Source: Candidatus Scatomonas merdavium (GTDB lineage Bacteria > Bacillota > Clostridia > Lachnospirales > Lachnospiraceae). From it: a stretch of DNA of 33,340 nt. Made by a program: the position numbers and the translations under genes. Within the stretch, counting starts at the first letter, position 1; the number at the start of each line of letters is the position of its first letter. Positions 1-33,340 of this stretch are shown here, piece by piece. The stretch covers positions 1 through 33,340 of the forward strand of contig DVJR01000135.1 in the NCBI GenBank assembly GCA_018716575.1, given 5' to 3'. The notes under the pieces were generated by a model that was given only the letters and a program-made list of their open reading frames with translations, was not told the origin of the DNA and ran no database searches.

Positions 1-246
1 CTGAAGAAGAAATACGGCGATAAAATCACCTTCTGCGGCGGTTTTGACAACATGCACGTCCTGGATGTGCCCGGCGTTTCCACCGATGCCGTCAAAAAAG
101 AATACCGGCGGGTCATCGACTCCCTGGCCCCCGGCGGAAGCTACGTGATCTACCCCATCGGCGGAACCTTTAATTTCGTAGGGCCGTTTCTGGAAGAGCA
201 CTTCGCGTACGGCATGCACTTTTACGAAAATCCGAACAACCGCTGA
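1..246 (+). CDS. Uroporphyrinogen decarboxylase (URO-D/MtaA-like) family protein, C-terminal fragment (5' end outside window)
   Basis: Open frame 1 from the window edge; LKKKYGDKITFCGGFDNMHVL...GGSYVIYPIGGTFNFVGP resembles the C-terminus of URO-D family proteins. Confidence 0.7.
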   Translation: MKKKYGDKITFCGGFDNMHVLDVPGVSTDAVKKEYRRVIDSLAPGGSYVIYPIGGTFNFVGPFLEEHFAYGMHFYENPNNR

Positions 247-261
247 CCGGATGGCAGAGAA

Positions 262-378
262 GAGGCTGCCGCAAAAGCGATTTTGAAATGCGAGCAGCCG
301 CCAGATATAGCAATAATCCCCGGGATTATTCTATATCTGGTGATCTGTGCCATTTCCAATCGGCCTTTTGCGACATCC
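262..378. repeat. MITE-like palindromic element, copy A (~117 bp)
   Basis: Outer imperfect terminal inverted repeats (ggctgccgcaaaagcgattttgaaatg / catttccaatcggccttttgcgacatc) around an inner 19-20 bp near-perfect hairpin (301-320/322-340); homologous to 18412-18530. Confidence 0.65.
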
Positions 379-409
379 CCCTTCGGATTCATATTTTACA
401 AAAACGGCG

Positions 410-438
410 TTGAAACCTGTCATATTTTTGCGTATAAT
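410..438 (+). promoter_or_regulatory. SigA-type promoter for plsC (TTGAAA-N17-TATAAT)
   Basis: TTGAAA 410-415, TATAAT 433-438, 17-bp spacer, upstream of the 484 start. Confidence 0.7.
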
Positions 439-483
439 AGGAGCAGTACAGCTTTCAAACTTTGCTGAAAGAAGGAACGCATC

Positions 484-1224
484 ATGGTTCGATTAATCTT
501 GCTGCTCCTGGCAGCTATTCTCTATCTGATACTGACACTGCCTGTCCTTTTCATCCTCTGGCTGATCGGCAAAAAGAACCCGGATCTTCGGGAGCGGACG
601 GCCTCGGCTATGATCCGCTGGATTTTCCGCGTGCTGCTGGCCGGAGCCGGCGTTAAAGTCACGGTTATAGGACAGGACAGAATACCCTCTGACACCGCCG
701 TTCTTTACGTAGGGAACCACCGGAGTATTTTTGACATTATTCTCACCTATGTGCGGAGCCCCCGCGCCACGGGCTATGTGGCGAAGAAAGAGCTGGGCAA
801 GATTCCCCTTTTCTCTCAGTGGGCCAGATACATCGGCTGCCTTTTCTTTAACCGGAATGACATAAAGGAAGGGATGAAGATGATTCTGGACGGCGTAGCC
901 ATGCTGAAGGCCGGGAAGTCCGTTTTCATTTTCCCTGAGGGCACCCGGAATAAAAATGAATCCGACCTGCCGCTGCTGCCTTTCCACGAAGGCAGCTTCA
1001 AAATGGCCTCGAAAAGCGGATGTCCGATTGTGCCGGTGACTTTTTGCAACACGATCAATATCTGGGAAGGCCATTTCCCCTGGGTACGCCGGGCGCATGT
1101 GGTGCTGGAATACGGGGAACCGATTTATGTCTCAGAGCTCCCGCCGGAGCAGAAAAAGCGTGTCGGCGCTTATACGCGGGAGATTATGGAGAAAATGATG
1201 GAGAAAAATCAGAAGCTTTTATAG
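484..1224 (+). CDS. plsC: 1-acyl-sn-glycerol-3-phosphate acyltransferase (PlsC family)
   Basis: NHRSIFD (NHx4D) and FPEGTRNK motifs; SD aaggaa upstream. Confidence 0.92.
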   Translation: MVRLILLLLAAILYLILTLPVLFILWLIGKKNPDLRERTASAMIRWIFRVLLAGAGVKVTVIGQDRIPSDTAVLYVGNHRSIFDIILTYVRSPRATGYVAKKELGKIPLFSQWARYIGCLFFNRNDIKEGMKMILDGVAMLKAGKSVFIFPEGTRNKNESDLPLLPFHEGSFKMASKSGCPIVPVTFCNTINIWEGHFPWVRRAHVVLEYGEPIYVSELPPEQKKRVGAYTREIMEKMMEKNQKLL

Positions 1225-1259
1225 GCAGAGGAACGGATTTCATTTCTTCCTCACAGCTG

Positions 1260-1312
1260 ACAGAGAGGGAGCAGCGTGCAATATCAGTGACTGCGCGCTG
1301 CTCCCTCTCTGT
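1260..1312. terminator. Bidirectional hairpin terminator between convergent genes
   Basis: Perfect 17-bp inverted repeat acagagagggagcagcg (1260-1276) / cgctgctccctctctgt (1296-1312). Confidence 0.7.
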
Positions 1313-1373
1313 ATAGTCGCCCCTGTCCGCTCCGATGCCGCGGCTCCGCTGCCGCGCCCCGCATCTCCGCCAT

Positions 1374-2204
1374 CTAGGGCTCAATATCCTCAAATACCAC
1401 GATGGATTCGTCTGTTTTCACCAGCTCATATTCTTCCATGCTCCTGACCGTCCAGTCCATAGTCTGCACCCGGTACAGCAGACGGCAGAACAGCAGGCTC
1501 ACCGTGCGGCGATCCGCCAGATTACAGGAAATAAAGTCCGGAGACGCCAGGAAATTGGTCAGCAGGTTGAACCGCACAAAATCCTGCACCGGATTCAGCT
1601 CTGTGCCGCCGTGCTTCACATGGCGTTCCATCATCTGGCCGCGGATATACTCCGGCCTGTGATCCTTAAACCACTTTACAGCCCGGTAATCGAAAGATTC
1701 CACAGCAAATACGCCGTCGTAGGAATCCAGCACCTCGCAGACCCTGGCGCAGAGCACGCCGTAATTGTCCATCTCCGTATTCAGCTTCAGCAGCACAGGA
1801 ACCTGGGCGTCCACCAGCTTCAGGGCTTCTCCCAGGGACGGTATTGACTCTTCCGTACCGGACAGCCTGTACTCCTTCAGCTTCTGCCATAGGGTATTCT
1901 CCACTGTGCCTTCTCCGCCGCAGACTCTCCAGAGCCTGCTGTCCCTGAAGATCACCGGAACGCCGTCCCGGCTCAGCCGCACATCCATGACGATTCCGTA
2001 GCCATGATCTACCGCCGCCTGAAAAGCAGGCAGGGAATTTTCCGGCACTTTTTTCCTGATATTATAATATCCTCTGTCTGCAAAGTCATACTTCCGGATC
2101 TCGCTCATATCCGGCTTTCCGCTGGTTCTCGGCCTGATCGCCAGCGCCCAGGCCGCCGTAGTTCCGGCTGCCAGCGCAAACAGTTTTCTCATCGCTTTAC
2201 CCAT
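1374..2204 (-). CDS. Glycerophosphodiester phosphodiesterase-like (GDPD fold) protein with degenerate active-site motifs
   Basis: VPENSLPAFQAAVDHGYGIVMDVRLSRDGVPVIFRDSRL...IPSLGEALKLV GDPD signature; N-terminal hydrophobic segment. Confidence 0.85.
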   Translation of the reverse strand: MGKAMRKLFALAAGTTAAWALAIRPRTSGKPDMSEIRKYDFADRGYYNIRKKVPENSLPAFQAAVDHGYGIVMDVRLSRDGVPVIFRDSRLWRVCGGEGTVENTLWQKLKEYRLSGTEESIPSLGEALKLVDAQVPVLLKLNTEMDNYGVLCARVCEVLDSYDGVFAVESFDYRAVKWFKDHRPEYIRGQMMERHVKHGGTELNPVQDFVRFNLLTNFLASPDFISCNLADRRTVSLLFCRLLYRVQTMDWTVRSMEEYELVKTDESIVVFEDIEP

Positions 2205-2345
2205 AAAGACATCCCTCCTGTCCGTCTCTGAAATCGTTGCTTCTATGCTTCTCAGTATAAAGGACTGCGCCGGTCATGTCAAATCCTTCATCTGTTATCT
2301 TCTGTTTTCCCATACTGTGCTCTTCATACCGATTTTTTCAGATTG

Positions 2346-4127
2346 CTATTCCTCGATCTGTTTCAGAAGATATCGGCCCACTGTATGAGAAAAACTCTCT
2401 ATGGACCGGATATAGGCGAAATCCTTTCCGAAAATCCTCCGTTCCGCATCCAGCTCTGTCTCTTCCCCCGCAAATACACCCAGCACGGCCACGCCGTTCT
2501 GCCGAAGCCTGCGCACCTCCGTACCGGTATCCACTATGGCGGGTCGGCCCCGGTAAGCTCCCGGGTTACGGGCTCCCGGCCGGTTCACCAGCACATCGTA
2601 GGGCTTGCCGTCGCTTAAGACGATCATCACCTTGTTCGTCTCCTCCCGCTGCAGCAGCTCCTGTCCCACCGCCTTAACAGCCAGCCCGTCCCGGTTATTG
2701 GAGGAAGCCATGTATTCGAAAATATTCCGGTTCTCCTCCCTGCTGTCCCCGTAATCGCGAAAACGCCGGAGAATGGTATAATCCCAGAAGGTACAGAAGC
2801 TGCTGACCCGGAAGGGGATTCCCAGATTCGAAAGCGCCTCACTGATCACATATCCCTGAAGCGCCACCTGTCCCTGCCTCTTCTGCTGGGAACCGCTGGC
2901 ATCAATCAGCACATCCACCACAAACTCCATGGCGTCATTCTGAATTTTCTTCCGGAATACCCGGGCATCCCGGGAACGGCCAAGCCTCCAGAGCTCCGCC
3001 GGCACGATCCTGCCGTGATCGGAGCGGATCTCCTGTTCCTCATCCCGCAGGGTGAAGGCCCTCCGCAGCATATCCGTCAGCACCTGTATATTCCGCTTGA
3101 CGATCCGGTGACGGTCGTGGTAAACCATGAGGTTCTTATGCTTCTGCTTCTTTGCATATTCATACTGATAATTCCGCACCACCGGATTCTTCAGGATGCC
3201 TTCCGTATAATACAGACTGCAGTCTGAGTGAAGCCCCCGGCACATCTGATAATTCCGGCTTTTTTCTTCGGCAGGAGTCAGATAGGTCTTTCCGAAATTC
3301 CGCTCCACATAGGTGTACATTTTTTCCAGGGCCTCTTCATCCACCACCACGATTTTCTTCGGAGCATCGGCTCTTTCCTCTCCCTGCTCCTCCTGCTCCG
3401 GCGGCTCGTTCAGCTCCAGATTCGTCATGGATTCTGTCACCTTTTCCAGATAAGTCTCCAAAGCCTCTTCGTAGAGCTCTTCCGAGAGAAAATCTTTCCA
3501 GGAATACTCCGTCAGCTCTTCCACAGTAACAGCCAGCACCTCTTCCAGCGTTTTCTTCTTTTTTTCAAAATCCGGCTCCACAATCTGATTGTAGAGACTG
3601 TCAATGCCGCAGATCAGATCCATGGTCTCTGCCGCACTACGCAGCCGGTGAATTTCCTCCATCCATCCGGCAAGCTGCTTTGTACCATGATACGCTCCGT
3701 CCAGCTCCTCCCGGAGCAGAGCCGCCTTGAAATGCCCCAGCGGCGTGGCCGACAGCTCCCGGAAATCCTGCTCCAGAACCTCTTCATACGCCTTTCGCCG
3801 CAGCGTGCGGATACCTGCCCTCTCCCGGTCCATTCTGGAACCCACAGCCTCCTCCACGCAGAGCTGGGCCACTGTCATCAGCGGCCCTTCATAAGCATGG
3901 CAGTATATTTTTTTTACCAGATACATGGCCAGAGCGTCCCGGTCAAAATACCGGGCCAGGCCCCCCTGCTTGATACCGTCATACAGCGCCATATCAGGAG
4001 AACGCAGAAAAGCGTCCGCATCCGGTCTGATCTCCAGAGTATAGTCCCCGCTGACTGTCCACATAAGATTCCGTATTCTGTTCTCCAGCTCCATCCGGTG
4101 TTCTTCCAGAAATGCTTCTGTTTTCAT
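2346..4127 (-). CDS. VWA-domain protein (NorD/CobT-like), partner of upstream MoxR ATPase
   Basis: MIDAS motif VDVLIDASGSQ, IVLSDGKP; start MKTEAFL with GGGAGG SD (ORF extends to 4157). Confidence 0.8.
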   Translation of the reverse strand: MKTEAFLEEHRMELENRIRNLMWTVSGDYTLEIRPDADAFLRSPDMALYDGIKQGGLARYFDRDALAMYLVKKIYCHAYEGPLMTVAQLCVEEAVGSRMDRERAGIRTLRRKAYEEVLEQDFRELSATPLGHFKAALLREELDGAYHGTKQLAGWMEEIHRLRSAAETMDLICGIDSLYNQIVEPDFEKKKKTLEEVLAVTVEELTEYSWKDFLSEELYEEALETYLEKVTESMTNLELNEPPEQEEQGEERADAPKKIVVVDEEALEKMYTYVERNFGKTYLTPAEEKSRNYQMCRGLHSDCSLYYTEGILKNPVVRNYQYEYAKKQKHKNLMVYHDRHRIVKRNIQVLTDMLRRAFTLRDEEQEIRSDHGRIVPAELWRLGRSRDARVFRKKIQNDAMEFVVDVLIDASGSQQKRQGQVALQGYVISEALSNLGIPFRVSSFCTFWDYTILRRFRDYGDSREENRNIFEYMASSNNRDGLAVKAVGQELLQREETNKVMIVLSDGKPYDVLVNRPGARNPGAYRGRPAIVDTGTEVRRLRQNGVAVLGVFAGEETELDAERRIFGKDFAYIRSIESFSHTVGRYLLKQIEE

Positions 4128-4137
4128 CCGCGCCTCC

Positions 4138-5061
4138 CTAACCGGCAAAGACATCACTTCGGGTCCAGTCCTCAGGGATCCGCATGCTCACCACATCCCG
4201 CACGATTTCCTTTTCAAACAGATCGAAGCACTTGTTGATAATGCCCATCTGCACCGCCAGGAACGGCTTCAGCCCCTGGCGCACGGTGCGGGCCGCCGCA
4301 ATCAGCCCCCGGAGATCCAGCGCCTTGGTGGAAATTTCCGCGTTTTCCGCCTTCAGCTGCAGATCCAGAAAAAGACCGATCCACTGCTTTCTCGCTTCCT
4401 CCTTCATATCGGGGAACATCTCCTTCAGGATATAGTCCAGCGTTTCCTCCGACTGGGGCGGCATGTCGATCACCAGAAAACGGGACACCAGCGCTTCGTT
4501 CAGCTCTTTCGTTCCCGCGTAGCCGTAATTCATGGTTCCGATAAAGCGGGCCGCCGGGTGGAGATCAATCTTCTCATAGCCCGGCACGTCAATGCTCCGC
4601 CTGTAATCCAGAGTGGCGTGCAGAACGGAAACCGCGTCGTTTTTCGCCATGTTGATTTCATCGAGAATCCCGAAGCCGCCGTACTGAGCACACCGGTAAA
4701 TACTTCCCTTCCGCAGCTCCACCTCGTTATTGCGGAAAGTATCTGTGCCGATCAGCTCCGCGCTGCTGGTGTTCACATGGAAGGACACGTTATAGGACGG
4801 CCTCCCGAAAATGTAGGCCAGATTCTCCGCCAGCACATTTTTCCCCGTGGCTTTGGCGCCGGTCAGCAGCAGATTTTCCCCCTCCAGCAGGCCGGAAATG
4901 GCCATCTCCAGAATTTCTCTTCCATAAAACGGGATCATTGGCTTCACCACCCGCGCTCTGACTTCTTCCTTCACTTCATATTTCTCTGAAAATTTCTCCA
5001 CGGCGTCAATCAGCGACGGACTGACGCCCTGTTCCTGCAGAAATTCAAATTCCGGCTTCAT
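4138..5061 (-). CDS. MoxR/NorQ-like AAA+ ATPase
   Basis: LLLTGAKATGKNVLAENLA, GILDEIN, FIGTMNYGYAGTKELNEALVSRF (AAA+ sensor/Arg finger); ORF extends to 5124, start at MKPEFEF preferred. Confidence 0.85.
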   Translation of the reverse strand: MKPEFEFLQEQGVSPSLIDAVEKFSEKYEVKEEVRARVVKPMIPFYGREILEMAISGLLEGENLLLTGAKATGKNVLAENLAYIFGRPSYNVSFHVNTSSAELIGTDTFRNNEVELRKGSIYRCAQYGGFGILDEINMAKNDAVSVLHATLDYRRSIDVPGYEKIDLHPAARFIGTMNYGYAGTKELNEALVSRFLVIDMPPQSEETLDYILKEMFPDMKEEARKQWIGLFLDLQLKAENAEISTKALDLRGLIAAARTVRQGLKPFLAVQMGIINKCFDLFEKEIVRDVVSMRIPEDWTRSDVFAG

Positions 5062-5229
5062 CTCTTTCGTTCCATTCCTTTCATGGTCTCTATTTTTCAA
5101 AAGCTTTACTGTATCAGCATTCACTCAGGCCTTGTATATAAAGTCGCAGCTTCGCTGCTCCTCAGAGTATTATAGCATGAATGACAGGGCAAAACCAATG
5201 AAAAACCAATGAAAAAATGCATTTTTTCG

Positions 5230-5258
5230 TTGACAAACTCACGCAAATACGCTATGAT
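5230..5258 (+). promoter_or_regulatory. SigA promoter of tRNA-Arg (TTGACA-N17-TATGAT)
   Basis: TTGACA 5230-5235, TATGAT 5253-5258. Confidence 0.8.
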
Positions 5259-5289
5259 ATTTGATGTTGACAAAATCAATACTGATCAT

Positions 5290-5363
5290 GTGCGTTTAGC
5301 TCAGCTGGATAGAGCGTTTGGCTACGGACCAAAAGGCCGGGGGTTCGAATCCTCTAACGCACG
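5290..5363 (+). tRNA. tRNA-Arg (anticodon ACG)
   Basis: GTGCGTT/AACGCAC acceptor stem, TAGCTCAGCTGGATAGAGC D-arm, TTTGG-CTACGGA-CCAAA anticodon arm, GGTTCGAATCC T-arm; CCA not encoded. Confidence 0.97.
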
Positions 5364-5367
5364 GACG

Positions 5368-5399
5368 AAAAAGCACCTGCAGCAATGCAGGTGCTTTTT
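5368..5399 (+). terminator. Intrinsic terminator after tRNA-Arg
   Basis: AAAAAGCACCTGCA-gcaa-TGCAGGTGCTTTTT perfect 14-bp stem. Confidence 0.92.
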
Positions 5400-5460
5400 G
5401 CTCACTATAATTTCTTTTAAACCGGCATTTTATTTCTGCTGATCCAGAAGCGTAATTCCG

Positions 5461-6501
5461 CTACCTGCTGATCTCCATAGCAATCCGATAAAATACCGGA
5501 TCTTCCATGGCGGCTTCATAATCCTGATAGCCGGCCAGCACGCCAAACAGATTATGCTGCGGCACACGGAGCCCATCCATGTGATACTGATTTGAAATCA
5601 TGAAGCACTCCTTTTCCGGGAGAAGCTCCATATTCTGTTGAAGCCGGCGCATTTTTCTGTTGGAAATGGTATTTGCCTCGATAATCAGCACGTAGGCGTC
5701 CGATTCCTCCATCAGCGCTAACGTCTGTTCATCCAGACTGCTTCCCAGATCCAGAATCAGGCAGGAGAAATCTCGCTTTTCCTTCAGAATAGAAATCAGA
5801 TTCCGCATCTCCGCCGCGCCAATGCCCAGAGAAGGCAGAGTTTTTTCAAAAGGCAGCAGAAAAGAAATTTCTTCCTGGCCGATGTTCTGCAAAATCGACC
5901 AATACGTCTCCTCACCGGGTTCCTTCAGCTGCTCCGCCAGTTTTTCATCTGCAAAGTCCTCACAGCTTAAATAAGCAGCAATACTCTGCAGGGAATCACA
6001 GCCGATGACCAGCACTGACTGATCCAGCTTCTTCAGTTTCCGGCCCAAAGCCATGGCAACCAGACTCTTTCCACAGCCGCCCAGCGGAGAGTACACAGCG
6101 ATCACCTTTGTCTCCGGCTTTTCGTCCGGCAGGATTTCCTCTCTTTGCGCTGTCTCTTCAGCTTCCATGAACTGCTCCAAAGCCTGCATGATTTCATCCA
6201 CAGGCAGATATTTCATCATCCTTCGGATATTCTCCGGATATTCTTCCTCAATTCCAATCTCCTGTGCCAGCAGCAGAATATGATGAATGGTATGTTCCTC
6301 CAGCTGCGGGCCGTAAAAACTGCTGTCCGCCACCAGAATATTGATGGTTCTTGCCGAGCGGAAATACGCATCCGCATAGGCCGGGTCCGTAATGATCTGA
6401 ATCCGCGCCCTGGAAGCAAACCGCCGTACCAGCTCACTCTCCAGAGTTTTTACATAACCGTAATCGCTGTCCAGCAGTACAAGTCCTATATCCTGTCTCA
6501 T
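5461..6501 (-). CDS. TadZ/CpaE-like atypical P-loop (MinD/ParA family) ATPase with receiver-like N-terminus
   Basis: VIAVYSPLGGCGKSLVAMALGRKL, VLVIGCDSLQS, SCLILDLGSSLDEQTLALM. Confidence 0.75.
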   Translation of the reverse strand: MRQDIGLVLLDSDYGYVKTLESELVRRFASRARIQIITDPAYADAYFRSARTINILVADSSFYGPQLEEHTIHHILLLAQEIGIEEEYPENIRRMMKYLPVDEIMQALEQFMEAEETAQREEILPDEKPETKVIAVYSPLGGCGKSLVAMALGRKLKKLDQSVLVIGCDSLQSIAAYLSCEDFADEKLAEQLKEPGEETYWSILQNIGQEEISFLLPFEKTLPSLGIGAAEMRNLISILKEKRDFSCLILDLGSSLDEQTLALMEESDAYVLIIEANTISNRKMRRLQQNMELLPEKECFMISNQYHMDGLRVPQHNLFGVLAGYQDYEAAMEDPVFYRIAMEISR

Positions 6502-6514
6502 TCCGGACTACCTC

Positions 6515-7333
6515 CTATTCCACGTTGAATGTGCAGTCTGCAAAGCGAAGCACGCTGCCCTTCCCGATAGGCACCTGACTTCTCGGAGCAATTTTCTGAT
6601 CGTTGACAAATGTGCCATTGGCACTGTCCATATCCATCACGTAAAAACTGATCTCATTCCATCCCACTATCGCATGCAGGGGACTGATTGTGTTAACTCC
6701 CGATATGATTCCATCAGCCTGCTCCGCATCCGAACCGAGGCGAAACTCCTCATGCCCGATCTGAAAAGTCAGAGCCTCCGGCGTATTGACGCTTTTCAGC
6801 ACGATTTCCTCATCCTCCTCCGGCATCCGGCGTTCCAGCGCATCCTGCAGACTTTTCCAGTTTCCGAACGCCCTCTCCTTCTGGAATTCAATCTGACGGC
6901 AGACCTCGGCTCCCCCCTCCGTATGCTCCAGCATCTCCTCCAGAATCGCATAAACTCTCTTCAAATAAATCTGGCTTGTCAGAGATTCCGCGGGAATAAC
7001 CGCAGGAAGGCACAGAAGAAACACCTGCCCGCTGCCGTTAAGATAAATACTGTCCACATCCCAGACCAGATTTTCCAGTGAAATGGCGGAAAATCCTTCC
7101 AATTCCTTAATCCGCTCCAGTATTTCCTTACCTACACGGCAGATCTCATCCAGATCCATATCTTTCAGCCTGTCTCCCAAAACCTCACAGCCATCCGTAA
7201 AGTAAAACAGCTTGATTTTATCGTTAAACCGTATCCACGTACAGGGAAGCAGGCCCTTATCTTCTCCTGTCTCCAGAAAATGATACGCCTCCCGATCCAG
7301 CAGCTCTTCTGAATTCAATATAAATTCTCTCAT
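6515..7333 (-). CDS. DUF6382-like N-terminal region + C-terminal FHA domain protein
   Basis: C-terminal FHA: FRLGSDAEQADGIISGVNTISPLHAIVGWNEISFYVMDMDSANGTFVNDQKI. Confidence 0.85.
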   Translation of the reverse strand: MREFILNSEELLDREAYHFLETGEDKGLLPCTWIRFNDKIKLFYFTDGCEVLGDRLKDMDLDEICRVGKEILERIKELEGFSAISLENLVWDVDSIYLNGSGQVFLLCLPAVIPAESLTSQIYLKRVYAILEEMLEHTEGGAEVCRQIEFQKERAFGNWKSLQDALERRMPEEDEEIVLKSVNTPEALTFQIGHEEFRLGSDAEQADGIISGVNTISPLHAIVGWNEISFYVMDMDSANGTFVNDQKIAPRSQVPIGKGSVLRFADCTFNVE

Positions 7334-7364
7334 GGCCCCTCCCTTTTTCTGTTTTCTCTATCCT

Positions 7365-7393
7365 ATTGTACCTCATGGCAGAGAAATTGACAA
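7365..7393 (-). promoter_or_regulatory. SigA promoter of FHA/TadZ operon (TTGTCA-N17-TACAAT)
   Basis: Minus-strand -35 at 7393-7388, -10 at 7370-7365. Confidence 0.6.
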
Positions 7394-7437
7394 GAAAAAA
7401 GGCGCCGCGGAAGCGGCAGCCATTTTTCAGATCGCAG

Positions 7438-7584
7438 CTATTTTCTGCACTTTTTGCAGTTTTTTCCTCCTCCGCAGCCGCAGTCGCAATACTGGCCGCG
7501 GCGACACCTCCGGATTTTCCGAATCAGAATCAGCGCTGTACAAACACCCACAGCCGTCAGGATCAGAATATCGCCTGCATTCAT
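7438..7584 (-). CDS. FeoB-associated Cys-rich membrane protein
   Basis: MNAGDILILTAVGVCTALILIRKIRRCRRGQYCDCGCGGGKNCKKCRK; ATGA overlap with feoB stop. Confidence 0.8.
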   Translation of the reverse strand: MNAGDILILTAVGVCTALILIRKIRRCRRGQYCDCGCGGGKNCKKCRK

Positions 7585-9638
7585 AGAAGCATTCCTCCTA
7601 TCTGATACACCAGGAACGTCATAACCCAAGCCAGCAGCAGCTGAAATACGATGCAGATTCCCGTAAATTTCCAGCTTCCCGATTCTCTTTTAATTGTGGC
7701 CAGCGTAGCAATACAGGGTACATACAGCAGGCAGAACAGCATCATGCAGTACGCATTTAAAGGCCCAAAGCCCATAGTTCCCAGGGTTGCTCCCAGGCTT
7801 GCCATTCCTGCCTGGGAAGTTACATTGCTGATGCCAAACAGCACGGAGCAGCTGGATACAACTACTTCTTTTGCCGAAATGCCCGCGATCAACGCCACGA
7901 CGATCTGCCAGTAGCCCAGTCCCACCGGCTGGAATACAGGCACAATCACCCGGCCAATGGCCGCGCCGAAGCTCTGAGTGATATCCGTGGTATAGCCGCC
8001 GGCCCCGAAATTCAGCAGAACCCACATGACAATGGATGCCAGGAAGATAGTGGTTCCGGCCTTCGTCAGATAATCCTTTACCTTCTCCCAGACATAAATA
8101 AACACCGTGCGCCCGCTGGGAGCCTTATATTCCGGCAGTTCAATCAGCAGATTATAGGTAGATTTTCTCCGGTCCAGCAGATGCATAATCAACGCTGCCA
8201 GAATCGCCATCAGAAGGCCTATCACATACATGGAATACGCCGCTATCATGGCGTTGTCCCCGAAGAAGATCTCCGAAAGCAGCACGTAGATCGGCAGCCG
8301 TGCCGAACAGGACATAAGCGGCGTCACCAGCATGGTTTTCAGACGGTCACGCCGGTCCTCCAGGGCCCGTGAAGCCATAACAGCCGGAACGCTGCAGCCG
8401 AAGCCCAGAATCATCGGGATAAAGGCCCTGCCTGACAGCCCTACCTTTCCCATAATTCCATCCATTACATAAGCAGCTCTCGACATATAGCCGCTGTCTT
8501 CCAGAAACGCCAGCGCCAGGAAGAGGATAATGATATTCGGCAGAAATGTCAGAATACCACCCACTCCGGAGATGATGCCGTCTACCACCAGCGAAGTGAC
8601 GGCAGCGCTTATTCCTGCCGCTTCCATGCCGCCCCGGACGCTGTCCGATACCCAGGACAGAAACACAGACATATAATCCTTCAGCCAGTCGCCCAGCGTA
8701 AAAGTCAGCAGGAACACCAGAGCCATAATTCCCAGGAAAATAGGAAATCCCAGCCACCGGTGAGTCAGAATCCGGTCTACCCGGTCAGTGGACGCTTCCT
8801 TTTTCTCCTTATTGACCAGCACCTCTGAAACAATTTCATCAATAAAATCGTATTTCTGATTAATGATTTCCGATTCATAATTGCAGGAAAAGTCAGACGG
8901 CAGATCAATGGGATACCGCTCTGTCACGGTTTTATCTCCCTCCAGAATCTTAATGGCATGCCAGCGGTGGTTGAAAAGGTCAGGATATTTTTCCTTCAGC
9001 CTTTCCTTGATGATATCTATCTTGTCTTCAATCTCATCGCTGTAAACCATGGCAAATTCCTTATGGTGATCATGGATATGCCGGCTCTCTTTTTCCTGTT
9101 TCTCATGATGGTGGATCATCGGGGTCACTTCCTCATGATTCCTGTGATGAACCGCAGCATGCATCAGAATATCCAGACCCTTCCGCTTTCTGGCACTGAC
9201 CGGAATGACCGGAATACCCAGCATTTCAGGCAGTCGGTGCAGGTCTATCTCCATACCGCGTTTTTCCACAATATCCATCATATTCATGGCCATAACCACA
9301 GGTCTGCCCAGCTCAATCAGCTGCAGAGTCAGATAGAGATTCCTCTCCAGAGACGAAGCGTCCACCACATCTATGATTACGTCACATTCGCCGCTCATAG
9401 CGTACTCCCGGGCCACCTGCTCTTCCATGGTATAAGAAGTCAGACTGTAAGTACCCGGCAGATCCACCAGTTTCATATCATAATTTTTATATTTGAAGGA
9501 ACCTTCAACCTTTTCCACCGTAACGCCCGGCCAGTTCGCCACTTTCAGATTAGCTCCCGTATAGGCATTGAACAGCGTAGTTTTTCCGCAGTTTGGATTT
9601 CCCACAAAACCAATCTGTATCTGTTCTCTTTCACTCAT
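7581..9638 (-). CDS. feoB: Ferrous iron transport protein B
   Basis: GFVGNPNCGKTTLFNAYTG G1 motif, DLPGTYSL, FeoB permease core. Confidence 0.98.
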   Translation of the reverse strand: MSEREQIQIGFVGNPNCGKTTLFNAYTGANLKVANWPGVTVEKVEGSFKYKNYDMKLVDLPGTYSLTSYTMEEQVAREYAMSGECDVIIDVVDASSLERNLYLTLQLIELGRPVVMAMNMMDIVEKRGMEIDLHRLPEMLGIPVIPVSARKRKGLDILMHAAVHHRNHEEVTPMIHHHEKQEKESRHIHDHHKEFAMVYSDEIEDKIDIIKERLKEKYPDLFNHRWHAIKILEGDKTVTERYPIDLPSDFSCNYESEIINQKYDFIDEIVSEVLVNKEKKEASTDRVDRILTHRWLGFPIFLGIMALVFLLTFTLGDWLKDYMSVFLSWVSDSVRGGMEAAGISAAVTSLVVDGIISGVGGILTFLPNIIILFLALAFLEDSGYMSRAAYVMDGIMGKVGLSGRAFIPMILGFGCSVPAVMASRALEDRRDRLKTMLVTPLMSCSARLPIYVLLSEIFFGDNAMIAAYSMYVIGLLMAILAALIMHLLDRRKSTYNLLIELPEYKAPSGRTVFIYVWEKVKDYLTKAGTTIFLASIVMWVLLNFGAGGYTTDITQSFGAAIGRVIVPVFQPVGLGYWQIVVALIAGISAKEVVVSSCSVLFGISNVTSQAGMASLGATLGTMGFGPLNAYCMMLFCLLYVPCIATLATIKRESGSWKFTGICIVFQLLLAWVMTFLVYQIGGMLL

Positions 9639-9864
9639 GCACCGGCGCCTCCTTTACCTGAATATTTTCCGCAATATTCTTTCCAAGTGCAAAGCGGGTG
9701 CCTCTTACTTTGACAATTACAGCGCCATGACGTTTTTTATTCATCATAGCGATGACTGTCCTGCAGGTCATGCCGAGAGCTTCCAGCCGACGCTCTGTCT
9801 CCAGCGCCAGATGCATCTCCTGTACTTCGTATTTTTTCCCCGTTTCTCCTTCGTTCAGCTGCAT
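9631..9864 (-). CDS. feoA: Ferrous iron transport protein A
   Basis: FeoA/SH3-like small protein overlapping feoB start by 8 nt. Confidence 0.93.
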   Translation of the reverse strand: MQLNEGETGKKYEVQEMHLALETERRLEALGMTCRTVIAMMNKKRHGAVIVKVRGTRFALGKNIAENIQVKEAPVHE

Positions 9865-9880
9865 AATAATCCTCTTTTCT

Positions 9881-9896
9881 GTTAGGTTATCCTAAC
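9881..9896. promoter_or_regulatory. DtxR/IdeR-family-like operator upstream of feoA
   Basis: GTTAGG-TTAT-CCTAAC palindrome, resembling DtxR-family box TTAGGTTAxxCTAACCTAA. Confidence 0.65.
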
Positions 9897-9906
9897 TTTC
9901 AAAAGA

Positions 9907-9935
9907 ATCATATCATACTTGCGCAAAGATTGCAA
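9907..9935 (-). promoter_or_regulatory. feoA promoter (TTGCAA-N17-TATGAT)
   Basis: Minus strand -35 9935-9930, -10 9912-9907; DtxR-like box immediately downstream. Confidence 0.65.
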
Positions 9936-9955
9936 TATAATTATTGGCCTGTCAG

Positions 9956-10051
9956 GCTCTCCGGACTTTTCCTGCAGCACAGTCCGGAAAGAGCGGGCAA
10001 AGGATTCCTGCCGGCTAACTTTCACAGGCAGCCGATACAAAACCGGCTGCC
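9956..10051. other. Two adjacent hairpins in feoA/ABC-operon intergenic region
   Basis: gctctccggact/agtccggaaagagc (9956-9967/9981-9994) and ggcagccg/cggctgcc (10027-10034/10044-10051). Confidence 0.5.
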
Positions 10052-10088
10052 CGCTGTATTCGCTGCACTGTGATTAAAAAAGCTTCTG

Positions 10089-10724
10089 TCAATATTCTTT
10101 TTTCCGGTACAGTGCCAGAGAAATCAGGCAGGAGGGAATCAGGCAGACGAATCCGACCGCCGGAAAGAAATAGATGTACCGCATCAGCATCCGGTTCAGC
10201 TCCGGATCATCCGGCGACAGGCCGATCACATGGCTGCAGAGATAGACGGCGCCAAAGACCAGCACCAGAATGACGATCATCACCAGCCTTCCGCTGCTGC
10301 TCCCGAAGCGGTAAAGCACCGGTATGACCAGCGCTTCCATCAGAAATACCACGCCGGCGATGCACAGCGCCAGAAACAGCATTTCGTCGGGCAGAGCTTC
10401 CCCTCTCACCGCGTAATAAATCCACATGACAAGCGCGCCGCCGCCCACGGCCGCCAGGCTCACCAGCAGCGTCGACAGATAACGGGCCAGAACAACCCGG
10501 CCCAGAGATACCGGAAGAATCCGCTCCATCATCTGCCAGTGGCAGCCCTCGTCCCCGGCGAAGGCCTGAATCGGATAAATCATGCTGACAACACAGCCCA
10601 GGGTCAGCAGAATCCCTGGCTGATCCCAGAAAAAGCACAGCACACAGTACACGACGATAATCGCCAGATAATATCTCACCTGTTTCTTCATGAACAGAAA
10701 ATCCTTCAGCACCAGTCCGCTCAT
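10089..10724 (-). CDS. ABC-2 type transporter permease
   Basis: Multi-TM protein translationally coupled to ATP-binding protein and YtrA-like GntR regulator. Confidence 0.75.
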   Translation of the reverse strand: MSGLVLKDFLFMKKQVRYYLAIIVVYCVLCFFWDQPGILLTLGCVVSMIYPIQAFAGDEGCHWQMMERILPVSLGRVVLARYLSTLLVSLAAVGGGALVMWIYYAVRGEALPDEMLFLALCIAGVVFLMEALVIPVLYRFGSSSGRLVMIVILVLVFGAVYLCSHVIGLSPDDPELNRMLMRYIYFFPAVGFVCLIPSCLISLALYRKKEY

Positions 10725-11566
10725 ACTCTCTCCCCCTTAATCAGATGCAGCATGATTTCATCAATGGAAGGCCGGTCCGCCTCTGCGTTCCGCCCCAGCC
10801 GCTCCCGGTCCACCAGCGCCGACACGCCGAATCCGGAATGGCATACGGCCAGCACAGCATCCCGCGGAAGCGCCTCCAGCTCGCCGCTCCTTCCCCGCCA
10901 GATACCATACTGGTAGATCAGCTTATCCTTCTGTTCGTCCAGAATGACCCGGCCATTGTGGAGCATCACCACGTAATCCGCGATTTTCTCCAGATCGCTG
11001 GTGATGTGCGTGGAAAACAGTATGCTGTGCTGCTCATCCATGATAAAATCCTGAAAAATCTCCAGAATCTCATCGCGCACTACCGGATCCAGACCCGAGG
11101 TGGGTTCATCCAGCAAAAGGAGCCTGGCCCTGTGGCTTAAGGCCACCGCAAGCTGCAGCTTCACCTGCATGCCCCGGGACACGTTTTTATAAGATTTGTT
11201 CCGGTCGATGCCCAGGCGGTCCAGATAGCGGAAAAACGTCTCCTCCTGCCAGTTCCGGTATATTTTCCGGTACATGCTGTTGATGTTTTTTCCCGTCATA
11301 TCCTGCTGGTATGCCATCTCCGCAAACACCACGCCGATGTCCTCCCGGTCCGCGCTGCGCGCTTCCTTCCCGAAAATTCTTACCGTGCCGCTGTCTTTCC
11401 GGGCAATATCCAGAATGCACTTCAGAGTCGTTGTCTTTCCGGCGCCGTTTTCGCCCACAAAGCCCATAATACAGCCCTTCGGCAGAACCAGATCCACCTG
11501 CTCCAGAGCGAATTTGTCATACCGTTTGCACAGGCCGCGCACTTCCAAAATATTCTGCTCTTCCAT
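10721..11566 (-). CDS. ABC transporter ATP-binding protein
   Basis: GFVGENGAGKTTTLK Walker A, VSRGMQVKLQLAVAL signature, LLLLDEPTSGLDP Walker B. Confidence 0.95.
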   Translation of the reverse strand: MEEQNILEVRGLCKRYDKFALEQVDLVLPKGCIMGFVGENGAGKTTTLKCILDIARKDSGTVRIFGKEARSADREDIGVVFAEMAYQQDMTGKNINSMYRKIYRNWQEETFFRYLDRLGIDRNKSYKNVSRGMQVKLQLAVALSHRARLLLLDEPTSGLDPVVRDEILEIFQDFIMDEQHSILFSTHITSDLEKIADYVVMLHNGRVILDEQKDKLIYQYGIWRGRSGELEALPRDAVLAVCHSGFGVSALVDRERLGRNAEADRPSIDEIMLHLIKGERV

Positions 11567-11569
11567 TTT

Positions 11570-11944
11570 CTAATCCTCTTCATACAAAGTTTTCAGAAGC
11601 TCCGTCATCTCACCCAAAGAAATCTCATTCCTCCGGGCAAGCTCTACCGCCAGAGAGAGCTTCTCCTCCACCATCCGCAGCTTTTCCTCCTGCAGAAGCT
11701 GGCGGCTCTTCCCCGCCACAAAACAGCCTTTTCCCGGAACGCTTGTCACATAGCCCTCCCGCTCCAGCTCTTCATAGGCCCGTTTCGTCGTAATCACGCT
11801 GATTCGCAGTTCTTTCGCCAGCAGCCGCAGAGAGGGCAGCGCTTCCCCGCTCTCCAGCTCGCCGTTCAGAATCAACTGCTTAATCTGTGAGGTGATCTGT
11901 TCGTAGATCGGCACCTCACTGCTGTTGTGTATTGTTATTTCCAT
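11570..11944 (-). CDS. GntR-family (YtrA subfamily) transcriptional regulator
   Basis: VPIYEQITSQIKQLILNGELESGEALPSLRLLAKELRISVITTKRAYEELEREGYV. Confidence 0.93.
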   Translation of the reverse strand: MEITIHNSSEVPIYEQITSQIKQLILNGELESGEALPSLRLLAKELRISVITTKRAYEELEREGYVTSVPGKGCFVAGKSRQLLQEEKLRMVEEKLSLAVELARRNEISLGEMTELLKTLYEED

Positions 11945-11962
11945 AAGGTATACCTCGCAGTT

Positions 11963-11999
11963 AACTGTATATATACACTATATACAGTTATATACAGTT
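11963..11999. promoter_or_regulatory. Operator (three TATATACAGTT-type half-sites) overlapping the GntR operon promoter
   Basis: AACTGTATATA-TACAC-TATATACAGTT perfect 11-bp IR plus third half-site; minus-strand promoter TTGACA (12005-12000)-N17-TATAGT (11982-11977). Confidence 0.7.
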
Positions 12000-12107
12000 T
12001 GTCAAGAGCTTTCGGAAAATTTCTCCGCCGCTTTTTCTGCCGCAGGAAATATCTTCTTTTCCCGCCGGTGTCAAGGGCCAAAACTTTATAAAATTTTTCC
12101 CGCCGGC

Positions 12108-12137
12108 GCATAGGCGGCCCTCAGAGTGAGAATTCTT
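12108..12137 (+). promoter_or_regulatory. Candidate SigF-type promoter for sigG (GCATA-N15-GAGAATTCTT)
   Basis: Compared by eye with SigF consensus GYWTA-N15-GGNRANANTW; two mismatches in -10. Confidence 0.4.
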
Positions 12138-12213
12138 TTAGTGAAGCACCACATCAGGCACTGCATCGGCCGCTGACGCGGCCATAAGTCTGTTCTTCAG
12201 GAGGTTTCTGACT

Positions 12214-12996
12214 ATGGCGTTTAATAAAGTGGAAATATGCGGAATCAATACATCCAGGCTCCCCGTGCTCACCAACGAGGAAAAAGACATCCTTTTCCGA
12301 AAAATCAAGGAAGGAGACCGCAAGGCCCGGGAGACGTATATCAAAGGCAATCTTCGGCTGGTCTTAAGCGTCATCAAACGCTTTTCCGGCAGCAGCGAAA
12401 ATGCCGACGATCTTTTTCAGATCGGCTGCATCGGCCTTATGAAAGCCATTGACAACTTCGACACTTCTCTGGGCGTGAAATTCAGTACTTACGCGGTTCC
12501 CATGATCATCGGAGAAATCCGCCGCTATCTGCGGGACAATAATTCCATCCGTGTATCCCGTTCTCTGCGGGATACCGCATACAAAGCCATCTACGCCCGG
12601 GAAATCTATGTGAAAAAGAATCTCCGCGAGCCCACCATTATGGAAATCGCGGAGGAAATCGGCATCGACAAAGAGGACATCGTCTACGCTCTGGACGCCA
12701 TCCAGAGCCCCATGAGCCTCTTCGAGCCCGTCTATACAGAAGGCGGCGACACCCTCTATGTCATGGATCAGATCAGTGACAAGAAAAACCGGGAGGAAAA
12801 CTGGGTGCAGGATCTGGCCCTGCAGGACGCCATCGCCCGCCTGAATCCCAGGGAAAAGCACATCATCGAGCTTCGCTTCTTCGAGGGACGCACCCAGATG
12901 GAGGTGGCCGCCGAAATCGGCATCTCCCAGGCCCAGGTCAGCCGTCTGGAAAAAAACGCGCTGAAAACCATGCGGAACTACCTGGCGGAAGGGTAA
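12214..12996 (+). CDS. sigG: RNA polymerase sporulation sigma factor SigG
   Basis: MAFNKVEICGINTSRLPVLTNEEK...GNLRLVLSVIKRF...DDLFQIGCIGLMKAIDNFD; AGGAGG SD. Confidence 0.95.
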   Translation: MAFNKVEICGINTSRLPVLTNEEKDILFRKIKEGDRKARETYIKGNLRLVLSVIKRFSGSSENADDLFQIGCIGLMKAIDNFDTSLGVKFSTYAVPMIIGEIRRYLRDNNSIRVSRSLRDTAYKAIYAREIYVKKNLREPTIMEIAEEIGIDKEDIVYALDAIQSPMSLFEPVYTEGGDTLYVMDQISDKKNREENWVQDLALQDAIARLNPREKHIIELRFFEGRTQMEVAAEIGISQAQVSRLEKNALKTMRNYLAEG

Positions 12997-13160
12997 CCGC
13001 GCCCCGGCAAGAGCCGGCGGTATGTCCGGCGAAGCGGCGGGCGGCGTGCTCTCCTCTCTCCGGCCGACTTTTCGCCTCCGGCACGCCTGTTTCCTTCCGA
13101 CAGGCCTTTCCCGAAGCTGCAGACCTGCCGCCTTCTCCGCACAATGGCCAGTTTTTCCGT

Positions 13161-13658
13161 TTACAGCTCTTTCGTCTCTTTCTTTATGCTGGCAAGATAC
13201 TGCGGGGTAATTCCGCAGATCTCCAGAATCTGCTGATCCGTATACTTCTGAGAAATCATATTCTGTATAATCTGCCGTACGCTCTGCTGCATTCCCTCTT
13301 CCCGGCTCCTGCTCAGCATTTCTCTAATTGCAGTGCACATATCCACATTCTCCTTTCTCTTTCCTGCCATTTCCGCCCTCTTCTTCAGCTCCGGTATGTT
13401 CAGGAAGGTTCCGATCAGCTTGACCCGGTCCGGCTCCAGGGAGCTGTAATGCTCCTCCCGGCGCTTCAACAGGCTCTCCAGTTCTTCAGAATTTCCCATG
13501 ACGCCCAGCAATTCAAAAACCTCCCGGAGCCCCGGCCGGATAATCTCCCGGCCGCCGAATACGGCACCGTTAAACAGGTCCGCGAACACCTCCGGAACCG
13601 ACAGCTCTTCATACACCTCGGCGTCGTAGGCGCCCAGTTTTATACTATTGCTCTTCAT
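13161..13658 (-). pseudogene. Internally deleted Rpn/PD-(D/E)XK transposase-like nuclease family remnant
   Basis: N-terminal FADLFNGAVFGGREIIRP signature followed directly by C-terminal family tail (EPDRVKLIGTF...KENVDMCTAIREMLSRSREEG); central nuclease core not present. Confidence 0.6.
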
Positions 13659-13923
13659 ACGCTCCTCCTTCCGAAGGACCGCACAGACTTCCTGCCCCGA
13701 TTATACCGGATTTTCAAAAGAACTACAATATATGTAGCTGAAATGAGCGTCAGAACTGCAGAAATGACAACGACCCTTCTGTATCATTACAAAAAATGGA
13801 AAATCTGGCGATACGCCATAAGAATAAAAAAGATTTCAGTGATTGCATTCTATCACAGTTATTTTTAAAAAGCAACCGGGATTTCCGCTCCGACGAAAGA
13901 CTCCGCCGAAAGCCCCAGCGAAA

Positions 13924-14019
13924 GACAGCGCCGGGAAAGAGCGCAGGAAGGAGCTGTCTCAACAGGACTTGCGCGTGTTGTAAGCCCCTTCCGTTTTTTG
14001 TCCCGGCGCGCTCTCTGTC
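13924..14019 (-). terminator. Long imperfect hairpin downstream of sigE
   Basis: cgccggga (13929-13936)/tcccggcg (14001-14008), ggaagg/ccttcc, caaca/tgttg nested arms. Confidence 0.45.
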
Positions 14020-14028
14020 AGAGCGGAA

Positions 14029-14769
14029 TCACTCATACCTCACAATCTCTTTTTTCAGCCGTTTCATGATTCTCTTCTCCAGTCTGGAGATATAAGACTG
14101 GGAGATGCCCAGCAGGTCGGCCACCTCTTTCTGGGTTTTTTCACGCCCCTCCGGCATATTGATGCCAAACCGCAGCTTCACGATGGTCTGCTCCCGGTCG
14201 GAGAGCTTTCCGATGGCTTTCCCCAGAAGGTTCTTTTCCACCTCATCCTCCAGCCCCCGGTAGATCACATCCTCGTCCGTGCCCAGAATATCGGACAGCA
14301 GCAGCTCGTTTCCGTCCCAGTCCACGTTCAGCGGCTCGTCGATGGACACCTCCATCCGCGTCTTGCTGTTCCGCCGCAGATACATGAGGATTTCATTTTC
14401 AATGCAGCGGGAAGCGTAGGTAGCCAGCTTGATCTTTTTCTCCGGGTTGAAGGTATTGATGGCTTTGATCAGGCCGATGGTGCCGATGGAGATCAGATCC
14501 TCCACCCCCACTCCCGTATTGTCAAATTTCTGAGCGATATAGACCACCAGCCGCAGGTTATGTTCGATCAGCTCTGATCTGGCTTCACTGTTTTCCGGAT
14601 CAGCCAGACCGGCTATGGCCTTCGCTTCCGCTTCCGGAGACAGCGGGGACGGCAGCACATCCGTCCCGCCGATATAGTACAGTTCCCCGGTTTTTCCAAA
14701 GACGACCGGAGTGAATCTTGGTAACATACGCAGCCGAAACCGGTTCGGCAGTGCAGCGTGCATAATCAT
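14029..14769 (-). CDS. sigE: RNA polymerase sporulation sigma factor SigE (pro-SigE)
   Basis: [22 protein letters not shown]...[45 protein letters not shown]; downstream of spoIIGA. Confidence 0.96.
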
Positions 14770-14781
14770 GATGCATTCCTC

Positions 14782-15639
14782 CTAACTGTTTATCAGATTT
14801 GGATTCAAAATCATCTGATAGCTCCGGGGAGAAGAACTACGCTCTCTGTCGATGGCGATCACCGGTCGGGTGACAACCCTGCTCGTATTTCCATTTTCCA
14901 GATACAGACAGTCCAAAATCACAGCCGGAAGGCAGCCCTCCCGGCATCCGACGCTCCGGAACGGAATATAATGGGGATGGATTCCGGCTAGAAGCTCCGG
15001 CCGTTCCCCTTTGCGGCATCCGCAGAATGCCTCCAGTTCCTTCTGCAGTTCCAGGGAAAATAATTCTTTTATCAGAGAATAGCTGATTACGGAAACCGGC
15101 TTGCGGCAAGTGGCGTCCCACAGTCCGTTTCCCGTATCGTAAAGTCCTTTTACCTCTTTACAGACCCCGCTCTGGCACAGCACCACCTTCCAGATTCTGG
15201 AATGGTGTTCCTGCAGAAGCCCGTACAGCCACAGCAGAAATGTGGTCAGCCCGTAAGCCGCCGCGCCCCAGAGCACGGCTCCTTTCAGGACTTCCGTTCC
15301 CGCAAAGCGGCGCAGAAACCGCCATACAGCGCTCAGAAGCGCCGCCGACAGATACAGGCAGAAAAGGCCCTGTAAAAAACGCTTTTTATCTTTGATTTTG
15401 CAGCCAAACCTTACCATTAATGCAGTAACAGCCACAGAAACCAGTACGGTATTCAGAAGGGGATATTTTCGGAAAAAGATTACGCCCAGGCAGGCCAGGC
15501 CCGCGCCGGCCGCGGCGGCCGCCAGACACCTGAAATGAGTGGCAGAGCATTTCAGAAGCCTGACCGAGAGCCGCAGCAGGAAATAATCCATCAGCAGATT
15601 TTCCAGGAAGAACACATCGATGTAAAGTTCATAGCGCAT
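14782..15639 (-). CDS. spoIIGA: Sigma-E processing peptidase SpoIIGA
   Basis: MRYELYIDVFFLENLLMDYFLLRLS N-terminus, PVSVISYSLIKELF, IPFRSVG; adjacent to sigE; AGGGGG SD 6 nt upstream of ATG. Confidence 0.93.
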   Translation of the reverse strand: MRYELYIDVFFLENLLMDYFLLRLSVRLLKCSATHFRCLAAAAAGAGLACLGVIFFRKYPLLNTVLVSVAVTALMVRFGCKIKDKKRFLQGLFCLYLSAALLSAVWRFLRRFAGTEVLKGAVLWGAAAYGLTTFLLWLYGLLQEHHSRIWKVVLCQSGVCKEVKGLYDTGNGLWDATCRKPVSVISYSLIKELFSLELQKELEAFCGCRKGERPELLAGIHPHYIPFRSVGCREGCLPAVILDCLYLENGNTSRVVTRPVIAIDRERSSSPRSYQMILNPNLINS

Positions 15640-15640
15640 G

Positions 15641-15710
15641 AAATACCCCCTGTATCCTGTGAACACTTACTGGAATAAGCAAGTTTCATTATAGGTTACA
15701 GGGGGTATTT
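15641..15710. promoter_or_regulatory. Inverted repeat pairing promoter spacer with spoIIGA SD
   Basis: aaataccccctgtatcct (15641-15658) / aggttacagggggtattt (15693-15710), 17/18 complementary. Confidence 0.8.
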
Positions 15711-15753
15711 ATTTTGTCAAAACCCGTGTGTCGAAAGAAAGAGAGTTTCGACA
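15688..15753 (-). promoter_or_regulatory. spoIIG-type Spo0A-dependent promoter (TTGACA-N21-TATAAT) with 0A boxes
   Basis: Minus -35 TTGACA 15720-15715, -10 TATAAT 15693-15688; 0A-box TGTCGAA at 15729-15735 (+) and 15747-15753 (-), plus TGTCAAA 15715-15721 (+). Confidence 0.75.
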
Positions 15754-15797
15754 GGTTGGGACAGAAGCCGTTCCGTCTGGCGCGGCAGATGACAAAG

Positions 15798-16553
15798 TCA
15801 CAGCAGCTCCAGCATCCGCCGCAGTTCTGCCGCCGGAAGCTGGCCCGGAGCCGAAGCGGCGCCAGCCGTTCCGAAGGTCAGGGCAGAACCGGTCAGCCGC
15901 CCGCTGACCCGGGAGACCGCGCCCAGCCGCCCCATGGACATGGTGATCAGGGGCCGTTCCGTCCGGCCGTCCATCTCCGCCGTCACCTCCAGCAGCGCCA
16001 GCACATCGCCGGGGCAGGAGGGCATCACCGCCAGCTTCAGAATGTCCGCGCCGGTCCGCTCCAGCTCCTCCAGCACGGAAAGCATCTCCGCCCGATCCGG
16101 CGTCCGGCTGAAGAAATGGCAGGAGGCAGCCACAGGCTTTCCGGCTTTCTGAACAGCCGCCACAAGGCTTTCGGCGTCCAGGCCGTCCATGCACCCCTCC
16201 ACGTCGATCATGTCCGTTTCCGGCCTCTCCGCCGCCCACAGATTCAGCTCCCGGTAGGCTTCTGTCGAAATCGCCCGGTTTCCGCCTTCCGCCGCGCTAC
16301 GGAAGGTGAAAAGGATCGGAATCTGTCCGCAGATGTCGGATACGGCGGTCAAAACTTTTTCCGCAGCCTTCCGCTCTCCTGTTTTTTCGTAAAAATCCGC
16401 ACGCCATTCCAGCAGATCCGGCTTCTCCGCCGCCGCGGCGCGGGCCTGCTCCAGGATTTCCCGCTCCGTCACGCCCGTCACCGGAATGCAGATTTTCGGA
16501 ACGCCGTCGCCCAGCGCCGTCTGTTTTAATACAACTGTCTTTTTATTATTCAT
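15798..16553 (-). CDS. aroD: Type I 3-dehydroquinate dehydratase
   Basis: PKICIPVTGVTEREILEQ...DLLEWRADFYE...IPILFTFRSAAEGG...PVAASCHFF...DILKLAVMPSCPGD; start MNNKKTV at 16553. Confidence 0.95.
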   Translation of the reverse strand: MNNKKTVVLKQTALGDGVPKICIPVTGVTEREILEQARAAAAEKPDLLEWRADFYEKTGERKAAEKVLTAVSDICGQIPILFTFRSAAEGGNRAISTEAYRELNLWAAERPETDMIDVEGCMDGLDAESLVAAVQKAGKPVAASCHFFSRTPDRAEMLSVLEELERTGADILKLAVMPSCPGDVLALLEVTAEMDGRTERPLITMSMGRLGAVSRVSGRLTGSALTFGTAGAASAPGQLPAAELRRMLELL

Positions 16554-16654
16554 TTCATACCTCTTTCGTCCTTTTCCGGGCTTCCGCTCCGCTCCCGCAC
16601 AGAAAGCCGCCGCCTTTGCCCTGATACCAGGAAATCGTCCATTGCATTTCAATC

Positions 16655-16674
16655 CGCGCCCTGCTCAGGGCGCG
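16655..16674. other. Hairpin in aroD/aroE divergent intergenic region
   Basis: CGCGCCCT-gctc-AGGGCGCG. Confidence 0.5.
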
Positions 16675-16816
16675 CCGTTTCTGAAACCTTCTCACTCATT
16701 TTAATATATTTCCCGACGCAGGACAACCGAAAATAATCAATGCACAGATTACCGCAATGTGCTACAATAGCCTTATCTTTTGATTATGAATACGGAAAAT
16801 TCTCAGGAGGGATTTT

Positions 16817-17695
16817 ATGGAACAGAATTTTTCAATCACAGGCCGCACGGGCCTGACGGGACTTCTGGGCAGCCCGGTGGCTCACAGCCTGTCGCCGCTT
16901 ATGCACAACGAGGCCTTCCGGCAGCTGGGCCTGGATTATGTATATCTCTGCTTTGACGTGAAAGAGGCCAAGCTTGAAACGGCTGTCCAAGGCCTGAAGG
17001 CCTGCGGAATCCGGGGCTTTAACCTGACCATGCCCGACAAGAACCGGATGGCGGAGCTGGCGGACGAGCTTTCTCCCGCCGCGTCCATCATCGGAGCTGT
17101 CAACACGGTGGTCAATGAAAACGGCCGGCTCATCGGCCACAATACCGACGGAACCGGCTTCATGCGCTCTGTAGCCGATGCAGGGCTGTCCATACAGGGC
17201 GCTTCCATGACCATCTTCGGCGCCGGCGGCGCTTCCACGGCCATCTGCGCCCAGGCGGCGCTGGACGGCGTGAAAAATCTGTACATTTTCGCACGCCCTG
17301 CCAGCCGTTTCCACCAGCGCACGCTGCGTCTCGTGGATACGATTAACCTCTCCACCGGATGCCGCGCCGTTCTCTGCGACCAGGCCGACCGCGCCGCGCT
17401 GAAACAGGCCCTGGAAAAAAGCAGCCTGCTGGTTAACGCCACCTCTGTGGGCATGGCCCCCGACACCAACCGCTCCATTCTGGAGGACGCCTCCCTGCTC
17501 CGGCCGGAGCTGACGGTAGCAGACATTATCTACAATCCGCGGGAAACACTTTTTCTGCGTCAGGCAAGGGAAGCCGGATGCCGCGCCTTTAACGGCATGT
17601 ACATGCTGCTCTATCAGGGCGCAGAAGCCTTCCGGCTCTGGACCGGACAGGAAATGCCAGTGGAAAGCATCCGCGAAAAATATTTTAAACGCTGA
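16817..17695 (+). CDS. aroE: Shikimate/quinate dehydrogenase
   Basis: GLLGSPVAHSLSPLMHNEAF, FNLTMPDKNRM, AVNTVVNENGRLIGHNTDGTGF, FGAGGAS. Confidence 0.93.
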   Translation: MEQNFSITGRTGLTGLLGSPVAHSLSPLMHNEAFRQLGLDYVYLCFDVKEAKLETAVQGLKACGIRGFNLTMPDKNRMAELADELSPAASIIGAVNTVVNENGRLIGHNTDGTGFMRSVADAGLSIQGASMTIFGAGGASTAICAQAALDGVKNLYIFARPASRFHQRTLRLVDTINLSTGCRAVLCDQADRAALKQALEKSSLLVNATSVGMAPDTNRSILEDASLLRPELTVADIIYNPRETLFLRQAREAGCRAFNGMYMLLYQGAEAFRLWTGQEMPVESIREKYFKR

Positions 17696-17709
17696 ATACG
17701 GAGGGAACT

Positions 17710-18375
17710 ATGGGAACATTTGCATCTGATACATCCGGAAGGACGGCGGCGGACTGGGGCAAGGCTCTTCTGATTCTGCTGGCCGGACTAACTATCGCTC
17801 ATCTGGGAGTCACACTGTTCCTGCAGGCCAACATGGGAACAGATACATTTACCGTTCTGATTCAGGGACTCTCTCTCTGTACAGGACTTACCGTTGGCAC
17901 GGTCCATGTAATCGTTCTGTGTCTGCTGATGGTCGTCATGCTGCTGACTACCAAAGGTTACGTCAAGCCCGGAACCGTTGTCTGCGCTTTCTGCGGAGGC
18001 CCTATCATTGATTTTTTTACCTGGCTTCTGCGGGATCTGATCAACAGCGGCTCGCCTCTGGCAGTCCGGATCGTCAGCATGGTAGCCGGCTGCATCATTC
18101 TGGCCCTGGGTATGTCCGTCGTCATCAACAGCAATGCCGGCACCGGCCCCAATGATCTGATCGCTCTGATCCTCTCAGACAAAATCCCGCGCATCCAGTT
18201 CCGCTGGATACGGATTCTCTGCGATCTCTTCTTCGTAGTCGCAGGATTCTTCCTGGGCGGCACTGTCGGCGCCGGTACAATCGTAGCCGTCTGCCTTACA
18301 GGGCCTCTGGTACAGTTCTGGCTGCCTCTCTCAGCCCGCCCTGTCCGGGCGCTTCTCCGCAGACCGGAAGAATAA
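17710..18375 (+). CDS. YczE/YyaS/YitT family membrane protein
   Basis: Multi-TM; ANMGTDTFTVLIQGLS, GMSVVINSNAGTGPNDLIALIL. Confidence 0.75.
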   Translation: MGTFASDTSGRTAADWGKALLILLAGLTIAHLGVTLFLQANMGTDTFTVLIQGLSLCTGLTVGTVHVIVLCLLMVVMLLTTKGYVKPGTVVCAFCGGPIIDFFTWLLRDLINSGSPLAVRIVSMVAGCIILALGMSVVINSNAGTGPNDLIALILSDKIPRIQFRWIRILCDLFFVVAGFFLGGTVGAGTIVAVCLTGPLVQFWLPLSARPVRALLRRPEE

Positions 18376-18411
18376 TCCGGGGGGCGGCTTCCGGCCGTCC
18401 CGTCAGAAAAT

Positions 18412-18530
18412 ATGGCTGTCTCACAAAAGCCGCTTTGAAACACAAGCAGCCGTCAGATACAGAAGAATCCAGAACATTCTTCTGTATCTGACGGCACGCA
18501 TCACTTTCAGCGGCTTTTTGAAACAGCCAC
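18412..18530. repeat. MITE-like palindromic element, copy B (~118 bp)
   Basis: TIRs atatggctgtctcacaaaagccgctttgaaa / tttcagcggctttttgaaacagccacat around a perfect 19-bp hairpin (18450-18468/18476-18494). Confidence 0.7.
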
Positions 18531-18556
18531 ATTTTTGCAGTTCTTTTGGATACCGT

Positions 18557-19720
18557 TTATTTTCTCTTCAGGAAATCCGGAATCTGGATGTCCTTCTTCG
18601 GCACATTGCTGGTGATCGGCGCAGAAGACCTCGGCGCGGTGAAATTCGGCGCTGCCTGCTGCTGCGGCATCTGGAAGGTGGGCATCTTCACGCCTGCGTT
18701 GGTGAAAGCACTCTTCCGGGTAGCTTCCGCCGCCTTCTTCGCATCGGCTACGCTGGCCTGACGCGCGGTGGCATCGTCCAGTCCGGTGGCAATAACGGTG
18801 ATCCGCGCCGTATCCGGAACGGAATCGTCGTACATGGCGCCAAAGATAATGTTGGCGTCCTCGCCTGCCAGGTTCTGCACATAGCTGGCCGCATCGTTGG
18901 CATCCATCAGGCTGATGTCGCCGGAGATGTTGATGATCACGTGGCTTGCGCCCTCGATAGTGGTCTCCAGCAGCGGGCTGGATACAGCCTGCTGTACGGC
19001 CTCCAGAGCCTTGTCGTCGCCCTTGGCCTCTCCGATGCCAATATGGGCGATGCCCTTGTCGGTCATGACGGTCTGCACGTCGGCGAAATCCAGGTTGATC
19101 AGAGCCGGCAGGTTAATCAGGTCCGTAATGCCCTGCACCGCCTGCTGCAGCACTTCGTCCGCCTTCTTCAGAGCCTCCGGCATGGTGGTTCTGCGGTCCA
19201 CGATCTCCAGCAGCTTGTCATTCGGAATGACAATCAGCGTATCTACGTTCTGTTTCAGCTTCTCAATTCCCATAAGCGCATTGCTCATACGGGTCTTTGC
19301 TTCAAATCGGAAGGGCTTCGTCACAACACCGACGGTCAGGATCCCCAGCTCCTTGGCCAGTCCGGCCACTACAGGGGCCGCACCGGTTCCGGTTCCGCCG
19401 CCCATACCGCAGGTCACGAATACCATATCGGCGCCTTCCATGAGCTGCTTCAGCTCTTCGACGCTCTCCTCGGCGGCTTTCTCCCCTACCTCGGGCTTCG
19501 CTCCCGCTCCAAGCCCTTTCGTAATCTTCTCTCCTATCTGAAGGACTGTCGGCGCCTTGCAGAGCGTCAGCGCCTGTTTATCCGTATTCACACCGACGAA
19601 TTCCACTCCGCCGATGGATTCTTCCACCATTCTGTTTACTGCATTGTTCCCGGCTCCCCCGACGCCAATGACGATGATCTTCGCAGATGATTCTGCTTCG
19701 TTTGTCATAATCTCTAACAA
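18557..19720 (-). CDS. ftsZ: Cell division protein FtsZ
   Basis: [29 protein letters not shown] tubulin signature; C-terminal peptide [10 protein letters not shown]. Confidence 0.99.
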
Positions 19721-19804
19721 AGTACTTCCTCCTTCACAGCTTACGCCTATTTATATTCTCCTCGAAATGTCTCTTAATACTTCGGCAGTTACGTATACAG
19801 ATAT

Positions 19805-19833
19805 ATAATATAATCTATTTCCGAAATTAGCAA
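19805..19833 (-). promoter_or_regulatory. Candidate ftsZ promoter (TTGCTA-N17-TATTAT)
   Basis: Minus -35 19833-19828, -10 19810-19805. Confidence 0.55.
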
Positions 19834-19880
19834 CAGTTTTTTTCGATTTTTTCCGCATTTTTTGTTGCTCAGAGTTATGG

Positions 19881-19940
19881 TTCACAGCCGATACGGATAT
19901 AGAAACAGCCGCGTCATGCCTGCATGTAAGCGGCTGTGAA
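19881..19940 (-). terminator. Competing hairpins between ftsQ and ftsZ
   Basis: ttcacagccg/cggctgtgaa (19881-19890/19931-19940) and acagccgc/gcggctgt (19905-19912/19930-19937) share the same arm. Confidence 0.5.
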
Positions 19941-19972
19941 TCGCGGCTGCCCCGGGACACCTCTTCCCACAC

Positions 19973-21007
19973 CTAGGACTCCGTGTCAAAAATGATGTTC
20001 TGCGTCTCTTCCGTATAATCCTCCAGGTGCAGCGTTCCTGCCAAGCCATCCAGCTTTGGCAGAATGGCGGCTACCCGGGTCATCTTCTCCTCCAGCTCCT
20101 GATCTGTTCCCAGAGCGATCTTCACATTCCCGTAATAAAGAGTCATGGACTGATCCTCTGCGAATTCCACGTAATCCGGCTGGATATCATACCTGTCAAT
20201 CATCCTCGTCAGCGCCAGTATGGTGTTAAAAACAGACGTATCTTCCACCGGAAGGATTTCGCCCACAGCCACACTGTCAAAGGAAAGCCCTGTGATCAGC
20301 GGCACATCCGTCAGCGCCGGCCGGTATCCGCTGTCTGATGACGTTTCGCTTTCCGAATCCGTTTCCTGGCTCTCGGTCGTCACCGGATCTGCCGAGAGGA
20401 CTCCGCCGGCATCCGATGCGGACGAAGTGTCTGAGGTACTTCCTTCCGCATTTCCTGATGTATCGCCTGTACCCGCACTGTCCGCAGAGATAGCCTCCTG
20501 TCCGGACTGAGACTGCGTTTCCTGACCGGATGAAAAAGCAGAAGAGAAAGCAGAGCTGTCCGCAGCTGTTCCGGCATTACCGCTTTCACCGCCCGACGCA
20601 CTTTCAGATGTCAGAGCCTCCAGCACCAGTCCATCCTTATCGAAATAGTAATCTGTTCCATCCTTCTGCACATACCCGATGGGCTGTTTCTCATTTACAT
20701 GAAGCCTCACCGAATTCCGGTCCAGATACTCCACATCTACAGACTCCATAAATGGTATATCATTCAGAGCAATATGACTCTGAAATGTGGAAAGCAGCAG
20801 AGAATTATGGCCGAAAAAGCCCTGCAGAGCCATATCCTCCACCTCTTCCTCTGTATAGCGGGTGTTTCCCACTACTTCCACATCAGTAATATAAAACAGT
20901 CCCCAGAAAATCAGAAAGGCCAGAAGCAGGGCGCCAATAATGCCCAATATGATACGGCGCTTTACTTTTTTTGACAGTTTTCTGTAATTTGATCTGTGTT
21001 TACGCAT
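19973..21007 (-). CDS. ftsQ: Cell division protein FtsQ/DivIB
   Basis: Single TM, POTRA ITDVEVVGNTRYTEEEV; start MRKHRSN at 21007. Confidence 0.88.
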   Translation of the reverse strand: MRKHRSNYRKLSKKVKRRIILGIIGALLLAFLIFWGLFYITDVEVVGNTRYTEEEVEDMALQGFFGHNSLLLSTFQSHIALNDIPFMESVDVEYLDRNSVRLHVNEKQPIGYVQKDGTDYYFDKDGLVLEALTSESASGGESGNAGTAADSSAFSSAFSSGQETQSQSGQEAISADSAGTGDTSGNAEGSTSDTSSASDAGGVLSADPVTTESQETDSESETSSDSGYRPALTDVPLITGLSFDSVAVGEILPVEDTSVFNTILALTRMIDRYDIQPDYVEFAEDQSMTLYYGNVKIALGTDQELEEKMTRVAAILPKLDGLAGTLHLEDYTEETQNIIFDTES

Positions 21008-22265
21008 TGATACTCCCGCATATTCTGCTGATTTTACCGCCCAGCAGAGTAATGTTCTTTTCCAGCTGTTCATACCCCCGGTCAATATATTCCGGATGCA
21101 GAATCTCCGTCCTGCCTTCCGCTGCCAGACCGGCCGCTACAAGGGCCGCTCCACCCCGCAGATCCCAGGCACAGACCCCGGCTCCCCGCAGCCTGCCGCC
21201 GGATATCTCAAGCACGTTTCCGTCCCGCCGGATAGCAGCTCCCATTTTCTGCATCTCCACAGCAGCCCGGAAACGATCTTCAAAAATCTTCTCCCTGATT
21301 CTGCTCTTCCCCGCCAGCGTAGCGCAGACCGCCGCCAGAGGCGACTGCAGATCCGTGGGGAACCCCGGATATGCTGCCGTCTCCACATAGGGAACTGGCG
21401 TCCCGATCCGGCTGCTGTCAGTAACCAGTGTACCACTTTTCACTTCATATTGTCCACCCATTTTCTGATATACGTCCAAAACGGCTTCCAGCTCTCCTGC
21501 GGGAGCATCTTCCAGGGAAATTTTTCCACGGACAGCAGCCCCGATAAATAAATAGGTACCTGCCACAATTCGATCAGCAGGCACCGTAAATTCCGCGGGA
21601 TGAAGCTTGCGTACGCCCCTGACTCTGATCTCCGTCGTTCCTTCGCCCCGGATGTCCGCACCAGCCAGCTTCAGGAAACGGCAAAGATGAACAATCTCCG
21701 GTTCTCTGGCGCAGTTGGAAAAAAAGCTTTCTCCCCGCGCCGTTGCTGCAGCCATAACAGCATTTTCTGTAGCCCCGACACTGATTTTAGGAAACCGGTA
21801 CCTGCAGCCATGCAGCTGGTCTGCCAAAGCGCAGAAGCCCCTGCTATCCTCCCATATCCGGGCTCCCATAGCCTTTAAGACAGCCAGGTGAAGATCCACA
21901 GGCCGCTTCCCTATCGTGCATCCGCCCGGATAGCTGACGGCGATCCGCCCGCACCGGGGCAGCAGACTTCCCAGAAAAAAAATAGAGGAACGCATTTTAT
22001 CCGCATATGCTCCCGGAATCTCTCCTGTGTGGACATGCCGGCAATCCATCAGCAGGCAGTCCCCGCGCCATCGGATCCCGGCTCCCACCGATTTCAGGAT
22101 TTCTACCATGCAGCGCACATCCGCAATTTTCGGGCAGCGGCGCAGGCACACAGTCCCCCGCTGCAGCAGGGCAGCGGCCATCACCGGCAAAACCGTATTT
22201 TTCGAACCCTGTATCCGGACGCTTCCCTCCAACGGACGTCCGCCTTCTATTATATATCGTTCCAC
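21000..22265 (-). CDS. murA: UDP-N-acetylglucosamine 1-carboxyvinyltransferase
   Basis: IQGSKNTVLPVMAAALL, PGGCTIGKRPVDLHL (catalytic Cys loop), GATENAVMAA. Confidence 0.93.
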   Translation of the reverse strand: MERYIIEGGRPLEGSVRIQGSKNTVLPVMAAALLQRGTVCLRRCPKIADVRCMVEILKSVGAGIRWRGDCLLMDCRHVHTGEIPGAYADKMRSSIFFLGSLLPRCGRIAVSYPGGCTIGKRPVDLHLAVLKAMGARIWEDSRGFCALADQLHGCRYRFPKISVGATENAVMAAATARGESFFSNCAREPEIVHLCRFLKLAGADIRGEGTTEIRVRGVRKLHPAEFTVPADRIVAGTYLFIGAAVRGKISLEDAPAGELEAVLDVYQKMGGQYEVKSGTLVTDSSRIGTPVPYVETAAYPGFPTDLQSPLAAVCATLAGKSRIREKIFEDRFRAAVEMQKMGAAIRRDGNVLEISGGRLRGAGVCAWDLRGGAALVAAGLAAEGRTEILHPEYIDRGYEQLEKNITLLGGKISRICGSINA

Positions 22266-22312
22266 CGTCCGCTCTCCTGAACACCTTCTCTCATATTATT
22301 ATATGCAGGGCA

Positions 22313-23422
22313 TTACGTTTTGGTAACACTCCGCCTGGAAAAGCCCTGATTGGCGGATACAGACAGCGCCAGCCCCATCTCGCCCAGCAGAAACACCACC
22401 GACGTACCGCCATAGCTGATAAAGGGCAGCGTAATGCCTGTATTCGGTATGGAATTGGTCACGACGGCGATATTCAGAATCACCTGTATGGCGATATGCC
22501 CCATGATGCCCGCCGCAATCAGCGCGCCGCAGAGATCCGGCGCGTGGGTGGAAATCACCATCAGCCTCCAGATCAGCAGTGCAAAGACCAGCATCACCAG
22601 AACAGCTCCCACCAGTCCCAGCTCCTCACAGATAATCGAAAAAATCATGTCGTTCTGTGCTTCCGGCACAAAGCCCAGCTTCTGCAGAGAGCTGCCTAAT
22701 CCCTTCCCGAATATTCCGCCGCTGCCGATGGCGTACAGGCCCTGGATGGTCTGAAAGCCTTTGTCATAGGCTTCCGGATTTCTCCAGATGGCCAGGCGCT
22801 CCAGCCTGTAGCTCTCCACACTTAGAAACACCGCAATAAAAGCAATACCCGCACCGCCGATCCACAGGAACGGCAGGTAGCGGGGATTAGAAACAAAGAT
22901 CGTGATGATCCCCACGCCCATTATGATAATGGCCGTGCTCAGATTGTTGGAGCCTACCAGCCCCACAATCGGCAGGATGCTGACCAGCACAAGTCCCATA
23001 AACCTGAAGCTGGTGGTTTTGTTTTTCGTCCGCTCCGTCACCCAGGCCAGAAGAAGAACTACCGCCACTTTGGCAAACTCCGAGGGCTGAAAAGACAATG
23101 GCCCCAGCGAAAGCCACCGCCTGGAGCCATTGTATTCCTGACCGAAAAACAGAACCGCCGTGGACAGCCCCAGAGCAATCAGGTAAACAGCCGGCGCGTA
23201 CCGGAGAATGATGTGGTAATCCATCTTTGACACTACGTACATGCCCAGAATACCCAGCGCTGTGGCAAATATCTGTTTTTTGAAATAGTAGGCGGGATCA
23301 TTAAAACGCACTCTGCCGTTGTATGCGCTGGTGCTGTACAGAAACACCAGACCGCAGATTACCAGAATGACCACCAGGATCAGCAGGACAATATCCACCT
23401 GCCGTTTTTTCGCTTTCCCCAT
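22313..23422 (-). CDS. ftsW: SEDS-family FtsW/SpoVE glycosyltransferase
   Basis: YNGSRRWLSLGPLSFQPSEFAKVAVVLLLAW; NTGITLPFISYGGTS. Confidence 0.93.
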   Translation of the reverse strand: MGKAKKRQVDIVLLILVVILVICGLVFLYSTSAYNGRVRFNDPAYYFKKQIFATALGILGMYVVSKMDYHIILRYAPAVYLIALGLSTAVLFFGQEYNGSRRWLSLGPLSFQPSEFAKVAVVLLLAWVTERTKNKTTSFRFMGLVLVSILPIVGLVGSNNLSTAIIIMGVGIITIFVSNPRYLPFLWIGGAGIAFIAVFLSVESYRLERLAIWRNPEAYDKGFQTIQGLYAIGSGGIFGKGLGSSLQKLGFVPEAQNDMIFSIICEELGLVGAVLVMLVFALLIWRLMVISTHAPDLCGALIAAGIMGHIAIQVILNIAVVTNSIPNTGITLPFISYGGTSVVFLLGEMGLALSVSANQGFSRRSVTKT

Positions 23423-23482
23423 ATCCGGCTCCCGCCATACGTCTTTACTCTATTCTATTTTGCAGGCACAGAAATCATGCCT

Positions 23483-24871
23483 TTACATTTTCTCCGGCAG
23501 CGCCCTCACATATTCCTTGAACATGTCGCCTCTCTGCTCATAGTTGTCGAACTGCCCCCAGCTGGCGCAGGCCGGCGACAGCAGCACCGCGTCTCCGCTC
23601 TCCGCCTGTGCGGCGCAGGTCCGCACCGCTTCCTCCAGATTTTCGCAGAAAATGATATGCTCCTTCGGAAAACCGCAGGATATAGCCGCCTCCGCAATTT
23701 TTTCCCTGGTCTGCCCGATCAGCACCAGAGCCTTTACCTTTCCGTCAAAGCTCTGTATCCATTCTTCATAGGAGGAGCCTTTATCGAAGCCTCCCCCGAT
23801 CAGCACCGTGGGCCGGTTCATGGCCTGGATGCCCTTGATGGCCGCGTCGGGATTCGTACCCTTGGAATCGTTGTAATACCGGACGCCTCTCTTCTCCGTC
23901 ACATACTCAATCCGGTGTTCCACGCCTGAAAAACTCCGAACCGTTTTCCTGATACTGTCCATGGGGACTCCCGCATGGTACGCCATAGCCACCGCCGTCA
24001 TGATATTCTCATAATTGTGCAGCCCCAGCAGCTTCAGCTCCCCGGTTTTCACCACCGGAATAATCTCTCCGCCGTCAGCCAGACGGATTTCACCGTTCTT
24101 CAGATAAATGCCTCGCTCCAGCGTCCTGCGGCTGGAAAACCAGATCACCTTCGGGCGGATCGCTTCGCCGAACTTCCGCAGCACCTCATCCTCATAGTTC
24201 AGCACGCAGGCATCCTCTTCCGTCTGATTTTTTACAATCAGCTCCTTCACCCGGATATATTCCTCCATGGTATGATGGCGGTTCAGATGATCCTCCGTGA
24301 TATTGGTGATGGCGCTGGCGCAGGGGTGGAAGGCATCAATGGTCTCCAGCTGAAAGCTGCTGACCTCCGCCACCGTCACTGCCCTGTCTGTCTGCTCCAG
24401 GGCTGCATCCGTATAGGGATTGCCGATATTTCCCACTATGTATACTTCCGGACAGTAATCCTTCATGATCTGTCCCAGCAGCGCTGTCGTCGTTGTCTTT
24501 CCATTGGTGCCCGTCACCGCCAGAACGCGGCCGCGGCCTACCCGGTACGCCAGCTCGATCTCTCCCCAGATGGTCAGACCCAGCTCCCGGAAATGCTGTA
24601 CCAGCGGAAGATCGCAGGGTACTCCGGGACTCATGATCACCAGCTCCAGCTCCCGGATCACTTTCTCCGGCAGTTCTCCCAGATAAACGGAAGCCTGTCC
24701 GGCGCCTCCCAGCCTGTCCAGAAGCTCCGCTCCGGAGAGCTTCTCGTTGCCATCGTATATCACAGGCAGCGCGCCCACCTTAAGCAGCAGCTCTGCTGCT
24801 CCGATTCCGCTTTTTCCGGAACCGAATACCAAAACCTTCTTATTTTTCAGATCTATGTTTCTCTCATTCAT
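23483..24871 (-). CDS. murD: UDP-N-acetylmuramoylalanine--D-glutamate ligase
   Basis: VLVFGSGKSGIGAAELL, LAVTGTNGKTTTTALLGQ, YYNDSKGTNPDAAIKGI. Confidence 0.97.
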   Translation of the reverse strand: MNERNIDLKNKKVLVFGSGKSGIGAAELLLKVGALPVIYDGNEKLSGAELLDRLGGAGQASVYLGELPEKVIRELELVIMSPGVPCDLPLVQHFRELGLTIWGEIELAYRVGRGRVLAVTGTNGKTTTTALLGQIMKDYCPEVYIVGNIGNPYTDAALEQTDRAVTVAEVSSFQLETIDAFHPCASAITNITEDHLNRHHTMEEYIRVKELIVKNQTEEDACVLNYEDEVLRKFGEAIRPKVIWFSSRRTLERGIYLKNGEIRLADGGEIIPVVKTGELKLLGLHNYENIMTAVAMAYHAGVPMDSIRKTVRSFSGVEHRIEYVTEKRGVRYYNDSKGTNPDAAIKGIQAMNRPTVLIGGGFDKGSSYEEWIQSFDGKVKALVLIGQTREKIAEAAISCGFPKEHIIFCENLEEAVRTCAAQAESGDAVLLSPACASWGQFDNYEQRGDMFKEYVRALPEKM

Positions 24872-24929
24872 ATTCTCACCGTCCGTATTCTTGCCGTTCC
24901 AGCTTCTGATCTCCATGCCGCCGTCCTTC

Positions 24930-25886
24930 TTACACGCCCATCAGGGCCACCAGGCAAAGCAGCGCCGTAATGATAGAAAACACCGTCACAATCCGCGTCT
25001 CGGACCAGCCGCACAGTTCAAAATGGTGATGGATCGGGGACATCTTAAACAGTCTCTTTCCGTGTGTCAGCTTAAAATACGACACCTGCAGCACTACCGA
25101 CAGAAGCTCCACCGCATAGATCAGTCCCACAATCGGAATAAACAGCGGCATATTCAGCATATACGCCGTCCCGGCCACAAAGCCGCCCAGGGCCAGGGAA
25201 CCCGTATCTCCCATGAAAATCTTAGCAGGGAAAACGTTGAACACCAGGAAGCCCAGCAAACCTCCCACAACCGCACAGGTAATCGGAGCAATTCCGCTGT
25301 GGCGTCCCACAGCCACCACTGTAAAAAATACCGCCACCATGACCGTCACGCTGGACGCCAGGCCGTCCAGGCCGTCCGTAAAATTGACGCCGTTCACCGT
25401 AGCCAGAACGACGATGAACAGCAGAGGCACAGCCAGCCAGCCAATGTCGAGAGCCTGGCCGCCTGAAAACGGAATCAGCAGCTCCAGCGTCACATCCGTA
25501 TACCGGATCATATAAAACGCAAAAATCCCCGTCACCACAATCTGACAGAGCAGCTTCTGCCAGGGCATCAGCCCGTCGGAACGCTTCAGCACTACCTTCA
25601 GATAATCGTCCAGAAAGCCAATCAGGCCGAAGCCCAGCGTCAGAAACAAAATCGGGACAATCTTCGGATAGTCCCGTACAAAAAACAGGGACGTCACCGT
25701 GGTGGCAATCAGGAAAATCAGGCCGCCCATGGTGGGAGTGCCCGCTTTCTTCAGATGGGACTTCACGCCCTCCTCCCGCTCGGTCTGACCCATCTTCAGC
25801 CGGCGCAGAAACGGTATAATTACCGGCCCCAGAGCTACACTGACCGCAAACGAAACCAATACCGGAATCACCAATGTTAAATTCAT
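24930..25886 (-). CDS. mraY: Phospho-N-acetylmuramoyl-pentapeptide-transferase
   Basis: GTPTMGGLIFL, NFTDGLDGLAS, FMGDTGSLALGG, PIHHHFE. Confidence 0.98.
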   Translation of the reverse strand: MNLTLVIPVLVSFAVSVALGPVIIPFLRRLKMGQTEREEGVKSHLKKAGTPTMGGLIFLIATTVTSLFFVRDYPKIVPILFLTLGFGLIGFLDDYLKVVLKRSDGLMPWQKLLCQIVVTGIFAFYMIRYTDVTLELLIPFSGGQALDIGWLAVPLLFIVVLATVNGVNFTDGLDGLASSVTVMVAVFFTVVAVGRHSGIAPITCAVVGGLLGFLVFNVFPAKIFMGDTGSLALGGFVAGTAYMLNMPLFIPIVGLIYAVELLSVVLQVSYFKLTHGKRLFKMSPIHHHFELCGWSETRIVTVFSIITALLCLVALMGV

Positions 25887-26009
25887 AATTCACCTCTTAT
25901 CTGTATTCATTCCCCCGAACAGCAGCTCTTCAGACATGCCCGCATGTCCGACTGCAGCCGCCGTGAGGATCAGACGCCCCGCCGCAGGGGGGTATCTGGC
26001 TCACGTAAC

Positions 26010-26038
26010 AGTATATAGCTTTTTCTCAAAGGAATCAA
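26010..26038 (-). promoter_or_regulatory. Candidate SigA promoter for mraY (TTGATT-N17-TATACT)
   Basis: Minus -35 26038-26033, -10 26015-26010 in 189-bp intergenic gap. Confidence 0.6.
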
Positions 26039-26075
26039 CTGTTTTGTGCCTTCTCCCACGCGTATCCGCCATGCG

Positions 26076-27830
26076 TTACTGTTCTGTTGTCTCCTCCGGA
26101 ACCTCTGCCCTCCGGATTCCCAGATACGGCAGAACATTTTCGAAAATATCCCGGATAACCGGCGCCGCTATGGTTCCGCCATAATAGACGCCCTGAGGGT
26201 CGTTAATGATGCACAGCCCCAGTACGGTGGGCTCTTCGGCCGGCGCAAATCCCAGAAAGGAGGAAATATAACGATTGGCACTCCTGGGAAGCGTCTGGGA
26301 GGTCGCCGTCTTACCGCCGATCGTGTAGCCTTCAATATAAGCATTGTTGCCCGAGCCCTCCGATACCACCGATTCCAGAATCATCCGTACAGTCGCAGAG
26401 GTCTCTTCCGAAACAATACCGTCCTGCGTCTCATATTCCAGGGTTTTCACCAGATTGCCGTCGCTGTCCAGCACCCGCACGCCAAAGTGGGGCGTCACCC
26501 GGGTGCCGCCGTTGATCAGGGAGCTGACCGTAGTAGCCAGCTGAATCGGCGTAATCTGAAAACTCTGCCCGAAAGAAATGGTAGCCAGTTCCACCTGGCC
26601 GATGTTCTCCGGATCATGCATGATGGTAGCGGCTTCCCCCGGCAGATCAATACCCGTCCGTGTCAGCAGGCCAAACTGCCGGAAATAGTCATAATATCTT
26701 TCCGCGCCCAGCCGCAGCCCCACCTCAATGAATACCGGATTACAGGAATTCTGAGCCGCCTCCACAAAGGTCTCCGCCCCGTGTCCGGTCCGTTTATGGC
26801 AGCGAATCCGTCTGTCCTCCACAATCTTATAACCGGGACAGGAAAAAGTATCCTCCGTCGTCACCACTCCTTCTTCCAGCCCTGCCGACATCGTAATGAT
26901 CTTGAACGTAGAGCCGGGTTCATATGTATCATTGATGCAGGAATTCCGCCACATCTGATTCCGCAGATCCTGCAGCTCCTCATCCGTCAGCCCTGAAGTG
27001 TCCACATCAGTATTCAGGGTAAACGGATCGTTCAGATTAAATTCCGGAACATTGACACAGGCATAGATTTCACCGTTCTGCGGATTCATCAGCAGAATAG
27101 ATACGCTGTCCGCCTGCTTTTCCTCCATAACCTTCAGAGCCGCCTGCTGGCAGTATTCCTGAATATTAATATCCAGGCTGAGCTGCAGATCATAACCCGG
27201 CACCGGCTCTACCCGGCTTTCGCCGATCTCGCCCAGTTCAATTCCCCTGGCGTCCGTAGTAGTCAGGATTTTCCCGTCAATTCCCTTCAGAACATCTTCA
27301 TACTTTACCTCCAGCCCGATAATTCCCTGATTATCCCCTCCCGTAAATCCCAGCACCTTGGAAGCCAGTTCGTCATAGGGATAAAAACGCTTGAAATCCT
27401 CGTCTACCTTAACGCCTGCGTACCCGTAGGAACGGATTCTGTCGCCTACCTCCTTATCCACGTTTGTCTTCACACGTTCGATAGAAGAAACCGTCTCCAC
27501 CCGCTTCCGGGCCGTCTCCTCACTGATTCCCAGCTCCTTTACCAGCATGGAGATCACTTCTTCCGGCTGCTCGATCTGACTGTGAATAACAGAAATCGTA
27601 CAGACTGTCTGATTAGAAGCCAGCACCGTCCCGTTCGCATCCAGAATTTCTCCCCTGGCGGCCTTGATATCCCTCTCCCGTTCATGCAGATCATCGGCCC
27701 GTTCTGAATAATAATCTGACCGGAACACCATCAGATAGACAAGGCGTCCGGCCAGCGCTGCCAGAAGCCCGGCGCACAGAAAGAAAATTACCACAACCTT
27801 TTTCTTATTGGCCGTCTTGTTTTTACGCAT
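26076..27830 (-). CDS. spoVD: Class B penicillin-binding protein, SpoVD-like (position downstream of pbpB/ftsI)
   Basis: PBP dimer + transpeptidase domains; YEPGSTFKI (SxxK), KTATSQ (KTG-like); order ftsL-PBP-PBP as pbpB-spoVD. Confidence 0.8.
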   Translation of the reverse strand: MRKNKTANKKKVVVIFFLCAGLLAALAGRLVYLMVFRSDYYSERADDLHERERDIKAARGEILDANGTVLASNQTVCTISVIHSQIEQPEEVISMLVKELGISEETARKRVETVSSIERVKTNVDKEVGDRIRSYGYAGVKVDEDFKRFYPYDELASKVLGFTGGDNQGIIGLEVKYEDVLKGIDGKILTTTDARGIELGEIGESRVEPVPGYDLQLSLDINIQEYCQQAALKVMEEKQADSVSILLMNPQNGEIYACVNVPEFNLNDPFTLNTDVDTSGLTDEELQDLRNQMWRNSCINDTYEPGSTFKIITMSAGLEEGVVTTEDTFSCPGYKIVEDRRIRCHKRTGHGAETFVEAAQNSCNPVFIEVGLRLGAERYYDYFRQFGLLTRTGIDLPGEAATIMHDPENIGQVELATISFGQSFQITPIQLATTVSSLINGGTRVTPHFGVRVLDSDGNLVKTLEYETQDGIVSEETSATVRMILESVVSEGSGNNAYIEGYTIGGKTATSQTLPRSANRYISSFLGFAPAEEPTVLGLCIINDPQGVYYGGTIAAPVIRDIFENVLPYLGIRRAEVPEETTEQ

Positions 27831-27877
27831 AAAAACACCCCGCATAAGCTGTCATTCCACTATATGCGGGGGGTTTT
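27831..27877 (-). terminator. Terminator-like hairpin overlapping spoVD SD/start region
   Basis: Minus: AAAAACCCCCCGCATA (27877-27862) / TATGCGGGGTGTTTTT (27846-27831), 15/16 complementary, 3' U-run directly abutting ATG. Confidence 0.8.
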
Positions 27878-27887
27878 TCAAACATGT
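27859..27887 (-). promoter_or_regulatory. Candidate SigE promoter for spoVD (ACATGTT-N14-CATATAGT)
   Basis: Compared by eye with SigE consensus KMATATT-N14/15-CATACANT. Confidence 0.5.
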
Positions 27888-27903
27888 TTTCCGTGCGTTT
27901 TTC

Positions 27904-29991
27904 TCAGCCGCTGGTTATCTCCTGCTCCGAATTGGTAATGCCGTCGCTCAGCATATCATTTCCGCCGCTTTCCACCGTTTCATCCTGTGTGGAAGCCGGC
28001 GGTTCAGGCACTGACGTATCTTCGATGCCCTGCTCCGGTTCTCCGACGGTGTCCGTTCCGGAAGCCGTGCCTTCATCAGGAAATATATTCATATACGGAA
28101 GCAGTTCAGTAAATATATTCTTCGCAATGCTCTGCGCGTATGCGCTGTTGCTCTGATTATCAGAATTGGCCTCATCTACCACCACATAAACGACCACCTG
28201 CGGATCATCCAGCGGCGCGAAACCGATATAGGACACCAGATAAGTGCCGGCATCCCTCGGAATCTTCTGCGCCGTACCCGTCTTTCCGCCCATGCTGTAG
28301 CCCTCTACCTTAGCCGCAGTACCCGTGCCGCCGCTTTCCAGAACACTGCCCAGATACTCGCGCACCGTATCGCTGACAGAAGAAGAGATCACCTGGCGCT
28401 CTACCACACTGTCTATCGTCTCCACTACAGCTCCGCTGCTGTCGGTAATAGAGCTGACCACATGCGGCTTATAATAATAGCCGCCGTTGATTACAGAACA
28501 GAATGCCGCGGCCTCCTGCACCATTGTACAGGTGAAGCCCTGGCCGAAAGAAGATGTCGCCAGTTCTGCTTCACCCATGCTGTCCGTTGTATGCAGGATG
28601 CCGGTATTTTCTCCCGGCAGATCAATACCGGTTTTTGACCCGAAATTGAAGAGATCCTGATATCGCAGGAAAGTATCCGCCCCCATGTCAGCGCCAATCT
28701 GCATCATGGCATCATTGCAGGAATGGGCCAGCGTTTCCTCCAGCGTCTGATCTCCATGGGAATCCGGATAAACGGAGCAGCGAATTCTCTGGTTAGCCAC
28801 CATCTGATAGCCGTCACAGTAAAAATTATCGCTGGTGGAAATAGACGCCGTCTCCAGCGCCGCTGCCACGGTCATGGGCTTCACCGTAGAACCGGGCTCA
28901 TAGGCATCTGAAATACAGAAATTCCGCCAGATGGCATTCAGAGCTTCCACTGTAGCTTCATTATCCATGGCGTCAATCTCTTCCTGCGTATAAAAAGACG
29001 ACAGATCCCTGGGATTATTCAGATCATACCAGCCTGAGGAATCCATCCCCAGGATTTCACCTGAATTGGGATCCATAACCACCACGCCCACATTCTTGGC
29101 AGCCTGGTCACCGTTGGGACCTCCGGCCATCTCAGCCTCAAAGGTCTCCAGCGCATCCCGGATGATCTGCTGGATATTCACATCTATGGTGGACACCACG
29201 TTATTGCCATCCTGAGCCGGAATGATAGTCTGCTCCACATCCGCATCAGAATTGAGATAGCCGAACTGCCGCCCGTCCGTTCCGTTGAGCACGCTGGAAT
29301 AATATCCTTCAATTCCCCAGTCCGCTTCATTGTCGGAATACGTAAAGCCGATCAGATCGCAGGCCAGAGAATTCAGCGGATAAACTCTCTGGTAATCCTC
29401 TTCGAACCATACGCCCTTTACATTCTGACGTTCCAGAATTTCATCCTCCGTGAGATCCTCGTTTTCCTCACTTTCCACATCCAGATATTCTTCAAATTTC
29501 GTCTTTTCCTCAATGGACAGATTCGTAGCCAGCACCTGATACTGGCTGTTTTTCGTTTCATCGCTCTCCAGGCGGCTCCGGATGTCTTCTTCGTCCATTC
29601 CCAGCACTTCCACCAGCGCCTTTACCGTGGGCTCCACATATTTCTGCACGTCGTTCCCCTCTGCGTCCTGGGTCACGTCGTTTACCACCAGGCAGTCCAG
29701 AATCAGATTATAGACCCGCTCGCTGGTGGCCAGAACAGTGCCGTTTCTGTCTACGATATCTCCGCGCTTGAAGGCAATGGTACGGCTTTCATACTGCTGC
29801 TGGGCCTGGCTCAGCACGATTCGGCTGTACTGCTCTCCTTCCGTGGCGTTGATATACGTGATCCTGACGGCTAAACCGACTAAAGCCAGTATGACTGCCA
29901 GAAACAGTCCTACCAGCTTTTTGCTCATCCTTCCGCTTATTTTGCGCCGGCGCATTTTTGCCTGACGTCTTTTTTCTCTGTTGCTTTTCAC
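27904..29991 (-). CDS. ftsI: Class B penicillin-binding protein (FtsI/PbpB)
   Basis: YEPGSTVKPMTVAAAL (SxxK), SHSCNDAM, GGKTGTAQK. Confidence 0.92.
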   Translation of the reverse strand: MKSNREKRRQAKMRRRKISGRMSKKLVGLFLAVILALVGLAVRITYINATEGEQYSRIVLSQAQQQYESRTIAFKRGDIVDRNGTVLATSERVYNLILDCLVVNDVTQDAEGNDVQKYVEPTVKALVEVLGMDEEDIRSRLESDETKNSQYQVLATNLSIEEKTKFEEYLDVESEENEDLTEDEILERQNVKGVWFEEDYQRVYPLNSLACDLIGFTYSDNEADWGIEGYYSSVLNGTDGRQFGYLNSDADVEQTIIPAQDGNNVVSTIDVNIQQIIRDALETFEAEMAGGPNGDQAAKNVGVVVMDPNSGEILGMDSSGWYDLNNPRDLSSFYTQEEIDAMDNEATVEALNAIWRNFCISDAYEPGSTVKPMTVAAALETASISTSDNFYCDGYQMVANQRIRCSVYPDSHGDQTLEETLAHSCNDAMMQIGADMGADTFLRYQDLFNFGSKTGIDLPGENTGILHTTDSMGEAELATSSFGQGFTCTMVQEAAAFCSVINGGYYYKPHVVSSITDSSGAVVETIDSVVERQVISSSVSDTVREYLGSVLESGGTGTAAKVEGYSMGGKTGTAQKIPRDAGTYLVSYIGFAPLDDPQVVVYVVVDEANSDNQSNSAYAQSIAKNIFTELLPYMNIFPDEGTASGTDTVGEPEQGIEDTSVPEPPASTQDETVESGGNDMLSDGITNSEQEITSG

Positions 29992-29999
29992 ACTTTCAC

Positions 30000-30506
30000 C
30001 TACTTCGTATCCGGTACATCCTGATATTGTCTCACATAGCTGCCTTCTGTCGTATCGTAATACTGAATCTGAGACTCGGACGCATAATGCATGCCCAGGC
30101 GGTTCAGTGCCGCATTCTTCACATCATCCAGCGTTACCGAATTCAGCACCTGATTATAATAGGCATCATTTTCATCCTTCAGATCACTGAGCTGGCTCTC
30201 CAGCCCTGCTATTCTTTCATTCTGCGTCGTGATGCTGGAACGCACCTGCAGATAATTAATGCACAAAAACAGTGAAGCCGCGCAAACTGCCGACAGAAAC
30301 AAAACATAACCCGCTCCCATATTCCGGGCGCGCATTCTGTTCTTCTGCACACGAAGACTGACCCTGCGCCTTGCAGCTGCCTGCTTTTTCGGCTCTTCTA
30401 CCGGATAAGCATTCAGCTTTCTCACCGCATTGCCATCCTCATACGTCTGGCGTACTCTGTATCTCTCCGAACGTGAATTTACCCTTCTTGCTGCCTTTCC
30501 AGCCAT
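30000..30506 (-). CDS. ftsL: Cell division protein FtsL
   Basis: Single TM followed by coiled-coil; between rsmH and PBP. Confidence 0.8.
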   Translation of the reverse strand: MAGKAARRVNSRSERYRVRQTYEDGNAVRKLNAYPVEEPKKQAAARRRVSLRVQKNRMRARNMGAGYVLFLSAVCAASLFLCINYLQVRSSITTQNERIAGLESQLSDLKDENDAYYNQVLNSVTLDDVKNAALNRLGMHYASESQIQYYDTTEGSYVRQYQDVPDTK

Positions 30507-30530
30507 ATCAAATCTCCAATCTGCTTTTTC

Positions 30531-31472
30531 TCACGCGCTTCTCCGTTCAAAAACCCGAAGCTTCGAGCTTTTTGCGCGCCTGTTAGCCTCAATTTCTTCT
30601 TCTGTCGGCACTATGGGTTTTCTGGTTACCACAAATCCTTTGGGTTTCTTCCCGCACACACATACCGGAAATTCCGGCGGGCAGGTGCAGGGATGTTCAT
30701 TCCTCCTGAAAATGTTTTTTACGATCCGGTCCTCCAGAGAATGGAAGGTGATTACGCAGAGACGCCCGCCGTCCCGCAGAAAATCAATCATCCCATCCAG
30801 AGATTCTTCCAGAACCTCCAGCTCCCGGTTCACCTCGATGCGAAGGGCCTGAAAGGTCCGCTTCGCCGGATGGCCGCCCGTTGCTCTCATCTTCGCCGGC
30901 ATGGATGCTTTCACGATCTCAATCAGCTCCCCAGTCGTTGTGATCGGTCCGGCGCTCCGGGTCCGGCAGATGTTCCGGGCGATACTCCTCGCGCATTTTT
31001 CTTCTCCATAATCCCTTATGACTCGATACAGCTCTTCTTCCCCGTAGGTATTCACGATTTCGGCGGCCGTCCGCGTCTGATCTCTGTCCATACGCATGTC
31101 CAGCGGCGCGTCCTCCCGATACGTAAATCCCCGGTCGGCATTATCCAGCTGATAGGAGGATACTCCCAGATCCAGCAGGATTCCGTCCACAGCCTGAATA
31201 CCCCTTTTCTTCAGCTCCGGGACCATATTGCAATAGTTGCTGCGCAGGATCGTCACCCGATCTTTATACTCCCTCAGACGTTCCCCCGCAGCAGCAATTG
31301 CATCCTCATCCTGATCTATTCCTATCAAGCTCCCCGTGGCAGATAACCTTCTGCAGACCTCCAGTGCGTGTCCGCCGCCCCCAAGGGTGCCGTCCACATA
31401 TATCCCGCCCGGTTTTATCTTCAGATTCTCAATGGTCTCTTCCAGCAATACGGATGTATGTTTAAATTCCAT
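30531..31472 (-). CDS. rsmH: 16S rRNA (cytosine(1402)-N(4))-methyltransferase
   Basis: [43 protein letters not shown]. Confidence 0.98.
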
Positions 31473-31502
31473 CAGCTTCGCTCCTGTATCCGGAGCTGCA
31501 GC

Positions 31503-31934
31503 TTAAAGAGTGATACCCATATCCTGCAGACCTTCTGCAATGGCATCCATATCATCGTAGCTGCTGTTTTCGCTCCACTTCTGCTTACTCCAGATTTCAA
31601 TCCGATTGATGTTGCCGGTCAGCACCACGTCCTTTTCCAGACCCGCGTATTCCCGCAGCGTTGCCGGTACGAGAATTCTCCCCTGCTTGTCCAGTTCACA
31701 CAGTGACGCCCCCGCAACAAAAAAGCGGGTAAAGGTTCTTGCATTTTTGTTTGTAAGCGGCAAATCGCGGAGCTTCTGTTCAAAGGCTTCCCATTCGTTC
31801 CTGGGATAAATGGACAGGCAGCCGTCCAGTCCCTTCGTCAGGACGAATTCATCTCCCAGCTCGTCTCTGAACCTGGACGGTATAATCAGCCTCCCCTTCG
31901 GGTCAATTGTATGACTGTACTCTCCCATGAACAT
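31503..31934 (-). CDS. mraZ: Transcriptional regulator MraZ
   Basis: MFMGEYSHTIDPKGRLIIPSRFR; second DKQGRILVP motif. Confidence 0.96.
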   Translation of the reverse strand: MFMGEYSHTIDPKGRLIIPSRFRDELGDEFVLTKGLDGCLSIYPRNEWEAFEQKLRDLPLTNKNARTFTRFFVAGASLCELDKQGRILVPATLREYAGLEKDVVLTGNINRIEIWSKQKWSENSSYDDMDAIAEGLQDMGITL

Positions 31935-32000
31935 AAGCAATTCCCTCTTTAGCAAAAGTGAAGGGCTCCCCTCCTTCACTTTTCGCGTGGCATGGACAGA

Positions 32001-32050
32001 ACTGCCACATTCCCTCCATTTGCCACCACTATTCACCACTTTCCACCACT
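32001..32050 (-). promoter_or_regulatory. MraZ-box direct repeats upstream of mraZ
   Basis: Minus-strand AAGTGGTGG-AAAGTGGTG-AATAGTGGTGG-CAAATGGAGGG-AATGTGG: repeats at 10-bp period. Confidence 0.8.
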
Positions 32051-32059
32051 TATGCTCTT

Positions 32060-32088
32060 ATTCTATCCCAACGGTTTCGAAATAGCAA
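32060..32088 (-). promoter_or_regulatory. mraZ (dcw) promoter (TTGCTA-N17-TAGAAT)
   Basis: Minus -35 32088-32083, -10 32065-32060. Confidence 0.65.
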
Positions 32089-32159
32089 CCCCTTTTTTGA
32101 AATTTCACATTTAAGATTTTATGAAGAAATCCAGTGTTTACAGGCATTTCCAGCCACGA

Positions 32160-32195
32160 AAAAAGGGGAAACGTGTCATCGTTTTCCCCTCTTCT
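32160..32195 (-). terminator. Intrinsic terminator downstream of ychF
   Basis: Minus: aggggaaaacg-atgaca-cgtttcccct followed by TTTTTT. Confidence 0.8.
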
Positions 32196-32251
32196 ACAAC
32201 ATCTATGCCTCCTGCTTTCTCCACGCACAGGATATGGTATTTTCCCATTTT

Positions 32252-33340
32252 TTACACATTAAAACGGAACAGGATCACGTCTCCGTCCCGGACCACATAG
32301 TCTTTTCCTTCCATACGGACCAGCCCTTTTTCCCGGGCTCCCGCATAGGAACCGCAGTCCAGCAGATCCTGATAATTCACAACCTCTGCCTTGATAAATC
32401 CCCTTTCAAAATCTGTATGGATCTTTCCGGCCGCCTGGGGCGCCTTCGTTCCCACTTTAATCGTCCAGGCTCTCGTCTCATCCTCGCCGCTGGTCAGAAA
32501 ACTCATCAGCCCCAGCGTCCGGTAGCTGGCCTCGATCAGCTTGTCCAGGCCGGATTCAGAAAGGCCCAGATCCTCCAGGAACTCCTGCTTCTCATCATCG
32601 TCCAGCTCGGAAATCTCCGCTTCGATCTCCGCACAGATAACAAACACCTCGCTGCCGTGAGCAGCCGCATACTCCCGTACCGCCTGCACATGAGAATTAG
32701 AAGCTCCGTCATCCGCCAGATCATCCTCGCTGACGTTGGCCGCATAGATCACCGGCTTGGCCGTCAGCAGATTGTACTCTGCGAACCAGCCTTCCTCGTC
32801 CTCGTTTTCCAGCTCGAAGAGGATGGCGTCCTTCCCGTCCTCCAGATGCTTTTTCAGCCGCTCCTGCATTGCGAATTCCTTGGCCGCCGTCTTGTCCATC
32901 CGGGCGCTCTTGCCCGTCTTGGACATCCGCCGCTCCAGCACCTCCAGGTCGGCAAAGATCAGCTCCAGATCGATGGTCTCAATATCCCGCAGCGGATCAA
33001 CGCTGCCGTCCACATGCACCACGTTCTCATCCTCGAAGCAGCGCACCACATGGACGATGGCATCCACCTCCCGGATGTTGGCCAGAAACTGGTTGCCCAG
33101 CCCCTCGCCCTTGGAAGCGCCTTTCACCAGACCTGCGATATCCACAAATTCCACCACCGCCGGCGTCACCTTTTTCGAATGATAAAAATCTCCCAGAAGC
33201 TGCAGCCGGGGATCCGGCACCGGAACAATTCCCACGTTGGGATCGATAGTGCAGAACGGATAGTTGGCCGACTCGGCTCCGGCCTTTGTCAATGAATTAA
33301 AAAGGGTACTCTTGCCCACGTTGGGCAACCCTACGATTCC
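32252..33340 (-). CDS. ychF: Redox-regulated ATPase/GTP-binding protein YchF, partial (5' end beyond window)
   Basis: GIVGLPNVGKSTLFNSLTKAGAESANYPFCTIDPNVGIVPVPD; TGS-domain C-terminus. Confidence 0.97.
   Translation of the reverse strand, partial: GIVGLPNVGKSTLFNSLTKAGAESANYPFCTIDPNVGIVPVPDPRLQLLGDFYHSKKVTPAVVEFVDIAGLVKGASKGEGLGNQFLANIREVDAIVHVVRCFEDENVVHVDGSVDPLRDIETIDLELIFADLEVLERRMSKTGKSARMDKTAAKEFAMQERLKKHLEDGKDAILFELENEDEEGWFAEYNLLTAKPVIYAANVSEDDLADDGASNSHVQAVREYAAAHGSEVFVICAEIEAEISELDDDEKQEFLEDLGLSESGLDKLIEASYRTLGLMSFLTSGEDETRAWTIKVGTKAPQAAGKIHTDFERGFIKAEVVNYQDLLDCGSYAGAREKGLVRMEGKDYVVRDGDVILFRFNV

Follow-up and report, generated by a model that had tools for sequence, protein, structure and literature searches.

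In the mobile elements Tn10 and IS50, RNA from outside promoters folds and thereby hides the transposase start. In phage T4, the long early transcripts of the lysozyme gene e, and also of soc and I-TevI, bury the Shine-Dalgarno sequence (SD) in a helix; the late promoter of gene e lies within the 5' arm of this helix, and the late RNA, which lacks the arm, is translated, with an effect of ~100-fold (PMC3014915). For the sporulation gene sigG (spoIIIG) of Bacillus subtilis, the passage of PMC5942855 that cites Masuda 1988 and Sun 1991 describes a hairpin of 20+ bp, which was proposed to block translation of read-through RNA from the spoIIG operon and, according to the same passage, cannot form in RNA from sigG's own promoter. 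The principle itself is already established by T4 gene e and has been proposed for B. subtilis sigG. The new points here are that the candidate device would guard spoIIGA itself, that its 5' arm sits within a Spo0A-type promoter, between the -35 and the -10, and that it and terminators replace one another across a bacterial family.

We analysed a stretch of 33,340 nucleotides from Candidatus Scatomonas merdavium (Lachnospiraceae), hereafter the window, from a genome akin to DVOO01000011 and DVKB01000032 (Candidatus Scatomonas). The features of the spoIIGA locus are as follows, in the direction of transcription.

15798-16652, minus strand: aroD, type I 3-dehydroquinate dehydratase (PF01487, E 1.9e-65)
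15747-15753, minus strand: TGTCGAA, a match to the Spo0A box core, read from the sequence
15729-15735, plus strand: second 0A box, oriented oppositely (minus-strand sequence TTCGACA), read from the sequence
15715-15720, minus strand: -35 TTGACA, from an exact match to TTGACAAA-N19-TATAAT, one of two in the genome
15694-15714, minus strand: promoter spacer of 21 nt holding arm 1, read from the sequence, its length kept in relatives
15693-15710, minus strand: arm 1 of the inverted repeat (AAATACCCCCTGTAACCT), from repeat comparison and covariation
15688-15693, minus strand: -10 TATAAT, from the promoter pattern match
15665-15684, minus strand: inner stem-loop ACTTGCTTATTCCAGTAAGT, from the read-through fold, kept in many relatives
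15646-15651, minus strand: SD AGGGGG of spoIIGA, read from the sequence, inside arm 2
15641-15658, minus strand: arm 2 of the inverted repeat (AGGATACAGGGGGTATTT), which includes the SD, from repeat comparison
15639-15637, minus strand: spoIIGA start codon ATG
14782-15639, minus strand: spoIIGA, sigma-E processing peptidase (PF03419, E 1.6e-56)
14029-14769, minus strand: sigE (NF006158, E 5.9e-117), directly 3' of spoIIGA in the same operon

SpoIIGA also matches TIGR02854 with an E of 4.9e-31, which is under that model's cut-off. A gap of 158 nt separates aroD from spoIIGA, both on the minus strand, and our own terminator rule found no terminator in the window between the aroD stop codon and the spoIIGA -35; aroD, the sense upstream gene, is where read-through into spoIIGA would likely originate. 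The spoIIG promoter of B. subtilis is activated by Spo0A, depends on sigma-A and has a long spacer. The window promoter resembles it in the 21 nt between TTGACA and TATAAT and in the upstream 0A boxes; a spacer of roughly 21-22 nt together with 0A boxes 5' of the -35 makes it, by its sequence elements, a promoter of the spoIIG/Spo0A type. Because the spacer is 21 nt long, a promoter scan with the standard 16-18 nt spacers misses it. The core motif of the 0A box is TGTCGAA, and in Clostridioides difficile the DNA-binding domain of Spo0A binds DNA upstream of spoIIGA (PMC3485338). From the position of the -10, we infer that the spoIIGA transcript starts at ~15681.

The initial annotation had described the TTGACA and TATAAT elements, two nearly complementary arms at 15710-15693 and 15658-15641, an AGGGGG SD within arm 2 just ahead of the ATG at 15639, and read-through from the direction of aroD. 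All of these were recovered at the positions given, with aroD 5' of spoIIGA on the same strand, and to them we add the length of the spacer and the U-tract that follows the stem in most relatives. Its placement of arm 1 between the -35 and -10 stands for most of the arm, which lies mainly in the spacer, but not for the last base, which is the first T of the -10.

The arms of the repeat are 18 nt each, 94% complementary and separated by 34 nt, and as in T4 gene e the 3' arm covers the SD. Only two other places in the window have a repeat with 18-nt arms, no more than one mismatch and 3-80 nt between the arms, and 60 local shuffles gave no 18-nt repeat of such quality. A perfect 18-nt inverted repeat at 18448-18493, located between a convergent gene ending at 18375 (plus strand) and ftsZ (18557-19720, minus strand), is probably a bidirectional terminator; a further 18-nt repeat with one mismatch lies at 1259-1313.

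The read-through strand from 15720 to 15620 folds at -34.8 kcal/mol compared with -17.2 ± 2.8 in shuffles (z -6.3), while the leader from 15681 has no unusual structure (z +0.5). Because the inner stem-loop fills the middle, the read-through RNA is predicted to fold into a single, continuous long rod with a small loop at the tip. Assuming a native start 7 nt past the -10, the predicted opening of the window SD is 0.00 for read-through and 0.40 for the native leader, i.e., the SD is predicted to be fully hidden in the former and partly open in the latter. The medians for the repeat loci are similar (0.00 versus 0.44), whereas loci without a repeat have little contrast (0.23 versus 0.34). The inner stem-loop is conserved among the repeat loci; loci without a repeat often bear another leader stem-loop, around ACCAAATCGATTTAGTA.

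We collected the spoIIGA upstream regions of Lachnospiraceae, which gave 95 loci, 91 of them with a recognisable promoter and nearly all of these with the 21-nt spacer. The energy of pairing between the spacer and the SD region is bimodal across the 91 loci: 28 are at -16.7 or below, including 27 at -20.8 or below, and the others are weaker. The cut at -16.6 is our own choice and was placed to retain L003, a congener of the window with a decayed repeat. When arms were swapped among all 91 unselected loci, a locus's own arm paired at -14.5 kcal/mol compared with -10.45 ± 0.34 for permuted arms. When 26 repeat loci were aligned with MAFFT on sequence alone, 11 of the 16 pairs had changes on both sides, as expected if compensatory changes keep a helix of the T4 gene e type, and double-change cells numbered 40 compared with 14.8 ± 2.8 after shuffling and at most 19 in slid-register controls. 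The arms differ widely in sequence among genera while the pairing is retained; the covariation is strongest at pairs outside the SD (columns 22-27), and most repeat loci have the same SD core, GGGGG. Mismatches in the arms comprise 33 G-U and 8 A-C on the sense strand; outside the SD columns the bias is weak (19 G-U versus 6 A-C; shuffles, 31 versus 22), and we take this lean as a weak sign that the pairing molecule is the sense-strand RNA.

A covariance model built from the repeat and run over 397 genomes of the family added three clear spoIIGA repeat loci (L201, L212 and L215), each with a sense aroD upstream and no terminator; L216 lies just outside the cut (-16.4), and its upstream ORF is antisense by our caller. 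At 30 loci from other families of the order, the promoter was present and the repeat absent, and none of 20 additional spoIIGA loci of more remote kinship added a repeat.

For each locus, we took the nearest upstream gene and searched for an intrinsic terminator, called by our own rule, between its stop codon and the -35. Among the 83 loci with a sense upstream gene, none of the 26 with a repeat had a terminator that ends ahead of the -35, and a terminator was present in 55 of the 57 without a repeat (Fisher 1.6e-19, kinship ignored). Hairpins formed by 0A boxes and reaching the -35 were excluded as terminators only after they had been seen; counting these dyads, 4 of the 26 repeat loci have a terminator, and the table becomes 4/22 and 55/2 (5e-14). 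With aroD upstream, 22 loci had a repeat and no terminator, and five had a terminator and no repeat. A repeat without a terminator is also found downstream of ftsZ (L015), a UDP-glucose epimerase-like gene (L068) and amylase-like genes (L021 and L022), the latter two names being our reading of the translations. Because the repeat is missing from the five aroD loci that have a terminator and present at these four loci, the pattern does not merely reflect aroD versus ftsZ. By eye, the exceptional locus L031 carries a large-looped repeat that resembles a terminator; our calls gave neither device at L057 or, within the extra sample, at L309.

On a tree of SigE and SpoIIGA, the repeat changes at least seven times. 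All five independent pairs that sit on well-supported branches show repeat and terminator switching together; the sign test p of 0.0625 is the best attainable from five pairs, and the events are few. L002 and (weakly) L003 retain the repeat without a sense upstream gene. The two congeners of the window have a divergent upstream gene and a weaker repeat (-24.0 and -16.7), which is in line with a relaxed need, while two cases prove nothing. The 20 more distant loci mostly have ftsZ upstream, and our script called terminators in 12; by eye, L307 and L317 have ordinary terminators, L313 a doubtful one and L309 none, and L303 and L308 are ambiguous. In L311 and L321, a terminator is built inside the promoter, at most 120 nt 5' of spoIIGA; its loop holds the -35, and its U-tract extends into the -10.

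The repeat, its covariation, the promoter layout and the exchange with terminators are direct observations. Altogether, we consider it quite likely that the repeat spans the spoIIGA promoter as an insulator against read-through. Points against this reading are the small number of independent switches, a terminator rule of our own making (with the 0A-box dyads as a borderline case), the loci with neither device (L057 and L309), the repeat at L002 and L003 and the U-tract of the relatives. According to this model, in which the start site, the read-through and the translational effect are inferred, polymerase arriving from aroD would transcribe both arms, the RNA would fold into a long hairpin with the SD in the stem, and no SpoIIGA would be made. 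Because ribosomes translating aroD stop at its stop codon, 77 nt ahead of the spoIIGA -35, they could not melt the arms. In many relatives, the U-tract past the stem probably halts the polymerase as well. Transcripts from the Spo0A-type promoter would begin past arm 1, could not form the hairpin and would be translated; SpoIIGA, the protease that activates pro-sigma-E, would thus be made only once Spo0A turns the promoter on. The initial annotation had proposed such insulation and named the read-through versus native fold and the conservation and covariation of the arms among its tests; the outcome it had set as refuting, arms that are not conserved or do not covary, did not occur, and the folding contrast, the covariation, the swap test and the replacement of upstream terminators by the repeat all support this reading.

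The explanation that competes best is that the hairpin mainly terminates transcription, i.e., with its 5' arm in the spacer and a U-tract between the SD and the start codon, it would end only transcripts begun upstream. We regard this as a serious possibility that falls somewhat short of being probable. The four nucleotides ahead of the start codon contain 3.5 T in repeat loci and 0.74 in others, and 45 of these 99 T lie outside the duplex, so that pairing alone does not explain the U-tract. By the d'Aubenton-Carafa score, 24 of the 28 repeat loci are positive (median +18, compared with +34 for conventional terminators), a T-tract also accompanies such a repeat in three spoIIE promoters, and L311 and L321 have terminators built round the -35. 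Against termination, the window copy, with the tail TATTTCATG / TTTCATGCG, scores -2.0, just below the threshold for an intrinsic terminator, its two congeners score -17 and -34, and arm 2 always lies on the SD, a placement that termination by itself would not call for. Based on these low scores, masking of the SD is the likelier action in the window, and termination or both in the relatives, in which the U-tract suggests that masking may not be the main step. Because both would insulate, the comparative evidence fits masking and termination alike.

The rule seen at spoIIGA does not carry over to spoIIE, since most scored spoIIE loci have neither a repeat nor a terminator, and a strong spacer-SD repeat is present in only 3 of 34. 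With the covariance model, we found spacer-SD pairing and a T-tract before the start codon 5' of spoIIE in L218 (G307:C2:2845039-2845111), L221 (G111:C16) and L222 (G344:C35), at -23 to -27 kcal/mol. The spoIIE gene of the window's own genome (L189 1500-1600, G000:C4) has a promoter with a 21-nt spacer, and ACTCCC immediately 3' of the -10 pairs with GGGGAGT in the SD region; relatives have similar short pairings (z about -2.8 in the swap test).

Two further explanations are very improbable. The repeat is palindromic and overlaps the promoter, and might act as DNA, as the operator of a dimeric protein or as a promoter cruciform; however, arm sequences that vary while pairing is kept misfit a single protein, the G-U lean of the sense strand, weak as it is, points to RNA, and the exchange with upstream terminators is not predicted. 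We therefore reject the operator and the cruciform. We give equally little credence to the arms tuning the native message from a true start upstream of arm 1: TTGACA-21-TATAAT is kept in nearly all loci, with or without the repeat, and such a start would leave the SD permanently hidden. That a G-rich SD merely happens to pair with a C-rich spacer, as the constant GGGGG core might suggest, can be dismissed almost entirely, and chance pairing is rejected, given the covariation outside the SD, the swap test on the 91 unselected loci and the shuffles without such a repeat.

Returning to the insulator reading, the locus resembles T4 gene e in that the SD would be buried in read-through RNA and an internal promoter would escape; it differs in that T4 offers a phage gene with a late promoter and an experimental demonstration, whereas the spoIIGA device is a prediction from sequence. 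Like Tn10 and IS50, it would hide a gene start in read-through RNA, but those are mobile elements whose hairpin stems from the repeat ends. As far as the cited passage describes sigG, both are sporulation genes with a proposed read-through hairpin that would not form in own-promoter RNA; however, sigG would be shielded from spoIIGA-sigE read-through and spoIIGA from vegetative genes, and here arm 1 lies within a Spo0A-type spacer. We claim no homology of the two. We know of no such hairpin at the B. subtilis spoIIG promoter, and a search of open-licence papers turned up no description of such a device for spoIIGA.

The design would amount to a portable insulator, in which one DNA segment serves as promoter and read-through block, and it makes the exchange of two regulatory devices traceable across one family. 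More tentatively, and as a generalisation we lean against more than for, Spo0A-type promoters with 21-nt spacers may be a scaffold on which one straddling hairpin both terminates and masks the SD, having arisen at spoIIGA several times and likewise at spoIIE, and changing places freely with terminators when a different gene comes to lie upstream. Because sporulation is hard to reverse, growing cells could pay a high price for stray SpoIIGA. Our comparison suggests that lasting selection keeps spoIIGA closed to upstream transcription, with closure provided by terminators in most Lachnospiraceae and, where a terminator is absent, by the promoter-spanning hairpin.
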